A stretch of DNA of 64,000 nt from a virus, in the IMG/VR virus record IMGVR_UViG_3300020457_000007, positions 23,786 through 87,785 of that record, one strand, 5' to 3'. This document shows, one piece after another, positions 1 through 64,000 of this stretch (the first letter of the stretch is position 1; every line of letters starts with the position of its first letter). The notes beneath the pieces were generated by a model that saw only the letters and a program-made list of their open reading frames with translations, ran no database searches and was not told where the DNA came from. The translations under genes were made by a program, and so were the position numbers.

Positions 1-688
1 CCGCAGCAATCGAAGCAGTAGTTGTTACTGTAGGTATAGATGGTAGAAATTGCTCTATTGTTGGAACAGGTTCCCATATGGTTTCACATATCTTACCATC
101 AGGTGTCAGTTTATATTCTTTAACTTTCTCTGTACCCTCCTGATTCAGGTCTCCAATGCGTCTTGCATTAATAGGAGGGCATTCTACCTCATCTTCTCCA
201 CCTCCTGTTGGAGGCGGTTCTGGAGTGTCTAGATCAGGAGCTGGTGGTGGATCACCTGTATCTACTCCACCTGCATCTGGTTCATCTTGCGTAATAGTTT
301 GCCAAGTTAGTTCTCTATAATCATAGTCAGGTGGTTCATAATAAGGAGCACCTGCATCACACAATACTGTATTGCCTTTAGGGTCGTCATCGACCAGCAT
401 CTTATTTCTTGATCTCTGCTTTACATTCTCCTTGTGTACCTTTACACAACCAGGCATATTAACTATAGGAGTACCAGCTAGGACAGTTACAGGAACTGTT
501 ACTGGTATAGCTTGTGGTGGTTCTATTATCCACGCACGTGCATCAGCAATACCTCTAACACCTATACGATTAATTCCTGTCTCTTCTGCTTTGAGTGTCC
601 CAATAAAACGAATTCCAGTACCGTTAACTTGAATGTTAGGGATACTGGAATTGCTTGTATTAGGAATAAATGGAATATTATTTTCCAC
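1..688 (-). CDS. Hypothetical virion-region protein (partial, cut by the window edge)
   Basis: Open frame of 229 codons running off the left edge, with no stop in the window. It starts at a GTG (688-686) that overlaps the end of the preceding gene by 11 bp. The N-terminus reads VENNIPFIPNTSN. It is followed by a Pro/Val-rich stretch (IPVTVPVTVLAG), an acidic proline-rich linker near residues 140-170 and no visible signal peptide. I do not recognise the family. Its place after gp16 and three small membrane proteins suggests a late gene. It is not gp17 (large terminase): no Walker A motif is seen. The GTG start is chosen from frame and overlap; the Shine-Dalgarno (SD) match is weak. Confidence 0.75.
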   Translation of the reverse strand, partial: MENNIPFIPNTSNSSIPNIQVNGTGIRFIGTLKAEETGINRIGVRGIADARAWIIEPPQAIPVTVPVTVLAGTPIVNMPGCVKVHKENVKQRSRNKMLVDDDPKGNTVLCDAGAPYYEPPDYDYRELTWQTITQDEPDAGGVDTGDPPPAPDLDTPEPPPTGGGEDEVECPPINARRIGDLNQEGTEKVKEYKLTPDGKICETIWEPVPTIEQFLPSIPTVTTTASIAA

Positions 689-944
689 TTTGAGGTATCA
701 CCTGTTTGTAATTTTGAGTTGGTGGTTTTATTCCTTTCACAGGACCACTGGTTGATGGCCAAGCATTCACTAATTGTAGATATACTTCTTCTCTAACTAC
801 CTGTCTGATTGCTTCTATCTTTTCAGATTCTCTCTTCTGAGGACCACCAGTTTGTTGGTCGATGAGATGATTCCCACCGACCGTAGCACCAGTACCTATA
901 ACTGCTGCTGCTGTTACTCCTGTAGTTACTTTTTGGAAGTCCAT
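678..944 (-). CDS. Small hypothetical protein, Gly/Ala-rich N-terminus
   Basis: 88 aa. Residues 8-25 (TGVTAAAVIGTGATVGG) could form one short membrane helix or glycine-zipper helix. The rest is polar and ends in a Pro/Gln-rich tail. The ATG overlaps the last base of the upstream gene's stop (TAATG), so the two are probably translationally coupled. Function unknown. It belongs to a run of small membrane-type proteins next to gp16. Confidence 0.75.
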   Translation of the reverse strand: MDFQKVTTGVTAAAVIGTGATVGGNHLIDQQTGGPQKRESEKIEAIRQVVREEVYLQLVNAWPSTSGPVKGIKPPTQNYKQVIPQSGK

Positions 945-1210
945 TACCTTGGACCAAATGCTTGATCTGGTGAGGGGGAAGGAGCGAGATCAGGAGCACC
1001 TAGATTTCCGAAGTCAGGATCCATTGGCATCTTTGGTACTGCACCACCTAGTGCACCACCACCTGCACCACCAAGTACTGAACCAAGTGCCTTCTCTTTA
1101 ATGTCTTCTATGATGGCATCCTTTTGAGAATAAAGATAAAAACCACCACCAACAACGGCACCAGATACAACGAAAGACGTAATAGCAAGTACATTAATAA
1201 TTTTTTGCAT
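944..1210 (-). CDS. Small single-pass membrane protein
   Basis: 88 aa. Residues 4-27 (INVLAITSFVVSGAVVGGGF) form a clear hydrophobic helix after a Lys-containing N-terminus. A Gly/Ala-rich segment (GGAGGGALGG) and a proline-rich tail follow. It could be an uncleaved signal anchor or a lipid-associated structural protein. No family recognised. A GCTAAATA late-type motif lies 23-30 bp upstream of the ATG. Confidence 0.75.
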   Translation of the reverse strand: MQKIINVLAITSFVVSGAVVGGGFYLYSQKDAIIEDIKEKALGSVLGGAGGGALGGAVPKMPMDPDFGNLGAPDLAPSPSPDQAFGPR

Positions 1211-1232
1211 AATAAATTTTAATACTCTGATC

Positions 1233-1240
1233 TATTTAGC
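1233..1240 (-). promoter_or_regulatory. Late-promoter-like motif GCTAAATA
   Basis: GCTAAATA on the minus strand, just upstream of the 88-aa gene starting at 1210 and overlapping the stop of the upstream gene. It differs from the T4-type late box TATAAATA only in its first two bases. The same variant recurs before other late genes (5170, 14142, 46871). Inference only. Confidence 0.4.
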
Positions 1241-1860
1241 TACTCTTCACAAGCGTCTGCAAAATCAGCAGCCATATTGCCACCGAGTTCAGCACCTTGG
1301 TTTCCACCAAACATTGCTACCCAACCAGCAGCCAACCATCCTACGAATGGTATACCTGATACAGCAGGTGCAGCAGCTGCTCCAACGCTAGTGCCTACAA
1401 GTCTTCCTGTTTGTTCTCCACCACCTACTGCCTTTATACAGGCTTCAGTTTTAGCAGTTACATTTCCATCTGCATCTGACTTACCTCCTGTAACAGCTAA
1501 TGCAGCAGGGTCGATCCAAGCACTCCGTGTGGATACAGGTCCACCGTGATGGAACGCACCGTCCATTGTGTACTGTGAAACTACTTTCTTATTCTCATTA
1601 GCGAGTCCAAGGAACCCACCTTTCTCTTTAATTAATTCCTCTCTCCACATCACCTTAGGATCGTTAGCACGATATGCTACCTTATATCCTTCTTCGTTTG
1701 CTTCTATGTGGTAAGAAGAATAAGGTCCACTAGGTAAATTGAAATCAGGTAACTTACTATTATTTTTAGTAGAGAGCATTCCAATCATACCTATATGACT
1801 AATGCCTAGGAGACCGCCAGCTCCCAAAGCAAACCATTTTGTCCAGTTAATTTTTTCCAT
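1240..1860 (-). CDS. Hypothetical membrane-associated protein with glycine-zipper C-terminus
   Basis: 206 aa. Residues 10-30 (WFALGAGGLLGISHIGMIGML) form an N-terminal membrane helix. The C-terminal 55 residues hold Gly/Ala helices (GTSVGAAAAPAVSGIPFVGW, then AGWVAMFGG) like glycine-zipper membrane domains. The middle is soluble. It sits between gp16 and the left-edge gene with other membrane proteins. A role in the cell envelope or at lysis is possible, but nothing proves it. Family not recognised. Confidence 0.75.
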   Translation of the reverse strand: MEKINWTKWFALGAGGLLGISHIGMIGMLSTKNNSKLPDFNLPSGPYSSYHIEANEEGYKVAYRANDPKVMWREELIKEKGGFLGLANENKKVVSQYTMDGAFHHGGPVSTRSAWIDPAALAVTGGKSDADGNVTAKTEACIKAVGGGEQTGRLVGTSVGAAAAPAVSGIPFVGWLAAGWVAMFGGNQGAELGGNMAADFADACEE

Positions 1861-1875
1861 AATAACCTCAAAGTG

Positions 1876-2283
1876 TTATAACGTATATTTTTTGTCTGCG
1901 TCTTTAGGTGACTCAGCAATAATTTTTAATGGTGCTTGTTCTATAACAATAGTTTGTGTAGGACCGCCATTCTTTCCTACTCCATTACCATTGCCATTAC
2001 CATTCATTTTCATTGTACCATCACCTTTCTTACTAGCTGTCTGAATTCCGAAGCTAGCTAGCACCCCAGTAAATACTGAAGCTATGAAAGTTGGGTCAAT
2101 TTTTTGTTGCGGAACTCCAGGAATTGCAACGTAATTTAAAGTCAATATACCCCCAGACCACACTAGTACACCCAATCTCACGAAAGTGGAGATTATGGCA
2201 GCCTGTTCATCTTCATCTGGTAGTATCTTGTCTTTTAGTTTCTGAAGTGGCCCTTTTGTGTCCACTTTTTTATCATCAGCCAT
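1876..2283 (-). CDS. Two-helix membrane protein, holin-like topology
   Basis: 135 aa. A charged N-terminus (DDKKVDTKG) is followed by two hydrophobic segments near residues 30-50 (ISTFVRLGVLVWSGGILTLN) and 66-83 (FIASVFTGVLASFGIQTA). A polar tail with an (Asn-Gly)n run, visible in DNA as a short CATTAC-type repeat near 1980-2005, completes it. The ATG overlaps the end of gp16 by 8 bp. The size and topology resemble small holins, but no lysis partner is visible, so the holin idea is weak. Confidence 0.7.
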   Translation of the reverse strand: MADDKKVDTKGPLQKLKDKILPDEDEQAAIISTFVRLGVLVWSGGILTLNYVAIPGVPQQKIDPTFIASVFTGVLASFGIQTASKKGDGTMKMNGNGNGNGVGKNGGPTQTIVIEQAPLKIIAESPKDADKKYTL

Positions 2284-2683
2284 CGGTAGTTTCCTCTACT
2301 TTTTTTAACATTTTTGCTAGTTCAGCAGTGCTACCAACAAACATAGTGTTGTTGACAGTAGACGGACCTTTTGATGGCCCTTCTTCTTTGACTTCTTTAG
2401 TCTCTTTTTGTAACTTCATCAACTTGTCAGTTGTATCCGCTACGTTCTTAATCATCAAGGCTGCTACTTCATATGCTCTCGGATGATCCGATGATGCTGC
2501 AACATCAAGAATACCGTTAAGTGCTTCTTGACCTTTATCGATTAGATTATATAGCTGACCACGTGTGTATTCGTAGTCTTGAGTGACATCTTCTTTCACT
2601 TCACGTTGAGGTTTTGCAATAACGTCTACCGTCTCCTCAGGGAGATTTAAGATGTCTTGCATATTATCATCTAGTTTGCTCAT
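2276..2683 (-). CDS. gp16: Terminase small subunit (gp16-like)
   Basis: 135 aa. The helical sequence with YEYTRGQLYNLIDKGQEAL and DHPRAYEVAALMIKNVADTT matches, as I recall it, the small terminase of T4-like marine phages. That protein recognises or regulates DNA during packaging by the gp17 motor. The length is close to T4 gp16 (164 aa). The ATG overlaps the gp15 stop (ATGA), and the order gp13-14-15-16 is the T4 order. gp17 is not in the window; small membrane genes intervene. Confidence 0.85.
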   Translation of the reverse strand: MSKLDDNMQDILNLPEETVDVIAKPQREVKEDVTQDYEYTRGQLYNLIDKGQEALNGILDVAASSDHPRAYEVAALMIKNVADTTDKLMKLQKETKEVKEEGPSKGPSTVNNTMFVGSTAELAKMLKKVEETTDG

Positions 2684-3474
2684 AACATTTCAAATCCTTC
2701 GTTGAAACCGAAGTTGTCATCTGGTTGTACAAGAGCATCATCTAATGCATCGATGTTACCATCAGCATTCTTATCCTCCAGTGCCTTAGGAGTATAAGTG
2801 AGTCTTGTATCCTTACGTCTAGATGTATCACCCAACGTACCAATTTCTGCAATAGACTTCTTGATAACACCAATATTGGTAACAGGACCATAGAGGTATG
2901 TCTTGACAGTAAACTGCATACGATACTCTAAGTAACGACGGTTAAGAAAACTACCGTCATAGGTATCAGTATAATCAACACTGTTGAGAACAACTGGACA
3001 ATCCTTTATCTCATCCATATCAGGAATCATCTTGATGGGAAGGTTAAAGGATGGTTGGAAGTAAGGTAAGATCTGTTCTAAGATACCAAGACCATCGTCT
3101 TGTGACTTAGCTAGTATACCTAATTCAAAACCTATATTGTAAGGTACTGGCATATACTGTGAACGTACGCCACCAGTAGCGTCGTCTGTCTTCTTATAGA
3201 CAGAAACAGGACTAGTCTTCCTTTGAGGATCATAGCTATAACTATTCATCTCAAAGTATATTCTTGGCAGAGTGATCTGCACTTGCTTATTGATATCACT
3301 TAGATCTTCTAGTCTTGCGAGAAACTTATCTCTAGGACCATAAGCTAAGGGTACCTTTTCACGCACTTGCTCAACACCATTCTCATCGAAGTCACGTAGT
3401 TCGATATTATTAAAAATAGTACCGAATGCTATGACAGTTCTACGAATAGTACCGTTATAAAAATACTGCAACAT
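2680..3474 (-). CDS. gp15: Tail sheath stabiliser / tail terminator (gp15-like)
   Basis: 264 aa, close to T4 gp15 (272 aa). It begins MLQYFYNGTIRRTVIAFGTI, the N-terminal signature of marine T4-like gp15, with LPRIYFEMNSYSYDPQRKTS following. gp15 caps the head-proximal end of the tail tube and sheath and joins the tail to the neck. It is coupled to gp14 by a TAATG overlap. The C-terminal 40 residues are acidic and less typical. Confidence 0.92.
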   Translation of the reverse strand: MLQYFYNGTIRRTVIAFGTIFNNIELRDFDENGVEQVREKVPLAYGPRDKFLARLEDLSDINKQVQITLPRIYFEMNSYSYDPQRKTSPVSVYKKTDDATGGVRSQYMPVPYNIGFELGILAKSQDDGLGILEQILPYFQPSFNLPIKMIPDMDEIKDCPVVLNSVDYTDTYDGSFLNRRYLEYRMQFTVKTYLYGPVTNIGVIKKSIAEIGTLGDTSRRKDTRLTYTPKALEDKNADGNIDALDDALVQPDDNFGFNEGFEML

Positions 3475-4337
3475 TAGAAGCTACCTGTCTTATTTCCAAT
3501 TTCGCCAAATGGATTTCTTTCAGAGAAGTCAAGGACATCATCTGCTTTGAATTCTATTACGGCGTTATCATCGTATTGAACACTCTCGACCGTGATCGTA
3601 GTGAATGACTGGATCTCTCCAGTTCCATTTGGACCTGTGACTGTTTCTCCTTCTTGGAAACCACCTGTAGGATAAACTACAACGAGTTTACCTGTAGCAG
3701 CATCAAAGGAAACTACAGTACCTGCACCACCGCCACTAGAAGTAAAGTCCTCACCCTCTGCAAATGTACCTGTGACATTAGTCAAGGTAATTGGGAAGGT
3801 ATATGCTTCACGTTCTAACTGATCGACTGCTGCATCACCAGTATCAAAGATCGTGTTACCACGCTCCATAATCTCTGTGGTGATCGTATAGAAATATACT
3901 TTGCCTAGCTGGAAGAAAGGCATTTCTTTTTCTACAAACTTGATCTCATAGTTATCACCTGTTAAGGGATAATGTATGATATCTCCTTCATTAGGTCTGT
4001 CTGGGAGGGATGGATTTGCTGCGTCTACTTCTTCCCACCGATTAACTGAAACAATAAATGTTGCTTCATCAGTGACTCGTAGACCAAACTTGGTTGCAAG
4101 TTCAGCACCAACACCACCGAATCCTTCTACGTTTTGTAGAAGCATTTCCACTGTGTATATAGTTGTAAACTTTGATAAAGTGACATCATTCATCACTTGA
4201 TCTTGAACCATTATACGAGGGATGTACTTGACATCACTACCAAATAGTTTAATCTGTTCGTCAACTAGGTCTTGAATAAGACCTTGTTCACCAGTAGTAC
4301 CACCGTGTAAGGCAGGGAAGTAGGTGCTAGTAGGCAT
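3474..4337 (-). CDS. gp14: Neck protein (gp14-like) with an internal inserted module
   Basis: 287 aa, versus 256 in T4. The N-terminus (STYFPALHGGTTGEQGLIQD, then DEQIKLFGSDVKYIPR) is the gp14 signature. gp14 forms the neck ring with gp13 where the tail docks. Residues about 185-250 carry an extra segment with two FxEGExxTG-type repeats (GTFAEGEDFTSSGGGAG and GGFQEGETVTGPNGTG). This module recurs in gp8 and the 840-aa hub protein. It probably decorates the neck surface. TAATG overlap with gp13. Confidence 0.92.
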   Translation of the reverse strand: MPTSTYFPALHGGTTGEQGLIQDLVDEQIKLFGSDVKYIPRIMVQDQVMNDVTLSKFTTIYTVEMLLQNVEGFGGVGAELATKFGLRVTDEATFIVSVNRWEEVDAANPSLPDRPNEGDIIHYPLTGDNYEIKFVEKEMPFFQLGKVYFYTITTEIMERGNTIFDTGDAAVDQLEREAYTFPITLTNVTGTFAEGEDFTSSGGGAGTVVSFDAATGKLVVVYPTGGFQEGETVTGPNGTGEIQSFTTITVESVQYDDNAVIEFKADDVLDFSERNPFGEIGNKTGSF

Positions 4338-5146
4338 TATCCAATAAGGTCAAGGGGTGGAATAGCATAGGTTGAAAGTATTTGACTCTCAATCTTTTCT
4401 AGTTCCAGAACTGCCTCTGAATATATTTTCTCACCGTTGAGGGTGACTCCACCAGGCAATTGAATGTTCTGATACTTAGTTAAGTTGATACCCCATTGCT
4501 TCTTAATAAGAGCAGTGAGATACTTCTTCATAAAGGGATCATTGTTCATATCAGTATATGTTGTAGGATCTAATGCCCTATAACATTCGATGATAACGAA
4601 CTCGCCTTCTTTCATATCCTCAGCAGCAGTGTCGAGATAAAGTCTGTCTTGTCTCTGGTTGAATCTGAACTGAATAAATGTTCCATTATTCAATACAAAA
4701 TCAAGAGTCTCAAGATAGCTCTTGGTCATATAGTAGTTAAGAATATCAACTGCACCAAAATGATATAAGTCATTAAGGAAGATCTGATACTCAATACCAA
4801 ATAGGTTTCCTCTTATACCACTAGACTTGATACCAAATATACGACTAATACCATATACGTGTTCAGGAACTAGGATATAATTATCTCTTTCTGTCCACTC
4901 GGTTGAACTACCAGCTACCGTAGTAGTCTGGTTCTGAGTTTTAAAGCGTGTAACATCAGCAGCAGTAACCTCGTGCTTAAGAAGCATCTTCTCAGCACCG
5001 TTGTAAGTCCACTCAGAGAACTTCTGGAAAGCGTCATCCGTCAGATCATCTATCTGCTCTTGAGCTACGTTAATTTGCAGTACAGGTTCCCCTAACTGCC
5101 TCTTACAGTATGCTTGTAATTCTGCTCTCGTACTAGGTTTTGCCAT
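4337..5146 (-). CDS. gp13: Neck protein (gp13-like)
   Basis: 269 aa (T4 gp13 is 309 aa). The N-terminus MAKPSTRAELQAYCKRQLG followed by PVLQINVAQEQIDDLTDDAF is typical of marine T4-like gp13, which with gp14 forms the neck that binds the portal and receives the tail. A strong SD (GAAAGGAAGGG) precedes the ATG by about 12 bp, and TCTAAATA lies 24-31 bp upstream. It heads the gp13-14-15-16 chain, which is linked by TAATG and ATGA overlaps. Confidence 0.93.
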   Translation of the reverse strand: MAKPSTRAELQAYCKRQLGEPVLQINVAQEQIDDLTDDAFQKFSEWTYNGAEKMLLKHEVTAADVTRFKTQNQTTTVAGSSTEWTERDNYILVPEHVYGISRIFGIKSSGIRGNLFGIEYQIFLNDLYHFGAVDILNYYMTKSYLETLDFVLNNGTFIQFRFNQRQDRLYLDTAAEDMKEGEFVIIECYRALDPTTYTDMNNDPFMKKYLTALIKKQWGINLTKYQNIQLPGGVTLNGEKIYSEAVLELEKIESQILSTYAIPPLDLIG

Positions 5147-5169
5147 TACACAATATTACCCTTCCTTTC

Positions 5170-5177
5170 TATTTAGA
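5170..5177 (-). promoter_or_regulatory. Late-promoter-like motif TCTAAATA before gp13
   Basis: TCTAAATA on the minus strand, 24 bp upstream of the gp13 ATG and overlapping the stop of the upstream gene. It resembles the TATAAATA late box of T4-like phages with CT in place of AT. Inference from position and repetition at other late genes. Confidence 0.4.
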
Positions 5178-5607
5178 CAGATATGAAATGTCGCTTTAAT
5201 ACACTAAAAGGTATGAAGTAAAATTGACCTTCTGTTAGACCCATAGAAATCATCTTGGCCATACGATGCTTACCATCTAAGAGTCTGTACTTGTCGTTAT
5301 ATGGATTTGATATATCTGATATAATTCCTGGGTACAATTCAGGATCCTTACGTGCCCCAAAGCAACAAGGGCAATTATCAAAGGACTGGTGAGGATATAG
5401 ATGCTTTCCTTTCCAAGCAATGTCCTCAAATTGAACTGTGATTAAATTCTCATCTATTAGATATGGTAAACAAGATTCTATAGGTATGTCAACAGCAGAA
5501 AAAGGGAACTCCTTACGGAATCCCCAATCTCCAAATGATCTTACCTCGTATGCAGTCTTCTTATACCAAGGGTGGTGATACCACTTAGCTTTCGTTGAGG
5601 AGTTCAC
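5173..5607 (-). CDS. ParB/sulfiredoxin-like fold protein (DGKHR motif)
   Basis: 144 aa from a GTG start that overlaps the previous gene by 23 bp. Residues about 108-125 read YRLLDGKHRMAKMISMG. This resembles the DGxHRxxA loop of the ParB/sulfiredoxin superfamily, which binds nucleotide phosphates. The middle has a CPCC cluster, possibly metal binding or redox active, absent from typical ParB domains. No helix-turn-helix domain follows, so a plasmid-type partition protein is unlikely. It may be a small NTP-dependent enzyme or a virion-associated protein. It lies between the large fibre gene and the neck genes. Confidence 0.65.
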   Translation of the reverse strand: MNSSTKAKWYHHPWYKKTAYEVRSFGDWGFRKEFPFSAVDIPIESCLPYLIDENLITVQFEDIAWKGKHLYPHQSFDNCPCCFGARKDPELYPGIISDISNPYNDKYRLLDGKHRMAKMISMGLTEGQFYFIPFSVLKRHFISV

Positions 5608-5809
5608 GCTCTGGTGCCTCTTCCTCAGTTGTAGATACAGGTGCAGATTGATCTTGTAGAATGTTTAGACCCTCTACAGCACCTTGAAGTTTGAGGTATC
5701 GTTCTTTTGCAACGGATAGTTTTTGTTCATACTCAGAGATCTCCTTCATAAGATCTTTCATTTGAGTCGAGAAGTTTAGAATTAATTCTGAAGTTTTGTC
5801 AGTAGTCAT
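5585..5809 (-). CDS. Short coiled-coil protein
   Basis: 74 aa from the ATG at 5809. An in-frame TTG at 5854 would lie inside a hairpin and is rejected. Residues 10-48 form a strong heptad pattern (LILNFSTQMKDLMKEISEYE, then QKLSVAKERYLKLQG), and an acidic tail follows. It is probably a small virion or assembly factor. It is the first gene after a perfect sigma70-type promoter and a 5' hairpin (5822-5882), so it may be expressed outside the late programme. Confidence 0.75.
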   Translation of the reverse strand: MTTDKTSELILNFSTQMKDLMKEISEYEQKLSVAKERYLKLQGAVEGLNILQDQSAPVSTTEEEAPERELLNES

Positions 5810-5821
5810 TTTTATTGGTTG

Positions 5822-5852
5822 AAAATAAAAAGGAGGGTTGTTATAACCCTCC
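5822..5852 (-). terminator. Hairpin plus T-run behind the 1,792-aa fibre gene
   Basis: On the minus strand GGAGGGTT-loop-AACCCTCC (5832-5852) is followed by TTTTTATTTT, a classic Rho-independent terminator for the fibre gene. Its position just after the -10 box at 5854-5859 means any transcript started there would begin with this hairpin. It could therefore also serve as a 5' stabilising structure or an attenuator for the coiled-coil/neck operon. Confidence 0.8.
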
Positions 5853-5853
5853 A

Positions 5854-5882
5854 ATTATATGCGATATTTATCGAAGTGTCAA
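5854..5882 (-). promoter_or_regulatory. Perfect sigma70 promoter with embedded late box
   Basis: Minus strand: TTGACA (5882-5877), a 17-bp spacer, then TATAAT (5859-5854). Both hexamers are perfect. The spacer contains GATAAATA (5872-5865), a T4-type late promoter box. It lies between the fibre gene stop and the coiled-coil/ParB-like/gp13 operon. Host polymerase and late phage-modified polymerase could use overlapping start sites here. Confidence 0.75.
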
Positions 5883-5884
5883 GG

Positions 5885-8800
5885 TTATGCCTGTGACTCA
5901 CTCCAAGAAATACGTCCTGTAACTGTGAATGGGTTGGAGTTATCAACACCCGTCAAGTCAACAGGTTCTGCGGTAACCGTTAGTAGGTCAGGTCCGTTCG
6001 GGAAGATACCGTCACCACCAAGGATGGAGTTACCCATCTCAATGATAGAACTAATATCGTAGGAAGTAGCACCTGTACCACGCTTACCTGTGTTGTCAAT
6101 CTGACCACCTGCTGCACGGAAGGAGAAGATCTCAAGTCCACCAGCGTAGGTGTCGTCATTCGTGTGTTTAATCAACTGTGATAGAGATGGAGGTGCCACG
6201 TCTAAGTAAGAGTCAGTTGATAGAGATGGGTTCAGGATTAGTTTTACTTCGCACTCGTGTGTGTTAACAACGTCGAGAGAGTTGAGCTGCAACTGCATTC
6301 GGTTGATAATCTCACGTTCACCCAAGTTACCAGATAGAGACGAGTCAACAGAAGGTGACAGTCTAATTGATACAAGAGGTATCTGCGAAGGAACGGTGTT
6401 GTCAGTACCAGCTGGTGCACCAACAGCGAACTGTGTGCCGTTTGGAACTGCTGGATTACCAAGAGCATTATTGATAATGCTAACACCTTGGTTGTACTGG
6501 AACGTTGTGTTACCGTTAGTATCGATGTACTGGAAGTCAACCTCTAGGTTACCACCTGAGATTCTTGATCTGTAGATTGCACGACCGTCAACGAACCATC
6601 CGTTAGCTGTACTTGCCTGATACACTGTAGTACCCTGCGTTAGCTTAGATGACTCACCAGTTGGGAAGTAAGTTCTGAGATAGAATCTCATATTACGTGA
6701 CCAACCTTCTCCGATCTGCCACTGCGAGCGAACGATTGATTGAGACTGAGTAGTTGCGTTCTGTGACACTTCGTTGGTGAACTTAAGCAAGTTACCAGAC
6801 GCTGTGAAGAGGTACGCTTTGTCAGAGTCAAATCGACCATCAGTGATGATAGAAGTACCCCAGTGGAACAGACTTGGAATGTATGATGGAATTCCAGTGT
6901 TGTGAATCTCGTAACGAGCAGGGAGGTTACCTGATCTGAAGTATGCTTCAGTCAAGCGGTTGTTGTGCTTGAATTCGTGTACGTACTTGACGTGACCATT
7001 TTGATCTTTGAATCCAAAGCGAATTTTACCTGCTCCATACCAAGAGTAATCCATATATGCCATCTGGATCTTAGTGATGTCCAGAATGAATCCAGACTTA
7101 CCAGAACCATCGCACTTATCGACGTTCCACTCACCTTGAGGGATCTTGGTATCGATTGTCTTGGTTAGAATAATGTTTGCAGCAGTAATACCCTTGTACT
7201 GTGGCTGAATGATCAAGCTATCGTTGTTAACAACTCGGATAACCTTATGTGACTGTCCACGAATAACGATGTACTCACCAGCTACTATCTGTGATAGGAA
7301 TGATGTATCAGAACCTGTTACAACGTTAGAACCCTTACTTACAGATACACGACCTGTTAACTGAGTAGTTGAACTACGACGTACAGCACTCAATACAGCA
7401 CCATTATACTCGAAGAACATACCGTTCTGGAAGTCAAACATACCACAACGTACATTAGAGTTAGTCCAGTTGATTACGTGGTATCCAGTAAATCCACCAG
7501 CAGCAGACGAGGTTGGTGCCTGATCTAGGTTATAACTGAATGTGAATGCGTCATAGATGTATGCGATCGGATAGGATCCATTGTAACTGTTATCAGTAGC
7601 ATCAACGAACTCACAGTTTGTACCAACCTCAAGGTTGTGTGGGAGTTTCGTTTGTACTGCAACACGGTGTACAACAGTACCATCAACATATGGTACATAC
7701 CAAGCACGGATAGAAGGATTCTTCGGTGCGAAGTTGATAGCGAGTGATACCTGTATACCTTTACCTGACTGGTAACGGAAGTATCTACGTGTCTGTCTGA
7801 CGATCTGTCCATCAGGTGACTTACTGGTTCCGATATCCATACCACCGTCAAACGGTCTGTGTAGGAAGTATCCATCTGGACGTACATAGATCGAAGTATC
7901 GATGAAGTACTCAGTGTCACCAGCAGAGTTAACAGCACCCGTTGTGAAGGCAGCTGCATCAGCCATTAGGAGTTCAGTGTCATCCTTAATAGCAGAAATG
8001 GTTGTTGATACAATTGTGAATGTACCAGGAGAGTTGTTATTGACATATCTGAATACATCACCAACTTTGAAGTAACGTGTGAATGTAGTATCAGTACCAA
8101 TTGCGATACGTGAACCAGTATTCAATGCGATAGTACCATTACCGATAACCTGTCCATCCATATTGGTGTGGATCAGTTTCTGTGCAGGTGTCTGTGAACC
8201 GCCAGTTGTTAATGTAACGTTAGTACCAGCAACTGCAAGTGCAGCAGATTCTGCCAACTTGATATGGTCTTGGTCAACAACGATAACGAAGTAGTCTCTG
8301 TTATCTGTCAATCCACCAATGGTTGTACCACCAGCATCTTGATAGATTACACGTTGACCAGTTCTCATAAAGTGATCCTGAATTTGCAGGGTCATATTAG
8401 TCGTGTCAACAATACCACCTGACGCAATTTCTCTTGCATCAAATGTCTTAGTTGTTGGGACGATTTGGAATGGAACGTCAACAACGAGTTGAGTTTCACT
8501 CTTGACGAGAGATACGTTGTAAGCACCGTCAGTCGCACCAAAAGCAGCAGTCTGGTTCTCGAAGACCTGAGTACCAGATCCAGCTGATGTGAGGTCTTGC
8601 TCACTACCTGGGTATGAGAACGAAACGCTGTTGCCAAGTACGAATCTATCATTTGATGCTACACGGATGTAATAAGTTTGGTTAGGTGTTAAGTTACCAA
8701 TTGAAGTACCAGCAGTTGTGTAGAATACACGCTCACCGTTAGACAAGTTATGGTTCTGATAGTAAATAGTGTTCTTTGTTGGGTTAACAAAGAGACCAGT

Positions 8801-11263
8801 CATACCATAGGTACCTCTAGCATCTAGTAGTCTGTAAGGTGATGAACCTGTACTTGGTTTAATTCTAAATCTGTTATCATCTACTCTCTCAGCATATACT
8901 GTAGCTGGTAGAGATAGGTTTGTGATTCCATCGTTGTTGTAATAGTAACGTGGATCGTCACCAGCAGTCTTAGTAATAACGATTTGGTCGTTAGTTACTG
9001 CACCGTGGTTCTCAACGTAGAAAGTATCGTCATCATTTGAACGATCCTGTACTAACATCAAGTAAGCGTTACCATAGTAATCTTGGTTATGTCCATATAC
9101 CCAAGAACCGTGTCCACGATAGTATCCATTCCACCAGTCATATCCATAACGGAAGTGGAATCCATTACCTGAATCTAGTGAGTAGTTATAACGATATCTG
9201 TTTGAACGATAGGTGTCTCTATCGTACATAGGACCCCAGTTACCATTTGTTAGAGTAGTTGGCTCTTCTGGTAGGTAGTCATTGTAGTTCCAACCTGGGT
9301 TGTATCCCCAAACTGAGTTACCACCATTGTACCAAGGGTTGTTGAATCTTCCGTCGTAGTTAGAGTTGTTTAAGTTACCTGAACCATTGTACTGACGACG
9401 GTTCATTGTTAAGAAGAATGCTCTGTTCCACTGGGAGTTAGAGATACCTCTGTTGCTTGAAATCTGGTTAAAGTCATAGCCTGAATGTGTTGAACCGAAG
9501 TTCCAAGCAGACCATCTATATCTCCAGTACCAGTCCCACCAAGGTTTCTCATCAGAAACGTATCTATGTACTAGAGCAAAGTTGTGCTTACCATAGTTGT
9601 AAGTAGCTGCATTACCCTGAAGTGAACTACTATCGTTCGCAAGGTTGATGATACCATTGGAACCTGGGTTACCACCAGAAGAAGCAGAGAAATATGCATT
9701 AGAAAGTTTAACTACAGCTGTACCACCATCAGCAGATGATGTGGATTCTACACGAGTGTTGTAGATACCGTGACGTTGTAAGTTTTCAATACAATAGTCA
9801 CCTGGGTTTGGATAGTAAAGTAAGCAATACCTAGAACGCATATAGTTAGCGTTAGTACCCTTCAAGGTAACTGTATGGTTAGTATAGTCTACATCACCAT
9901 CATTAACTGTCCAAAGAGCAGTTGGTTTATGGTCATATGGTTGGAACTGTGACATATCAGGTGTGATAGTCGCAGTGATTGTATCTTCATAGTCAACTAC
10001 AGGTCTAGAGTCAGCAGCAGTTGCTGTTGTGTTAGCTACCTGTAGGATCTTAGGAGAAATGGTGTTAACGAAGTACAATGCAGTACCGTTAGCAAAACCA
10101 TTCTCGAATGAAGTTGAAAGAACAACTTTAGAAGTTGTTGCAGGTGTGAAGGACATTTCAAATCCAACACCTGTGTTACCAGCCTGTGCATCATATGCAT
10201 ACAGAGTGGCAGGAGTATTATCTGTTACGTATATACGAACATAGGCACCAGTAGTACCTTCTGTTCCATTTGTGTAAACACCATCAGTATATGCAACACC
10301 ACCACCGTGGATACCATCAGCAGTAGTAGATACTCTGAATGGGTGTCCAATGTTGGAAGCATCGTGTACATTGAAGATGTACATACCGTTCTTATTAACG
10401 GTAAAGACTGACGTACCAACAACAACGTCATCAAGAGCAAAGTAGTTCTGTCCACCAACAGCTATGACAGTAACATCATATTCAAATGTGTCGGAAAGAA
10501 TACCCTTATCTGTTTGAAGACTAATGGCAGAACCTTCGTAGAACAGACCTGGAATAATACTTGTATATGAACCTGCAATGTCAGCACTAATTGCCTGAGT
10601 AGCACGTGCCTTATATGTAAAGGTAGTTGCACTAGGTACAGACTGAATTAGGTATGAACCTTCAGCAGTTGTAGATGCAAGACCAGATACAACAATAGGA
10701 ACACCAGATGTAAGACTGTGCTCATATAGAGTAGTAACAGTTACAACGTCAGAGTTAGCTGTAACTTCTACAGTCTGAATATAAGGTATTGTTGTGTCAG
10801 ATGTAGCAGAGTAAGTAGAAGGAATGTTGTTAACCAACTGTAGAGTTTCCCACTTAGTTGCCTGTGGCCCGTACTCAAAGTCGGTGTCAATCATCGTTTC
10901 TGGGTTTGAAACTCTCATTTTTGACACAGGGTCAATTAGAGTTTCAGACGGTTCAAACGCCATATAGTCTGATTCTACAAAGATCTGTAGCTTATCAGTT
11001 CCTGACATTGTACTGGTATCTGCAGCCAGTGTAATAACAGTTTCTTCAAAGTCCTCATTGTAATCACAACCTGTCTGGTTAGCAGCAGTTTGGAATCCTT
11101 TTGTAGGATCTGAGAAGTTGTATAAAATCTCGTTGTCGGTAACATTAGTAATCAGAAGGATTCTTTCTCCTGATATGTTATCCTTAATTGAAACAGTACC
11201 ACCCGTTAACGTAACGTTATCATACGGTACGAAGGTATAGTCACTGATTAGTTTCTTTGCCAT
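5885..11263 (-). CDS. Large tail fibre / adhesin with aromatic-rich central region
   Basis: 1,792 aa. It starts MAKKLISDYTFVPYDNVTLT, a form I associate with virion proteins of marine T4-like phages. Many beta-rich segments follow, with repeated 'NGERVFYTTAGT...LTPNQTYYI'-style modules (hinge or fibre domains). Residues about 555-745 are extremely rich in Tyr, Trp, Asn, Gly and Arg (for example WWDWYWRYRWSAWNFG and GYDWWNGYYRGHGSW), unlike any other stretch in the window. The C-terminal 500 residues look like a soluble beta domain (possibly lectin-like). It is preceded by an SD (AAGGGA) and followed by a terminator. It is probably host-contacting; the fold is not known to me. Confidence 0.8.
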   Translation of the reverse strand: MAKKLISDYTFVPYDNVTLTGGTVSIKDNISGERILLITNVTDNEILYNFSDPTKGFQTAANQTGCDYNEDFEETVITLAADTSTMSGTDKLQIFVESDYMAFEPSETLIDPVSKMRVSNPETMIDTDFEYGPQATKWETLQLVNNIPSTYSATSDTTIPYIQTVEVTANSDVVTVTTLYEHSLTSGVPIVVSGLASTTAEGSYLIQSVPSATTFTYKARATQAISADIAGSYTSIIPGLFYEGSAISLQTDKGILSDTFEYDVTVIAVGGQNYFALDDVVVGTSVFTVNKNGMYIFNVHDASNIGHPFRVSTTADGIHGGGVAYTDGVYTNGTEGTTGAYVRIYVTDNTPATLYAYDAQAGNTGVGFEMSFTPATTSKVVLSTSFENGFANGTALYFVNTISPKILQVANTTATAADSRPVVDYEDTITATITPDMSQFQPYDHKPTALWTVNDGDVDYTNHTVTLKGTNANYMRSRYCLLYYPNPGDYCIENLQRHGIYNTRVESTSSADGGTAVVKLSNAYFSASSGGNPGSNGIINLANDSSSLQGNAATYNYGKHNFALVHRYVSDEKPWWDWYWRYRWSAWNFGSTHSGYDFNQISSNRGISNSQWNRAFFLTMNRRQYNGSGNLNNSNYDGRFNNPWYNGGNSVWGYNPGWNYNDYLPEEPTTLTNGNWGPMYDRDTYRSNRYRYNYSLDSGNGFHFRYGYDWWNGYYRGHGSWVYGHNQDYYGNAYLMLVQDRSNDDDTFYVENHGAVTNDQIVITKTAGDDPRYYYNNDGITNLSLPATVYAERVDDNRFRIKPSTGSSPYRLLDARGTYGMTGLFVNPTKNTIYYQNHNLSNGERVFYTTAGTSIGNLTPNQTYYIRVASNDRFVLGNSVSFSYPGSEQDLTSAGSGTQVFENQTAAFGATDGAYNVSLVKSETQLVVDVPFQIVPTTKTFDAREIASGGIVDTTNMTLQIQDHFMRTGQRVIYQDAGGTTIGGLTDNRDYFVIVVDQDHIKLAESAALAVAGTNVTLTTGGSQTPAQKLIHTNMDGQVIGNGTIALNTGSRIAIGTDTTFTRYFKVGDVFRYVNNNSPGTFTIVSTTISAIKDDTELLMADAAAFTTGAVNSAGDTEYFIDTSIYVRPDGYFLHRPFDGGMDIGTSKSPDGQIVRQTRRYFRYQSGKGIQVSLAINFAPKNPSIRAWYVPYVDGTVVHRVAVQTKLPHNLEVGTNCEFVDATDNSYNGSYPIAYIYDAFTFSYNLDQAPTSSAAGGFTGYHVINWTNSNVRCGMFDFQNGMFFEYNGAVLSAVRRSSTTQLTGRVSVSKGSNVVTGSDTSFLSQIVAGEYIVIRGQSHKVIRVVNNDSLIIQPQYKGITAANIILTKTIDTKIPQGEWNVDKCDGSGKSGFILDITKIQMAYMDYSWYGAGKIRFGFKDQNGHVKYVHEFKHNNRLTEAYFRSGNLPARYEIHNTGIPSYIPSLFHWGTSIITDGRFDSDKAYLFTASGNLLKFTNEVSQNATTQSQSIVRSQWQIGEGWSRNMRFYLRTYFPTGESSKLTQGTTVYQASTANGWFVDGRAIYRSRISGGNLEVDFQYIDTNGNTTFQYNQGVSIINNALGNPAVPNGTQFAVGAPAGTDNTVPSQIPLVSIRLSPSVDSSLSGNLGEREIINRMQLQLNSLDVVNTHECEVKLILNPSLSTDSYLDVAPPSLSQLIKHTNDDTYAGGLEIFSFRAAGGQIDNTGKRGTGATSYDISSIIEMGNSILGGDGIFPNGPDLLTVTAEPVDLTGVDNSNPFTVTGRISWSESQA

Positions 11264-11298
11264 TGGTAGTCCCTTGTTTTATCTTGTGACAATTAAAT

Positions 11299-11335
11299 AA
11301 TAAAAATCCCTCAACCGCCTAGGGCAATTGAGAGT
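11299..11335 (-). terminator. Possible terminator overlapping the end of the 75-aa gene
   Basis: Minus strand: CTCTCAATTGCC paired imperfectly with GGCGGTTGAGGG, then ATTTTTATT. The hairpin includes the stop of the 75-aa gene. The stem is imperfect, so read-through into the fibre gene is likely. Confidence 0.4.
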
Positions 11336-11538
11336 GCAGCAATACTAGATGTGATGCCCACACCACCGATCTTTAGGGTCTTAGCAGTACCTGTCAAATT
11401 GACATCTCCACCGATGTCTAAGTCGCCAACTACGTTTCCTGTAGCGACATTTCTTAAGTTTCTTGATCCATCAAGAACTTCTGTGCCAGCAACGGACAAT
11501 CCGTTCTTAGCATTAAAATTTACGTTTGACGTTGCCAT
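11311..11538 (-). CDS. Short fibre-like beta protein
   Basis: 75 aa. The sequence (AGTEVLDGSRNLRNVATGNV, VGDLDIGGDVNLTG) resembles the repeat style of trimeric phage fibre shafts. It ends in LSIALGG, like the IALG end of the 217-aa fibre protein. This suggests a mini-fibre or a detached fibre tip. SD-like GGGA lies upstream and a perfect late promoter is 49 bp upstream. Confidence 0.7.
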   Translation of the reverse strand: MATSNVNFNAKNGLSVAGTEVLDGSRNLRNVATGNVVGDLDIGGDVNLTGTAKTLKIGGVGITSSIAALSIALGG

Positions 11539-11586
11539 CGTGGTTCCCTGTCCCCCCGATTGATCGGAATATAGGTTTTCTTCAGT

Positions 11587-11594
11587 TATTTATA
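11587..11594 (-). promoter_or_regulatory. Late promoter TATAAATA
   Basis: Perfect T4-type late box on the minus strand, 49 bp upstream of the 75-aa fibre-like gene and close to the stop of the 388-aa gene. The leader contains a small inverted repeat (CCGATCAATCGG) followed by an SD-like GGGA. Confidence 0.75.
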
Positions 11595-11597
11595 CAA

Positions 11598-12764
11598 TTA
11601 CACATTCATTGTGATTCTTGTGAACTGAATAAAGGTTCCTATTGTGGCAGTTGCAGAGAGTTCTAGATTAGCACCATTCATTGCAGCAGTAAATGTAGCT
11701 ACTGCATTTCCTGGATTTGAATGTACATCACCGTACATTGTGACGAATGCATCGGTTCCGTCGTGAGTAAGAATTACTTCACTGGTTGAGACGTGTCCAC
11801 CGTGTGAAGCATATACTGTATATTTTGCACCACGTACATTTGCAGCAACTAAAGTATCAAATGCTTCGGTTGCAGATGTTGTAGTTAATGTACCAGCACT
11901 AATACCTGTCTTATCTGTAATATTAATGTGGTCTGAATTATTTGTAGTACCAATCTTAACCACTGAAGAACAGGATATATCTCCTGTGACAGTAAGAGTT
12001 AGAGGAATATGAGTATCGTAATTATTGTATATTGAAGATCCTCTTATTTCTAATGCTGGACTTGCTTGGTTACTAATATGGAAACTAATATTTTGATTAG
12101 TTGTACTGATCTCACTAAAGTTACCATTCTCTTTTAAAGAAATAGTATTATTGAATAGTGGATGTGTATTGTTTAACTGTATAGATCCCAGAAGAGTTGT
12201 GTCATCTGGTTTTAGTAGCAATGATCCATCACCACCAACTAACCTAGCTTGATTAGCAGTAGTACCAAATTTAAGTTCTTTGTTATTGTCTAACTGTATA
12301 TCACCAGCAGACAAGTGTAGACGTGCAGTCGGGTTTGCAGTTCCGATACCTACACGGTGATTGATATGATCAATTACAAGTGTTGTACTATCTAAGTTAG
12401 TAGCACCAGTAACATCCAGTCCACCCATAGTAAAGGTAGCACCTTGGTTTAATTTGATAGCACTAATAGTACCATCAGAAGGTTCACCAACATCTATAGT
12501 ATCTCCAATAACCAATCCAAAGAAATCAATACCTGGATTAGGAGGATCGGAAAATGTTAATTGATCGTTATTAATCTGGAAAGCAACGTTTGCTTCTTGC
12601 ATTACACCACCAAGTGATATAAGCAACTGTAAAGGAGAGCCAGGATATATTACTTGTCCACCAACACGCAAATTGAAAGTAGTCAACACACCATTAAACT
12701 GTGAAGCTACGTCATCCAATTTACGGATGTTACCTATCTTTGGTGTTATGCCTAAGTATGCCAT
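11598..12764 (-). CDS. Tail fibre protein, paralogue pair member A
   Basis: 388 aa. The N-terminal 100 residues (ASQFNGVLTTFNLRVGG, LLISLGGVMQEANVAFQI) share a module with the 455-aa fibre and with three places in the giant protein. This is likely the virion-attachment domain. The middle contains fibre-shaft sequence (IDHINHRVGIGTANPTARLH). The C-terminal 120 residues (GAKYTVYASHGG, EVILTHDGTDAFVTMYGDV, NGANLEL) match the C-terminus of the 514-aa fibre, so both probably carry the same knob or receptor-binding domain. Confidence 0.82.
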   Translation of the reverse strand: MAYLGITPKIGNIRKLDDVASQFNGVLTTFNLRVGGQVIYPGSPLQLLISLGGVMQEANVAFQINNDQLTFSDPPNPGIDFFGLVIGDTIDVGEPSDGTISAIKLNQGATFTMGGLDVTGATNLDSTTLVIDHINHRVGIGTANPTARLHLSAGDIQLDNNKELKFGTTANQARLVGGDGSLLLKPDDTTLLGSIQLNNTHPLFNNTISLKENGNFSEISTTNQNISFHISNQASPALEIRGSSIYNNYDTHIPLTLTVTGDISCSSVVKIGTTNNSDHINITDKTGISAGTLTTTSATEAFDTLVAANVRGAKYTVYASHGGHVSTSEVILTHDGTDAFVTMYGDVHSNPGNAVATFTAAMNGANLELSATATIGTFIQFTRITMNV

Positions 12765-12767
12765 TTC

Positions 12768-13745
12768 TTAAATGATAAGTAATTTGCCGTTTGTTCCAGA
12801 TGTACCTTGAGCACCACCTTGTCCTGCGGTACCTCTATCTGGATCAGCATTATTGCCAGGAGTTTCGTTTGTCCCTCCTAAAGTCGAACCAGCTTGTATT
12901 CTAGTCTGATCTATATATGAAGATCCTCCACCACCCCCGTGGCCATTGGTATCTCCTGAACCGCCACCACCACCTCCGTAGTAGCCAGCACCGCCCCCAC
13001 CACCAGGATAGATGAGCAACATACCTGCTCTACCACCAATGAGAGAACCACCATCTAAGGAATCTGTGAAACCAGCAAATCCACCTTCGGATTGACTACC
13101 TCCACCTCCTCCTCTTTGATCGAATAGTTGACCTATTTGACCATTAAGAGCACCACCAGCACCGCCTCTCTGATCAGCACCAGCACCACCGCCTCCAGCA
13201 GCAATCAATAATGCATTAGATTGAACAGCAGAATTACGGAAGACTCCTGAGAATCCACCACCACTTCCACCATATCTTGCACCATAGATACCACCGAGAC
13301 CACCACCACATTCTCCAGCAGTAGCAGCATTTGAGGAACGTGGATCACCTGCTCCACCAACACAGATATGATATGTTTCGCCAGGTTCTAATTCCAAACC
13401 ACCAGCTACATATCCACCTGCACCACCAATACTTCCACTGTCAACACCACCACCTCCACCAGCACCCCAAGCAGTAAACTGCACAGTAATGATAGCGTCA
13501 CCAGTGACATTAGATTGCAATGTATACTCACCCAAGTTTAAGGTTAGTTTTCCTTGAGTGTCTAAATCGTGATTAATTACAGGATCACCGTTCTGAGGAG
13601 TAATAATGATATTACGTACTGGCTCGTACTGAGATTTCCTAATTCTTGAAGTATCATAAAAAGGACGCAAATGTCCCTCATCGGTCATATTGTCCAACCG
13701 ACTCTCGTAATTTAAGGTCTTTAGATTACCGATACGAAAAGACAT
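12768..13745 (-). CDS. Glycine-rich adhesin with ALK/LTK-like Gly-rich domain
   Basis: 325 aa. Residues 1-75 are an ordinary N-terminal domain. From about 95 to the end Gly reaches very high density, with GGGGGAGYYGGGGGGSG and HGGGGGSSYID. These are typical of the Gly-rich ALK/LTK-like domain (Pfam Gly_rich) found in phage adhesins and animal receptors. The pattern also fits polyglycine-II sandwiches, as in T-even gp38 tip adhesins. It is probably a receptor-binding tip for the neighbouring fibres. TAATG overlap with the 124-aa gene. Confidence 0.8.
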   Translation of the reverse strand: MSFRIGNLKTLNYESRLDNMTDEGHLRPFYDTSRIRKSQYEPVRNIIITPQNGDPVINHDLDTQGKLTLNLGEYTLQSNVTGDAIITVQFTAWGAGGGGGVDSGSIGGAGGYVAGGLELEPGETYHICVGGAGDPRSSNAATAGECGGGLGGIYGARYGGSGGGFSGVFRNSAVQSNALLIAAGGGGAGADQRGGAGGALNGQIGQLFDQRGGGGGSQSEGGFAGFTDSLDGGSLIGGRAGMLLIYPGGGGGAGYYGGGGGGSGDTNGHGGGGGSSYIDQTRIQAGSTLGGTNETPGNNADPDRGTAGQGGAQGTSGTNGKLLII

Positions 13746-14119
13746 TATGATTCCTTATCACCGATTAAAATAACGGTTACTTTGTTTGACGAATCTGTCA
13801 AACCAAATACAGCATCGTTCTCATCTGTTAGGACAATAGGATAATTTAGTTCAACATAAAATGTTTCACCAGATGCTAGCTCCTGTCTAAGAAACTGTTG
13901 TGGTTTAGATGCTACGTCTAGAGTGTCTAGTGCACCTACATTATCCTCAAGATAATACAAGTTGACAGTTTCAGTTGTGGTTGCACCATTAAAAATGACG
14001 AAACCTTTTAGATATGTTTTTGTAGTAGCTGGATTAACGTAAATAGGAGCCGCAGTTGTATTGGGTACAAACTGTATATTCTTGTTGTTGTACGTTAAAT
14101 TTCCCCTTGAAAGTGCCAT
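13745..14119 (-). CDS. Fibre-region accessory protein
   Basis: 124 aa. Beta-rich sequence (KGFVIFNGATTTETVNLYYL, FYVELNYPIVLTDENDAVFG) resembling small virion proteins between fibre genes in marine T4-like phages. It shares a general pattern with the C-terminal half of the 214-aa protein (adaptor-like beta-sandwich). SD GGAGG and GCTAAATA lie upstream. Function unknown; a fibre connector or decoration protein is plausible. Confidence 0.72.
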   Translation of the reverse strand: MALSRGNLTYNNKNIQFVPNTTAAPIYVNPATTKTYLKGFVIFNGATTTETVNLYYLEDNVGALDTLDVASKPQQFLRQELASGETFYVELNYPIVLTDENDAVFGLTDSSNKVTVILIGDKES

Positions 14120-14141
14120 TGTATACTAGTAGCCTCCGTAG

Positions 14142-14149
14142 TATTTAGC
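14142..14149 (-). promoter_or_regulatory. Late-promoter-like motif GCTAAATA
   Basis: Minus-strand GCTAAATA 23-30 bp upstream of the 124-aa gene, followed by ACTACGGAGG (SD). Same CTAAATA variant as at 1233, 5170 and 46871. Confidence 0.42.
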
Positions 14150-15512
14150 TGAACAGCCAGATGTCTCGCATTTCATTGCGATCGCTGAAATCCATATTGA
14201 CAGTGCCGTCCCCATTACTACTAGTTACAACTAAGTTGTATCCAATTTCAGCAGTGGATGAAGCAGGGAATATAACGTTCCCCAAACGAATTCTGTTAGG
14301 TGTCGGACCACCAGGATCTGCCTGAATGGTTACACCTTGTATGGTAGCATTATTAAGTGTTGCTGTATTAATAATACCACCAGTAGCATCGGCTTTTAAA
14401 GCAATCGCATTGTTAATGGTGGTACTAAAGTTAGCATCATCTCCTAAAGCAGTACTTAATTCATTCAATGTATTAAGTGCACCAGGAGCAGCACCAATCA
14501 AGTCATTAAGTTCTTGACGAACAAAACTTGTGGTAGCTAATTTTGTAGAGTTGTCATTAAGAGTTTGGAGTACAGCAGTTGAGTCGGCAGCGACGTTAAC
14601 TGTAGTCCTGTCTGCTAATGAACCTAAAGAGTTCTCGGTGGTAATGTAAGTCCCGTCAGAGACTAAAATATCGGTGGCGACACCGCTTACTACTGCAAAT
14701 AAATGGAAGTTATCACCATTTTGAACTAATTCTGTTCTGCCACCTGTGTCATCAGACTCAAGGACAATTTTTGGTAGGGTAGTTGCTTTGACTCGTAGTG
14801 CATTAGAACTTCCAGCACTATCAATATCAACTTTAAATGATGGACTATAGTTTCCTACACCTATAGATCCATAACAATCTACATTCCTGACATTAATATC
14901 ATCAGTTGTTAGTAGTTCAGTAGCACCAGATCTTCCATAGAAAGAAGATACCGCACTGGTAGGTCCAACAAGTGAGGATGAGAAACCAATATGGTTGACT
15001 TCAATTTCACTGTTGATATCTGGAGCATTGTCAAAACGTAGAGTTAAATTTTGTCCAACCAAGGTATAAGCATTCTTATGCTGTACCAAACCATCTATGG
15101 TAACTAGAATGGCATTAAGGTTAGGAGCTGCCTTTGACATTACGTAATCAACGTCAACACCATTAGCAGTAAACGTTTCAGAGAAGATCTCTGAACGATC
15201 CATATTATTAACTACAGAACTTTGAACCTGTCCAAAGAAAGTATCACCTACTGAAGGTGCTTCGGAGAAATAGATTCTCTCTCCTTGTACCCAGAATGAA
15301 CCTGGAGCACTAGAAGAACTACCTGTATTAGGTTGTTGATGTACCCCGTTCAAGGATACTGTCAATTGCATTGTCTGACCAACTGTTACAGGGTCATTGT
15401 TTGTCGTACGTAAAAGAAAGTTATCTGTAGTACCGTCAAATTGAGAGGAAATATTTTGGATCTCCTTGATCTTTGAGACGTACGCTTCTGGATTAAGACC
15501 AAGATATGCCAT
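14145..15512 (-). CDS. Tail fibre protein with shared N-terminal attachment module
   Basis: 455 aa. Starts MAYLGLNPEAYVSKIKEI. Residues about 20-100 (SSQFDGTTDNFLLRT, LTVSLNGVHQQPN, YFSEAPSVGDTFFG) are the same module as in the 388-aa fibre. A second module copy (SETFTANGVDVDYVMSKAAP, VTIDGLVQHKNAYTL) follows. The centre has the SSFYGRSGATEL and VNVAADSTAVLQTLND elements of phage fibres, and residues near 335-380 contain a GALNTLNELSTALGDDANF element common in many phage tail fibres. It is coupled to the 214-aa gene by TAATG. Confidence 0.83.
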   Translation of the reverse strand: MAYLGLNPEAYVSKIKEIQNISSQFDGTTDNFLLRTTNNDPVTVGQTMQLTVSLNGVHQQPNTGSSSSAPGSFWVQGERIYFSEAPSVGDTFFGQVQSSVVNNMDRSEIFSETFTANGVDVDYVMSKAAPNLNAILVTIDGLVQHKNAYTLVGQNLTLRFDNAPDINSEIEVNHIGFSSSLVGPTSAVSSFYGRSGATELLTTDDINVRNVDCYGSIGVGNYSPSFKVDIDSAGSSNALRVKATTLPKIVLESDDTGGRTELVQNGDNFHLFAVVSGVATDILVSDGTYITTENSLGSLADRTTVNVAADSTAVLQTLNDNSTKLATTSFVRQELNDLIGAAPGALNTLNELSTALGDDANFSTTINNAIALKADATGGIINTATLNNATIQGVTIQADPGGPTPNRIRLGNVIFPASSTAEIGYNLVVTSSNGDGTVNMDFSDRNEMRDIWLFS

Positions 15513-16156
15513 TAGACTGATACCTCCATAACACTGGCAATACAGTCTAGAGAACTTACCGTGTCACATTTAACTAGAATTTCGTCACCCAGTCCTACAT
15601 CTACTTTAACTAGAGCATCACCAGATGTGTGAGTAGTAGGAGTTGAGTTTGCTTGTGCTCTATCAACGTTGAGAGTAGTATCACCAGCACCAGCTAGTGA
15701 AGTAATCTTCATAATCTCATTGTTGATTTTGATATAATCTAGAGCATTAAGTTTTGGACCTGTGTTGTCACTGATAGTAATCGATACAATACTAGCAGAT
15801 GTTATGTTAGCAGCAAGAGTATCACTAACTGCTGGAGTTGAATCTCTATAACCGTCAGGGTTATATTCTAAAATAATCTTTTGTCCCTGCATAACTTCAA
15901 ACGCTGACCCAGCAGGGATGGGAACGTTCTTTACGATCATCACATCATCCTTTGGATACTGAGGATCGATACTAAATGCTGGGTATCTATTAATTGATAC
16001 TTCAGCAATCACCGCCGTTTGGGTGGTGTTTGATAGGTTACATCCAATAATAACTGTTTGCTTCTCAGTTTGTGTTCCTTGAAGTTCAACAGCATATATG
16101 GAAGTCGTAGATGTTCCTACGTTTTGTTTTGAAGTTGAGATGAATTTATTTGCCAT
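15512..16156 (-). CDS. Fibre-region virion protein
   Basis: 214 aa. N-terminus MANKFISTSKQNVGTSTTSI, followed by a beta-sandwich-like region (VIIGCNLSNTTQTAVIAEVS, VPIPAGSAFEVMQGQKIILE). A middle insert, residues about 115-185, resembles the 'INNEIMKITSL...VDRAQANSTPTTHTSGD' modules that display an amide-rich loop in phage fibres. A similar module (DQEIFLYESKT...VRGYSAKT) is in the giant protein. Function unknown; probably a structural connector. Confidence 0.75.
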   Translation of the reverse strand: MANKFISTSKQNVGTSTTSIYAVELQGTQTEKQTVIIGCNLSNTTQTAVIAEVSINRYPAFSIDPQYPKDDVMIVKNVPIPAGSAFEVMQGQKIILEYNPDGYRDSTPAVSDTLAANITSASIVSITISDNTGPKLNALDYIKINNEIMKITSLAGAGDTTLNVDRAQANSTPTTHTSGDALVKVDVGLGDEILVKCDTVSSLDCIASVMEVSV

Positions 16157-16162
16157 TGTTAA

Positions 16163-16816
16163 TTAACCGAGAGCGATAGCAAGTGCAGTAGCGTCAAGAC
16201 CCGCTTCAACAGATACACCGACCTGTGCAGCAAGGGTATTCACCTCAGCCTGCAATTCATTGATCGCATTAACGAGGTTTGCTTTGTTTTGAGTAGTTAA
16301 GTTAGTAAGATTACCGATAGTGATATCTTTAATCTCATTGATAGCAGCAACTATACTAGATTTAGATACTGTACTTAAGTTAGAAAGAACACCGATAATG
16401 ATATCCTTTGTTTCGTTAAGAGCAGCTACCAGACTGGTGTGGTCAGCAATGTTTGCTGATAAACCTGCAAGGTTACCTACATCTTGATCTAGTTCATTGA
16501 GTGCATTAACAATACTAGTTTTATCAGTAGTAGTCAGGTTAGACAAACTTTTGATAATAGTAGTAGTGATATAGTTGATCGCTTCGACAACATTGTCTTT
16601 ATCGTTAGCTGGAATTTCTCCAGTGATAGAAGCAATCGGACCTAATTCTGTGTCTAATTCAAGAAGACAATCAGTTATAGTCTGAGCAACTAAATTGTTA
16701 GCTACAGACTGGGCAATAATTTTGCCAGAAAAATCACCATTGTCAACACCGATCTCGTTGATCTCGACACGTTGTTGTTCAAAGGTAAAATTTTTGTCTA
16801 CAGTTCTTACTGGCAT
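16163..16816 (-). CDS. Trimeric coiled-coil fibre with five tandem repeats
   Basis: 217 aa. From residue about 70 there are five repeats of the form SNLTTTDKTSIVNALNEL (variants DNVVEAINYI, TSLVAALNET, SSIVAAINEI, ANLVNAINEL), typical of trimeric phage fibre stalks. The end LDATALAIALG resembles the end of the 75-aa mini-fibre. A perfect TATAAATA late box lies 23-30 bp upstream of the ATG. Probably a short fibre or whisker-like stalk. Confidence 0.8.
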   Translation of the reverse strand: MPVRTVDKNFTFEQQRVEINEIGVDNGDFSGKIIAQSVANNLVAQTITDCLLELDTELGPIASITGEIPANDKDNVVEAINYITTTIIKSLSNLTTTDKTSIVNALNELDQDVGNLAGLSANIADHTSLVAALNETKDIIIGVLSNLSTVSKSSIVAAINEIKDITIGNLTNLTTQNKANLVNAINELQAEVNTLAAQVGVSVEAGLDATALAIALG

Positions 16817-16838
16817 TAGACTTATAGGTTCTCGGTTT

Positions 16839-16846
16839 TATTTATA
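16839..16846 (-). promoter_or_regulatory. Late promoter TATAAATA
   Basis: Perfect late box on the minus strand directly upstream of the 217-aa coiled-coil fibre gene, ending next to the stop of the 514-aa fibre gene. Confidence 0.75.
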
Positions 16847-18391
16847 CTAGGCAGTAATGAGGTCTCTGAAATACTTGATAGTATTCGTAGCGTATACAGG
16901 AGTGAAGATAATTTCAATATTCGCTCCATTGTACTGAGCAGTGATGGTACCTAGACCACCTTGTGCAATACCACCTGAAGTTACAGTTGCATATTCCTCA
17001 ACGTATATGTCAGTTCCATCGTGAAGGATGAGAACTTCTTTTACCTGAGTATATGCACCAGATGTGCACTGGACAACATACTTACCACTACTGTAAGTAG
17101 CAGAAGTAAATGAATCAATAACTGCTGCTGTGATAGAAGCAGTAGTAGCTGTACCAGCATCAGATCCGTGTATGTCCTTAACTGTAATTAAGGATCCACC
17201 AGCAGTATCATCATAACGAACTTTTTCGTTTCCACCTAAGCACATTCCCATTTGGTCAGGGCCTGGACGGTAGAAACCATTGTCCTGATCCTGATAGAAA
17301 CTAATACCTGGAATAGCCTCTGTACCGTCGCCAGCACCAGTGAAACCAGACAGGTTAGTTAATCCATTACCATCTCCAATGAATGCTGTAGCACCTACAG
17401 TACCATTGACTTGCATTATCTGAGCAAGAGCGTTGTTTGGATCTTGTCCAATACCGATCTTGTTGTTGGTAGGATCTAACTTGAACAATGCAACGTTAGA
17501 ACCTGTTGGTTCCATTGTTACGACTGCACCGTCAAACTTGACATATGAGTTAGCACCCGATACATCAACTTCAACTGCATCAATATTAGACTGTAGTGTA
17601 CCTAATGTATAGGTAACATCACCAACAGTACTACCAGTAAAACTACCAGTACCTATTGCAAACTTATCTTCTGACTCGTCAAATCCAATAAAAGCATTAT
17701 CTTCAGAACCACGTTCAATAACTAAACCAGAGTCACCAGTTGGTGCTCCTACAATACCATTTCCAAGTTCAATTAATTTATCACCAATTACAGTGTTAGT
17801 TGTGGTGATTGTTGAAGTACCACCTAGTACAGTCAACTCACCATTGATTATTACATTATTCGCAACTTCTAAATCTTGTGTTGGTGTTCCAACTCCGATA
17901 CCGACTTTACCTTCTCCTGTAACAACTAGTGCATCAGATAGTGTATTAAGTCCACTACCAGTGACTCCTCCAGCAGGTGATGTCTTAATACGTAAATATC
18001 CACCTGAAGCAGAACCAGTAGATGCTCCACCAGCAATGATTAAGTCAGATCCAGAAACGTCTGTACCACTAGCATCATCTCTACCAACCTTACCAGTAAC
18101 AGATAGTGTGGTAGCTACAGATGCTGCATTGAAATTAAAAGTACTTGTTCCATCTATCTTAGATGGTGTGATTGCACCGTCTTGAATAACAGCAGTTCCA
18201 ACAGCTTCCAGTCCACCAGTAGAACTTAGTTTCTGAGTAGTAATGCTGTTGTCAGCTAGTTTTAACGTAGTTATTGCACCATTTCTGATAGTAGAAGTAG
18301 TGACCGCCTGGGTACCAACTCCGCTATCTAGCTTTGAGTCACTAACCAGCCCATCGTTCAAACCAGTTCTTCTGATTCTTGTTAGAGCCAT
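16847..18391 (-). CDS. Tail fibre protein, paralogue pair member B
   Basis: 514 aa. N-terminus ALTRIRRTGLNDGLVSDSKL, then repeated fibre motifs (IRNGAITTLKLADNSI, VGIGVGTPTQDLEVANN). The TNTVIGDKLIELGNGI element is common in cyanophage fibres. The C-terminal 110 residues (GKYVVQCTSG, EVLILHDGTDIYVEEYATV, QYNGANIEI) match the 388-aa fibre's C-terminus and probably form the same receptor-binding head domain. A perfect late promoter lies 25-32 bp upstream, at the end of the preceding gene. Confidence 0.83.
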   Translation of the reverse strand: MALTRIRRTGLNDGLVSDSKLDSGVGTQAVTTSTIRNGAITTLKLADNSITTQKLSSTGGLEAVGTAVIQDGAITPSKIDGTSTFNFNAASVATTLSVTGKVGRDDASGTDVSGSDLIIAGGASTGSASGGYLRIKTSPAGGVTGSGLNTLSDALVVTGEGKVGIGVGTPTQDLEVANNVIINGELTVLGGTSTITTTNTVIGDKLIELGNGIVGAPTGDSGLVIERGSEDNAFIGFDESEDKFAIGTGSFTGSTVGDVTYTLGTLQSNIDAVEVDVSGANSYVKFDGAVVTMEPTGSNVALFKLDPTNNKIGIGQDPNNALAQIMQVNGTVGATAFIGDGNGLTNLSGFTGAGDGTEAIPGISFYQDQDNGFYRPGPDQMGMCLGGNEKVRYDDTAGGSLITVKDIHGSDAGTATTASITAAVIDSFTSATYSSGKYVVQCTSGAYTQVKEVLILHDGTDIYVEEYATVTSGGIAQGGLGTITAQYNGANIEIIFTPVYATNTIKYFRDLITA

Positions 18392-18415
18392 TGCTTTAGT
18401 CGATTCCTATGTGAG

Positions 18416-18423
18416 TATTTATA
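18416..18423 (-). promoter_or_regulatory. Late promoter TATAAATA
   Basis: Perfect late box on the minus strand upstream of the 514-aa fibre gene. It overlaps the stop codon region of the 67-aa gene. Confidence 0.75.
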
Positions 18424-18622
18424 GTTTTGAAAGCACCTCTTTTAAAAGTGCTTTCATCTCATCTATTTCTTGCTTCAGATGAGTTAAATCCTCAGCATTC
18501 GTTGTAGATTGAAGAGCTAGTGCTCTTTGCCTCTTATACGCTTCAAAAGCATTCTTATCGGTATTGACTACAGCACCAGTCAGAGAATCTTTGTTTAGAT
18601 TTGGGTGACCTGTAACTTTCAT
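18419..18622 (-). CDS. Short coiled-coil protein
   Basis: 67 aa. Residues 27-67 form a heptad-rich helix (LKQEIDEMKALLKEVLSKL). The ATG overlaps the upstream gene's stop (ATGA). Probably a small assembly or virion protein acting with the 70-aa neighbour. Family not recognised. Confidence 0.72.
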   Translation of the reverse strand: MKVTGHPNLNKDSLTGAVVNTDKNAFEAYKRQRALALQSTTNAEDLTHLKQEIDEMKALLKEVLSKL

Positions 18623-18831
18623 CTATCCGCAAAATACCTTTCAATCACTTGAAGTCTCTCATCCCATTGTGCAATCATATTGATCTCAGTTTCCATAGCA
18701 CCCAAGATATCGGAATGCTCTCCAATACCAGCAGGGTTCTGTAAATATATTTCAACGTTAGCTTTGTGCTTCTCAATTTGACCTTGATAGTAAGCACGTA
18801 AAGCGTTAATAGTGTTTGATCTTGTAGACAT
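18619..18831 (-). CDS. Small helical protein between baseplate and fibre genes
   Basis: 70 aa, mostly helical (NTINALRAYYQGQIEKHKAN, GAMETEINMIAQWDERLQVI). I recall very similar short proteins in other marine T4-like phages, without a known function. It lies 2 bp downstream of the 2,752-aa gene and is coupled to the 67-aa coiled-coil gene. Confidence 0.75.
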   Translation of the reverse strand: MSTRSNTINALRAYYQGQIEKHKANVEIYLQNPAGIGEHSDILGAMETEINMIAQWDERLQVIERYFADR

Positions 18832-18833
18832 AA

Positions 18834-21800
18834 TTAGAAAGTTGCAATTGCACGGAGATCTCGAATTCGAGGAGGTAGAGCAGGGTTTCTACTCTTCATT
18901 ATTATTTTAATAGCAAATGAACTAAATTCCTTCAATCCTGTTACAGAATAGTTATATTCTCTAAAGTCTGATTGAGACTCAGTAGTTGGAGAGAAATTAG
19001 TACCACTAGAAGGTGTGACCTCAACGTCTGGAACTCCAGTAGCATTGAAGTATTCCCAGTTGATATCCTTGAAGTATATCTGTTGAGATGACCTCTTAGT
19101 CTTGAACATCACAGTAACATCATCAATCTCTTGTAGTGCAGCATTCAATACAAGGTTAATACTATTACCAGGATTGTCGATTGAAATTTCCTTTGTAACA
19201 TATGTAGCTACGTTAGAGGAGTTTTTCAATCTGTCTGGTGTGTAAAGGTAACCATATGATGTGTAGATGTTCTTAATGCTGACGGGAACTTTAAAACTCT
19301 CGTTGATAATAGAAACACCACCTTCATATAGTCCATCAGATACAGCACCTGAACCAATTAGATCACTCTTATCAAAGGATGAATCATTTGATGTGAAGAT
19401 TAATCTATAGTTTTCTTGGTTCCAACGTGTTACAGCACCTGTCTTAAGATCGGCACTATTAGCAAGTTTGGTTCCTGGTACAACATTCAATTGTGCTAAA
19501 GGTAGCGTACCAGTAATCTTAATTGGTTTAACTAAGTTAAGATTACCTGAGGCAGCACCTGTAGTACCAGTGTCACCATTCAGGTCACCATTATAAGTAG
19601 AGGATCCACCAAACTCGATTTCTTCACCAAGAACAAATCCATCACCTTCGGTAACTCTTACATACAATTCACCAGGATTGCTAGAGTTATCCCAATAAGA
19701 TAAGATTGCTCTAGTACCTGAGGTTTTTCCTTTAATAGTCTGACCAATACCATTAGTAACTTCCAATGCAGCAGATGTTCCTAAAGTGCTAGGACTACCA
19801 GCACTATCCATCAAACGAAGAATTACTGTCTTATGTAATTCTACTTCTTGTATCTTTCTACCGTATCTGTCTTCATTACCAGAAGAAGCTTCAACACGGT
19901 TATTTGTTAATATAGCCTTAGGATTCTTTAGACTAATGATGGGTGAAAGATTAGCATTGTGAGTGCTAAGAGTTGCGGTAAGGACAAACGATTTTTGACT
20001 GTTAAGTCTACTACTGAATAATTTTTCATTAAGTTTAGATGCTACAACTCTTTGAGTTGGGAAATAGTACTCCTTGTTAAGAATAACAGGTAGAGGAGAA
20101 TCTGGAGTATAGTCAACAGTAGTTACAGCAGAATCGAGTGGTTTAACTAGAGTAGATGTAACTGTAGTATCCAACATAGTAGTTGGGAAATCTAGAGAAT
20201 CTACTTTAAGTAGTGCTTTTTCAAACTTGGTCTGACCTAATCCTTTAACGTTAAGGCCACCACCAATTACACTACCACCTGCTGTTGTGGACATCCCAAC
20301 AGTATAGAAATCAATACCAGCTGATAAGACTGAGAAGATTTGACGATTTAAAGCAGTAGCAGAGAATCCACCTACAGCTGCTGAATCTTTAAGAGCAACG
20401 AAGGAACCCGCATTTAGACCGTGATTTCTATGTAAGACTTTGATAACTTTATTGTTAGCAGCAAACAAATTACTGGTAGTGATATTAGCACCAAGAGAAT
20501 TTGTTTCAATAGGATTAGCTTGAAGTGGTTCATATCCCTGATCCTTATTGACTAAGTTGATGACACCACTCTGAGTAGTATCAAACTGTGCCATATAAAG
20601 ATCGAACTTCAAGTCCTCATACTGGTTCTCTGTCCAGAGGTTAGAGTTCTGGGACTTAAATAGAGATCCAAGTAAAGGTTGTGTGGTAACAGTAGAGTTA
20701 GAATTAATTTCAGTTTCACCCAATCTAGAGATAAATGTTTGATAGATTGTGCTGTTACTTTCTACAATTACAGCATACTCTCTATCATTCTCTAGGTAGA
20801 TAGGATATTGGAAATGGAACTTAGTAGGAATAAGTGCTTTATCAGATGTAGCAACACCCATTCTTACAGCAGGCTTAGTAATCTTAAGCACTGCCCTACC
20901 TTCTGCAAGTTGAGTTGCAGCAGCAGATACAATCAATACACTAGGTGCAGTAGTATACTCACTACCACCTAAAGTAGGTTGTATTTCATATACCTTCTGA
21001 TCAGTGATCTGTGGAACAGCAGTTGCAGTAATACCGCCAGGTAATTGAGGAGACTCAATTGTGACAGTTGTAGAACCTGCATATCCATCACCCATATCAT
21101 CAACAACAATCTCTGAAATGTATCCAGAGTCAAGAACGATTTGCATCTTAACGATGTCATCACCAGATCTTGAGTTGTTAGCAACAGTTAGAGAAGTGAT
21201 AACTAGTGGTTCACCAGCTATGAAATCTTCTTTGTTGTGATCTCCTAGGATCAAAGTATAAACTTGTGATGTACCTAAGGTATAAGTGTCATTGACTACA
21301 GGTACTGGTTGATTCTGAGAATCAAGTACACCAATCAACGGACCTTGAGCATTAGAAGTATCACCTTCAATAATCTCATCCTTAAGTAATGTATGACTAC
21401 CACTAGTAATGACTCTAATATAAGTATTAGATTCCATTACAGAAATAGAACCAGGAAGAATATTCTTAGTTGGTCTACCTGAGATAGTATCAGATAATTT
21501 AATAGTAACGGGTAGTGAAGGATCTTTTGCTGAGAAGTAAAGATCAACAGATGATACCATCACACCACCATCAAAACTCTCAACACGGAATGTCTGTGCT
21601 AGAGGGTCAGATACACTAACATCTGGATTTAAGATGTTCTCAGTATACTGAGTACCATCTACCTTATCAGCAGTATCAATATCTTCTAAAGCAATAATAT
21701 CATTTGGAAGTGGTTCATATGTACCACTAGCTTTAAAGGTTACAACAGCGTGTGATTCAGGACTTGCAGCATTAGTATTGCTACTAGTGAATTTAATCTT

Positions 21801-24800
21801 CTTATCACCTAATGGGAAACGCAATCCTTGAGCATTAGAATCCCATTGTATTGAATCTAGATCATCTTCATATTGTGTTCCTTTAGTTGGCTTTCTACCT
21901 GAAGGTATTAGAATAACACCAGTAGCTGCACCAGTATCATCAGTAACTAGAGTATCACCCCAGTTTCTAAGAGATGAACCAGGCATTCCTGAATAGTTAC
22001 GATCTGGTACTAGGTAATCGGAAACATCTAATCCATCGATGAAAGGATAAATCCTAGTATTAGGTTTCATCCTACGTAGATGGAATTGAATATATTGTTC
22101 GGCAACGTATAATGTAATAGCGGTACTGATTGTTTGCTCACCAACAGTAGTTGAAGACTGTTGAAGTGGAACCTCAGTATTCTGTGCAGCAATGTTAGAA
22201 CTACTAGATGTTGTAGCCAGTACAACTTCAGATTCTGGTAGATCAGGTGCATCTGAACTTAGAGAATTAACATTACTAAATTCTGTGCTACTACCTGTAA
22301 CTGCTAATTGAGTTACATTGTGTATTTGAGATAATGCACTATTTCCATCCTCATAGATTTCTAATGGATCTAGAGTTTGGTTGTCATTGTTATTGATAGA
22401 TGGTAAAGCATACTCATCAAACCAAGGATCAACGTTTGGAGTGATCTCTACGGTTCCCTTATAGTTGAATATAAGGAATGGGTTAACAACAGTTGTATTT
22501 GTAGCAAAGATGTTCTGACAGAGAATAGATTCTGTAAATGGAAGAGTTACTACACCGTGATTAACAACATAGTTGGAAAGAGTACGTGCTGTAGATGAAG
22601 CATCTTTTTCTACTAGAGATACAGTAGTTTCATTTGATTCTGGACGTAAAGTACCACGTGTTAGATCTAGTGCTGCTTTATAGTCAACAGAATTAATATG
22701 AGATAATGTATAACTTTCAAAATTATCTACGACAAATCCAGACTTGAATCTATCCATTCCAGTCTGACCGTCTTTAATTTGTGTGTTTAGAGCACCTTGC
22801 TCTAGAACAGATAGCATTGTATAACGCTCAAGACGTTCAACTTTCTTTTCGAGTTTATGGATATCACGCATTGTGAATCTCTTATTCTCTACTGGGAAGA
22901 TCTTGATCTTCTTAAGGTTGTTTGTAAATGCAGGTATGTAAATCTTAAAGACTTTAATAGCCTCATCTAGACTTACTGAAGATTGTGGGTTTGTAGAACC
23001 AGCACCTTTCTTAACTGAGAAAGTACCATCTTTCTTTAGATAGACAGTATCGATGCGATCAACATAATAAGAATAAGCACAACTAAAGGTAAAAGGTGTT
23101 CCAATGCTAGTTTTAGTGTCAGCAGGAAGAGCAGCACTAACACCACCTTGCGTATAAATTTCAGAAACATTTGATCCAGGATCCATTACAGAAGCGTTCA
23201 CATAGCCAGGAATACTAGCTGAGGTTCCGACCAAAGGACGGAAATCAATAACATCAGCAAGACTCTTCTTACCGTGTACTAGAGATGTGACTTGTGGAAT
23301 GTCATCATATATTACACCATTTTCGTGTAGATATGAATCAACTGTAAAGAAGTCTCCTTCGGAGTGTTTGAAGTAATCGAAACCAATTACTAATGTACCA
23401 GTTGGGATTCTGACTCCAGGCTTTCTAATAAGTGTTGATGTGTCATATAGGTTATCCCTTTGACCATCATCAAATAAGAAGAAGTCTGTAATATCTGTAC
23501 CAGTGTTACCTAGAATGTTTCCATTTTCATCAACTGTAGGTGCAATTCCAGGAGTACCCTCATACACATATAGTAGCCTAAAAACGTCAGAGTAAGATTT
23601 AACTTGACCAGTTGGGTTATCATAATCATCACCTCTTATTGGAATAATATCATTATCTAAGTCAGCAGTAATAGAAATTCTCTTACCCTTAGCTGCTGTC
23701 TTTAATTTTGGTTTTGCTTTGGTAGTTTCAATAGTAGTATTGATCTTCAATCTCATACCAGTGAGTTGTAGTCCACCAGATTGCCAGAAATAGTTCTCAG
23801 GAAGTGTAACTGACAATGCACCAGCATTGTTAGAAGATGATCCAGAGGTAACTTCAACCATACTTGAATCTAAGTATAGCAAGTCACCATCTCTTACTAG
23901 ATCACCACTACTATTATTATATCTTACAGTATCAGTACCAGCATTGTATACCTCAATGACATAATCACCTTGGCTAAATGGTACGAACTGCTGCTGACCA
24001 TAATCTAGCTGTGCAGCAATACTAACAGTATTATTTGAACCGTCAATAGTTACGTTCTCAATAAATTGTCTTCTAGAGTAGTATGTAATACCACTATCAT
24101 CATCAGAAGCAACAACTGAGGAAATCTTAGAGTTAGCTAGTGGTAATATAAGTGTTGACTTACCAGAGTTTTCGATCTTTGCTCTAACACGAGTGATAGT
24201 ATTAGATGGGAAACCTGCTATAAGACGTTGTTTGAAATATACTCTGCCTGGTCTATCAGTTGATGGGTTACAAGCTCTAGCAACTTCATACTTATAAGTA
24301 ACACCATCTACAGTGATTTGTACAAGATCATCTTCTGATAACTCATCACCAGGACGTGCTGCATAGTTTGTTGCCTCAGCATAATCAGTATCTGCCTTAC
24401 CAGAATAACCTAAACTATTGGTAATAGTTTTTAGTTCTGTAGAATCTGGTTCACTATACTGAATATCACCAGTAAACTTCTTACTGGTCACACCGTGAAG
24501 CATACCAACAGAACGAATATCTTCTATACCAAAGTTCTGAATAGTATCTGTATAGAGAACAGCTCTAACATATGCATTCTCATCACCAGCACTATGTGTT
24601 CCACCAGTGTCTACAACTTCTAGTTGAGGAGGAACATCAAATGTATCAAGTATCTCTCTTCTTCCTAATTCTGTCAATCTAACATTACGGATGTAATCAG
24701 ATTGTCCATTAATACCATTAGAACCAATATTTCTAACACAAACAATGTAGTTACTTAGATATTGTCTGTCACCAACTTTTAATTCTAGGTTAGCATCAGC

Positions 24801-27092
24801 ACCATAGTTCTCTCCACCATAAGGAACTACAAAATGACTAATACGTCCATTGACTGCAATAACAGCAGACTTCTCACTATTATCAGCATCATATATTTCT
24901 TCTCCTTCTACAAATGCACCAACAACATTTGATAGCATAAGACTACTACCAGCAGATAAAGTTGCATTCTCAGGGTCATTCTGTCCAACAGATAAACCAC
25001 CTTCAACTACAGCAGTTGTACCACTGATAGAACCAATGATGTTACCACCAGTTTCAAAAGCGTGATTTCCTGTTAATTTAAGTTTCGTGAATAGGATTGG
25101 GTTTGTATATGACAAATCAAAAGTACAATCCTGTGCACTTGAAGATGCTATAACATTAGCAGTCTTATCAAATCCATTAGGTGCTTTTCTAAACTTAAAG
25201 TCTCTAGCTATAGCACGACCAATAATAGGTGTCATTGGTACTGTATAGTCTAGGATCATTCCATAGTATGTACTACCACTGTTATTACCATATAGTGTAA
25301 TACCATTCTGTGAACCACCACCAGAAGCACCTAGTTTAACTGGTCCTTGTGATTGGTAAGAAGTGTGGATACTATTTAATGTTGAAATAGACGCTCTAAG
25401 AATAAACTCTTGAATAACGTGAGTAGGATTACCACCACTATTCTCATTCATTCCACCAACAGCTACATCACCATTCCAAGCAAGTGATCCATCAGTATCC
25501 ATATTGTACTTGACGTTAGCACGTGCAGCTATAACATCAACTGGAGAATATGTTGAACCATTATAATGATATAGAGTCTTCTTAACACCAGTAGATAATG
25601 CTCCATAAACAATATCAGTTATACTAGCAAGATCAACTGGATCACCATTAGAAGGAGGTGCACCTGGATATACCCAGACAGTCATCAATCCTTCATCGTT
25701 ATTATAGATATTTCCCCTTAGGTCTGATACAGAATATACACCATTAGAACCATTACCGATACCATTAACACCTAAGAAAGAGTCAATAAATTTACGATAT
25801 AGATCTATTTTCTTAAAGGGAGTTGCCTCACCATCAGAAGTAGTGCTTAGAGGAGCAGAACCTGCAACTCCACGAAGAGGAATACGAGATAAACTTGACG
25901 CATACAAACGAGTTGTATCACGATTCTGTGTTGCCTTTGCCTTATCTAATTCTACGTACTTAGGTTCTGTGTTCTCTACTTCATAACCACGAATATATGC
26001 CTTACCTGGTCCTAAGTTTAATACTAGTTTGTTAGCAGCATCAGCAGTAGTATGCCCATTAACTAGACCATCAGCATCTGGTTGATAGAATCCACTACCA
26101 TCTGCTTTGTAATATTCTTTAACATCTGATGTGAATGCCTTAACTACGTAGTCTCCAGACTCATCATATGTTCTTCTAGCTAGTATCTCTTCTATTTGAC
26201 TAGGTGCAGTTTGTTTAATCTGCCTCTGAATCTTACCTTGCTGTAGATATACTAACTGTACAAAATTCTTATTTGAAGGTTCTTCAATTTGAAACTTCTC
26301 TAGAGTTAAAGTGATCTTTAATCTATGTGCACCTGGTGCAGAGAAATTAGAATAACCCTGTGCATTATCCTTGAGGGATATATCATCCTCAGGAGTAATG
26401 ATACTTTCTGTAATAGACCAACCAACTTTAAATGAGGTGTTAGTTGAATACTTCGATAGAACTAGCGTCTGAGCGTCGTTCTGAACGAAATGACCATTGA
26501 TAAAGTAAATACCTCTTTGGACGTTTACAGCAGATCCATAACCCATTGCAGCACTGTCTGAGGGTTTGATGCCATCAGAACCTACTACCAACGTAGGATC
26601 ATCATCTGTAGTTGGATTCTCTAGCTTAAGAGATTCACCTTGACGGAATTTAACATCAATATTATCAGAACCTGAACTGATATACTTAACAAATATAGTA
26701 TCTGCATCTAGTGTAGTTTCAAAAGCATAGTTATCAACAAATGCCTTAACACCAGAAGTCTGACCGACAAGTACCTTGCCGACCAGTTGGGATATATTAT
26801 ACTTAACAAAATTAATTTGCCCATCTACACTTTGAGCAACTTGAGAGACGCTACTTAACTTGACATATTCATAAGTGTCTGTGTATGACACTTCACCAGG
26901 GATCACCATCTGACCCTGTTTGAACATACTGTTACCAACCGACTCCAATTGGTTCTGCAACATAGATTGCAGTTGAGTCAGTTCTCTTGCTTGGATAGAA
27001 TATCCTGGACGGAAAAGTATCCTGTAGAAATTCTTCCCCGCATCAAAGTCGTCGAAATACGGGGTTCTATTCAGGTTAGTATTTTGTGGCAT
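18834..27092 (-). CDS. Giant baseplate/fibre protein, DUF4815-type N-terminus
   Basis: 2,752 aa. The N-terminus (YFDDFDAGKNFYRILFRPGY, SIQARELTQLQSMLQNQLES) is the DUF4815 pattern of phage baseplate-associated proteins. Near residue 1400 there is a helical element (DIHKLEKKVERLERYTMLS) typical of the family. Later come GxGY..P.V repeats (GDGYAGSTTVTIESP) and jelly-roll-like sections (DPLAQTFRVESFDGGVMVSS). Probably a baseplate wedge or fibre-network protein following gp8. Homologues I recall are much shorter, so the protein appears enlarged by inserted beta modules. Confidence 0.8.
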   Translation of the reverse strand: MPQNTNLNRTPYFDDFDAGKNFYRILFRPGYSIQARELTQLQSMLQNQLESVGNSMFKQGQMVIPGEVSYTDTYEYVKLSSVSQVAQSVDGQINFVKYNISQLVGKVLVGQTSGVKAFVDNYAFETTLDADTIFVKYISSGSDNIDVKFRQGESLKLENPTTDDDPTLVVGSDGIKPSDSAAMGYGSAVNVQRGIYFINGHFVQNDAQTLVLSKYSTNTSFKVGWSITESIITPEDDISLKDNAQGYSNFSAPGAHRLKITLTLEKFQIEEPSNKNFVQLVYLQQGKIQRQIKQTAPSQIEEILARRTYDESGDYVVKAFTSDVKEYYKADGSGFYQPDADGLVNGHTTADAANKLVLNLGPGKAYIRGYEVENTEPKYVELDKAKATQNRDTTRLYASSLSRIPLRGVAGSAPLSTTSDGEATPFKKIDLYRKFIDSFLGVNGIGNGSNGVYSVSDLRGNIYNNDEGLMTVWVYPGAPPSNGDPVDLASITDIVYGALSTGVKKTLYHYNGSTYSPVDVIAARANVKYNMDTDGSLAWNGDVAVGGMNENSGGNPTHVIQEFILRASISTLNSIHTSYQSQGPVKLGASGGGSQNGITLYGNNSGSTYYGMILDYTVPMTPIIGRAIARDFKFRKAPNGFDKTANVIASSSAQDCTFDLSYTNPILFTKLKLTGNHAFETGGNIIGSISGTTAVVEGGLSVGQNDPENATLSAGSSLMLSNVVGAFVEGEEIYDADNSEKSAVIAVNGRISHFVVPYGGENYGADANLELKVGDRQYLSNYIVCVRNIGSNGINGQSDYIRNVRLTELGRREILDTFDVPPQLEVVDTGGTHSAGDENAYVRAVLYTDTIQNFGIEDIRSVGMLHGVTSKKFTGDIQYSEPDSTELKTITNSLGYSGKADTDYAEATNYAARPGDELSEDDLVQITVDGVTYKYEVARACNPSTDRPGRVYFKQRLIAGFPSNTITRVRAKIENSGKSTLILPLANSKISSVVASDDDSGITYYSRRQFIENVTIDGSNNTVSIAAQLDYGQQQFVPFSQGDYVIEVYNAGTDTVRYNNSSGDLVRDGDLLYLDSSMVEVTSGSSSNNAGALSVTLPENYFWQSGGLQLTGMRLKINTTIETTKAKPKLKTAAKGKRISITADLDNDIIPIRGDDYDNPTGQVKSYSDVFRLLYVYEGTPGIAPTVDENGNILGNTGTDITDFFLFDDGQRDNLYDTSTLIRKPGVRIPTGTLVIGFDYFKHSEGDFFTVDSYLHENGVIYDDIPQVTSLVHGKKSLADVIDFRPLVGTSASIPGYVNASVMDPGSNVSEIYTQGGVSAALPADTKTSIGTPFTFSCAYSYYVDRIDTVYLKKDGTFSVKKGAGSTNPQSSVSLDEAIKVFKIYIPAFTNNLKKIKIFPVENKRFTMRDIHKLEKKVERLERYTMLSVLEQGALNTQIKDGQTGMDRFKSGFVVDNFESYTLSHINSVDYKAALDLTRGTLRPESNETTVSLVEKDASSTARTLSNYVVNHGVVTLPFTESILCQNIFATNTTVVNPFLIFNYKGTVEITPNVDPWFDEYALPSINNNDNQTLDPLEIYEDGNSALSQIHNVTQLAVTGSSTEFSNVNSLSSDAPDLPESEVVLATTSSSSNIAAQNTEVPLQQSSTTVGEQTISTAITLYVAEQYIQFHLRRMKPNTRIYPFIDGLDVSDYLVPDRNYSGMPGSSLRNWGDTLVTDDTGAATGVILIPSGRKPTKGTQYEDDLDSIQWDSNAQGLRFPLGDKKIKFTSSNTNAASPESHAVVTFKASGTYEPLPNDIIALEDIDTADKVDGTQYTENILNPDVSVSDPLAQTFRVESFDGGVMVSSVDLYFSAKDPSLPVTIKLSDTISGRPTKNILPGSISVMESNTYIRVITSGSHTLLKDEIIEGDTSNAQGPLIGVLDSQNQPVPVVNDTYTLGTSQVYTLILGDHNKEDFIAGEPLVITSLTVANNSRSGDDIVKMQIVLDSGYISEIVVDDMGDGYAGSTTVTIESPQLPGGITATAVPQITDQKVYEIQPTLGGSEYTTAPSVLIVSAAATQLAEGRAVLKITKPAVRMGVATSDKALIPTKFHFQYPIYLENDREYAVIVESNSTIYQTFISRLGETEINSNSTVTTQPLLGSLFKSQNSNLWTENQYEDLKFDLYMAQFDTTQSGVINLVNKDQGYEPLQANPIETNSLGANITTSNLFAANNKVIKVLHRNHGLNAGSFVALKDSAAVGGFSATALNRQIFSVLSAGIDFYTVGMSTTAGGSVIGGGLNVKGLGQTKFEKALLKVDSLDFPTTMLDTTVTSTLVKPLDSAVTTVDYTPDSPLPVILNKEYYFPTQRVVASKLNEKLFSSRLNSQKSFVLTATLSTHNANLSPIISLKNPKAILTNNRVEASSGNEDRYGRKIQEVELHKTVILRLMDSAGSPSTLGTSAALEVTNGIGQTIKGKTSGTRAILSYWDNSSNPGELYVRVTEGDGFVLGEEIEFGGSSTYNGDLNGDTGTTGAASGNLNLVKPIKITGTLPLAQLNVVPGTKLANSADLKTGAVTRWNQENYRLIFTSNDSSFDKSDLIGSGAVSDGLYEGGVSIINESFKVPVSIKNIYTSYGYLYTPDRLKNSSNVATYVTKEISIDNPGNSINLVLNAALQEIDDVTVMFKTKRSSQQIYFKDINWEYFNATGVPDVEVTPSSGTNFSPTTESQSDFREYNYSVTGLKEFSSFAIKIIMKSRNPALPPRIRDLRAIATF

Positions 27093-27109
27093 CTCTTAAG
27101 ACTCTTTAA

Positions 27110-28927
27110 TTAGAACTCGACTACGAGCTTGATATCTTCAATCTGGTCAGAAGCACGAGAGATAGCACGACGGTTCTCAATGTAAATGATATCGCCTGAG
27201 TTTTTCGCAATTTCAGCGTTAGCTACGCCACTTGAGAAAACTACACCGCCATCTGTCTGTCCACCAGGAGTGTTATATGTACTATTTACCGTAGCAGTAG
27301 AAAGTGATCCTGCACCACTAATAGCGTCAGATCCGTTATCAAATGGGTAAACAACACCGTTATGAGTGTGACGATCAGGAGACTGGAAGTACTTAACGAT
27401 GTTGTATGTTACACCATCTACAGTTCCTTTCCAAGAAACAACTGTTCCTTTAGCAGTTACGGATGAACCACCAGAGGTATATGTCTGTGAAATTTCCTCG
27501 TCAACAAAGAAATCTCCAGAAGGACTTTGTACTTTTAATGCACCAGTTGCACTTAGGTTATCAGCAGTAGCGAAGTCTGTAGTACCGTAGTTGTATGGGT
27601 CACGGAGTAATCCAATACGACGGAAGTCATTATCTGTTGGGAAGTCACCTTCTCCTTCATCATATGTCAAACGAGTGTTAATCATAACTCGCTTACCACC
27701 CAACTCTTCAACTGGGTCAGCACCGTGTCCACCCTGAGGAGGAATGATAACTTCGAGAGCACCACCAGTTGCGTCACTGTTAGCGTCAATGTTTGAAGGA
27801 GTTGTTAAACCAGTGTCACTGTATACATCACCTAGGTTAAGAGATGCATATGTGTATCCAGTACCAGCTGCCTGTACACTTGCTTCCGCAATAGCACCAG
27901 AATCAACTACAAGTTTAGCGATTCCAGCAGAACCATCACCCTTAATTGGAGTGTAGTAAGTACCAGCATCATAGTTAGTACCAGAGTCTGTAATAAGAAT
28001 AGTGTCAATCGCACCGTTAACAGCAGCAGAAGTAACAGCAGCTTCTTCAATAATTGGAAGGAAGTCAGTTGATAAGAACTTCAATACACTGTCAGTTGGG
28101 ATGGTGTACATATACTTCCAAATATATGGACGCTTACCATCAGTTCTGAATCCTGGATTACCAGCATCTTCTGGTTCAATGAAGATACCAGAGATAGACT
28201 GAACCTTAGTAGGTTCTGTAACTGATACTACACCGTTAGGATCTGTAGGAGTTTGACCGTTATATACACACTTAAAAACCTCATAGCTGCTATTCATCAC
28301 ATAGAATGTGGAAGCAAATAATGAGGTAGCACCAGTCGCAGTAGTCTTAGCACTAGAATAGTCGGGCTTGTACATATCGTACACTGTGTTAGCACCGAAA
28401 TTAAAACGCTTAACCACGAATGTTAAATCGTCTTTCTTAACCCTTTTAAGTGAGATCATATCATCGTAGATCTCGAACTTCTCTTCTTGAGAGTCAAATG
28501 GTTGTGTAGGAACGTTTTCGGATCCAGTCCTCCACACACCAGCCTTAGCGGTTGCACCACCAGTGTTACCAGTTACAGTAGTACCAGGAACGAAGTTAGA
28601 GTTCTGACCCTGTGTACCATTGACACCAGAGAGTAGAACAGAATTAGGGAATACTTTTTCGACTGTACCATATACAGAAGCACCACCAGGATATGACGTA
28701 CCTTGATATACAACCTCACCTACTTGGAAAGTATTATTGATTGCGTATAATTCTAGGTATGCACGCCACTCTTGCGGTCTTCCGATAAAGAAGTAGAGTC
28801 TTGTACGTTGGGTACCTGCCTCAGCCGCTGATTCCTCAGCTGGTGTGGAGGTTGTTGGTTCAGATAATGCCTCGACGAACTGTTGGGCATTATGTATCCT
28901 GAACAGATCAGTGATAATAGCAGACAT
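27110..28927 (-). CDS. gp8: Baseplate wedge protein (gp8-like)
   Basis: 605 aa (T4 gp8 is 334 aa). The N-terminus SAIITDLFRIHNAQQFVEAL and the block RLYFFIGRPQEWRAYLELYA match marine T4-like gp8, a wedge subunit joining gp10 and gp7 in T4. Residues about 68-130 carry FxxGExxxG repeats (NTFQVGEVVYQGTSYPGG, SNFVPGTTVTGNTGGATAKA) that enlarge it. Two overlapping late promoters lie just upstream. Confidence 0.88.
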   Translation of the reverse strand: MSAIITDLFRIHNAQQFVEALSEPTTSTPAEESAAEAGTQRTRLYFFIGRPQEWRAYLELYAINNTFQVGEVVYQGTSYPGGASVYGTVEKVFPNSVLLSGVNGTQGQNSNFVPGTTVTGNTGGATAKAGVWRTGSENVPTQPFDSQEEKFEIYDDMISLKRVKKDDLTFVVKRFNFGANTVYDMYKPDYSSAKTTATGATSLFASTFYVMNSSYEVFKCVYNGQTPTDPNGVVSVTEPTKVQSISGIFIEPEDAGNPGFRTDGKRPYIWKYMYTIPTDSVLKFLSTDFLPIIEEAAVTSAAVNGAIDTILITDSGTNYDAGTYYTPIKGDGSAGIAKLVVDSGAIAEASVQAAGTGYTYASLNLGDVYSDTGLTTPSNIDANSDATGGALEVIIPPQGGHGADPVEELGGKRVMINTRLTYDEGEGDFPTDNDFRRIGLLRDPYNYGTTDFATADNLSATGALKVQSPSGDFFVDEEISQTYTSGGSSVTAKGTVVSWKGTVDGVTYNIVKYFQSPDRHTHNGVVYPFDNGSDAISGAGSLSTATVNSTYNTPGGQTDGGVVFSSGVANAEIAKNSGDIIYIENRRAISRASDQIEDIKLVVEF

Positions 28928-28965
28928 TGTTTTCTAAAAGTGTTTCTGAGACTGGATCCGAAAGT

Positions 28966-28979
28966 TATTTATATTTATA
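28966..28979 (-). promoter_or_regulatory. Two overlapping late promoters before gp8
   Basis: Minus-strand TATAAATATAAATA contains two perfect TATAAATA boxes (28979-28972 and 28973-28966) sharing two bases. The stop codon of the giant gene (28977-28975) lies inside the first box. Two start sites 6 bp apart would be expected, ahead of gp8 and the 2,752-aa gene. Confidence 0.8.
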
Positions 28980-31900
28980 GATCTAAATCTGCGGTGATTA
29001 TATAGTCACCTGCGACATAGGAGTCAGTGTTGGCATCATTGAACCACATTAATCTGACACCATATTGATCTGATGTCATATTTGTCGAGTCAGCCATATA
29101 GATACGGATTATCGTCGTGGCGGTTTGTGCATTAGCTGGAATATTTTGTGTTATTGTATTCCAACTGGTGTAATTCGCTTGACTGTAGGTCACTACTGAC
29201 CCAATATCAATGAATGTAGTTCCACCATCAATACTGTAACTTAGCATCAAATCGTTAACTGCGGATCCTGGTGCATTACCACCATTACTCCCGTCACCAC
29301 GAATCGCACTAAATGTTACCGTATTGTATGTAGTCAAGTCAGTAGGAGCAAATGTTGCGGATCTAGCTCCACTTACACCTGAGAATAAGAGATAATTTAT
29401 GTTGGAATCAAAAACTGTTCCACCAGATACGACAGATGCACCTACGTTAGTAGTGTTAAAGTCATATGCACTGAATCCTTTTTCAACCACACCTAATGGG
29501 TTGACACGTGTACATCCAACAAAACGATCGGGGAATGCTTGTGTATACGTGATTTTTTCAACCTTAGATTGATCTGCTGCACTTCCGATTATGAAAGCAC
29601 CCCCTGAAGCAGGGAATCCAGCAGTAGAATCAACTAAGATAGTATCAGATCCGTTTGGATTATCCAAAGCGGAATATGTAAGTTTGGTACCGAAATGTAC
29701 CTCAGATCCTTGCATATACACAAAGTTATTTGTGTCACCAGGATCATTAACTTGAGAATTATAAACTTCGGGATTCTCGAAATCTTCAATCGTCAAGTTA
29801 GGATACTTCTCAGACCACCATCCTATATTCATATCTCCCATAATGTATTGTATTGTCCTACCCATACCATCAGTGTAGTAGCCATTGTTATTGGTTGTAC
29901 TCTGTGGTTGAATTTCAAACTTGAAGCTCTGTAGGTAATTCAAATGAGGACCAAGGTTACCAGGACTGAATGTCTCCTTAACACCCTTCATTTGAGGGTT
30001 GGTACCTGCTTGTTTCTCAATAGCACCTGACTGAGCAGTTAGTTTTGTCTCTGTAAACTTGTACTTAGTGACAGCAACTGAGACACCCTGAACACCACCT
30101 GAACATTGTGTATTGGTGACATTAGTCTTAAGATATTGAACTCTTGTTTGTTCAGGTTTAAGTTCAACCAATATTTGTGGTTGACCCTTAGTAGCTAGAT
30201 CTTGTAGATCAATAATCTTCCTGATATGAATTACAGGATCATATGTTCTGTTAAGAAGATATGCACTGCCACCAGCATTACCAAATACTAGAGTGACACC
30301 ATAAGGTACAACTGCTGCCCACTGTGCCCAAGTTGTCTGAGCACCACCCTTCTTGATAACAGAAAGATATGAATGTAATTTTGCAGCTGCATCAATACCA
30401 ACTGGTTCAATACCAAATGTAGTAAGATTCTTGATGTCAAGAGGGTTCTTACGGATAACGAAATAACCTCTAGTAAACAGAATCTGAGGAGGAACCTTAT
30501 AACCAGAACCACCAGAGATAATTTCTGTATCTGCTATTTCACCTCTAACAGCAATAGCATTAGCACGTGCACCACCGCCAGCAGGTGCTCCCACTGGATC
30601 ACCGTTTGAATCAACCTCAGGTTGACTACGGAAAATCATTACGGGTGGTTCACGATAGTTCTTAGATATCTGATCTTGTAGATCTCCAGAGTATATGGAA
30701 GAACTGAAATCATATTCTTGTGAGATGTTATTAGCACTAGCATTTTGTGGAACAAATCCACCTCCCATAAGATCCTTACCCTTATTCAATACGTTGTCCT
30801 GTCTCCAGTTAGCAACATTATCGAAGTAAGTAGAGTTGTCTCTCTTAGAAAGTACGATACTATTAACACCACCTGGTTTGAGGTATTGAAGACCAGTACA
30901 CTCTGTACCAGCTACGTTATTAATATAAACTTTTTCACCAGGACGGAAGTTGGCAGCTACTGGATCAGTATATCCAGAACCATCAAGGTATAGACTGTAT
31001 AATTCTAAAGTCTTTCTAGCTGGGATGTAGTTCTTAACTGTACCTTGCCATACTATGCCAGAGTTAATATCATTCTGATCATTGTACTGACATACGACAT
31101 CGTTAGGTAGGAATTCTACACCAGCTTGTCTACTAGATGTAAGTGAGTGATATCTCAACTCAGCATCAATACGTGCAACTGCCTGTGCACCGTCTCCTTC
31201 AATCTGACCAGAGTAAGCACCAACGTTGATAACAACTTCATACTCATAAGATCTAAAGAATGATCCAACGGTAGTATCACTGTCATAACCAGAGGTTACA
31301 AGTGCTTCTCTAGCAGCACGAATGATAGAACGTGAATCTGCCTCACCATCAATCTGAATAAAGTCACCAGTCTTAAGTGTAGAAGGTATTCTATCTTGTC
31401 TATTAAATAATTTCTCTCTTAAATCAGAGTTAGTAGATTCTTCAACTGCATTAACTGTAACATCAAGTAGAGATGCACTAGCTCCTCTGTCTCTAGTGAG
31501 ACTTAGAGTACCATTTAACCAGTTAACTTTCTGTCCTGTAACACCCTCAACGAATAGAAGGTTTCTAGCACCAGGTGCCCAGTTCTGCTTATAGATTCTA
31601 CCTCTTGCATATGAGTACTCATAGGTATGAGTTCCACCATTAGGATCAGTAGAGATCCAGCAATCTGCACCCTCTAGAGGAAGAACGATTTGCTGATCAA
31701 CAGTTAATCGGAAGAACTTCTTAAATGTACCTTCAGGTTCAATATTAAATCCTAAGAGAACACGCTCTGGATCCAAACCATAGAAGTATAAGATAAAGCA
31801 TTCGGATCCTTCTGAAGGAGCCTCTTGGAATACAATGATATTGTCTTCAATTCTGTATGCTATTCTGTTCTGCTGAATAACACCGTTAAGTATAACCACA

Positions 31901-34900
31901 ACGTTTTGACTTCTCTCTGCATAGAAAGGAACACCACCACGCTCCAATTCAAATATAGTCTGAGCATCATTGAACTGTGCTTCAATGGAGTCCATCTTAT
32001 AGTACTTACCGTGCTTGAATCCAAAGAATTTCTGTTGAACACCAGGAGAGATAATAGCAGTAGCACCAACATTAGCAATAGCTAGTGATGCTTCACTCTG
32101 TATATCTTCACCATTCAAGAATTCCTTCTTAGTCATCTCAACCTGTATACGGTTAGGATTAGGGAAGTCCTGAGTTATCGTCATTAGATAATTCTTCTGA
32201 TTAAACGCAGTCTCTTTAATTGTATTAAGAACAATACTGAATAGTGAGTTAATAGCAGATTCAACCTGTGCACACTGAGGCATTGAATCAACAGTGATTG
32301 TCAAATCTCTATTAGCAGTTAGAGAACTATAAACAATAGGCCATCTCTCTGGAATAGTTCTAGTTACACCAGATTCAAATGTAGTTGGGTTCTGTACAGC
32401 ATTCTCAATTAGACCCACAAATGTATCAACAGCAGATTCAACCTGTGCACATTCGTTAGACTCCTTGGTAATACTAGGATCTTTAATCTGTATTAAACCG
32501 TGTGTTCCAACTGCATTAACTGTGTTGTTACGTATAATGTTAGCAAGAATAGTCTTAAGATGTCCCATTACATTCAACACCTCAGGTACTGAGTGCTGAA
32601 TATGCTCTAGGTATCCATCTCTGTCGATGAATAGATCAGCAGCATCCCAAACCTTGTTGTTACCACCATACTTGAGGTTCCATACAATTGCTTCTAGAAT
32701 ATCCTTAACGTCATCAACACAATCACCAAGTGCATCGTGTGATGATGCTCTAGGATAGGTATGAGTTGTAGCGTGATCATCCATACCACAAGTTAATGTG
32801 ATAGTGTCAGGGAAGAACTTAATTCCTGTATGTCTACCTAATCTATGTGTACCAACGTCCATCATCATATCACCTGTTGCAGGATCATATGTAAGAATAG
32901 ATGGTTCGTAAGGTAATGGTTCAGATTTACCAACGTGTACTGTAATAGTAGTAGCATCTACAGATTTAACTGTAATAGATCTACCATATACAGGATCACC
33001 AACTCTAGGATATGAATGAGGAGTTTCATTCGCATCCATAGCACATCTCATTATAATGCTATTGGCCAGAATAGTAATAGTGTTGGATGTAGTAATAGAG
33101 TGACCACTACCAAGAGTAAGCACCATATCACCAGTGGATGCATCGTACGCAACATCTGTTGGCTTGAATTTCGCACCCGTGTTAACAGTAATAGCATCAT
33201 CTAATGCCCTATCGAAAGTATGAGTGTAACTACCACCTGTAATCAATGATGCCTTCTTAACACTATTAGGAAGAGCACTTTGGAATACGTGGTTAGTAGT
33301 ATTGCTTGATGGTACAGTTGTATTAACTGTTATTTCAAATTGATTTAAAGAAGTATTGCTTATCTGGAACCAACCATCAGATGCCCAGTCTTTCTTATGC
33401 TTAATCGCATTTGAGACTCCTGAGACAAAGGAATGATCAGTAACATTAGTAGAAGGAAGGATGTCTAATACTGTAACATCAAAAGCATTACCAGTAGCAT
33501 TAGAAATCTCTAGCCATCTGTTACTTGGATAGTCTGTATACCTAGGATAAGGATGCTGTGATGAATTAGTATCTTCAAGACAAGTAAATGTCAACGCACC
33601 ATCGTCAAACTTGATCCAATCACCATTGGATAAGTTGTGTGCAACAGTTGTACGTACTGATAGTACACCTGTACTAGGATCATAGGTAGTACCTGTATCA
33701 GCAGTAAACATATCCGTTATTGCTCTAGGATATGCGTGATCATCAGCCTGTCCATTTTCATCACAACGGAATGTGACAGCACCAATATCTAATTTAACCC
33801 AGTCGCCATTACTATATCCGTGATCTGCAATGGTAAGTACCATCTTACCATCATTAGGAGTATAGACAGCATTAGTAGGTGTCTTACCTACCTGTTGTAC
33901 AAACTGATGAGTGCTATCATTAGAAGACTTACCGATATTAGTTACGATAACACCGTCTTGCCTGATAATACCATTAGTGTAAGCAGAAACAAATGTATGA
34001 TCAGTTTCATTACTGGATGGTATAGTTGTTAAGCACTGTATCTCAAATGTATTAGGTGTAACATTTGATACCTCTATCCACTTATCACTAATTGGGTCAG
34101 TAGATCTTGGATATGCGTGATTAGTCTGGTTACCATCTTCATCACAAGTAAATGTGAGTGAATGATCCATCAACTTGATGTAATCACCATCTGTTAGACC
34201 GTGACCATATGTTGTAACACCACTAGAACCAGCACCTTGGAATGTATGAGGGAAGTTATGGCTAATAGTACCTTGACCACCATTTACATTAACTGTAATA
34301 GTTGTAGCATCCTTCTTAAGGACAGGTAACCAAGTGTCATAGGCATAATCAGCACCACTTGTAGTATTAGCACCTACTGCTCTAGGATATGTCTTAGTTT
34401 GTACAACTCCATTATATTCACAACTGAATGATAGTGAATCAGCAGTAAGTTTGATCTTATCGTAGCAAGTTAAACTGTGTGCACCGATAGTCAACTGCAT
34501 ATCACCAGATGCAGGACTATAAGCAGCATCAGTTACAGTAAATTGTTGTGTAGGTACTGTTATTTCTACTACTCCAGTCTCAGGGTTATATCCAGCATTA
34601 GTAGCAGTAAGAGGTGTACCTTCATACTTGATATAAGCAGCATCATCATAATATGGATCAGCAATTATGCCCACTCCAACCTTGATTGGTGTAGCAGAAC
34701 TAACGAATGTATGTGTATAATTACCTCCACTAACAACTGCTCCACCAGTAGCACTAATGAAGGTGTGAGGGTAGTTATGACTGATAGCACCTTGACCACC
34801 ATTAACGTTAATGGTAATTGTAGTTGCATCTGCTGATATAATGTCTAATGCAGTGTCGTATGCATAGTCTTCACCATTAGATGTGTTAGCACCAGAAGCA

Positions 34901-37900
34901 CGAGGGTATGTTCTCTGTGCTACACCACCATTATCACACTCAAACAGCAATGAATCGGTAGTTAACTTGATAGCGGTACCGACTGCTAGACTATGTGAAC
35001 CAATTGTCAATACCATCTCACCTGTAACAGGATCATATGTAGCATTTGATACATTATGATTGACTAGAGGTGTAGTACCAACATTAACAGTAATGGTATT
35101 AGAAGTAGTTGCTGTGATAGAAAGATTCTTACCACTAACAGGATCTGTTGCTCTTGGATATTGCTTAGGTGAACCATTACCATCCATTGCACAGTTGAAA
35201 GTCAAGGCCCCATCAGGGATCTGGACTAACTCACCTGTAGTGAATGAATGAGGTCCAATATTCATTTCTAATAGACCGTCAGCTGGTGTGTAAGTTGCAT
35301 CAGTTACACTACGCAAGTTACCAGTAGCCATTCTTGCTACTGATTCCTCAGCAACGAAAGTCTTATTATCTTTTATTAGTTTTGCAGCATCAATGAATGT
35401 ATTTGCTACAGGGTTGTCAATATTGTAAGGATCTGCATATACACCTATAGAATTAGCTAATGCACTCTTGAATGTATGAGCATAGTTACCACCAGAGATG
35501 ATAGAATCAGCAGCAGCAGTTACAAACTTATGAGTATATGCACCACCACTAATAACTGCACCAGGAAGTGCATCAACAAATGTATGAGGTGTAACGTTAG
35601 TAGAAGGTGCTACATTAAGGATATTAATAGTAATGGATGTATTAGTTACTGACTTAATATTGATTGCTGTATCATAGAATGGATCCACCTTCTGTTTGAT
35701 ACCATCAGCTGTAGCAGAAACAAATACGTGTGTATCAGTATTGGTAGAAGGAATTGCATCAAGAACAGTTACTACGAATGTATCAGTTGTAACATTTGAT
35801 ACCTTTAACCATCTATCGTTAGGATAATCTCCTGTTCTAGGATATGTTTTTGCTTGACCATTACTTCCAACACCAACATTAACTGTAATTGTTGTAGCAT
35901 CAACAGAATCAATAGCTATCGCTGTGTTGTATACAGGGTCAGTTGTACGTGGGTATGTGTGGACAGTTGCGTGACTGTCTGCATCACAAGTGAATGAAAG
36001 TGAATTAGCAGCAATAGTAATAGTGTCGCTAGTTGTTAGAGAATGATTTCCTATTGTAAGAATCATTACTCCTGTACCGAAGTTATAGTCTGCTCCAATA
36101 ACATTGAAGTTGCTTCCACCAGAGGAAACAGCATCGATAGCAGTACCACCAACGTAGGTATGAGTACCAGCACCATATGTGCAAGTTAATGTAAGTGAAT
36201 TATCTTCAAACTTAATCCAATCACCATCTGCCATATTATGTGCAGATGTTGTTGTAACAAGCATCTCACCATTTACAGGATTATATGAAGTTCCAGTAGT
36301 AGCAGTATGACTATAGGTATCTGGTCTAGGATATGACTTATTACCAGAACCGTGAGTACAACTAAAGATTAAAGAGCTGTCTCGTAACTTAATACTTGTA
36401 TTTGCTGCTAGTGTATGATTACCAATAGTCAACTCCATATCACCTGTAACAGGATCATAGGCAGCATCCGACACATCGTGAGTAACTAAAGGTGTTTGTC
36501 CAACCTGTAGTGTAATCTTACCTTTCTCAAGTTCAATACCATCAGTAAGAGCACTTACAAATGTATGAGTATCAAGGTTAGAAGAAGGAAGAGTGTCTAA
36601 GCACTGTATATCAAATGTATTTGTAGTTACATTAGAGATAGGAATAAACTTACCACTGATAGGATCAGAAGAACGTGGATATGCAGAACCAGGAGAACTT
36701 ACGCCAACATTAACTGTAATAGTACCACTACCTTGATCTACTGCTTTAATAGCAATTGGTAGATTGTATGCTGGATCTGTTGCTCTAGGATAAGAATGGT
36801 CAGTTGCAAAGTTGTCTTCGTCACATCTGAATACTAATGAACCACCAGCTATAGTAACTGTATCTACAATAGTAAGAGTATGAGTACCAATAGTTAATGA
36901 TAAGTCACCGTTAGATGGATTATAAGAAGCATTAGTAACATTAAATGATGCACCACCTGTGACAGTTACAGCATTGGTTGCAGTACCACCAACATAATTG
37001 TGAACTCCACCACCATAGGTACAACTAAAGGTTAAAGCACCGTCAGCAAGTTTAACATTGTCACCAGCTTCAAATCCGTGGTCTGTAACCTGAATTGTAA
37101 CAATACCTGTTGTAGGATTATAGCTAGCGGTCTCTGCTGTATGGAATGTGGATCCAGTACTTACAATATTAAATGCTTTGTCGTAGAAAGGATCAGTTGT
37201 TCTTGGATAAGTCTTAACTGAGTCTCTATGATCCATCTCACACTTGAATGAGAGGGAGTTAGGAGCAATCTTAACAGCAGTATTAGGAGAAAGATTATGA
37301 GAACCAATATCAAGTGTCATAAGACCCGTTGTTGGATCATATGAACCGTCTGTTGGTGTATGTGTGATATTAGATGTTGTACCTACGTTAACAGTGACTG
37401 TATCATCTGTTACTTGAGTAATATCAAGGGTTGATCTGTATGCAGGATCTCCTTGTCTTGGATATGTCTTATCGGATGTCTGTCCATCCATATCACAACT
37501 CCAAGTCATCGAGTTATCAGCAATCGCTATGAAGTCTGCTGTAGTAAGCTCGTGATTTGGTATTGTTAGTACTAGTGTACCACTAGTAGCAGAGTAAGTA
37601 GCATCTGTAGGTTGCAATCTGAAGTCAGATGCAGCTGCTCTCTGGAAATCATATAGATTGTCTATACCAAACTTATTACGTACTGCAAGGATAACCATAT
37701 CCTTCAAATACTTCATAGACCATAGAGTTGCCTCTACTTCACCTTCAATATGCTTAATACCACTATTAGGATCTGAAGGATCTAAAAGATACTCTTTAGC
37801 AGCATCAAATGTATTACTGTTACCACCTTGAATAAGGTCATCTGCCATTGCTCTCAAGACAGACTTAAGGTCAACAATACACTGATTTCTTCCTAGACCT

Positions 37901-40900
37901 GGATATTGGAAATACTCAGGTGCAAATTTACTTGTATTGTCTAATATGAATACTGCTTCCTCTGCTAGTACAGCAGCGTTGTTATCGATGATATTTGCAG
38001 CATCTAGGAATCTATTATCTGAGAAATACCTCTTAGCTACGATTTCACCTCTAGCACCAGAAGTTTGTCCAACAACATAGTCATTTACTAGCCAGTTGGT
38101 TGCATCACCAATTTCAAGTTCTACAATCTTACCAACCTGTCTAGGTGGTTCTGTAAAGGTTATTTTACCATTTCCAGGATTAGTTGTTAAAGTAAAGGCA
38201 ACATCGGGTTCCTGGATAACACCATCTAAAGAAACGTATAAATGGTCTCCATCTACAATAGGAATGCCTAAATCGAATTCTGTAGTAGTACCATCGAATA
38301 GAGAAGTGATATTGTTCGCTTCTCGCATATATTCGGCATTATTCGCATCATCTTGGAATTTCATCGACTTTCCGTAGAAAGTCACGCCTGGTACAAATAT
38401 ACCAGTACTAGGATCAGTATATGGTCCTAATGGTGCAGAAGCGAATGTAATGGTAGATCCAGCAACTGTATACGCAGTATCAGGATCCTGAAGAACACCG
38501 TCCAATGTAACGACTAATTGAGTTGCTCTGAACGGAACAAGCACCTCATTGATATCTTTCTTGAATAATGTAAATTGAGTCGTACCAGTGATTGTACCAT
38601 CTGCTTGAACAGCACCATCGAAGGCTGGTGAGATTGCTAGGTCAAATACTTCAATTTCAACGTTATTCTGTTCACTATAGTTAATAGTTCCTGTACCACG
38701 TTGTTTCGACATAGAATCGACTCTAACGTGAGATTGAGTGATTCTTCTCGACTTATGAGCACAAGTAACACCTAAAACGCCAGGTTCGATGATACTCATC
38801 ACCGCACCGTATCCATTGTCCTTTGTGCCACTTTGAGGAGTGTCTATGGTCTCTGGTTGTGTTCCATCACCTTGAGACTCAATTAAGACTTCTCCAAAGA
38901 GGTTAAATCCAGCTGGATGGGTAAAACGCTTAACAAAGTCTCTCCAGTCGTTAATAGAGACTGTAGACTTAACTACGTAAGAATAATCTTGATAATAGAC
39001 TCCATCTTGGACTTTCTGTGAAACAGCACTTAATTTACTTCTATCACTCGAATATGAACCAACTGAAGTACTTGTAGGTCCAATTTGCGGAGTTATGTTA
39101 GCTACGTAGATAACTTGGATACTTGCAGTAGCACGAAGTGTCTCACCGTAGATTTGATACCTAGAATCGAATTTTCCGTAGATACCCTTCAAACGAAGAA
39201 TATTCATTCCATCAACCCAGTAATCAACTCTACCAGAAGCAATCATATCTCCAGCTAAGTTTCTTTGCGTTATTAGCTCTCCATTCAAGAATGCCTTGTC
39301 GGGCATATCTCTTAGAGTCATAACAATGGGTGGATTGACTTGAGGTGCTAAAGTTGGGTCATTATTGAAGTCTTTACCCGAAGATATGATTTCTAGGGTT
39401 GCCAACTTACCAATATCAGTTCCTTGAGCAAATAACTTAGTATCTGACTCATAAAGTCGTAAAGTAGTCGTATCTGCGTAATTAACTCCTTCATCAATCG
39501 GAATAATACGAGAAACCGATCCGTCTGCCCTTAATTCGATTGTAAACTTAGCATTTGCTCCATCACCCCTATTTTCAAGCAATACAATGGGTTTAGAGTA
39601 ATTTAATCCAGTATCTGTAACTGTAACTGATGTAATACGTCCTTCAGTAAGATTAACAGTAAATGCACCTCTAAAACGCTTGTTTAAGAAGACACCAGGC
39701 ACTTGAGGTGGCATCGTATAGTTTTTACCACCACTGATGACTTTAACCCTCTTAATCGCTCCTACAGCGTATAGAGAGTCGGTATAATATTGAACATTCG
39801 TAAATCCTTCATTTTGAGGAGTCTGCTTTAACCTATAAGCAAATTCGTACTCATAGCCATAGAATACAGCGTGCTTACCTGCAAATGGGTCTTCTACAAG
39901 AGTAAAGAACTGATCTTCAGCATCTATCTTCGCAGATACCTCTCCATAGTAAATTTTGGTAGGAATGTCTAGTACAGGTGTACTCTTCCAAGTAGTACCG
40001 TCTACTGGTATACCATATCCAAGTTGGAACGTACTAAATGACCCAGTATTACCAGGTTTTACAGTTGACTGGTACGCTTGTACTAGTTCAGTAGTTCTAT
40101 AGACGTTTTCGTAGAATTTAAGATTTCTATTGACTAATGATGGATCAGAAGTATCAAAAAGATAACGATAAGTCTTTTGACACTCAATACTGATATTTCT
40201 ATTCCATTCTGTCTGTCCATCCTTCCTAAATCTAAATCTTAAGGAAGTAGGTTCGACACTTGCTATAGAAACCTGTTTATTAGGTGTACTACCATCTAAG
40301 AAGGTGGAATTAGTGTCAATTGTTGTGTCTCCTTCATTTAAGTAATAAACAATTAACTTATGAGTCTCAGAATCATATGAATCAATCCAAGCATTGTTTC
40401 CACTGAATGATACATTGGAATCCTTAGTGAATCTGTAAATATTTGTTATAAGTGTGACATCAACACCTTCAATATGATCTTCTGCTTCAGTTCCATTAAC
40501 ACCACGTATAACAGTTAGGAAATTACCTGTAACATTAGTGATCTGACACTCTTCATCAGTGATTCTAATAATATCATCTCTAGAGTAGCCAGAACCACTG
40601 GTTACTGTTATGATGGTATCAGTTTTGGCACAACCAGCAGCATCTACAAAGAATGTAGCCTCTTGACTATTGACATTACCACCTAGAAGACTAGATTGTA
40701 TAGTTACTATATTACCATACTCGTATCCATCTCCTTTAGTAATGATCTGAGCACTAACAACGTGTCCACCAGCATCAGTAGTAACAGTAAGGGTTCCAGC
40801 AGATCCTGTACCAGATTGATTGGTAACATTAAGTCCATTAAAGGTTGTACTAGGAGTAAATCCACTACCAGCATTGATAATGCTAACTCTAGCTATCCCA

Positions 40901-43900
40901 GATCCATTGATCTGACTGACTTTTGAAGGTTCGTTTAATTGTACAGTATGATACTTCTTAGTCTCAACATAATACTTCTGAGTAGAGATAGTAGAATCAG
41001 GTTGAACTGTAACAATGACATCATCACCGACTGCTAAACCGTGTCTGACGTTATCTGTCTTTAAAACTGCAATATTGTCTTCAACTTCTAGAAGTTTAAA
41101 TCCTTTAGATAGAGATCTAACGTTAACGATGGTTGCAGCACTAGTATTGACTTGACAACCATTACCAACTGCAAAGAATCCCAATTCAGCGTATGATGTG
41201 CTTGGTATAGTAACTGTATTACCATCATCGTCTACTGTAGTGAGTTTATTGGGGTTAGCAACCTGTAATTCGACAATAACAGTATTCTTGTCTACAACAT
41301 TACGTAAAACCTTACCAATAGCTACTTCGTGTGCTACACCACCAGATTGTTCAGTGAATACGACATTATCACCAACTGCTGCTAATACAGTGTTATCAAA
41401 GGTGATATTGTAAATCTCAGTTGTAGAATCAACTGTATCAGTAAGATTGAATGTACCTGTAACATTTTTTACAACAAACTGTGATGTCTCTTCAATTAGA
41501 CCAATTACGGTAGCTATAGCACCAGTATTGTTCTGAGTTAGTGAAGAATTGTGATTTAAGTAAACATTCCTGTCACAAGTGAAATAATTGTTCTTTGGAG
41601 TGTTACAAGACAAAGATGCAACTTGCTGACCTTGAATTTGGTCTACAGCAGCAAATAATCCATCTCCATTGTCATTAATGGAATTATCAACATATAGAAC
41701 GTCTTCATTCGTGAAATTGAAGGAAGACTGATGAACTTCGATATCTGTGATCGGTCCATACTCAATTCCGCTAACTCTAGACGTTAAGAGCTCTCCAGTG
41801 TCTGCTGTAGCGTTTACAGTTCTTCTACGGACTCCATCTGGCAAATATTTTTGTTTAGACTTAGTTTTCCAGTTTTCTTCAACAGGAACATTGTAAAATG
41901 CCTCTCCGATCGAATATGGGAACGTAGGAGACTCACTATCGTCTGTAGTTAAGAAATAAGCGTATACACCGTTTGGAAATTCGGGTGTAGTGCAAAAACG
42001 ACCATTATTAGCATCTAGTGTTCCTAATCTTTCGATAAACTCGAAATCATTAGTAAAACGACCTAATGAGTAAGTATTTGTGTCTGGAGCATTAGATCCT
42101 CTTGATGCTTTAAGTCTCCAGCTGGATTCCATCCTTTTAATAGTAGGATTCGCAGCAGTAACATCTTGATATGGATCTTCATAGCCAAAACTACCATATA
42201 TCGGATTTCCGTCATACGCCCAACCTAATATTGGAGAATGACTGTTATTAGAGAGTGGGTTACCCTGACCATCAACATTATCCTGTCTTAAAATCTTTAA
42301 AGAGGTAGGAGCAATGATATGACCATATGAATAACCATAATTAGGGTCATTTGCAATTTCTACGATACCACCAGCATTACCATTGTCAACAGACATCTCT
42401 AAGTACCTGTTATACTGCCATCTAGTCAAAACAGCAGTTGCTGAAGCAGTTCTAGACTTAGGTACTAGTGTAATAGTTGTAGAACCTTCCTCATAGTCAA
42501 ATCCACCAGATTGTTGAGTGAATCCAGTGATCTTACCTGTTACAGTGTCTATTTGGCAAGTATAGAACGCACCTTTACCTTTTCCACTCGCATCGTAGAT
42601 AAAAACATCAGGTGGTTCCGTGTAATCGGTTCCAGCGTCTATAACTTCAGCATTTTGGTTTACAGAGAGATAAATGTTCGCAATTTGACCTTGCTGAATC
42701 AAAACAGTAAATTCTCCACCAGTTCCAGAGGTAAATTCAACTGTAGGAGCAGTTGTGTATCCAGAACCTTGATTTGTGACGTTTACAGCTATGACTTCTC
42801 CAATTCCATTAATCTGTGCTTCTGCTGTGGCATTTCCTTCAACAATAACCTTTGGAGGTACGCTATAATTCCTTCCTCTGTCTGTAATCTCGATTTTTTC
42901 GAGTAAACCGAAATCTAGACCTCTTGATGACTTGTAATTGTATAATGGAACTCCATTAACCATTACACCAACCTCTTCTGAGGTTGTTAATTCTTTTGTG
43001 CTTGCATTTACTGGTTCTCTAGGAAGAATCTTTAAATGCTCTTGATCTTCAGGTACTTTTATGTTGTCAAATGGTCCTATAGCATAAGATGGGAATCCAG
43101 AAGACGCAATATAGTAATTATCAGTATCTCTATAGATTGCAGAGACATCTGAAAGAATTTTATCCTTAATATTGTTAGTTCCTACGTTACTAGGGTCAGA
43201 ACCTGATAACTTACTAAAGTTTTGATTGACAATCCACTCATTTGACAATGGAAGGTCATCTTGGAATCCAGATGCCTTAAATTCAACCATATTGTTGAAT
43301 GAGACATAAGGAATACCACCACTAGCTACATCAAAGTAGTTGTCTGCGGTTTCATCGTACTCTAGACCAGAACTTGCCTCTGGTTCGATACCTTCAGAGG
43401 TTAATCCTGATACAAGACCATAGATACGAAGTTCTATTTCATTACGGACTCCATTTTCAGTATAAAAACCTGAAAGGTTGTTTTTTGTAAATGCTCTTAC
43501 ACCTTTCTCGTGGTTATAGAGTTGTTTGTTGTCAGAATTGACTGCATCCCTCTCTTTGATGATAAATTGAGTCGCAGTCTTACTACTATATGTAATTTCT
43601 TCAGTACCAATGACTACACGACCATCTTTCTCTGGAAATCCAATAGTAGAGAACACATCGATGCGATCTCCAAGACCTGCATTGGTAGAAATGTCATTCA
43701 TTAAGAATGTACGACGTGCAATAGCAAATACACCCTCTTTACTACCAGGTGAGATAGTTAAAGTGTACTGTAGACTACCTTGATAAGGTTCACCGACTAT
43801 ATTGTCGATAATAGCAGTCGCAGCAGTCAGTTCGGGGTTATATGGATCAGGAGATTGAATAACCTCATTACCAACGATCTTTCTAATGTCTCCAGATATA

Positions 43901-44628
43901 ACTTCACATACTAATAGCTCTTTATTGTTCCATCCAGACTCAGATGCCTTATAAACATTCTCTTTTGGATAGATGATGTCAGGTTTGACACTAAACAGCA
44001 TCTGGAAGATGAACTCCAGTGACTGTGGTGTACCTTTGACGTTATAGAAGTCCTTTATCCTCTTAACTAAGAGGTTCTTGTTTGTTGTGTCTCTAAGATA
44101 AGGATATGGGAAACCGCTAGTATACTGTTCTTCGTAATTCTTGATTAAAGCAGCCAGTAGAAGGTTGCTTAGGTTGTTGACAACTGCAAACTGCTTATGA
44201 ACAGCAGCAACTGACTCTACAAAGTTGATTGGTTCGTATAAGTCACCAACTTTGGTCTTTGCACTATAGCCACGGACACAATTAGTGAATTGTGTGTCTG
44301 TTTTAGATTCATACAGGAAGATTTCCTGATCAATCATTATCATCCCGTTACTATCAGGGAATCCATCAGTCGAATCGACTGTAATATGAATATTATCAGT
44401 ACCTAGAGGTATTTCTATATCTAAACTTGCTGTCTTAACAAGAATCTCAGGTGAGAATGTATCTACATCAAGATATCTCTCGAAATTGTTAAGAATATCC
44501 TGTGGTCCTTCACTTATTGATAATGCTTCATAATATTTGGACAGGAAATTCGTAACGAGGGGATAATCCTCGACAACAAAATCAGGTAACTGACTTTCAA
44601 TCAGTGCTGCTAGACTTGGACCTGCCAT
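28975..44628 (-). CDS. Giant virion protein in the gp7 position, with tandem YPR repeats
   Basis: 5,217 aa, 15.65 kb, between gp6 and gp8 where T4 has gp7 (1,032 aa). The N-terminal 250 residues (ALIESQLPDFVVEDYPLVTN, FLSKYYEALSISEGP, KRIKDFYNVKGTPQSLEFIF) are the conserved part and are probably the wedge domain. Then come GxGY..P.V repeats, hinge modules (LFDGTTTEFDLG...VSLDGVIQEPD) and, at residues about 2,340-3,960, a tandem array with at least 15 YPR-containing units. After this are two CAQVESA... units, more beta domains and a possible C-terminal carbohydrate-binding-like beta-sandwich (last 110 residues). Likely a baseplate-anchored long appendage. Confidence 0.8.
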   Translation of the reverse strand: MAGPSLAALIESQLPDFVVEDYPLVTNFLSKYYEALSISEGPQDILNNFERYLDVDTFSPEILVKTASLDIEIPLGTDNIHITVDSTDGFPDSNGMIMIDQEIFLYESKTDTQFTNCVRGYSAKTKVGDLYEPINFVESVAAVHKQFAVVNNLSNLLLAALIKNYEEQYTSGFPYPYLRDTTNKNLLVKRIKDFYNVKGTPQSLEFIFQMLFSVKPDIIYPKENVYKASESGWNNKELLVCEVISGDIRKIVGNEVIQSPDPYNPELTAATAIIDNIVGEPYQGSLQYTLTISPGSKEGVFAIARRTFLMNDISTNAGLGDRIDVFSTIGFPEKDGRVVIGTEEITYSSKTATQFIIKERDAVNSDNKQLYNHEKGVRAFTKNNLSGFYTENGVRNEIELRIYGLVSGLTSEGIEPEASSGLEYDETADNYFDVASGGIPYVSFNNMVEFKASGFQDDLPLSNEWIVNQNFSKLSGSDPSNVGTNNIKDKILSDVSAIYRDTDNYYIASSGFPSYAIGPFDNIKVPEDQEHLKILPREPVNASTKELTTSEEVGVMVNGVPLYNYKSSRGLDFGLLEKIEITDRGRNYSVPPKVIVEGNATAEAQINGIGEVIAVNVTNQGSGYTTAPTVEFTSGTGGEFTVLIQQGQIANIYLSVNQNAEVIDAGTDYTEPPDVFIYDASGKGKGAFYTCQIDTVTGKITGFTQQSGGFDYEEGSTTITLVPKSRTASATAVLTRWQYNRYLEMSVDNGNAGGIVEIANDPNYGYSYGHIIAPTSLKILRQDNVDGQGNPLSNNSHSPILGWAYDGNPIYGSFGYEDPYQDVTAANPTIKRMESSWRLKASRGSNAPDTNTYSLGRFTNDFEFIERLGTLDANNGRFCTTPEFPNGVYAYFLTTDDSESPTFPYSIGEAFYNVPVEENWKTKSKQKYLPDGVRRRTVNATADTGELLTSRVSGIEYGPITDIEVHQSSFNFTNEDVLYVDNSINDNGDGLFAAVDQIQGQQVASLSCNTPKNNYFTCDRNVYLNHNSSLTQNNTGAIATVIGLIEETSQFVVKNVTGTFNLTDTVDSTTEIYNITFDNTVLAAVGDNVVFTEQSGGVAHEVAIGKVLRNVVDKNTVIVELQVANPNKLTTVDDDGNTVTIPSTSYAELGFFAVGNGCQVNTSAATIVNVRSLSKGFKLLEVEDNIAVLKTDNVRHGLAVGDDVIVTVQPDSTISTQKYYVETKKYHTVQLNEPSKVSQINGSGIARVSIINAGSGFTPSTTFNGLNVTNQSGTGSAGTLTVTTDAGGHVVSAQIITKGDGYEYGNIVTIQSSLLGGNVNSQEATFFVDAAGCAKTDTIITVTSGSGYSRDDIIRITDEECQITNVTGNFLTVIRGVNGTEAEDHIEGVDVTLITNIYRFTKDSNVSFSGNNAWIDSYDSETHKLIVYYLNEGDTTIDTNSTFLDGSTPNKQVSIASVEPTSLRFRFRKDGQTEWNRNISIECQKTYRYLFDTSDPSLVNRNLKFYENVYRTTELVQAYQSTVKPGNTGSFSTFQLGYGIPVDGTTWKSTPVLDIPTKIYYGEVSAKIDAEDQFFTLVEDPFAGKHAVFYGYEYEFAYRLKQTPQNEGFTNVQYYTDSLYAVGAIKRVKVISGGKNYTMPPQVPGVFLNKRFRGAFTVNLTEGRITSVTVTDTGLNYSKPIVLLENRGDGANAKFTIELRADGSVSRIIPIDEGVNYADTTTLRLYESDTKLFAQGTDIGKLATLEIISSGKDFNNDPTLAPQVNPPIVMTLRDMPDKAFLNGELITQRNLAGDMIASGRVDYWVDGMNILRLKGIYGKFDSRYQIYGETLRATASIQVIYVANITPQIGPTSTSVGSYSSDRSKLSAVSQKVQDGVYYQDYSYVVKSTVSINDWRDFVKRFTHPAGFNLFGEVLIESQGDGTQPETIDTPQSGTKDNGYGAVMSIIEPGVLGVTCAHKSRRITQSHVRVDSMSKQRGTGTINYSEQNNVEIEVFDLAISPAFDGAVQADGTITGTTQFTLFKKDINEVLVPFRATQLVVTLDGVLQDPDTAYTVAGSTITFASAPLGPYTDPSTGIFVPGVTFYGKSMKFQDDANNAEYMREANNITSLFDGTTTEFDLGIPIVDGDHLYVSLDGVIQEPDVAFTLTTNPGNGKITFTEPPRQVGKIVELEIGDATNWLVNDYVVGQTSGARGEIVAKRYFSDNRFLDAANIIDNNAAVLAEEAVFILDNTSKFAPEYFQYPGLGRNQCIVDLKSVLRAMADDLIQGGNSNTFDAAKEYLLDPSDPNSGIKHIEGEVEATLWSMKYLKDMVILAVRNKFGIDNLYDFQRAAASDFRLQPTDATYSATSGTLVLTIPNHELTTADFIAIADNSMTWSCDMDGQTSDKTYPRQGDPAYRSTLDITQVTDDTVTVNVGTTSNITHTPTDGSYDPTTGLMTLDIGSHNLSPNTAVKIAPNSLSFKCEMDHRDSVKTYPRTTDPFYDKAFNIVSTGSTFHTAETASYNPTTGIVTIQVTDHGFEAGDNVKLADGALTFSCTYGGGVHNYVGGTATNAVTVTGGASFNVTNASYNPSNGDLSLTIGTHTLTIVDTVTIAGGSLVFRCDEDNFATDHSYPRATDPAYNLPIAIKAVDQGSGTITVNVGVSSPGSAYPRSSDPISGKFIPISNVTTNTFDIQCLDTLPSSNLDTHTFVSALTDGIELEKGKITLQVGQTPLVTHDVSDAAYDPVTGDMELTIGNHTLAANTSIKLRDSSLIFSCTHGSGNKSYPRPDTYSHTATTGTSYNPVNGEMLVTTTSAHNMADGDWIKFEDNSLTLTCTYGAGTHTYVGGTAIDAVSSGGSNFNVIGADYNFGTGVMILTIGNHSLTTSDTITIAANSLSFTCDADSHATVHTYPRTTDPVYNTAIAIDSVDATTITVNVGVGSNGQAKTYPRTGDYPNDRWLKVSNVTTDTFVVTVLDAIPSTNTDTHVFVSATADGIKQKVDPFYDTAINIKSVTNTSITINILNVAPSTNVTPHTFVDALPGAVISGGAYTHKFVTAAADSIISGGNYAHTFKSALANSIGVYADPYNIDNPVANTFIDAAKLIKDNKTFVAEESVARMATGNLRSVTDATYTPADGLLEMNIGPHSFTTGELVQIPDGALTFNCAMDGNGSPKQYPRATDPVSGKNLSITATTSNTITVNVGTTPLVNHNVSNATYDPVTGEMVLTIGSHSLAVGTAIKLTTDSLLFECDNGGVAQRTYPRASGANTSNGEDYAYDTALDIISADATTITINVNGGQGAISHNYPHTFISATGGAVVSGGNYTHTFVSSATPIKVGVGIIADPYYDDAAYIKYEGTPLTATNAGYNPETGVVEITVPTQQFTVTDAAYSPASGDMQLTIGAHSLTCYDKIKLTADSLSFSCEYNGVVQTKTYPRAVGANTTSGADYAYDTWLPVLKKDATTITVNVNGGQGTISHNFPHTFQGAGSSGVTTYGHGLTDGDYIKLMDHSLTFTCDEDGNQTNHAYPRSTDPISDKWIEVSNVTPNTFEIQCLTTIPSSNETDHTFVSAYTNGIIRQDGVIVTNIGKSSNDSTHQFVQQVGKTPTNAVYTPNDGKMVLTIADHGYSNGDWVKLDIGAVTFRCDENGQADDHAYPRAITDMFTADTGTTYDPSTGVLSVRTTVAHNLSNGDWIKFDDGALTFTCLEDTNSSQHPYPRYTDYPSNRWLEISNATGNAFDVTVLDILPSTNVTDHSFVSGVSNAIKHKKDWASDGWFQISNTSLNQFEITVNTTVPSSNTTNHVFQSALPNSVKKASLITGGSYTHTFDRALDDAITVNTGAKFKPTDVAYDASTGDMVLTLGSGHSITTSNTITILANSIIMRCAMDANETPHSYPRVGDPVYGRSITVKSVDATTITVHVGKSEPLPYEPSILTYDPATGDMMMDVGTHRLGRHTGIKFFPDTITLTCGMDDHATTHTYPRASSHDALGDCVDDVKDILEAIVWNLKYGGNNKVWDAADLFIDRDGYLEHIQHSVPEVLNVMGHLKTILANIIRNNTVNAVGTHGLIQIKDPSITKESNECAQVESAVDTFVGLIENAVQNPTTFESGVTRTIPERWPIVYSSLTANRDLTITVDSMPQCAQVESAINSLFSIVLNTIKETAFNQKNYLMTITQDFPNPNRIQVEMTKKEFLNGEDIQSEASLAIANVGATAIISPGVQQKFFGFKHGKYYKMDSIEAQFNDAQTIFELERGGVPFYAERSQNVVVILNGVIQQNRIAYRIEDNIIVFQEAPSEGSECFILYFYGLDPERVLLGFNIEPEGTFKKFFRLTVDQQIVLPLEGADCWISTDPNGGTHTYEYSYARGRIYKQNWAPGARNLLFVEGVTGQKVNWLNGTLSLTRDRGASASLLDVTVNAVEESTNSDLREKLFNRQDRIPSTLKTGDFIQIDGEADSRSIIRAAREALVTSGYDSDTTVGSFFRSYEYEVVINVGAYSGQIEGDGAQAVARIDAELRYHSLTSSRQAGVEFLPNDVVCQYNDQNDINSGIVWQGTVKNYIPARKTLELYSLYLDGSGYTDPVAANFRPGEKVYINNVAGTECTGLQYLKPGGVNSIVLSKRDNSTYFDNVANWRQDNVLNKGKDLMGGGFVPQNASANNISQEYDFSSSIYSGDLQDQISKNYREPPVMIFRSQPEVDSNGDPVGAPAGGGARANAIAVRGEIADTEIISGGSGYKVPPQILFTRGYFVIRKNPLDIKNLTTFGIEPVGIDAAAKLHSYLSVIKKGGAQTTWAQWAAVVPYGVTLVFGNAGGSAYLLNRTYDPVIHIRKIIDLQDLATKGQPQILVELKPEQTRVQYLKTNVTNTQCSGGVQGVSVAVTKYKFTETKLTAQSGAIEKQAGTNPQMKGVKETFSPGNLGPHLNYLQSFKFEIQPQSTTNNNGYYTDGMGRTIQYIMGDMNIGWWSEKYPNLTIEDFENPEVYNSQVNDPGDTNNFVYMQGSEVHFGTKLTYSALDNPNGSDTILVDSTAGFPASGGAFIIGSAADQSKVEKITYTQAFPDRFVGCTRVNPLGVVEKGFSAYDFNTTNVGASVVSGGTVFDSNINYLLFSGVSGARSATFAPTDLTTYNTVTFSAIRGDGSNGGNAPGSAVNDLMLSYSIDGGTTFIDIGSVVTYSQANYTSWNTITQNIPANAQTATTIIRIYMADSTNMTSDQYGVRLMWFNDANTDSYVAGDYIITADLDL
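32750..37610 (-). repeat. Intragenic tandem repeat array encoding YPR domains
   Basis: Within the giant gene, about 4.9 kb encode units of the form YDPxTGxMxLTIGxHxL, then SLxFxCxxD, then TYPRxTDP, then VNVG. I count 15 YPR cores (for example KTYPRTTDP, HSYPRATDP, HAYPRSTDP). DNA copies have diverged, but near-identical stretches remain, such as around 34271-34312 and 34794-34835. Units are often incomplete or shuffled with HTFVSA-type linkers, suggesting repeated internal recombination. Confidence 0.8.
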
Positions 44629-44631
44629 TTA

Positions 44632-46446
44632 TCAGATAAGTGCTTCTTGGGTGATCAGGAATACGCTAGATTGCAAATCAAGACTTAGATATGCTTCCCG
44701 ATATGCGTATATATCTTTGTTTGTTGGACTGACACGAAGTTCAATCCTTCCATCATCATAAGTTCCTTTGATTATATTTAACCGATTCAACATTACCTCT
44801 CCTTTACTATAATCGATGGTTCCTTGCTGTGCATTGAGGACAAATCGACTTTGTGTTGTAGGATCGATCTTGTATAGGTAAACATTACCTTTTTGATCGT
44901 CTGCTAAGTAGACGATATCACTTGGATACCCAGCTACTACAAAGCCACTGCTCTGTACAGAAGGATTTGAGCATCCACTCTTAACTACGTTCTGATAACA
45001 AATCTCATATTGAGTAACAGTGTTCAATACAGGAATGAAATCCTTCCTTAGTTTGATTTCTGTTTCATTAGATGTAATCGATTCATCGGTAGCATCAATA
45101 ATACCAACGATACGACTATATTTAAACCTACCATTGAATTTCTCAAGATCTGAGGTACCTCTGTAGGTAGTTAACGAATTAATTACTGCTGCTTTCAACT
45201 CAGACTCATTCAAAGTCGTTTTAGACTTGTTATAGAAGATGTTTGAGTTTAATTCAACGTATGTAATAGAAGGATCAACGATTTCAGGGGTAACTGATAC
45301 CACAGCATACTTTTTAAGGTCTGTAGCAATCAAATTCTTAGTGTACGCACTTAATTTAGTAGCGTAGCTAGGCTTTACGACGATTTTAACCTTTCCGTAT
45401 TCTGGAGGGCTAGCATCTTCTCCACCATAACAAACGATGTCAGCAATCGCAGGGAAAATACGACGGATAATGGATTCGTAGTCATCTGCGGTAACTGCTC
45501 TATTTTGTGTGTTGAAAAATTTCGGAGCATTACGCTTAATTGAGTCAACCGTTTCAAGGGATTCACCTCCAGACGCTGCTGTAGTAGTTGTTAAAGTAAT
45601 CGTAGGTGCATAATCATTCCCACCTACCTGATCCTCCAATACAGCACCGTAAGAGAAGACTCTAGCAGCGTTTGCAGCAGCACCATTAGTGGTGATATAT
45701 GAAACTTCGATATAATTGTTAGTATCTAGTTTCTTACCTAGGGTACCATCTCCAAAGATGATCTCATAACGCTCATCTTCACCTTCCTGTAAGAAGAAGA
45801 TCTGTGATGTACCATCAAAACCAATAATGTTATCAGCTAGACGATACTCAACCACACTAGTACTATTAAATGTTGGTCTAACAGTAACCTTGAGAGTGCT
45901 GGTGTCGATTCCTGCGTTTTGTAGGATAAACCTTTGAGGAATGGCAGCATTAAATGTAAATGTTTCAATAACATAGTTTCCCTCCTTAATTTCAACACCT
46001 TCAAATTTTGCTATGGACTGACTATTCAATCCAACCACATAATCTTTGGCTGTAATGAATGAATATGTAGTTCCATTGATCCTAGTAAGGTATTGTGACC
46101 CTCTAGGCATCTTAACGATTGCTGGAATATTATTCTGCGTACTAAAATCAGCATCGATGTTTAAAACTGCTGTGGGAGATACTGAAGACTTGGGAAGATA
46201 ACCTATTTGCTTAGCCAGAGACACCACATTGTCCCTGAGGGTCGCTGATTCAAGGAATGCCTCATTTACTACCATATTGGCGTTAAACGCCGTGTAGTAC
46301 GTATTATAAGCGAGTACGTCTAACAGGGTACTAAGAGTTGAACCCTCAAAGTCGTAATCAGTGAAATCACTATTAGATCGAAGATACTCTTTCAGAGATG
46401 ATTTAATCTCTGTAAAGTCTAAATTGGCAACTTGAACGTAAGACAT
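44632..46446 (-). CDS. gp6: Baseplate wedge protein (gp6-like)
   Basis: 604 aa (T4 gp6 is 660 aa). The N-terminus (VQVANLDFTEIKSSLKEYLR, DYDFEGSTLSTLLDVLAYNT) and NANMVVNEAFLESATLRDNV are the gp6/Baseplate_J signature. gp6 forms the inner ring of the baseplate wedge. It follows gp25 with no gap and precedes the giant gene by 3 bp, so the three are co-transcribed. Confidence 0.95.
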   Translation of the reverse strand: MSYVQVANLDFTEIKSSLKEYLRSNSDFTDYDFEGSTLSTLLDVLAYNTYYTAFNANMVVNEAFLESATLRDNVVSLAKQIGYLPKSSVSPTAVLNIDADFSTQNNIPAIVKMPRGSQYLTRINGTTYSFITAKDYVVGLNSQSIAKFEGVEIKEGNYVIETFTFNAAIPQRFILQNAGIDTSTLKVTVRPTFNSTSVVEYRLADNIIGFDGTSQIFFLQEGEDERYEIIFGDGTLGKKLDTNNYIEVSYITTNGAAANAARVFSYGAVLEDQVGGNDYAPTITLTTTTAASGGESLETVDSIKRNAPKFFNTQNRAVTADDYESIIRRIFPAIADIVCYGGEDASPPEYGKVKIVVKPSYATKLSAYTKNLIATDLKKYAVVSVTPEIVDPSITYVELNSNIFYNKSKTTLNESELKAAVINSLTTYRGTSDLEKFNGRFKYSRIVGIIDATDESITSNETEIKLRKDFIPVLNTVTQYEICYQNVVKSGCSNPSVQSSGFVVAGYPSDIVYLADDQKGNVYLYKIDPTTQSRFVLNAQQGTIDYSKGEVMLNRLNIIKGTYDDGRIELRVSPTNKDIYAYREAYLSLDLQSSVFLITQEALI

Positions 46447-46845
46447 TTATCTGGTTCTTTCTAGGAAGAATTCTACATCCTGTACTTGGACATCGGATTG
46501 AATTCCGATGATCTCAAATGATATTGCACAGTCAAAGCCATTACTATCGTAATTGGCAGATATGTCGCAACGAAGAAGATTAATACGAGGCTCGTACTTT
46601 GTGATCACATACTCGATCTCCTCCTTTAGAAGAGACGCAGTAGCAGAGTCAAGAGGTTCAAATAACAAATCAGCAACATTACTACCGAGATCTGGCTTAA
46701 AGAACCTCTCCCCCTTTCTTGTCATCACAATATTATATAACGCTCTTTTTACCGCAATTTCGTCTGTGGTAGTAAGAACGTCTTCAGTGACAGGGTTGAT
46801 ACCTAAAGAAATAGATACGTCTTTAAAGTCAATAGCCTTCGGCAT
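46447..46845 (-). CDS. gp25: Baseplate wedge protein (gp25-like)
   Basis: 132 aa, equal to T4 gp25 in length. KRALYNIVMTRKGERFFKPD followed by LGSNVADLLFEPLD is the classic GPW/gp25 motif. gp25 nucleates the sheath on the baseplate and contacts gp6. GCTAAATA lies 26-33 bp upstream. Confidence 0.96.
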   Translation of the reverse strand: MPKAIDFKDVSISLGINPVTEDVLTTTDEIAVKRALYNIVMTRKGERFFKPDLGSNVADLLFEPLDSATASLLKEEIEYVITKYEPRINLLRCDISANYDSNGFDCAISFEIIGIQSDVQVQDVEFFLERTR

Positions 46846-46870
46846 ACACTAATACACGAGGTCGTGACTT

Positions 46871-46878
46871 TATTTAGC
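46871..46878 (-). promoter_or_regulatory. Late-promoter-like motif GCTAAATA before gp25
   Basis: Minus-strand GCTAAATA in the 38-bp gap between the SET gene and gp25. It is followed by a short inverted repeat (CACGACCTCGTG, 46856-46867). Same variant as before gp13 and the 124-aa gene. Confidence 0.42.
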
Positions 46879-46883
46879 GACTT

Positions 46884-47183
46884 TTAACTTACCTTATAGA
46901 ATGTATACTTTAAAAACAACTCTTCACCCTTCTTAATAGGTCTAAGAGTTCTCATATGATATATTTGTCCCCACTCTTCCATCTCTAGATCCTTTGTGCA
47001 GTTAGGTTCCTCATTATGGTTCACAAACCCACCTAAAGGGGTTCTCATAATGGTGCTGTCTACAACTACGTGTGATATACCCAGATAAACATCATCAGGT
47101 ATATCCTCAGTGGCAAATAAACCCTGTCCAGCGACAGGGCTATCTTTTACGTGCAAACACTTAGGTAATGCTTGATAAGTCAC
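46884..47183 (-). CDS. SET-domain protein (putative lysine methyltransferase)
   Basis: 99 aa from a GTG start overlapping the previous stop (GTGA). It is a compact SET core: VKDSPVAGQGLFATEDI (SAM-binding turn), GGFVNHNEEPNC (the NHxxxPNC catalytic/knot motif) and IKKGEELFLKYTFY (the GEEL...Y motif). SET proteins methylate lysines using SAM. The lack of pre-/post-SET domains is normal for small phage and bacterial versions. It is embedded between the hub genes and gp25. Target unknown; a virion or host protein is possible. Confidence 0.85.
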   Translation of the reverse strand: MTYQALPKCLHVKDSPVAGQGLFATEDIPDDVYLGISHVVVDSTIMRTPLGGFVNHNEEPNCTKDLEMEEWGQIYHMRTLRPIKKGEELFLKYTFYKVS

Positions 47184-47317
47184 TTTCTTCCTTGTCCACG
47201 GTATCTTTTCTTAGCACCATTCCTAGAAGTAGCAGAGTACTTAGAATGTGCACCCATACCTTGACGAGTTTTTTTGGGAGTTGCTTCTTTTTTAGTCGAG
47301 TTGTTGTAAAGTGCCAT
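47180..47317 (-). CDS. Very basic 45-aa protein
   Basis: 45 aa: MALYNNSTKKEATPKKTRQG, then MGAHSKYSATSRNGAKKRYR and GQGRK. About one third is Lys or Arg. It starts by TAATG overlap with the PAAR-like gene and ends by GTGA overlap with the SET gene, so it is surely translated. The composition fits a nucleic-acid-binding or assembly peptide. I recall similar short basic proteins in marine T4-like phages, without a function. It is an obvious candidate substrate for the neighbouring SET protein. Confidence 0.8.
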   Translation of the reverse strand: MALYNNSTKKEATPKKTRQGMGAHSKYSATSRNGAKKRYRGQGRK

Positions 47318-47865
47318 TAGTTAGAGCAATCGGTTACAGAGTTATCACCTGGAGATTGTGACCCTGAACCACCACCTCCTCCAATAGAAGGAATTGATAG
47401 TATAGGGAACGAACCCAGAGCTGCCATTGCAGCAGCGAGAGCAGCAAGTTTAGAGATTGAACTGCCTCCCGTACATAATAGCACATTAGGGGCACCTACC
47501 GCAACCTTTGACCCGCAACTGATACTTGTTCCAATTTTTGCAGGAGGGAATCCTGTAGGACATATTTTAGGTCCAATCTTCGCTAATACCGCATCTGTCT
47601 CTGCATTACCTGTCTTAGCGACAGGAAGTGGTACAGAAGGAGCACCTACTCCGCAATCAACTGTAGCACAACCCACTGAAACAGTGCCTGGATGGCACGC
47701 AGGGTTCTTTCCACACGGTTTGCAGTGCACATTTCTTATTTGTGTGCTTACAAGAGGTGCAATCTTAGTTACTTTGACCGTTGTAACGGGTGAAGGAGCG
47801 TATCCTTGGGGTGGCCAGCACCCGTGACCCGTACAAACGCCTGTTGTTAGTCCAAAAGCTGACAT
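47317..47865 (-). CDS. Cys-rich PAAR-like spike-tip protein
   Basis: 182 aa. Gly/Pro/Cys-rich with many short beta turns (PLVSTQIRNVHCKPCGKNPA, CHPGTVSVGCATV, GTSISCGSKVAVGAPNVLLC). It has about 13 Cys plus His residues that could bind metal, and a Gly/Ser tail. This looks like a PAAR-type tip, which sharpens the central spike of contractile tails, although the family signature is not exact. The location beside the hub protein, gp25 and gp6 supports it. Coupled to both neighbours by TAATG. Confidence 0.6.
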   Translation of the reverse strand: MSAFGLTTGVCTGHGCWPPQGYAPSPVTTVKVTKIAPLVSTQIRNVHCKPCGKNPACHPGTVSVGCATVDCGVGAPSVPLPVAKTGNAETDAVLAKIGPKICPTGFPPAKIGTSISCGSKVAVGAPNVLLCTGGSSISKLAALAAAMAALGSFPILSIPSIGGGGGSGSQSPGDNSVTDCSN

Positions 47866-50387
47866 TATACGTAAATATGCAAGAAAGTATGGTCATTTCG
47901 GAGGTGTTGCTTGCCTTCCGTCTGCTTTCTTGTCCTCAATAGGTTATTTAGAGTGACACTTCCGTCTTCATTTTGCGTTTTTCCGTCAAAATGAGCAATT
48001 TCACGTGAATTTTCGTATGTAAAGGAGCTACCAGTCTCCGATTGGAGGAATAAGCGGGTATATGCGGTCGCATTTGACACTTGAGGGGCGGTAAAAGTGA
48101 AATCTACACCAGTAAGTGTCGTATTTGAGGAAGCATCCATCTGAATTGCGGTCTTTGTGTTCACTCGATACACACCAGCAGCTATATTTTGACTTACTTG
48201 GATGAGTGCACCCGCTAAAGTAACCTGTTGTACGTAAATTGTAGGGTCATCAAACCCTTCAATGATCATACCAGCTTGTATATCGTCTATATCAATGTCA
48301 TTTGCTTCCTGATTCGACTCAATATACACCGTATTTACTACTAGTACGTTCGTACCATCCGCAGTACACTGGAATTCTACACCAGGTATACTCCTTTTCA
48401 CACCCCTTATGTCCATTTGACCTAGATCATCTTGCACTCTTACTCCCATAAAGAGTAATGGGTACGCTTCCATATCGATATTGATCATATAACTGCTCCC
48501 TGTAACCACATCAGCTACCGCACTGAGGTCAGGATTGGGTGCAGAGATACTAATCGTTGGGCTTTGTATGTAACCACTACCTCCATTAAGGAGCTTATAA
48601 CCGTATATACGTCCTCCTGTCACCACTGCCTCTGCTGTAGCTACTGTACCACCAGGTAAATCAGGGTCACTAAAGGTAACAGTAGGTGTATTCATATACC
48701 CTAAACCAGGATCTAGTGCTGTAATGGCACTTATTCCTTGTCCAGCATACTCATAGTTGTTCAATTCTAGGTATCCATACTCAGGGAAGTTCGCAATATC
48801 GTAATCGAACAGTGTAATAGTACTATGAGAGGGGTCAACAAACGCTTTTATCTGTGCAATAAGGACATCATCATAAGGATTACCTTGTCTTTCCACTGCT
48901 TCTGCTAGTAAATCCCTATAAGTAGACCAATTTGAGTTGATTTCTAAGTTAATATTGTATGTAAAGGTATCTGTAGTACCTACATTAGTACCTAATAGGT
49001 CAGAACAGTACCATCCACCCACTATAGTGTAAGGAAATTCCTGTCTTCCCATCTGATGAGGGATATATTCAAAGATATTCCACTTAATTCTAGGTCCAGC
49101 AGAGGGTACACCCCTAAAAGAAGAGGTAGACCACTCTTGCATCTTCTCTGTATACCAGTTTTGAGGTACTATCGTCTGTTGATTCGCCTCTATTGCCATA
49201 GCGTGCTCCTCTGCTGCTATAGCCCCATCAACTAGATCATTAAATTCGCAGTTATATGTCCTTACCTCCCTCCAGAACTCAGCACTATTACCTGAAGTAT
49301 TGTTCAGGTTAGCATCCATCTGGTTAACATAGGTTTGTTGGGCACCATCGATGATATAATCTGCTTGGAACTCTAGGTTTACTGGATCTGTAAGTGATTG
49401 TTCTAGTTGTACCCACTGCTGCATATCTGTGACACCCCCACTATCACACATACTCAACATTTGCTTATTATAATTGTCTAGACTCTTCTGCATAGTCTCC
49501 TGTAAACCAGGATGAATATACTCTTGCATTCCTAAGGGTTTACCATTCTCATCTTCTCCTAGTAATGGTACTGCAACGTATATACCTGTATCAGCATTAA
49601 TCGGCCACGTGCTCTCTCTACTACAAGCAGTAGTGGTTTTTCCCCATTCATCCTGTAGTAGTTCTCTATTCTGTTTATTAATTTGTTTGAAGTCACAGGT
49701 ATCAGGACCATCTTCAAACATCTCCATCCATCCCTTTGTCTCGTCGTGCGTCTCGGCAATCGGTCCGCACACGTCCACAAGGGTATCACACTTCGGACTT
49801 AGGTATTTCGTATAGGAAACCTTCTTCGGGTAGGCATAGAACCCAGATAACGTAGCTACAACAGGTTCTGTAGTTACCGTTACCCCTCCGACTAAAGTAC
49901 TACCAGGACTATCGAACCATCCTGCAACACAGTCGGCGGTCACGCCCGATTCAGACCCTGTTACAGTCTCACCTGGAAAGTTACCAGAGGGATTGTCTAA
50001 CTCTATAATATCTAAACCATTAACCTCTCGGAAGTTGTGCCATTCCTTTACAGTGCCAGTAGCACCATTAGGTGCTGTGATCGTCTCACCTACCTTAAAC
50101 TGCCCACTGCTGTTTCGCACTGATATACGACTAGTCGTGCTATCGCATATCCATAACGTAAAATATTGCTCGGTACCAGTAACCCTTATACTAGATGGTG
50201 TCATCGTATCACAACTACCATCATCACCACAAGTGACAGTGTTTAACGTAAAGATATATTCAAAATAATTCTCATCATCATTACCTCCCAACAAATTGTC
50301 ATCAGGATCCTGTCCAGTCGCATCATAGGTAAAGTTACTACCATATGGACTAGTAATGGATAAACCTGCTTGAAAATTACACGTCAA
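47865..50387 (-). CDS. Baseplate hub-region structural protein (possibly VrlC-like)
   Basis: 840 aa from a TTG start (50387) that overlaps the upstream stop region by 11 bp. The N-terminus has FKVGETITAPNGATG and GNFPGETVTGSESG modules. The middle is acidic and helical (residues about 250-420) and ends in a Trp/Tyr-rich region. Residues about 550-620 have two GxGY..P.V repeats (DPGLGYMNTPTVTFSDP, NGGSGYIQSPTISIS). Large proteins here, before gp25 in marine T4-like phages, are often labelled VrlC-like; I cannot verify that. Probably part of the hub or its spike carrier. Confidence 0.6.
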   Translation of the reverse strand: MTCNFQAGLSITSPYGSNFTYDATGQDPDDNLLGGNDDENYFEYIFTLNTVTCGDDGSCDTMTPSSIRVTGTEQYFTLWICDSTTSRISVRNSSGQFKVGETITAPNGATGTVKEWHNFREVNGLDIIELDNPSGNFPGETVTGSESGVTADCVAGWFDSPGSTLVGGVTVTTEPVVATLSGFYAYPKKVSYTKYLSPKCDTLVDVCGPIAETHDETKGWMEMFEDGPDTCDFKQINKQNRELLQDEWGKTTTACSRESTWPINADTGIYVAVPLLGEDENGKPLGMQEYIHPGLQETMQKSLDNYNKQMLSMCDSGGVTDMQQWVQLEQSLTDPVNLEFQADYIIDGAQQTYVNQMDANLNNTSGNSAEFWREVRTYNCEFNDLVDGAIAAEEHAMAIEANQQTIVPQNWYTEKMQEWSTSSFRGVPSAGPRIKWNIFEYIPHQMGRQEFPYTIVGGWYCSDLLGTNVGTTDTFTYNINLEINSNWSTYRDLLAEAVERQGNPYDDVLIAQIKAFVDPSHSTITLFDYDIANFPEYGYLELNNYEYAGQGISAITALDPGLGYMNTPTVTFSDPDLPGGTVATAEAVVTGGRIYGYKLLNGGSGYIQSPTISISAPNPDLSAVADVVTGSSYMINIDMEAYPLLFMGVRVQDDLGQMDIRGVKRSIPGVEFQCTADGTNVLVVNTVYIESNQEANDIDIDDIQAGMIIEGFDDPTIYVQQVTLAGALIQVSQNIAAGVYRVNTKTAIQMDASSNTTLTGVDFTFTAPQVSNATAYTRLFLQSETGSSFTYENSREIAHFDGKTQNEDGSVTLNNLLRTRKQTEGKQHLRNDHTFLHIYV

Positions 50388-50646
50388 GTTCTATTCTTAG
50401 CTCTATTGTATTTAACCTATTTTCAAGGTCATCTAAGTACTCAGCAAGTTGTAAGTGCTTCGTATGTCCTGGTGGGCGGTACATAATCTTTGCAATAGGT
50501 CTTGCTTTGAGTGCATCCACTTCCTTCTGTAACTTATCGATCTTATCTTCGAGGATCTTATTGTCTGAGCGAATTACAGTTTCATTGACTACACTCTCCA
50601 TCCATTTGGTATTATCCTCTTGGGGTGATTTTTTCGACTCTGGCAT
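50377..50646 (-). CDS. Coiled-coil protein of the hub operon
   Basis: 89 aa. Two heptad segments (NKILEDKIDKLQKEVDALKA and AEYLDDLENRLNTIELRIEL) flank a basic linker. The ATG at 50646 overlaps the upstream gene by 35 bp; a second Met at 50601 is an alternative start. Possibly an adaptor or chaperone for the hub protein. Not recognised. Confidence 0.65.
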   Translation of the reverse strand: MPESKKSPQEDNTKWMESVVNETVIRSDNKILEDKIDKLQKEVDALKARPIAKIMYRPPGHTKHLQLAEYLDDLENRLNTIELRIELDV

Positions 50647-50827
50647 CAGGGTTACTTAGTTTAAGGTTATCGAGTTCTTTCTCAGCAGTAGACGTGGAAC
50701 GGAACTTATGAGCGTCCTCGACGGTGCTTGTCCAGATACTGTCTTTTCTCCAGTATATCACACCCGAAGATAATTTGCTACCCTCGTGTACACGGGATAC
50801 AGTCCAAAAAGGTTTCTTGTTAGCCAT
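50612..50827 (-). CDS. Hypothetical protein, first gene of the hub operon
   Basis: 71 aa, basic (PFWTVSRVHEGSKLSSGVIY, WRKDSIWTSTVEDAHKF). No family recognised. It follows a GATAAATA late box by about 43 bp. The AT-rich leader contains the perfect palindrome AGAAAATTTTCT (50831-50842). It is the likely first cistron of the transcript running to gp6 and beyond. Confidence 0.65.
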   Translation of the reverse strand: MANKKPFWTVSRVHEGSKLSSGVIYWRKDSIWTSTVEDAHKFRSTSTAEKELDNLKLSNPDARVEKITPRG

Positions 50828-50869
50828 AATAGAAAATTTTCTAAGAAGAGAAATTTTTTCTCAAAAAAA

Positions 50870-50877
50870 TATTTATC
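50870..50877 (-). promoter_or_regulatory. Late promoter GATAAATA for the hub operon
   Basis: Minus-strand GATAAATA followed by a T-run, upstream of the 71-aa gene and downstream of the terminator at 50922-50957. It marks the border between the accessory gene region and the virion module. Confidence 0.65.
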
Positions 50878-50921
50878 TCGCTAGATCGGTTCGTTATAGA
50901 TTAGCATTGCCGAATTCTCAT

Positions 50922-50957
50922 ATAAAAATCCCCCCTAGGTTAACTGTCCTAGAGGGG
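50922..50957 (-). terminator. Rho-independent terminator at the end of the accessory operon
   Basis: Minus strand: CCCCTCTAGG-loop-CCTAGGGGGG followed by ATTTTTAT. The strong GC stem lies 9 bp after the stop of the 45-aa gene. It closes the 86-44-53-45-aa operon. Confidence 0.88.
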
Positions 50958-50965
50958 TGCTGTCC

Positions 50966-51103
50966 TTAGTAGAGTTTGATCTCTGCCTTGACTCCGATCT
51001 TGATAAACTCCTCAATCATTTGGACGGCGAGTGCATAGGTTGAGAAACTCATATACCTGCACTTCTGGTCTTGGGGTGTCCAGAATCTAATTGAAGTGTT
51101 CAT
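50966..51103 (-). CDS. Tiny hypothetical protein (45 aa)
   Basis: MNTSIRFWTPQDQKCRYMSF, then STYALAVQMIEEFIKIGVKA and EIKLY. It overlaps the 53-aa gene by 17 bp in another frame and is followed 9 bp later by the operon terminator. The helical sequence has aromatic residues. Function unknown. The tight overlap and terminator placement make it a real gene despite its size. Confidence 0.7.
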   Translation of the reverse strand: MNTSIRFWTPQDQKCRYMSFSTYALAVQMIEEFIKIGVKAEIKLY

Positions 51104-51248
51104 AAGCAATGATTGGTAGTTTGGATAGTAGGACTGGTTCGGGTTTGGGTCTGAATATCATCAGACCTCTGGCGATCTTATCAAAATAGATGTAAGAGTG
51201 GTCCTCCCACTTCTTATAAGATCCCCAACGCTTGTCTTTAAAAGTCAT
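51087..51248 (-). CDS. Tiny hypothetical protein (53 aa)
   Basis: MTFKDKRWGSYKKWEDHSYI, then YFDKIARGLMIFRPKPEPVL and a short tail. Basic and aromatic. The ATG overlaps the stop of the 44-aa membrane gene (ATGA), so coupling is likely. No family recognised. Confidence 0.7.
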   Translation of the reverse strand: MTFKDKRWGSYKKWEDHSYIYFDKIARGLMIFRPKPEPVLLSKLPIIAYEHFN

Positions 51249-51379
51249 TGGCAATAGCTAGGGTCGATTTGACAAATCTGATCCATCTTGTCTTGTTGGA
51301 TCTGATCAACTGAATTGATTAGGTTGGTGCCAATGACGGCACCAAATGCTAATACTCCGAGGACTAATACGATTCTCAT
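51245..51379 (-). CDS. Single-helix membrane microprotein (44 aa)
   Basis: MRIVLVLGVLAFGAVIGTNL forms an N-terminal hydrophobic helix, followed by a polar Gln/Asp tail with two Cys. It could be a signal peptide with a short periplasmic tail or a membrane anchor. ATGA overlaps at both ends. Function unknown. Confidence 0.7.
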   Translation of the reverse strand: MRIVLVLGVLAFGAVIGTNLINSVDQIQQDKMDQICQIDPSYCQ

Positions 51380-51636
51380 TGCCAAACTCCGTTGTGAGAA
51401 TCTGCCCAACCGTTAGCGTAATACTCATCACGCTCACGATTTCTTAGAACTGGATCTCCGAGGTCGTCCATCACATCTTGTAAGAAATTGACGGGTGAGA
51501 CTTCACGGGTGTGGGGTTGCACAGTTGCATCCCTCATTGTTTCGATTTCCATCTGACGTAGGATGGATTTCATAGCAGCAACGACAACGGGGTCTTTGCG
51601 TGCTGCTTCGTTTGTGATGAAGATGTTTTTGTTCAT
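51376..51636 (-). CDS. Hypothetical protein, operon head, possibly leaderless
   Basis: 86 aa from the ATG at 51636 (MNKNIFITNEAARKDP). An upstream in-frame GTG lies in the terminator stem and is rejected. The sequence is helical and acidic/basic mixed (VVVAAMKSILRQMEIETMRD). TATAAT lies only 6 nt upstream of the ATG, so its mRNA may begin at or next to the start codon. Family not recognised. Confidence 0.72.
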   Translation of the reverse strand: MNKNIFITNEAARKDPVVVAAMKSILRQMEIETMRDATVQPHTREVSPVNFLQDVMDDLGDPVLRNRERDEYYANGWADSHNGVWQ

Positions 51637-51642
51637 ACTTAA

Positions 51643-51672
51643 ATTATAAACCCCCACTCATAAGAATGGGGG
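51643..51672 (-). terminator. Terminator abutting a -10 box
   Basis: Minus strand: CCCCCATTCTTATGAGTGGGGG (51672-51651) forms the hairpin, then TT and TATAAT (51648-51643). The hairpin ends the upstream 54-aa gene transcript while the -10 box probably starts the next operon. No good -35 is seen here, unlike the related elements at 53597, 57131, 59828 and 62424. Confidence 0.75.
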
Positions 51673-51680
51673 TGTATAGT

Positions 51681-51698
51681 GACAGTTCTTAAACTGTC
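51681..51698 (-). repeat. Inverted repeat GACAGTT-N4-AACTGTC
   Basis: Perfect 7-bp arms with a 4-bp centre (CTTA), 8 bp before the terminator stem and overlapping the stop of the 54-aa gene. It belongs to a family of CAGTT-N4-AACTG sites at operon ends in this region (53221, 61542, 62465, plus half sites). Confidence 0.75.
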
Positions 51699-51853
51699 TT
51701 AGCTGTTGTGTGATTGGTCTCTACTGTGAAATAATACTTGATGTAAGGATCATTGCAAAGTAGGTCGTAAGTCTCTTGAGTCATTTGTGATGAAATAGAA
51801 CGAGTTTGCGATTGAATGGTTTTAGAAAGAGGTTTGCGATTCGGATCATTCAC
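51689..51853 (-). CDS. Tiny hypothetical protein (54 aa)
   Basis: GTG start overlapping the previous stop (GTGA). VNDPNRKPLSKTIQSQTRSI, then SSQMTQETYDLLCNDPYIKY and YFTVETNHTTAKTV. Ser/Thr-rich. Its last codons and stop lie inside the inverted repeat at 51681-51698. No family recognised. Confidence 0.65.
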   Translation of the reverse strand: MNDPNRKPLSKTIQSQTRSISSQMTQETYDLLCNDPYIKYYFTVETNHTTAKTV

Positions 51854-51987
51854 AGAACCTCTTTCATAAGTTGAGCAATTACCTTTTCATCTTCTGGCAC
51901 GTCGGCAAGATAGATTTCAAGATTCTCATCTGATCCGAGAGAGTCTCGGATCAAATCATCAACTGCGTTTGTGTCGAATTCGTTCAC
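51850..51987 (-). CDS. Tiny acidic protein (45 aa)
   Basis: GTG start overlapping the 103-aa gene's stop (GTGA), and a GTGA overlap at the end. VNEFDTNAVDDLIRDSLGSD, then ENLEIYLADVPEDEKVIAQL and MKEVL. Strongly acidic. This could be a small inhibitor or adaptor, but that is only a guess from composition. Confidence 0.65.
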   Translation of the reverse strand: MNEFDTNAVDDLIRDSLGSDENLEIYLADVPEDEKVIAQLMKEVL

Positions 51988-52295
51988 TTAATTAACTCCA
52001 TAGGAACATTGGGTGTGCAAACTAAACCAACCGAGTCTTGACGGAATGCCTTAGCATATGCCTTGCCGATTGATCTAAGAACTGATTCAAGATTTGATTG
52101 GTCAGACTCTGCTGCCATTATAACGAGGATTTTGCAATCTTCACGGGTGCCTTTCCAAAGACCAACACCGTCAATAATGGTTGCATAGTCAAGATGTGGT
52201 GCAATCTCGGTGCGGATAAAATCATCAAACATTGCGTCAGTGACTGTACCAGCATCGGGGATGTCCAGTCCCATCATCAGTTCAAGTCGGATCAT
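51984..52295 (-). CDS. Hypothetical protein (103 aa)
   Basis: MIRLELMMGLDIPDAGTVTD, then FIRTEIAPHLDYATIIDGVG and LWKGTREDCKILVIMAAES. The alternating strand/helix pattern suggests a small ferredoxin-like alpha/beta fold. The leader has a TATAAT box (52327-52322) and an inverted repeat directly upstream of the ATG. First gene of a three-gene coupled operon. Not recognised. Confidence 0.75.
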   Translation of the reverse strand: MIRLELMMGLDIPDAGTVTDAMFDDFIRTEIAPHLDYATIIDGVGLWKGTREDCKILVIMAAESDQSNLESVLRSIGKAYAKAFRQDSVGLVCTPNVPMELIK

Positions 52296-52327
52296 AAAAG
52301 AGTTGTTTGCTTTACTCTTTTATTATA
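52296..52327 (-). promoter_or_regulatory. -10 box and 5' leader inverted repeat
   Basis: Minus strand: TATAAT (52327-52322), then AAAAGAGT-N10-ACTCTTTT (52321-52296) ending next to the ATG of the 103-aa gene. The hairpin would occupy nearly the whole leader. It could control ribosome access or be an operator. No clear -35 hexamer. Confidence 0.5.
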
Positions 52328-52332
52328 ACCAC

Positions 52333-52650
52333 TCAATAGCGTGATGGGATGCGTGAGTAGTCAGTTTGTGGACTGGCACTAGCTGTCACTTTGGGTACGT
52401 CATCCCGTCCTACAATGAAACAGTCGGGTGGATTCGTACCATAACAAGACCCTATAATATCATCTGCGGTTTCTGGGTCTTCCATTTCATTTATATGTTC
52501 TATGAGTTCGTGCTCAGTCATTTTCTCATAGTAGTCTGTTAGACTATCCCAGACATATTGTTCTAGATCTTTGTTGTCCATCCGATCAAGAACGATGTCT
52601 GTATAGTTCTCGACTAGTGCATCAAATGTGCAGTCGTTCGCTTCGGGCAT
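52333..52650 (-). CDS. Acidic hypothetical protein (105 aa)
   Basis: Start chosen at the ATG at 52650 (MPEANDCTFDALVENYTDIV), because upstream GTG codons (52698, 52692) lie in a terminator hairpin and would add a hydrophobic 14-16 residue extension. The GTG at 52692 would give a GTGA overlap with the previous gene, so the longer form remains possible. Acidic and helical (MTEHELIEHINEMEDPETAD). Function unknown. Confidence 0.65.
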   Translation of the reverse strand: MPEANDCTFDALVENYTDIVLDRMDNKDLEQYVWDSLTDYYEKMTEHELIEHINEMEDPETADDIIGSCYGTNPPDCFIVGRDDVPKVTASASPQTDYSRIPSRY

Positions 52651-52671
52651 AATAACAGTAAAGAAGTGAAT

Positions 52672-52706
52672 AAAAAAGAGGATAGTGCTCACTGGCACTT
52701 ATCCTC
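52672..52706 (-). terminator. Terminator overlapping the end of the 46-aa gene
   Basis: Minus strand: GAGGATAAGTGC-CAGTGA-GCACTATCCTC followed by TTTTTTA. The stem of about 11 bp includes the last codons of the 46-aa gene, and its stop lies in the loop. The next gene starts about 20 bp further on. Confidence 0.85.
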
Positions 52707-52829
52707 GAATCTTTGATAGACCATTTTGTCTATCTGTTCTTGAGACATAAAGAGTAGATCAGTTCTAAACTCTTCGAGGATCTCACAGTAGCAATCCTCT
52801 AAAATGTCTTCGTGGTGTAATACGCTCAT
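52689..52829 (-). CDS. Tiny acidic protein (46 aa)
   Basis: MSVLHHEDILEDCYCEILEE, then FRTDLLFMSQEQIDKMVYQR and FEDKCQ. ATGA overlap with the 62-aa gene. Three Cys and an acidic helix. Its 3' end forms the terminator. Unknown function. Confidence 0.7.
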   Translation of the reverse strand: MSVLHHEDILEDCYCEILEEFRTDLLFMSQEQIDKMVYQRFEDKCQ

Positions 52830-53014
52830 AGTCCGTTTAAATACTCGTGAAGTTCGTTGATGTAATCATCATAACTCGAATCAGGGTGTCTTTTCAAGTA
52901 CCATTGTGGCACTTCCTTAACTGGTTCGGGTTTGGGTTTATCTGTCTTGAGATCGTACCCGTTCGCTCTGATGAATGAAGCATAGAAATGCTGAGGATAG
53001 AGATCGCCGTACAT
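52826..53014 (-). CDS. Hypothetical protein (62 aa)
   Basis: MYGDLYPQHFYASFIRANGY, then a Lys/Pro linker (DKPKPEPVKEVPQ) and WYLKRHPDSSYDDYINELHE. Probably helical. It overlaps the stop of the 53-aa gene by one base (the ATG begins on the last base of TGA). Unknown. Confidence 0.7.
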   Translation of the reverse strand: MYGDLYPQHFYASFIRANGYDLKTDKPKPEPVKEVPQWYLKRHPDSSYDDYINELHEYLNGL

Positions 53015-53175
53015 CAGTTGTAATCAAAGGGTGATGGTTCAAAAACTCTGTCACAGAGTTCGTCGAATGCCTCTTCATCAATGTGATCAGGGCAACCGAG
53101 GTCACGGAGCATTACGAGTGCGTCAACCAATGCGGTTTCAGTTGCCTCGGTGAGTGGTAGATTTCTGTGTGTCAT
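53014..53175 (-). CDS. Small acidic protein, possibly leaderless mRNA
   Basis: 53 aa from the ATG at 53175 (MTHRNLPLTEATETALVDAL). An in-frame ATG at 53196 lies in the terminator hairpin and is rejected. TATAAT is 6 nt upstream of the chosen ATG, the same spacing as at 51636. Acidic helix-rich sequence (CPDHIDEEAFDELCDRVFEP). Unknown. Confidence 0.7.
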   Translation of the reverse strand: MTHRNLPLTEATETALVDALVMLRDLGCPDHIDEEAFDELCDRVFEPSPFDYN

Positions 53176-53181
53176 ATACAA

Positions 53182-53212
53182 ATTATAAGACCCCATCCGT
53201 CAGAATGGGGTC
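53182..53212 (-). terminator. Terminator abutting a -10 box
   Basis: Minus strand: GACCCCAT-loop-ATGGGGTC (53212-53189), then T and TATAAT (53187-53182). It ends the 59-aa gene and starts the 53-62-46-aa operon. No convincing -35 hexamer at the right distance. Confidence 0.75.
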
Positions 53213-53220
53213 AGTGTGTG

Positions 53221-53236
53221 CCAGTTCTTGAACTGG
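53221..53236 (-). repeat. Inverted repeat CCAGTT-N4-AACTGG
   Basis: Perfect 6-bp arms with centre CTTG, located 8 bp before the terminator stem and 15 bp after the stop of the 59-aa gene. Same geometry and spacing as the repeat at 51681. Confidence 0.75.
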
Positions 53237-53250
53237 TTGGCAGCCTGAAT

Positions 53251-53430
53251 TTATGCGAACAGTGGACGCATATACTCTTTGAACTGCTCACGCTTGTAAT
53301 CTGCTAGGACTCTGAGTTCATCCTCTGGTAGGATGTACCCGTCACGCTTCATCTCATCGTAGCACGCTTGACTGATTCCCTTGTCGGTGATATCGTACTC
53401 GTGAAGTTGAACGTGCTTGAAAAATGACAT
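53251..53430 (-). CDS. Hypothetical protein (59 aa)
   Basis: MSFFKHVQLHEYDITDKGIS, then QACYDEMKRDGYILPEDELR and VLADYKREQFKEYMRPLFA. Helical and amphipathic; SD AAGG at a suitable distance. Followed by the inverted repeat and terminator at 53189-53236. Family not recognised. Confidence 0.75.
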   Translation of the reverse strand: MSFFKHVQLHEYDITDKGISQACYDEMKRDGYILPEDELRVLADYKREQFKEYMRPLFA

Positions 53431-53477
53431 AGATTACCTTGAAAGAATATTGGTGTGGAGTCTTCAAAACTGTCTTT

Positions 53478-53555
53478 TCAGATGAAGTGCTCATCAGCAG
53501 TACAAGAGGTCTCCAAACATAAAGAGCAGTTGTCCACAGCGTGATCAAAGATCAT
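53478..53555 (-). CDS. Possible Cys-containing micro-ORF (25 aa)
   Basis: MIFDHAVDNCSLCLETSCTA, then DEHFI. CxxC plus a third Cys and His residues could bind metal. It lies in the otherwise gene-free stretch 53431-53640. A 17-codon frame starting with the promoter-proximal ATG (53593) overlaps its start. Weak evidence; it may be only leader sequence for the 59-aa gene. Confidence 0.3.
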   Translation of the reverse strand: MIFDHAVDNCSLCLETSCTADEHFI

Positions 53556-53596
53556 CTGAATTGTTGCTCACCCCTGCCTTGCGTCTCCACATATTC

Positions 53597-53630
53597 ATTA
53601 TAACAATAAAAAACCCCCTGAGTAGGGGGT
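53597..53630 (-). promoter_or_regulatory. Composite terminator-promoter (loop TACTCA, 16 bp, TATAAT)
   Basis: Minus strand: ACCCCC-TACTCA-GGGGGT then TTTTTA. The hairpin ends the 63-aa gene. The loop hexamer TACTCA (53624-53619) sits exactly 16 bp from TATAAT (53602-53597). Same geometry as 57131, 59828 and 62424. The GTGACAGTT half repeat overlaps the gene's stop just upstream. Confidence 0.75.
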
Positions 53631-53640
53631 GGGTGACAGT

Positions 53641-53832
53641 TTAGCCAATGGCACATCCACCAGCATCTAACTCTCGGATCGTGTTAACATCCCACTCGGA
53701 GACGTACTCGTCTATGACATCAAATGAATTAATGTCTGCACGTGCCTTCTCGATTGCCTGATCCTCGGACTCAGCATCTACTTCTATTGTGAAGTAGTTA
53801 ATCTCGGCACACTCGATTAGAAATGATTTCAT
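53641..53832 (-). CDS. Small hypothetical protein (63 aa)
   Basis: MKSFLIECAEINYFTIEVDA, then ESEDQAIEKARADINSFDVI. Two strands, a helix, then two strands: a pattern seen in small phage proteins whose helix carries EDQAxxKA. ATGA overlap with the YubB-like gene. Not identified. Confidence 0.72.
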   Translation of the reverse strand: MKSFLIECAEINYFTIEVDAESEDQAIEKARADINSFDVIDEYVSEWDVNTIRELDAGGCAIG

Positions 53833-54287
53833 TGTCCTAGGTATCCAGCAACCATCATTCCAGGTTCGTCATAGAACCACGTGACATCAACATCAGGAAA
53901 TAGTTGACGCAATGCGTAGAATATTCCTTCGGGTGGTGACCACGCAGTTTCAAACTCACATTCAAATGAGTTGCCGTCCCAATGATCACATTCTACTGCA
54001 CCCACTTCCCACTTAGTACCCCAGTTCTGGATATTCCAATCGTACCAACGATCATCATTCGTACCATCTGGAAAGTCATAAGTGCGATAAAATACTTCGC
54101 CAGTCTTAGGAGATTTCATCTCTCTTAATACTGGGAGTTCACCTTTGTCATTTGGTGTAGTCTTCCAATCGGGTGACGGAACTATTGAGTTGAATGGTTC
54201 GTCAGATTGAAATATATTGAGTAGTTTCTCTAATGCTGATGTATCCTCAGAATAGAAAGAAACTCTGTTTTGACACCAATTTGGCAT
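53829..54287 (-). CDS. YubB/DUF1281-like protein
   Basis: 152 aa. The start MPNWCQNRVSFYSEDTSALE is the hallmark of the DUF1281/YubB ferredoxin-like family found on phages and plasmids. Conserved aromatics (WYDWNIQNWGTKWEVGAVEC, ETAWSPPEGIFYALRQLFPD, GYLGQ end) also fit. Molecular function unknown. A strong promoter (CTGACA-16-TATAAT) and SD (AAGGAG) lie upstream. Confidence 0.85.
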   Translation of the reverse strand: MPNWCQNRVSFYSEDTSALEKLLNIFQSDEPFNSIVPSPDWKTTPNDKGELPVLREMKSPKTGEVFYRTYDFPDGTNDDRWYDWNIQNWGTKWEVGAVECDHWDGNSFECEFETAWSPPEGIFYALRQLFPDVDVTWFYDEPGMMVAGYLGQ

Positions 54288-54311
54288 AGATTCTCCTTTG
54301 TGGACATATCC

Positions 54312-54339
54312 ATTATAGCAAATCCAATACCAATGTCAG
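54312..54339 (-). promoter_or_regulatory. Early-type promoter CTGACA-16-TATAAT
   Basis: Minus strand: CTGACA (54339-54334), 16 bp, TATAAT (54317-54312), then an AAGGAG SD before the YubB-like gene. The -35 overlaps the stop region of the 72-aa gene. Resembles host sigma70 promoters, as expected for early phage genes. Confidence 0.78.
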
Positions 54340-54554
54340 ATCAAATCAGACACTTGTTCAACTGTCACCTTCTCACTCCCCGATGGGGCTGTGGTGTTGT
54401 AGTATAATACTATATCCTCTACTGTCTTACTTCCAAACTCATTGTATAGATTATCTAATACCTTTTGATAGTCTATTCCAGGTGTACTCTCTACTAGTTT
54501 AGCCATCCTGGTAGCTACCAATTTCTTAACTAAGTCTTTTTTAGTGTGAGTCAT
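54336..54554 (-). CDS. Hypothetical protein (72 aa)
   Basis: MTHTKKDLVKKLVATRMAKL, then VESTPGIDYQKVLDNLYNEF and GSKTVEDIVLYYNTTAPSGS. Helical basic N-terminus. No clear SD. The 73-bp upstream gap contains an AT-only inverted repeat (ATTAAATA-N4-TATTTAAT). Unknown function. Confidence 0.7.
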   Translation of the reverse strand: MTHTKKDLVKKLVATRMAKLVESTPGIDYQKVLDNLYNEFGSKTVEDIVLYYNTTAPSGSEKVTVEQVSDLI

Positions 54555-54627
54555 TGAATGTTTGAGAACTCTACAGCAAACCCTATTAAATAAAAGTATT
54601 TAATTGAAAGACTTATTAGAAAATGAT

Positions 54628-54813
54628 TTAACTTAAATCCTCAAAAAAGACAGAATTTACCTTTTCAGGATTTTCAATTTCTAGTAAGTCTTCCCAATCC
54701 CACAGGGTTGGGTCGTCTTCCAATGTCAGGTCTAAGGTAATTCTAAAACGTTTAGATTCAGTAGGTGCCACCTCGATGTGTGGTATACTGATGAAATTCC
54801 TTAGACCTGACAT
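54628..54813 (-). CDS. Acidic hypothetical protein (61 aa)
   Basis: MSGLRNFISIPHIEVAPTES, then KRFRITLDLTLEDDPTLWDW and an acidic tail. A short beta hairpin followed by acidic residues. CCTAAATA lies 24-31 bp upstream. Not recognised. Confidence 0.68.
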   Translation of the reverse strand: MSGLRNFISIPHIEVAPTESKRFRITLDLTLEDDPTLWDWEDLLEIENPEKVNSVFFEDLS

Positions 54814-54836
54814 ATAAAAGAAACCAATGCTGATAA

Positions 54837-54844
54837 TATTTAGG
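54837..54844 (-). promoter_or_regulatory. CTAAATA-type motif upstream of the 61-aa gene
   Basis: Minus-strand CCTAAATA overlapping the stop of the 105-aa gene and 24 bp upstream of the next ATG. It resembles the CTAAATA variant before virion genes, but the gene it would serve is not a virion gene. Low certainty. Confidence 0.3.
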
Positions 54845-55157
54845 CGAACTCTTGCCAGTTGCCTAAGTACTCAACATCTCCCTGGGGTGTGCTCACGAAC
54901 CAATCAAACTGCCTTTGGAATAAACCGTAGCCAAGCACATCACGTAAGATCTCATTTAAGATTTGCTTAGTGGTGTTGGTCCAGTACCCACAGTTGTTGA
55001 TTGAAACGTTGGACCTGCCACTTGCAATTGTTGCGATGTGGTGCCCGTGGAATCTTACCTCTACTCCGTCGTCAGTGTGTGTTACTGATCTGTTACCCTT
55101 GGCAAATGATGTGCCGTACTGGATTGCAGATAGGAGTTGAGCATCAATCTTTCTCAT
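54840..55157 (-). CDS. Hypothetical phage protein (105 aa)
   Basis: MRKIDAQLLSAIQYGTSFAK, VRFHGHHIATIASGRSNVSI, NNCGYWTNTTKQILNEILRD. This FHGxxIA...NCGYxTxTTKxxLN pattern occurs in many phage proteins of unknown role, as I recall. It overlaps the KTSC-like gene by 14 bp. Function unknown. Confidence 0.78.
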   Translation of the reverse strand: MRKIDAQLLSAIQYGTSFAKGNRSVTHTDDGVEVRFHGHHIATIASGRSNVSINNCGYWTNTTKQILNEILRDVLGYGLFQRQFDWFVSTPQGDVEYLGNWQEFA

Positions 55158-55689
55158 ATGGAATTGGTAGGTCTGGTGGTGTTGACTCTTCTATTATAGT
55201 CCCTCCAGCATCGATGTCGAACGTGTTTGTGCCACTTTGTGAACTGGTTTCCACTGGCTGTGAAAAATTGATATCATCCTCACCCAGGACCACGGCACCT
55301 TCGGGCATTGTGCTACCTTGGAAAGCGTCCCAACCCCTATTGAGCATATGCTCGTTTTGCTCTAGTCTAGATTCAACCTTCAGATTACCAGACTGGATAC
55401 GTTCGTTAATAAACTTACCAATAGATGCATCTTCCCTCTCTATAGTGGTACTTACATCTTCTACCAGCTCCTCCTCTTCATTTCTGTCTTGCTCAGCCTC
55501 TAATCTACCACTGAGTTCCATAAATGATGATTGAAATTCCTCTAAATCTTCACATTTGTAAGAATATTGGACATTTAGGTTAGATTTGTATGTAATTTTA
55601 ACATAATTATGGTCAAAATCTAACTCCAAATACTCAATTGCAGAGGATGGAACTTCTGAGTAACCTACTAAACTGGTTAATTCGGGCAT
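55144..55689 (-). CDS. KTSC-like domain protein with acidic tail
   Basis: 181 aa. Residues 14-60 (SSAIEYLELDFDHNYVKITY, then YSYKCEDLEEFQSSFM) resemble the KTSC fold (SSxIxxIxYD...LxIxFxxGxxYxYxxV), named for a lysyl-tRNA synthetase extension and common in phages. An acidic coiled coil and a disordered Ser/Pro-rich tail follow. A strong promoter (TTGACT-17-TATAAT) lies upstream. Role unknown. Confidence 0.72.
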   Translation of the reverse strand: MPELTSLVGYSEVPSSAIEYLELDFDHNYVKITYKSNLNVQYSYKCEDLEEFQSSFMELSGRLEAEQDRNEEEELVEDVSTTIEREDASIGKFINERIQSGNLKVESRLEQNEHMLNRGWDAFQGSTMPEGAVVLGEDDINFSQPVETSSQSGTNTFDIDAGGTIIEESTPPDLPIPYEKD

Positions 55690-55709
55690 TTTAGTAATTA
55701 TTTAATTCT

Positions 55710-55738
55710 ATTATAACTTATTATTCTTAAAAAGTCAA
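55710..55738 (-). promoter_or_regulatory. Strong early-type promoter TTGACT-17-TATAAT
   Basis: Minus strand: TTGACT (55738-55733), 17 bp, TATAAT (55715-55710), about 20 bp before the ATG of the KTSC-like gene. One mismatch to consensus in total. Confidence 0.82.
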
Positions 55739-55909
55739 CTTTTTAACTTTTTGAGTTTCGTAATTTCCGAATTATTACACTTTTTGAAGTTTCTGAGGTT
55801 TTTGGTTGACAAATGCTAGACTGCGGGCTAAGACCCCCAAATCCCTCAACCTTAACCAAGGTATAGAACACCCTACTATGGTTTATTTAACATTTATTAA
55901 ATCACGTAG

Positions 55910-55953
55910 TTTTCCACAGTTTATCCACAAGTTTTCCACAACCCTGTGGAAAA
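55910..55953. other. Cluster of four DnaA boxes (candidate replication origin)
   Basis: Plus strand: TTTTCCACA (55910-55918), TTATCCACA (55921-55929) and TTTTCCACA (55932-55940); minus strand: TTTTCCACA (55945-55953). TTATCCACA is the E. coli consensus, and TTTTCCACA is the form I recall for cyanobacteria. Spacing between the first three is 11 bp start to start, about one helical turn; the last pair forms a 9-bp inverted repeat with a 4-bp centre. An AT-rich region lies beside it. Confidence 0.75.
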
Positions 55954-55975
55954 GTATTAGTGATACCAGTTAGAG

Positions 55976-56146
55976 CTACGTGCGGATGCCCTTCCTATCT
56001 TCTACCAATTTGGTCTGTCTCTCTACCTCATACCTGATTGAAGCAAGATGTCCCTCTAAGTACTGTTGGTACTCATTACCCTCGAACAAATCACCTAGGT
56101 GAAGTATATGTTCCATTGCAAAGTACAGTTTAGTTTGTTCATTCAT
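55976..56146 (-). CDS. Hypothetical helical protein (56 aa)
   Basis: Start chosen at the third of three consecutive ATGs (56146), which has AGAAGG 6 bp upstream. A TTG 27 bp earlier would extend it inside the previous gene. MNEQTKLYFAMEHILHLGDL, then FEGNEYQQYLEGHLASIRYE: an amphipathic helical protein. It overlaps the 41-aa membrane gene by 8 bp. Function unknown. Confidence 0.68.
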   Translation of the reverse strand: MNEQTKLYFAMEHILHLGDLFEGNEYQQYLEGHLASIRYEVERQTKLVEDRKGIRT

Positions 56147-56264
56147 CATCATCCTTCTCTTTAAATGATACAATGTTTTTGGTTGGTAGTATACCTAGCA
56201 GTGTCCATAACCACAACAATGCTAGGATGAGTGTTACTAATTCAAATACTGGTATGGGTAACAT
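56139..56264 (-). CDS. Single-helix membrane microprotein (41 aa)
   Basis: MLPIPVFELVTLILALLWLW, then TLLGILPTKNIVSFKEKDDDE. The N-terminal half is a strong transmembrane helix and the end is charged. TGATG overlap with the 86-aa gene. It may be a membrane anchor or a small regulator of a membrane complex; nothing more can be said. Confidence 0.72.
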   Translation of the reverse strand: MLPIPVFELVTLILALLWLWTLLGILPTKNIVSFKEKDDDE

Positions 56265-56524
56265 CAGTCTAGTGATCCAAGATCATTTAACTGTTGGGGT
56301 TTTGGTTTATGGTTCTTAAATCCATCGTGGTTACCATCACCAGGCATTTTACCAAAGGCAAGATACTCAACTGCTTGTATACTCCCTTCAAGGCGATCAA
56401 GTTCTCTGTCTAGTTTCACATACTCAAGATGTGCATCTTCCAGTTCAACTTGTCTCATTTCCAGTTGTGTCACTCTCTTCGTGAAACGTTGTAGCAACTG
56501 TTCGTATGATTCAGTTTCTTTCAT
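56264..56524 (-). CDS. Coiled-coil protein (86 aa)
   Basis: Residues 1-55 are a continuous helix with heptads (YEQLLQRFTKRVTQLEMRQV, ELEDAHLEYVKLDRELDRLE), then a Gly/Pro-rich tail. Coupled to the downstream membrane microprotein. Unknown partner. Confidence 0.72.
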   Translation of the reverse strand: MKETESYEQLLQRFTKRVTQLEMRQVELEDAHLEYVKLDRELDRLEGSIQAVEYLAFGKMPGDGNHDGFKNHKPKPQQLNDLGSLD

Positions 56525-56551
56525 TGTTTTATACCAAAGGTGTGTAATGAT

Positions 56552-56743
56552 TTATGGGCGTTGTACTGGCATTAGTTTAGGACCAGTGCGTTGGCAAGAT
56601 GTTTGGAATGTGTTCATTAGTTCTTGTGCCATATGACGGTAGCCACTACCAACATAGACCTGACCGCCGACGACCGCAACCGCACACACAGCCCAAAACC
56701 AATAATACCACTGAGTCTTTATCTGGTGGTCATTAGATGTCAT
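56552..56743 (-). CDS. Single-pass membrane protein (63 aa)
   Basis: Residues 10-32 (WYYWFWAVCAVAVVGGQVYV) form a Trp/Tyr-rich membrane helix, followed by a polar tail with one Cys. It starts the leftward operon from the divergent promoter at 56764-56792. Unknown. Confidence 0.72.
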   Translation of the reverse strand: MTSNDHQIKTQWYYWFWAVCAVAVVGGQVYVGSGYRHMAQELMNTFQTSCQRTGPKLMPVQRP

Positions 56744-56763
56744 AATATTTGAGACGATAAGTT

Positions 56764-56792
56764 ATTATACCATACGGGTGGTGATGTGTAAA
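56764..56792 (-). promoter_or_regulatory. Early-type promoter TTTACA-17-TATAAT
   Basis: Minus strand: TTTACA (56792-56787), 17 bp, TATAAT (56769-56764), 20 bp before the ATG of the 63-aa membrane protein. It is back to back with plus-strand late boxes. Confidence 0.78.
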
Positions 56793-56798
56793 CCTCGG

Positions 56799-56806
56799 TA
56801 TAAATA
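56799..56806 (+). promoter_or_regulatory. Late promoter TATAAATA (plus strand)
   Basis: Perfect late box facing right, 7 bp from the minus-strand -35. A second weaker box, CATAAATA, is at 56854-56861. They would drive the plus-strand cassette beginning at 56884. Confidence 0.7.
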
Positions 56807-56853
56807 CTCGTTTACAGATGGTTAAGAATATTGTCTGTAACAGGGATCCAGGA

Positions 56854-56861
56854 CATAAATA
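56854..56861 (+). promoter_or_regulatory. Second late-type box CATAAATA
   Basis: One mismatch at the first (variable) position of the late box, 22 bp upstream of the 19-codon ORF. A purine-rich SD (GAGCGAGG) follows at 56872-56879. Confidence 0.6.
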
Positions 56862-56883
56862 GTAGTAGAATGAGCGAGGTCAA

Positions 56884-56943
56884 ATGAACCCAAACTTCCT
56901 TGTTATGAGGATCATTCCATTAGAGGTTAAACATTTATGTTAA
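56884..56943 (+). CDS. Possible 19-aa leader peptide
   Basis: ATG with a good SD (GAGCGAGG). The peptide is MNPNFLVMRIIPLEVKHLC. Its stop overlaps the start of the next gene (ATGTTAA), so ribosomes would be delivered to the 54-aa gene. Either a leader/attenuator ORF or a tiny hydrophobic peptide. Confidence 0.45.
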   Translation: MNPNFLVMRIIPLEVKHLC

Positions 56944-57101
56944 ATCACAACGTCATCAGCAGTAATCAATTAGCAGATTGGAAAGAATCAACTGAGTCTG
57001 TCTACGAAGTGGACAATTACCTCAACAACTACTACGAGTGTATAATTGATGCTGGTGATGATAAGTATACTGCAAGACGTTGCAGTCGGTTACTACAATA
57101 A
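56937..57101 (+). CDS. Small acidic protein (54 aa)
   Basis: MLNHNVISSNQLADWKESTE, then SVYEVDNYLNNYYECIIDAG and DDKYTARRCSRLLQ. Tyr/Asn-rich helical protein. AGAGG lies 10 bp upstream. It ends 30 bp before a terminator-promoter element. Not recognised. Confidence 0.65.
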   Translation: MLNHNVISSNQLADWKESTESVYEVDNYLNNYYECIIDAGDDKYTARRCSRLLQ

Positions 57102-57130
57102 GCATAGTCCAGTTAACATACCGCCCACAG

Positions 57131-57165
57131 AACCCCTCGACAGAGGGGTTTTTTAATGCTATACT
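57131..57165 (+). promoter_or_regulatory. Composite terminator-promoter (TCGACA, 17 bp, TATACT), plus strand
   Basis: AACCCCTC-GACA-GAGGGGTT then TTTTAATGC forms a strong terminator for the 54-aa gene. TCGACA (57137-57142) overlaps the loop and lies 17 bp before TATACT (57160-57165). ATG of the oxygenase follows 7 bp later, at about the expected transcription start. Same design as the minus-strand elements. Confidence 0.8.
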
Positions 57166-57172
57166 GTATTCT

Positions 57173-57685
57173 ATGTCAGTATCACATTTATTTTCAATAC
57201 CCATACTAGAGACTGAGGTGGATCTGAATCAGGTCTCTCTTGGTGATGGTGATGAGTATTATAATGGTGAAGTGAACTGGACTTATGGCAAACAACAGTG
57301 TCACGAGTCCACCTACAATTATTTGTATAGTATTATCTCTCCATTTCTATTGGAGTATGATCCTTACATCAATTTTCAATTCACTGACATCTGGCGTAAT
57401 AGATACGTAGCTACTGATTATCAGGGCTATCATATCCACGCACAGTCACAATGGTCATTCATAATATATGAGACAGTTGATAGTAAAACTGTGTTATATA
57501 ATCCAGCGTGGCTATTAATACAGAATCATATGGGTGTAAGTAAATCTATGCCCTGCATCCACAACATACAGTTGAGTGCTGGTTCTATGGTCGTGTTCCC
57601 TTCATTCATTGCACATCACGTGAACAATGGCAATGAAGGTACAACAATATCAGGTAATATTAAACTACAGTACAATGGGATGTAA
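57173..57685 (+). CDS. 2OG-Fe(II) oxygenase family protein
   Basis: 170 aa; start ATG at 57173 (an earlier in-frame ATG lies upstream of the terminator and is rejected). HIHAQSQWSFIIYE gives the HxH iron ligands, MVVFPSFIAHHVNNGN the distal His, and SGNIKLQYN the C-terminal 2OG-binding strand. It aligns in pattern with the other oxygenase at 61526 (MVVFPS...H.V..N). Substrate unknown; phage enzymes of this family may modify proteins or nucleic acids. Probably leaderless mRNA. Confidence 0.8.
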   Translation: MSVSHLFSIPILETEVDLNQVSLGDGDEYYNGEVNWTYGKQQCHESTYNYLYSIISPFLLEYDPYINFQFTDIWRNRYVATDYQGYHIHAQSQWSFIIYETVDSKTVLYNPAWLLIQNHMGVSKSMPCIHNIQLSAGSMVVFPSFIAHHVNNGNEGTTISGNIKLQYNGM

Positions 57686-57860
57686 AAACTGTGACAATGT
57701 GTCACTAGAGGACTACGAGAATGCTATGTTTGCTCATTTAATAACAGAGCGACGTGGTAAGTGGTATGTTCGTACAGATAGTGGTATAATAAAGGAGTTC
57801 AAATCACACACTGCAGCCAAGGAGTTTATTTTTATGGGAGGAGTACAAGATGGACATTGA
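57675..57860 (+). CDS. Small hypothetical protein (61 aa)
   Basis: Start ATG at 57675, overlapping the oxygenase stop. MGCKNCDNVSLEDYENAMFA, then HLITERRGKWYVRTDSGIIK. An N-terminal CxxC followed by a beta hairpin. It overlaps the next gene by 11 bp. The position suggests a partner of one of the two oxygenases. Not recognised. Confidence 0.65.
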   Translation: MGCKNCDNVSLEDYENAMFAHLITERRGKWYVRTDSGIIKEFKSHTAAKEFIFMGGVQDGH

Positions 57861-58641
57861 CAAGCAATTAGATCCCAATGTAATGAAGAACCGTGCTAAC
57901 AAGCAGGAGATTCGTGAGTTCTGTGATCCTAATGAACGAGGTCAACGACGTGAGGTGATTAAACATTTCACTGAAGGTGGAATTGAAACATTCATTCGTG
58001 AGTATCCTAATCACGCACCTGATAACTTCTGTGATATGTTAATGGGTTATGCTAATAATCTCAAGGAGCGTAAGGATGCAAATGAAAAGACACCTGAGAT
58101 GGCTGCTCAAGGTGGTGGTCCTGGTGAATTTAATCGTAAAGACTTCTTCTTCTTTCTTACTGAGGGTACATCACCCAACCTACGCAATACTATGTTGACT
58201 GGTTGGTCTAAACTTGCATCACAGTATTATATTGAAGAGTTTAGTCAGTTAGGTGCAAATGATTTCTGGATGAGTGCTGCTAAGGTACAGATGACAAATC
58301 CAGCCGAGGGATTTCACGGATGGCACTATGATAATAGTGGTTTCTTTGTTGGTCTACGTGAGTTTGTATTCATTACATACTTAAATGATGTACCTGCTGG
58401 TGGTGAAACTGAGTTCTTGTATCAAGGTATTAGAATTGCACCAAAGAAGGGCACTACAATTATATTTCCAGCATCCTACACACATATGCACCGTGGTAAT
58501 CCACCACTAGGATGTAAGAAGTATATTGCTACAACGTGGGCTAGTAGACTACCACGTATTGATGCAGAGACACAAGGACGTGATGAAGTAGAATGTATTG
58601 CACCTAGTGAACAGATTGTGCAATTCTTTAAGAGGGAATAA
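57850..58641 (+). CDS. 2OG-Fe(II) oxygenase, prolyl-4-hydroxylase-like
   Basis: 263 aa. GWHYDNSGFFVGLREFVFI has the HxD iron motif, YLNDVPAGGETEFLY the GGET turn, and GTTIIFPASYTHMHRGNPPL the second His. KKYIATTWAS supplies the basic residue for 2-oxoglutarate. This is the P4H/PKHD layout common in cyanophages. The first 120 residues are an extra helical domain. Likely a protein or small-molecule hydroxylase; substrate unknown. Confidence 0.88.
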   Translation: MDIDKQLDPNVMKNRANKQEIREFCDPNERGQRREVIKHFTEGGIETFIREYPNHAPDNFCDMLMGYANNLKERKDANEKTPEMAAQGGGPGEFNRKDFFFFLTEGTSPNLRNTMLTGWSKLASQYYIEEFSQLGANDFWMSAAKVQMTNPAEGFHGWHYDNSGFFVGLREFVFITYLNDVPAGGETEFLYQGIRIAPKKGTTIIFPASYTHMHRGNPPLGCKKYIATTWASRLPRIDAETQGRDEVECIAPSEQIVQFFKRE

Positions 58642-58645
58642 CCAT

Positions 58646-58672
58646 TAAAAAGAGGACTATTTCTAGTCCTCT
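58646..58672 (-). terminator. Terminator between convergent genes
   Basis: AGAGGACTA-TTTC-TAGTCCTCT (58651-58672), with TTTTTA on the minus strand. It terminates the 71-aa gene (its stop is in the stem) and may also stop plus-strand transcripts weakly. Confidence 0.8.
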
Positions 58673-58878
58673 ATAAACTTCCTTGGATTAATCATTCGAC
58701 TGACTAACTCTATTACTTGCTCTCGTATTTGCAGCACATCATCATAACATTGTTGATTATGTGCACAAGAGCGTAATGCAGGGTCAGGTTTGTGTAATGA
58801 TTCAAGTACTATTGATTTAGCACGATCCCACTTCTCATATGATGTGGGTGAATCGTCTAGGGTTCGCTGATCTTTCAT
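58663..58878 (-). CDS. Hypothetical protein (71 aa)
   Basis: MKDQRTLDDSPTSYEKWDRA, KSIVLESLHKPDPALRSCAH, NQQCYDDVLQIREQVIELVS. Helical; two Cys and one His close together. ATGA overlap upstream. Last gene of the operon, with the stop inside the terminator stem. Unknown. Confidence 0.7.
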   Translation of the reverse strand: MKDQRTLDDSPTSYEKWDRAKSIVLESLHKPDPALRSCAHNQQCYDDVLQIREQVIELVSRMINPRKFIED

Positions 58879-59057
58879 CCTGTAAATGGTTCAGTTGATA
58901 GGTTAATTAAAATGGTTGTTAAGTCTGGATACTTTGAGTATGCTGATTTAACTGCGGTAGCAGGATCCACACAACTATGTTCAAACTTACTCCATTGTAA
59001 TTTATGGTCAATCTTAGCTAGTACATTGACTTCCCATTTCTTCTTCTTTGATGCCAT
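58875..59057 (-). CDS. Basic hypothetical protein (60 aa)
   Basis: Start at the ATG at 59057 (TAATG overlap with the preceding gene) rather than a GTG two codons earlier. MASKKKKWEVNVLAKIDHKL, then QWSKFEHSCVDPATAVKSAY. A strand-strand-helix pattern with a Lys-rich start. Unknown. Confidence 0.7.
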   Translation of the reverse strand: MASKKKKWEVNVLAKIDHKLQWSKFEHSCVDPATAVKSAYSKYPDLTTILINLSTEPFTG

Positions 59058-59350
59058 TAGCACCCCTCACTAGTATGTTCAAGCGGTTCAACTTCTGGAT
59101 AATCATTTACCCAGAAATCCTCCCAATCTTCTTGACTACTGCCTACATCACGAACAGGATACTCGTAAGTATGTTGTTGTTGATGCAAACGTCCAATTAG
59201 ATCATCGACACGATGTAATTGTGTCTTGTGAAAATCCTGAAGTTCATAAAGTGCGTGCTTAACATCCGATTCAACATCAGATGATCCACCACTGAGATAT
59301 TCTTCAACTACTTGACGTAGATGTTCATATCTCTGAGTCGCACCATCCAT
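59057..59350 (-). CDS. Hypothetical acidic protein (97 aa)
   Basis: Start chosen at the ATG at 59350, which overlaps the end of the 62-aa gene by 26 bp. The frame is open 37 codons further upstream, but that part overlaps the better-looking 62-aa gene. MDGATQRYEHLRQVVEEYLS and SDVKHALYELQDFHKTQLHR are helical, and the C-terminus is acidic. Not recognised. Confidence 0.65.
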   Translation of the reverse strand: MDGATQRYEHLRQVVEEYLSGGSSDVESDVKHALYELQDFHKTQLHRVDDLIGRLHQQQHTYEYPVRDVGSSQEDWEDFWVNDYPEVEPLEHTSEGC

Positions 59351-59513
59351 CGTTAAGACGGTGGGCAGCTCTCTCAAGTTTGGAGTAGAGATCACCACAT
59401 TTGACTCCACTGTGTTTTTCTGAGGTGAATTGTTGGCTTGAGCTGAGGTGTTGTAAGGCATCGGTAAGAACAGCGATTTCGGATTGATTAAGCAGCACTT
59501 TAAGAAGTTTCAC
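59325..59513 (-). CDS. Small hypothetical phage protein (62 aa)
   Basis: GTG start at 59513. VKLLKVLLNQSEIAVLTDAL, then KCGDLYSKLERAAHRLNDGW. It resembles small phage proteins with the 'LxxAL...LYxKLE' helical hairpin. A TATACT box (59541-59536) lies 22 bp upstream, next to a 7-bp inverted repeat. Unknown role. Confidence 0.66.
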   Translation of the reverse strand: MKLLKVLLNQSEIAVLTDALQHLSSSQQFTSEKHSGVKCGDLYSKLERAAHRLNDGWCDSEI

Positions 59514-59523
59514 TGAATTTTGT

Positions 59524-59568
59524 ACAACTACTGTAAGTATATACAGTATTTTGGGGCTATGCAGCCCC
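59524..59568 (-). promoter_or_regulatory. Hairpin, TATACT box and TACTGTA inverted repeat
   Basis: Minus strand: GGGGC-TGCATA-GCCCC (59568-59553, including the stop of the 80-aa gene), 16 bp from the loop hexamer to TATACT (59541-59536). An inverted repeat TACTGTA-N6-TACAGTA (about 59529-59548) covers the -10. The geometry matches the composite elements, but there is no T-run and the -35 match is poor (3 of 6). Confidence 0.45.
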
Positions 59569-59799
59569 TAGAACAGGATTTCCTAACTGAGGAATAGTGT
59601 TGAAATCAGTCACGTCCCAACCGTAGTTGACTCGCTCTTGAACTTCACTGTCCAACTCGTTAGTGTTGATGAACCTTTTGTTCACCGTCCGTCCATTAAG
59701 AGATAGAACCTCTAGCAAGTAACGGTATGATACCTCACCAAAAGGTAAGCGTACAGGATAATAATCTGCTTGCTGACCAGAAGAGTTACGAATTTGCAT
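59557..59799 (-). CDS. Hypothetical protein (80 aa)
   Basis: MQIRNSSGQQADYYPVRLPF, GEVSYRYLLEVLSLNGRTVN, ERVNYGWDVTDFNTIPQLGN. Mixed alpha/beta. SD AAGGGA and a composite terminator-promoter (59828-59860) upstream. Single-gene unit by its flanking signals. Not recognised. Confidence 0.72.
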   Translation of the reverse strand: MQIRNSSGQQADYYPVRLPFGEVSYRYLLEVLSLNGRTVNKRFINTNELDSEVQERVNYGWDVTDFNTIPQLGNPVLGAA

Positions 59800-59827
59800 T
59801 GGGTTGAATTCCCTTGACTACTCTAGT

Positions 59828-59860
59828 AGTATAGCATTAAAAAACCCCCTGTAAAGGGGG
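59828..59860 (-). promoter_or_regulatory. Composite terminator-promoter (loop TTTACA, 16 bp, TATACT)
   Basis: Minus strand: CCCCC-TTTACA-GGGGG then TTTTTTAATGC and TATACT (59833-59828). The loop TTTACA (59855-59850) is a one-mismatch -35 at exactly 16 bp. The segment TTTTTTAATGCTATACT is identical to the plus-strand element at 57131-57165. The GTGACAGTT half repeat is 6 bp upstream. Confidence 0.8.
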
Positions 59861-59884
59861 GCTTGTGACAGTTTGTAATGTGGT

Positions 59885-60406
59885 TCACTTGATCGCTTTT
59901 CCGCACTTTCTGATGTATGATGCACATATATTATCACCTAAGCGGGGATCTGCGGGTTGCTTAGCTCTCTTCTTGAGTCTATCATACTTCTGTTCCAGTC
60001 TAGGACGTAGATAATCGTATACTTGTTGACCTTTAAGGTGCCACAACTCTACTATATCTCCGTGTTCATAGCGTGCATAGTAATGATCATCATATTTCAA
60101 GAGCTTTTCTTCTCTTAAATACTGATCTTGCTCCTCCCACGTATCCTTAACACTGATACCATTGTACGTAGCGTTGATGTCTTTACCTATTGTTGACTTG
60201 TATTCTACTGGTTCACCCTTATCATATGCATCTGCACCACTATATGTGTCTGCCACATCGTGATCTAGTGCAATAGCCATATGTATTTCACGTGACCTAG
60301 CATAAGAGAATGGGTCACCCCACCCCTGATCTATACACACATCATACAATCCTTTGAAGCATTCCTCATACTTCTTGCGTGCTTCTTGTGGTGTGTACTT
60401 AGTCAT
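59885..60406 (-). CDS. Candidate PD-(D/E)xK nuclease (restriction-endonuclease-like)
   Basis: 173 aa from the ATG at 60406 (overlapping the previous stop by 8 bp). IALDHDVADTYSGADAYDKG followed by EPVEYKSTIG gives a D...ExK arrangement. The rest (YHYARYEHGDIVELWHLKG-like strands, then a basic helical C-terminus) suits a type II restriction-enzyme fold. It would cut DNA using Mg2+. Without alignment this is moderate evidence. A DNA methyltransferase lies 2.4 kb away on the same strand. Confidence 0.55.
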   Translation of the reverse strand: MTKYTPQEARKKYEECFKGLYDVCIDQGWGDPFSYARSREIHMAIALDHDVADTYSGADAYDKGEPVEYKSTIGKDINATYNGISVKDTWEEQDQYLREEKLLKYDDHYYARYEHGDIVELWHLKGQQVYDYLRPRLEQKYDRLKKRAKQPADPRLGDNICASYIRKCGKAIK

Positions 60407-60611
60407 CTGTCTCAATCCCTTCTAGGTCTTCTATCAGTCTAGCAGGTACAGTGTGTAGTCCTCCTATGAGATAGTAATGGTCTTTGATACCTTCAACTGT
60501 TTCTTCTCCAAGGTAAAACAGTTCATTAGCAGGGAAACTATGCTCCCTCAACATCGCTTGTAGTTGGAGGTGTATCAACTCTCCTCGTGATGGTACATTT
60601 AGGCCAGTCAT
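60399..60611 (-). CDS. Hypothetical protein (up to 70 aa)
   Basis: Frame from the ATG at 60611; a later ATG at 60557 would reduce the 74-bp overlap with the preceding gene to 20 bp and give 52 aa. HSFPANELFYLGEETVEGIK, then DHYYLIGGLHTVPARLIEDL. A small beta domain. Not recognised. Confidence 0.6.
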   Translation of the reverse strand: MTGLNVPSRGELIHLQLQAMLREHSFPANELFYLGEETVEGIKDHYYLIGGLHTVPARLIEDLEGIETDD

Positions 60612-60765
60612 TACGATAGATTAGTACATTACATTGTGAATATCCGTGCATTTTGCCAGGGTCATCCCACTGACGTACACAGAGAGTAAAATAGGGGTCA
60701 CCCACAAATGTGATGAATCCTTCATCATCACCACACTTCACGTGATCCCCTATGCGAAACTTCAT
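60538..60765 (-). CDS. Small beta-barrel-like phage protein (75 aa)
   Basis: MKFRIGDHVKCGDDEGFITF, VGDPYFTLCVRQWDDPGKMH, QCNVLIYRNDWPKCTITRR. This GDxVxxxDxxGxIxFVxxxYxTLCV pattern suggests a KOW/SH3-like barrel, and I recall similar proteins in cyanophages. ATGA overlap upstream. Possibly a nucleic-acid or protein adaptor. Confidence 0.7.
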   Translation of the reverse strand: MKFRIGDHVKCGDDEGFITFVGDPYFTLCVRQWDDPGKMHGYSQCNVLIYRNDWPKCTITRRVDTPPTTSDVEGA

Positions 60766-61010
60766 TCAACTTCCTCGAAGTAAATGCCGTGGTATGCGTT
60801 GAACGCATCGAGTTCTAAGTAGTCATCATCGTGTACAGCACCTTGATCATTACTTATCGACAAACACATAAACTCCTCTGCAAAATACTCTGGAGTTGTC
60901 TGATACTTGTCACATATGGAGAAGAACTCTTCCATATGCTCGTCTTTCATACCAAGTGTATCTATACTGTATGAAAGGTCGGAAATTAACTGATTTAATG
61001 AGGATTCCAT
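60762..61010 (-). CDS. Acidic hypothetical protein (82 aa)
   Basis: Start at the ATG at 61010. A GTG at 61055 in frame would overlap most of the 28-aa gene and is less likely. MESSLNQLISDLSYSIDTLG, EEFFSICDKYQTTPEYFAEE, DDDYLELDAFNAYHGIYFEE. Helical and acidic. Unknown. Confidence 0.7.
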   Translation of the reverse strand: MESSLNQLISDLSYSIDTLGMKDEHMEEFFSICDKYQTTPEYFAEEFMCLSISNDQGAVHDDDYLELDAFNAYHGIYFEEVE

Positions 61011-61081
61011 TTGTAGAGAGTGTAGATTAGGACGATCGTGCAAATTAAAATGCACGAAAAAAGGACAATTAGAGCGTGCAT
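60995..61081 (-). CDS. Single-helix membrane microprotein (28 aa)
   Basis: MHALIVLFSCILICTIVLIY, then TLYKWNPH. One transmembrane helix with two Cys and a short basic tail. GAGG lies 12 bp upstream. It overlaps the next gene by 16 bp. The hydrophobic pattern in a compact gene array supports a real microprotein. Confidence 0.6.
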   Translation of the reverse strand: MHALIVLFSCILICTIVLIYTLYKWNPH

Positions 61082-61087
61082 AGGTGG

Positions 61088-61474
61088 TTACCTCATATAA
61101 AGATAGCCACCTGCCCAGTCAGCACGTGCATAACACTCCATACGTGAGTTAATGATGCGTAGATCATATCTAACGTGCTGTGCTGCTTTGTTCCAAGATG
61201 CTGGTTTGTATACCTCACCAGTCTTCTTGTCAATAAATGCGTGAACAGACTCTTGATTGTTAATCATCACGATCTTAAGGAACTTACGTCCTCTACGGAT
61301 CTCAAACTTAGTAGTTAAGGATGATGATTGACCATCATAATTTGCTTGTAAGCACTCAACGAGTTTCTGAGTCCATTCGTACACTCTGTCTTCCATACTC
61401 AATGGAGTAACCTTACCAGAGACGAACTCATCAACTGTGATCTCGTGAGATGCAGATACAGATTCAAGACTCAT
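61088..61474 (-). CDS. Conserved phage hypothetical protein (128 aa)
   Basis: LTTKFEIRRGRKFLKIVMIN, then SVHAFIDKKTGEVYKPASWN, KAAQHVRYDLRI and the end RADWAGGYLYMR. This 'FIDKxxGxVYKPASW...VRYDLR...DWAGGYLY' pattern recurs in many phages, as I recall, with no known function. Promoter TTGAGT-16-TATAAT and SD CAGGAG upstream. Confidence 0.8.
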   Translation of the reverse strand: MSLESVSASHEITVDEFVSGKVTPLSMEDRVYEWTQKLVECLQANYDGQSSSLTTKFEIRRGRKFLKIVMINNQESVHAFIDKKTGEVYKPASWNKAAQHVRYDLRIINSRMECYARADWAGGYLYMR

Positions 61475-61501
61475 TTAAACTCCTGTGTGTGTTATGTACC
61501 T

Positions 61502-61529
61502 ATTATAGTCCTTATCGGTACCGACTCAA
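61502..61529 (-). promoter_or_regulatory. Early-type promoter TTGAGT-16-TATAAT
   Basis: Minus strand: TTGAGT (61529-61524), 16 bp, TATAAT (61507-61502). The stop of the oxygenase gene lies in the -35. The spacer contains the 8-bp palindrome CGGTACCG. Confidence 0.72.
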
Positions 61530-62152
61530 CCATCTGTGTGACAGTTTTTAAACTGGACAGTGTGTCCATCATCCACCTTGTCAGGCATAGCATTAAATGC
61601 TAGAGTATAACGAATTGTTTCATTCTGATTCTCAGTCACAAAGTGCTTGAGAGTCGAGGGAAACACGACCATTTTACCACCTTGTGACTGAAATGGTACA
61701 GTATCGTGCACATTACTGATCTTTAAGACCTCTTCATTGTATGGGTTAGGTTTTATGAATACCATATTACCTGAGTTCCCTGTCAGGAACACAACACCAC
61801 TGTACAATGACCACGGATGGTTGTGTGCTCTATTATAGTCACCCTTCTTATATCTGTTAATCCAAGCAGCATTTATCTTAACATTACTGCTGTAATTACC
61901 TGGTATACCATTACTAATGTCTTCTAGCCTGTCCTCTGCCCACTTACGAAATGGTGTGAAGTCAGAGTATGATAGTATACCATCTTGTTGTGGAAAGTTT
62001 AGTACATTGCAACTAGAAGAACCACCTGCATATGTCTCAGCAGTATCCCAGTCTACAACATTGCAGAGGGATAACAACTGAGCATATAAGTCAGATGGCA
62101 CATCTAATTCAAATACTGGTGTTGGAAAGATGTCGTAGCGTTCAAAGTTCAT
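61526..62152 (-). CDS. 2OG-Fe(II) oxygenase family protein (TIGR02466-like)
   Basis: 208 aa. Pattern of the small phage 2OG oxygenase family: RYKKGDYNRAHNHPWSLYSG then VVFLTG (HxH ligands and the SGVxxLTG strand), GKMVVFPSTLKHFVTEN (second His) and ETIRYTLAFN (2OG-binding Arg). The N-terminus FERYDIFPTPVFELDVP is typical. Substrate unknown. ATGA overlap with the 25-aa microprotein. The CAGTT-N4-AACTG repeat is inside its last codons. Confidence 0.85.
   Translation of the reverse strand: MNFERYDIFPTPVFELDVPSDLYAQLLSLCNVVDWDTAETYAGGSSSCNVLNFPQQDGILSYSDFTPFRKWAEDRLEDISNGIPGNYSSNVKINAAWINRYKKGDYNRAHNHPWSLYSGVVFLTGNSGNMVFIKPNPYNEEVLKISNVHDTVPFQSQGGKMVVFPSTLKHFVTENQNETIRYTLAFNAMPDKVDDGHTVQFKNCHTDG
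61542..61555 (-). repeat. CAGTT-N4-AACTG repeat inside the oxygenase 3' end
   Basis: Arms CAGTT and AACTG with centre TTTA, preceded by GTGTGA, inside the last codons of the oxygenase gene. The same element sits outside genes at 51681 and 53221. Its retention in coding sequence suggests selection at the DNA or RNA level. Confidence 0.7.
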
Positions 62153-62226
62153 TCAGTTACTTTAAGGTAGATAGCTACAGACGCTGCAAATGCAACGTAC
62201 GACCAGAATAATATTGGTACAATCAT
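62149..62226 (-). CDS. Single-helix membrane microprotein (25 aa)
   Basis: MIVPILFWSYVAFAASVAIY, then LKVTE. A single hydrophobic helix with a short tail. ATGA overlaps at both ends with the zinc-ribbon gene and the oxygenase, so it must be translated if the operon is. Function unknown. Confidence 0.65.
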   Translation of the reverse strand: MIVPILFWSYVAFAASVAIYLKVTE

Positions 62227-62402
62227 TGTAACACAGGGGCACAAGTTAAATCATACTTATTAACCATCCTGTTACAGTACATACAACCTAGTGCAGAGAA
62301 TGAGAAGTTGAATACTCTCATAGCACCCTCACAATGAGGACAAATGACATACTTGCCTTCTCTTGGTGCTCTTGTGTATCTTGTGACCTTAGGAAATTCC
62401 AT
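62223..62402 (-). CDS. Zinc-ribbon protein (59 aa)
   Basis: MEFPKVTRYTRAPREGKYVI, then CPHCEGAMRVFNFSFSALGC and MYCNRMVNKYDLTCAPVLQ. CPHC and CMYC knuckles form a zinc ribbon after a basic tail, suggesting nucleic-acid or RNA-polymerase binding. SD TGAGG; the promoter/terminator element is 22 bp upstream. First gene of a coupled three-gene operon with the 25-aa protein and the oxygenase. Confidence 0.75.
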   Translation of the reverse strand: MEFPKVTRYTRAPREGKYVICPHCEGAMRVFNFSFSALGCMYCNRMVNKYDLTCAPVLQ

Positions 62403-62423
62403 TGATACCTCATTAATAGATTC

Positions 62424-62457
62424 ATTATAGCAATAAAAAACCCCCTGTGAAGGGGGT
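62424..62457 (-). promoter_or_regulatory. Composite terminator-promoter (loop TTCACA, 16 bp, TATAAT)
   Basis: Minus strand: ACACCCCC-TTCACA-GGGGG then TTTTTTATTGC and TATAAT (62429-62424). The loop TTCACA (62451-62446) is one mismatch from TTGACA at 16 bp. It terminates the 88-aa basic gene and starts the zinc-ribbon operon. Confidence 0.82.
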
Positions 62458-62464
62458 GTTGTGA

Positions 62465-62478
62465 CACTTATTGAACTG
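62465..62478 (-). repeat. Imperfect CAGTT-N4-AACTG repeat
   Basis: CACTT-ATTG-AACTG preceded by GTGA on the plus strand, with one arm mismatch. It overlaps the stop of the 88-aa basic gene, 8 bp from the terminator stem. Same placement as the other copies. Confidence 0.55.
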
Positions 62479-62734
62479 CTACTCGGTCTGGAACTTTGAA
62501 TCCAGCATTCTGTACAATGTTCACTATAAATGCCTCAAGGAATATCAGAGGTAATACCACGAAGTCAAACCCACGTAATTTTGTGATGTCTGCTGGTGGT
62601 TTTACTTTAGGTGTCTCGGTCACTTTAGGTGCCTCTACTACTGGTGTAGTATTTAACACTGCTTTAGATGCTGCTGGTGCTGCCTTCTTAGCAGGTGCCT
62701 TGCGTGTACGACGACGAGTTGAGGATGTGGTCAA
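62468..62734 (-). CDS. H1-like basic N-terminus fused to a membrane helix (88 aa)
   Basis: TTG start at 62734 (no Met early in the frame; SD weak). Residues 1-25 (TTSSTRRRTRKAPAKKAAPA) are Arg/Lys/Ala/Pro-rich, like histone H1 tails. A Pro/Val/Thr linker follows, then residues 58-77 (FVVLPLIFLEAFIVNIVQ) form a membrane helix. It could tether nucleic acid or a partner to the membrane. Function unknown; start uncertain. Confidence 0.6.
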   Translation of the reverse strand: MTTSSTRRRTRKAPAKKAAPAASKAVLNTTPVVEAPKVTETPKVKPPADITKLRGFDFVVLPLIFLEAFIVNIVQNAGFKVPDRVAVQ

Positions 62735-62760
62735 GTGCGAAACTTGCGAACGTGATACTA

Positions 62761-63705
62761 TTATAAGGGTAGTTTGTTGGGAATGGTGGAAATACGTGCA
62801 CTTTGTAAACTGGCATAGTCCTCGTTCAACTCACACCCTATGTACGAACGACCTAGATCCTTGGCTACCATCGCTGTTGTGCCACTTCCTAGAAATGGAT
62901 CAAGTACAATGTCACCACGCTCTGAACCTGCTAGAATACAAGGACGGATCAACTCAGGTGGATACGTAGCGAAGTGAGCACCCTTGTATGGTTTCTTTGT
63001 TACAGACCAAACAGATCGCTTATTCTTCTTCTCATATGATTTCTCTAACCCAGAGTGAGGGGATAAACCAGTGCCAGGATTATGATACTTACCTTTAGAC
63101 CTATCTCTAGTACCCCAATCTTTCGCTGGTTCTTTAATTGCTTCATTGTCATAATAATACTTTTGACTCTTACTCAAGAGAAATATGTACTCGTGTGACT
63201 TGGTACACCTATCCTTGACTGACTCAGGCATTGGATTTGGTTTATGCCATATAATATCCTGCCTTAGATACCATCCATCAGCACGTAATGCAAATGCAAG
63301 CATCCAAGGTATACCAATTAGATCTTTACTCTTATATCCTTTGAGTTTATTACCTCTTACTGGTGTGCTCTGTGGTAAATCCTGTCTAGTCTTAGATACT
63401 GATTGCTGTGGGTAATTACCATCACTACGATAGTTATAGTAGCTATCACCTATGTTTAACCATAGTGTACCATCATCAGTCAGTACATCACGTACCTTAC
63501 TGAATACAGATACTAATTCTTGTACGAATTCTTCAGGTGACTGCTCCATACCAATTTGATTCTCTTCACCACCATAGTCTCTTAGGCCATAGTAAGGTGG
63601 AGAAGTGACACACATACGTGGTCTCTCAGCAATACCAGTTGTTATTTGTGCTTTGAGTGTGCTGAGTGTATCTCTACAATCACCAAATAATACTGTGTCT
63701 CTCAA
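62761..63705 (-). CDS. Site-specific DNA methyltransferase (TSPPY type)
   Basis: 314 aa from a TTG start (TTGA overlap with the previous gene). VTSPPYYGLRDYG is catalytic motif IV and comes first; VLDPFLGSGTTAMVAKDLG is SAM motif I near the C-terminus, so the order is beta-class. The TSPPY form suggests N4-cytosine or N6-adenine methylation. The length is normal. It may protect phage DNA from host restriction or pair with the nearby PD-(D/E)xK candidate. Confidence 0.9.
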   Translation of the reverse strand: MRDTVLFGDCRDTLSTLKAQITTGIAERPRMCVTSPPYYGLRDYGGEENQIGMEQSPEEFVQELVSVFSKVRDVLTDDGTLWLNIGDSYYNYRSDGNYPQQSVSKTRQDLPQSTPVRGNKLKGYKSKDLIGIPWMLAFALRADGWYLRQDIIWHKPNPMPESVKDRCTKSHEYIFLLSKSQKYYYDNEAIKEPAKDWGTRDRSKGKYHNPGTGLSPHSGLEKSYEKKNKRSVWSVTKKPYKGAHFATYPPELIRPCILAGSERGDIVLDPFLGSGTTAMVAKDLGRSYIGCELNEDYASLQSARISTIPNKLPL

Positions 63706-63974
63706 CGTTCAACATTACGGATCTTCTCAAGTATACCACTACCTAGATTCTTTTGCAACTCGTGGAACTGCTGTCTCTTAACCATATCAGAGCAAGTATT
63801 GAATTTCTGTGCTGTCATCACCTCTGCAAACATATGTCTGTAGGTGTGTAACATTTCTTTAAGGTATCCTCTCTCATCCCTACTGAGCACCAAATCACGG
63901 TGGTCTGTTAGGTCAACAGTACTATTCTGAGTGTGTAATGATGGATTTGAATGTGCTCCCATTGGTTCCTGCAT
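63702..63974 (-). CDS. Hypothetical helical protein (90 aa)
   Basis: MQEPMGAHSNPSLHTQNSTV, then LVLSRDERGYLKEMLHTYRH and KFNTCSDMVKRQQFHELQKN. A helix-rich C-terminal half. A second Met (residue 5) is an alternative start. Coupled to the methyltransferase by TTGA. The region upstream is outside the window, so the operon start is not seen. Not recognised. Confidence 0.65.
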   Translation of the reverse strand: MQEPMGAHSNPSLHTQNSTVDLTDHRDLVLSRDERGYLKEMLHTYRHMFAEVMTAQKFNTCSDMVKRQQFHELQKNLGSGILEKIRNVER

Positions 63975-64000
63975 AGTTGTGTTGATCCTAACACATATTT

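Follow-up and report, generated by a model that had tools for sequence, protein, structure and literature searches.

A conserved module of host-type DnaA boxes in T4-like cyanophages is a candidate early replication origin

A cluster of DnaA boxes in a T4-like cyanophage

The window analysed here is a 64-kb stretch of an 87,785-bp virus record. Its gp6 shares 49-51% identity with the gp6 proteins of S-PM2, Syn1 and S-RIM32, and the window was therefore assigned to a T4-like cyanophage (Kyanoviridae-type). Between two small open reading frames on the minus strand lie four exact matches to TTWTCCACA, three of them direct and the fourth inverted (Table 1). A sequence-only reading had reported four DnaA boxes at this place, in intergenic DNA, at an 11-bp phase and beside an AT-rich stretch, and each of these points held: coordinates and strands are all exact, the boxes are intergenic in the window, the plus-strand boxes have start-to-start spacings of 11 and 11 bp followed by 13 bp to the inverted box, and positions 55883-55902 rank in the lowest 0.05% of the window's 20-mers for stability. 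No other exact TTWTCCACA site occurs in the 64 kb, and shuffled versions of the window carried a mean of 1.64 such sites; by a Poisson estimate, the chance of four boxes within 44 bp is about 2e-10. To the left of the cluster, no protein homologues of the 181-aa ORF were found in sequenced phages; beyond it lies a gp96 family gene, which served as a positional marker for the locus.

Table 1. Features of the box locus, and dense box arrays in other viral contigs
Feature	Coordinates	Strand	Remark
Kyanoviridae gp96 family gene (PF23790 / phrog_554 / T4-GC 637)	54840..55157	-	conserved neighbour, positional marker
181-aa ORF, left neighbour	55144..55689	-	weak phrog_4357 match
Divergent sigma70 promoter, TTGACT-17-TATAAT	55738 to 55710	-	11/12 matches; outside the conserved module
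Conserved module	55806-55953		candidate early replication origin
Promoter-like element	55806..55834	+	kept upstream of the box cluster in relatives
-35, TTGACA	55806-55811	+	followed by a 17-bp spacer ending GGC
-10, TAAGAC	55829-55834	+	
AT-rich, easily melted block	55873..55905		candidate DNA unwinding element; core ATTTAA-CATTTA-TTAAAT
DnaA box 1, TTTTCCACA	55910..55918	+	exact match
DnaA box 2, TTATCCACA	55921..55929	+	exact match
DnaA box 3, TTTTCCACA	55932..55940	+	exact match
DnaA box 4, TTTTCCACA, inverted	55945..55953	-	exact match; also in 7/7 fetched IMG/VR relatives
65-aa ORF, right neighbour	55976..56173	-	strand opposite to promoter-like element
Dense TTWTCCACA arrays, other viral contigs	L014 4559-4744; L029 4841-5026, 9812-9964; L016 8217-8341; L017 13507-13618		

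The boxes match the DnaA box of cyanobacteria

The DnaA box of Synechococcus elongatus, Anabaena and Cyanothece has been given as TTTTCCACA (PMC4674748), and the phage 9-mer agrees with it in 9/9 letters; the cluster thus contains the three or more host-type boxes looked for in a bacterial oriC. Variants found within the arrays, TTATCCACA in the window and S-BM3 and TTATCAACA in S-SM2, are substitutions that DnaA tolerates, and TTATCAACA is itself also cited as a Cyanothece box (PMC4674748).

Synechococcus WH7803 is the listed host in the records of Syn30, S-BM3 and S-PM2; its DnaA aligns to solved DnaA proteins, among them the box-binding domain of E. coli (1j1v), and keeps the DNA-binding signature GGKDHTTV. 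No DnaA DNA-binding domain was found among the phage proteins of 23 phage records (0/23), so that the ligand of the boxes would be the DnaA of the host. Upstream of dnaN, WH7803 carries one-mismatch boxes only (TTTTCCACG, TTTTCCCCA), and an exact box was found there neither in RCC307 nor in WH7803; because the dnaN-proximal boxes of the host carry a mismatch, taking TTTTCCACA as the box of marine Synechococcus (WH7803) is an extrapolation. The one-mismatch boxes of WH7803 and RCC307 adjoin a TAG-containing AT-rich stretch (TTTAGTAG / TTTTATTAG), whereas the phage boxes are exact.

The cluster is kept at one locus across the family

The sequence-only reading had named loss of the boxes from close relatives as a refutation; they are instead kept at the same locus across the family. 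A scan with the three direct boxes matched 27 IMG/VR stretches, 7 of them cyanophage relatives of the window, and all 7, although fetched by the direct boxes alone, carry the inverted fourth box. By blastn, variants of the cluster were found in S-BM3, S-PM2, Syn1, S-RIM44, S-CAM3, S-RIM32, S-CREM1, DSL-LC03 and S-RIM50; since this set was chosen by the cluster itself, genomes picked through gp6 or other proteins were added. Among all 9-mers, TTTTCCACA ranked first for local clustering, being clustered in 14 of 17 genomes, and it ranked joint first, with 6 of 8, among the genomes not chosen for the cluster. Genome-wide scans found few exact boxes per genome, concentrated at one locus; in S-RIM32 all five copies of TTTTCCACA fall inside 1.1 kb of 194 kb. 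Exact boxes lie less than 4 kb from the gp96-family gene in every genome having that gene (16/16), with about 51 boxes observed near it against about 4 expected.

The least biased test used 72 non-redundant IMG/VR loci selected solely by the gp96 protein. A pair of TTTTCCACA within 60 bp was present in 19 of the 72, and the 9-mer occurred 88 times in total, whereas the maxima over 300 anagrams were 1 and 23, respectively; prevalence is understated by these figures because many of the contigs end early. A DnaA-box cluster had been expected to be unusual for T4-like phages, and this is true of T4 itself, which has five scattered boxes and no cluster, but among T4-like cyanophages it is common. 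Second clusters were also seen: DSL-LC03 carries a further array at 80507-80579, with four of its five boxes inverted and the other direct, about 0.4 kb from its main cluster, and S-RIM32, S-CREM1 and P-SSM7 have second clusters nearby.

The boxes follow a promoter-like element and an AT-rich block

Upstream of the boxes, and missed in the sequence-only reading, is a promoter-like element that in the window points into the boxes and away from gp25/gp6. All examined genomes with a box cluster have such an element on its upstream side, the weakest being that of DSL-LC03. In 13 of 17 genomes the pattern TTGACW-N15-GCTWAG has a single occurrence, at the module locus, and in 11 of these it lies directly upstream of boxes. 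Its -10 hexamer varies among relatives (TAAGAC, TAGAAT, TAGACT, TAGAAC) and is mostly preceded by TGC, as in an extended -10, where the spacer of the window ends in GGC; TAAGAC is a poor sigma70 match, and a simple promoter scanner made no call there. Neither a credible Rfam family nor a conserved RNA structure was found in the leader (RNAalifold energy 0.0, 40 sequences).

The AT-rich block of the window is less stable than 99.9% of the window over 30 bp and than 99.95% over 20 bp. Across 61 non-redundant homologous elements, AT content is highest, at 0.80, over the 20 bp that precede the first box. In most genomes one flank of the boxes is an outlier of low stability, a weak one in P-SSM7; in most members this flank is 5' of the direct boxes, and in S-BM3 and S-SM2 it is 3' of them. 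The common order of the module is TTGACA or TTGACT, 17 bp, the -10, 40-70 bp, the AT-rich block and then 2-4 boxes at an 11-12 bp phase, the last one usually inverted. A composite pattern of promoter, 40-70 bp and box matched at least 120 stretches in IMG/VR, and its counterpart with a reversed box matched 3; a second box was present in 60 of 61 non-redundant composite elements, though the pattern requires just one. Invariance of the boxes in the set picked by regular expression is partly selection, the expression having required boxes, and was not counted as evidence.

These controls bear on the rival reading that the boxes reflect chance or coding constraint. In S-RIM2, ACG-2014b and P-SSM7 a small annotated ORF does overlap them with its 3' end, as coding constraint would have it, but they are intergenic in the window, S-BM3, S-RIM44, S-CAM3, S-RIM32, Syn30 and others, no long open frame is shared across the arrays, and the anagram and reversed-box counts are far below those observed; this explanation is excluded at the sequence level. 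Alternatively, a different DNA-binding protein, of host or phage, could recognise the 9-mer, which would then resemble the DnaA box by coincidence. The commonest layout, an inverted pair at 23 bp (37/61 elements) as in the dyad TTTTCCACA-N14-TGTGGAAAA, which in the S-RIM2/Syn30/P-SSM7 group has a degenerate third box inside, would suit a dimer, and the want of exact boxes in the dnaN region of WH7803 would fit as well. Against this stand the full-length match to the published cyanobacterial box, the DnaA-tolerated substitutions within the arrays, and the direct arrays at 11-12 bp, which are not a dimer layout, and we regard another ligand as very improbable.

The module is not complete in every relative. 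No counterpart was seen in the examined parts of ACG-2014f and S-H34, and in ACG-2014j, P-RSM4, P-SSM4 and Sf-CH1b the promoter-like element is followed by an AT-rich stretch and by no exact box array. Since these last relatives keep the element without the array, the boxes are not essential to every member, and perhaps they optionally enhance an older origin composed of promoter and AT-rich stretch.

Position and direction of the module

In box-carrying genomes, gp6 is 3-10 kb away from the module, which in S-PM2 is found at 19.2-19.4 kb and in Syn30 at 13.0-13.1 kb. Relative to gp6 the promoter-like element runs on the other strand in 13/13 genomes, as it does relative to gp96 in 14/14 loci, and, because the neighbouring genes in the annotated genomes run the other way, nearly all of these have no co-directional gene behind it, S-BM3 being the exception. 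With no gene to transcribe, the proposed product of the rightward promoter is a short non-coding RNA. The S-PM2 record annotates tRNA genes at 18.7-19.3 kb that overlap the box cluster and several CDS; ARAGORN found no tRNA there, and the annotated coordinates look wrong.

A transcription switch would make use of the same layout: DnaA on the boxes would block or time the rightward non-coding RNA, or read-through of the leftward genes, without starting replication. DnaA regulates promoters in many bacteria, the promoter-like element stands 70-105 bp upstream of the boxes, and a divergent early promoter lies close by. This last promoter, at 55710, is the one that the sequence-only reading had suggested as the target; it is indeed present, but it serves the leftward 181-aa gene on the minus strand and is not part of the conserved module. 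Given that the boxes are well downstream of the promoter-like element and do not overlap it, that almost no annotated genome has a co-directional gene behind it, and that the leader lacks a conserved RNA structure, we consider such a switch unlikely.

Comparison with known replication origins

Minimal origins of phage T4 span about 100 bp and consist of a promoter and an A+T-rich unwinding element; the origin transcript persists as an R-loop and primes synthesis, and oriE combines an early promoter with evenly spaced direct repeats (PMC3016281). The T4 record places oriE 1.7 kb from gene 6, directed away from that gene, with a primer RNA complementary to the gene 5 transcript. The cyanophage module resembles oriE in its place near baseplate gene 6, in an early-type promoter-like element joined to a cluster of evenly spaced direct repeats, and in an orientation by which its putative RNA would be antisense to late baseplate genes and directed away from gene 6. 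It differs in its distance to gp6, 3-10 kb, and in that oriE is located within gene 5 and functions together with RepEA/RepEB; the iterons of the two are not the same. The repeats near the oriE mark were considered as DnaA boxes and rejected: they are gp5 coding repeats, and no boxes are found there.

With oriF and oriG of T4 the module shares an A+T-rich stretch, here a candidate unwinding element, downstream of its promoter or promoter-like element. These last differ, being a MotA middle promoter in T4 and in the cyanophages a conserved sigma70-like element (TTGACA-N17-TAAGAC/TAGAAT with an extended -10) whose -10 is weak; in addition, the T4 origins have no DnaA boxes, and an R-loop at the cyanophage module is a prediction. 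Because the layout matches that of the T4 origins, the module may be read as an early origin of the R-loop type with acquired host DnaA sites. The case that it works like a T4 origin is stronger than any case for shared descent with one.

Cyanobacterial oriC, beside dnaN, likewise has phased DnaA boxes of the same sequence next to an AT-rich block, and an AT-rich candidate unwinding element adjoins the boxes in the phage module. The module, however, has no dnaA or dnaN neighbour, is embedded downstream of a promoter-like element, and lacks the DnaA-trio; by eye, no trio repeat but a single TAG was seen beside a box in the alignment. Its AT-rich block is mostly 5' of the boxes, whereas the unwinding element of E. 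coli faces the 3' side of box R1. GC skew, which had been proposed as a check on the origin, showed no switch or signal at the module in 16 complete genomes, nor did TA skew; both track gene direction throughout, and since GC skew follows transcription it is uninformative on the origin. The P1 oriR, R6K and pSC101 origins also join DnaA boxes to an AT-rich region and spaced repeats, but there an initiator of the plasmid or phage itself binds iterons. No initiator iterons were seen in the phage module, whose repeats are the DnaA boxes themselves.

As described, the datA locus of E. coli and other DnaA titration sites are also clusters of DnaA boxes in non-coding DNA, and a datA-like decoy would absorb host DnaA as phage copies rise, shutting off host initiation. 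Because the phage boxes are exact and the dnaN-proximal boxes of the host have one mismatch, phage copies could outcompete the host origin. A decoy, however, needs neither a promoter nor an AT-rich block and would profit from many scattered sites, whereas the phage boxes are few per genome, share for the most part a single locus, and follow both elements in a set order. We therefore think it quite improbable that the cluster exists as a decoy, although titration is possible as a side effect.

A proposed early origin that recruits host DnaA

Taken from its sequence and layout, the module at 55806-55953 is probably (at roughly 0.6) an early replication origin of the R-loop type of a T4-like cyanophage, one which recruits host DnaA. 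The sequence-only reading had listed an origin, a switch and a decoy side by side; of these the origin is favoured, and the other two are less likely, because the boxes are joined to a promoter-like element and an AT-rich block in one copy per genome, with a fixed orientation. In an infected cell, host RNA polymerase would start at the rightward promoter, and the RNA, on crossing the AT-rich block, could stay hybridised as an R-loop, from whose 3' end the phage polymerase could synthesise the leading strand, as happens at T4 oriF and oriG. The boxes just downstream are in helical phase; host DnaA would bind them cooperatively and might keep the duplex open, stall RNA polymerase in the melted block and/or help to load helicase on the displaced strand. 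The broader proposal, that T4-like cyanophages start early replication from one hybrid origin at which an antisense RNA opens the AT-rich element and host DnaA on 2-4 phased boxes assembles the phage replisome, is more tentative, and we hold it at somewhat below even odds. A role for DnaA as substitute for a missing gp59 helicase loader was rejected, as the presence of gp59 does not track the boxes: gp59-like proteins were undetected in the S-PM2/Syn1 group and P-SSM7, and present in other box-carrying phages.

T4-like cyanophages are some of the most abundant viruses in the sea. For the laboratory phages S-PM2, Syn30 and S-RIM2, the conserved 150-bp module with its host DnaA boxes is a precise origin candidate, and it suggests a possible dependence of early phage replication on host DnaA. 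If so, phage replication would hinge on a host protein that varies in level with the cell cycle, and infection could thereby be coupled to the daily cell cycle of the host. Use of DnaA by T4 itself is not known. A search of open-licence PubMed Central papers found nothing relevant on DnaA boxes in cyanophages or lytic phages, which is no proof of novelty, and in the open literature no described replication origin of T4-like cyanophages was found.

Other features of the window and of related contigs

Adjoining the gp6 gene of the window is a single 5217-aa ORF with internal repeats (28975-44628, minus strand). The ORF at 56264-56524 (minus strand; phrog_10366 / T4-GC 415) has 67-77% DNA identity to many cyanophages, where it occupies another genome position, in several beside a recombination gene. 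An N6/N4 DNA methylase gene (PF01555; 62761-63705, minus strand) encodes a protein 73-74% identical to those of P-SSM7 and P-RSM4; gp6 and other structural genes reach 33-51%, and so large a gap makes a recent exchange of the methylase probable. Dense arrays of 6-11 TTWTCCACA boxes also occur in other viral contigs, not recognised as cyanophages (Table 1), and possibly represent DnaA-dependent origins or decoys.
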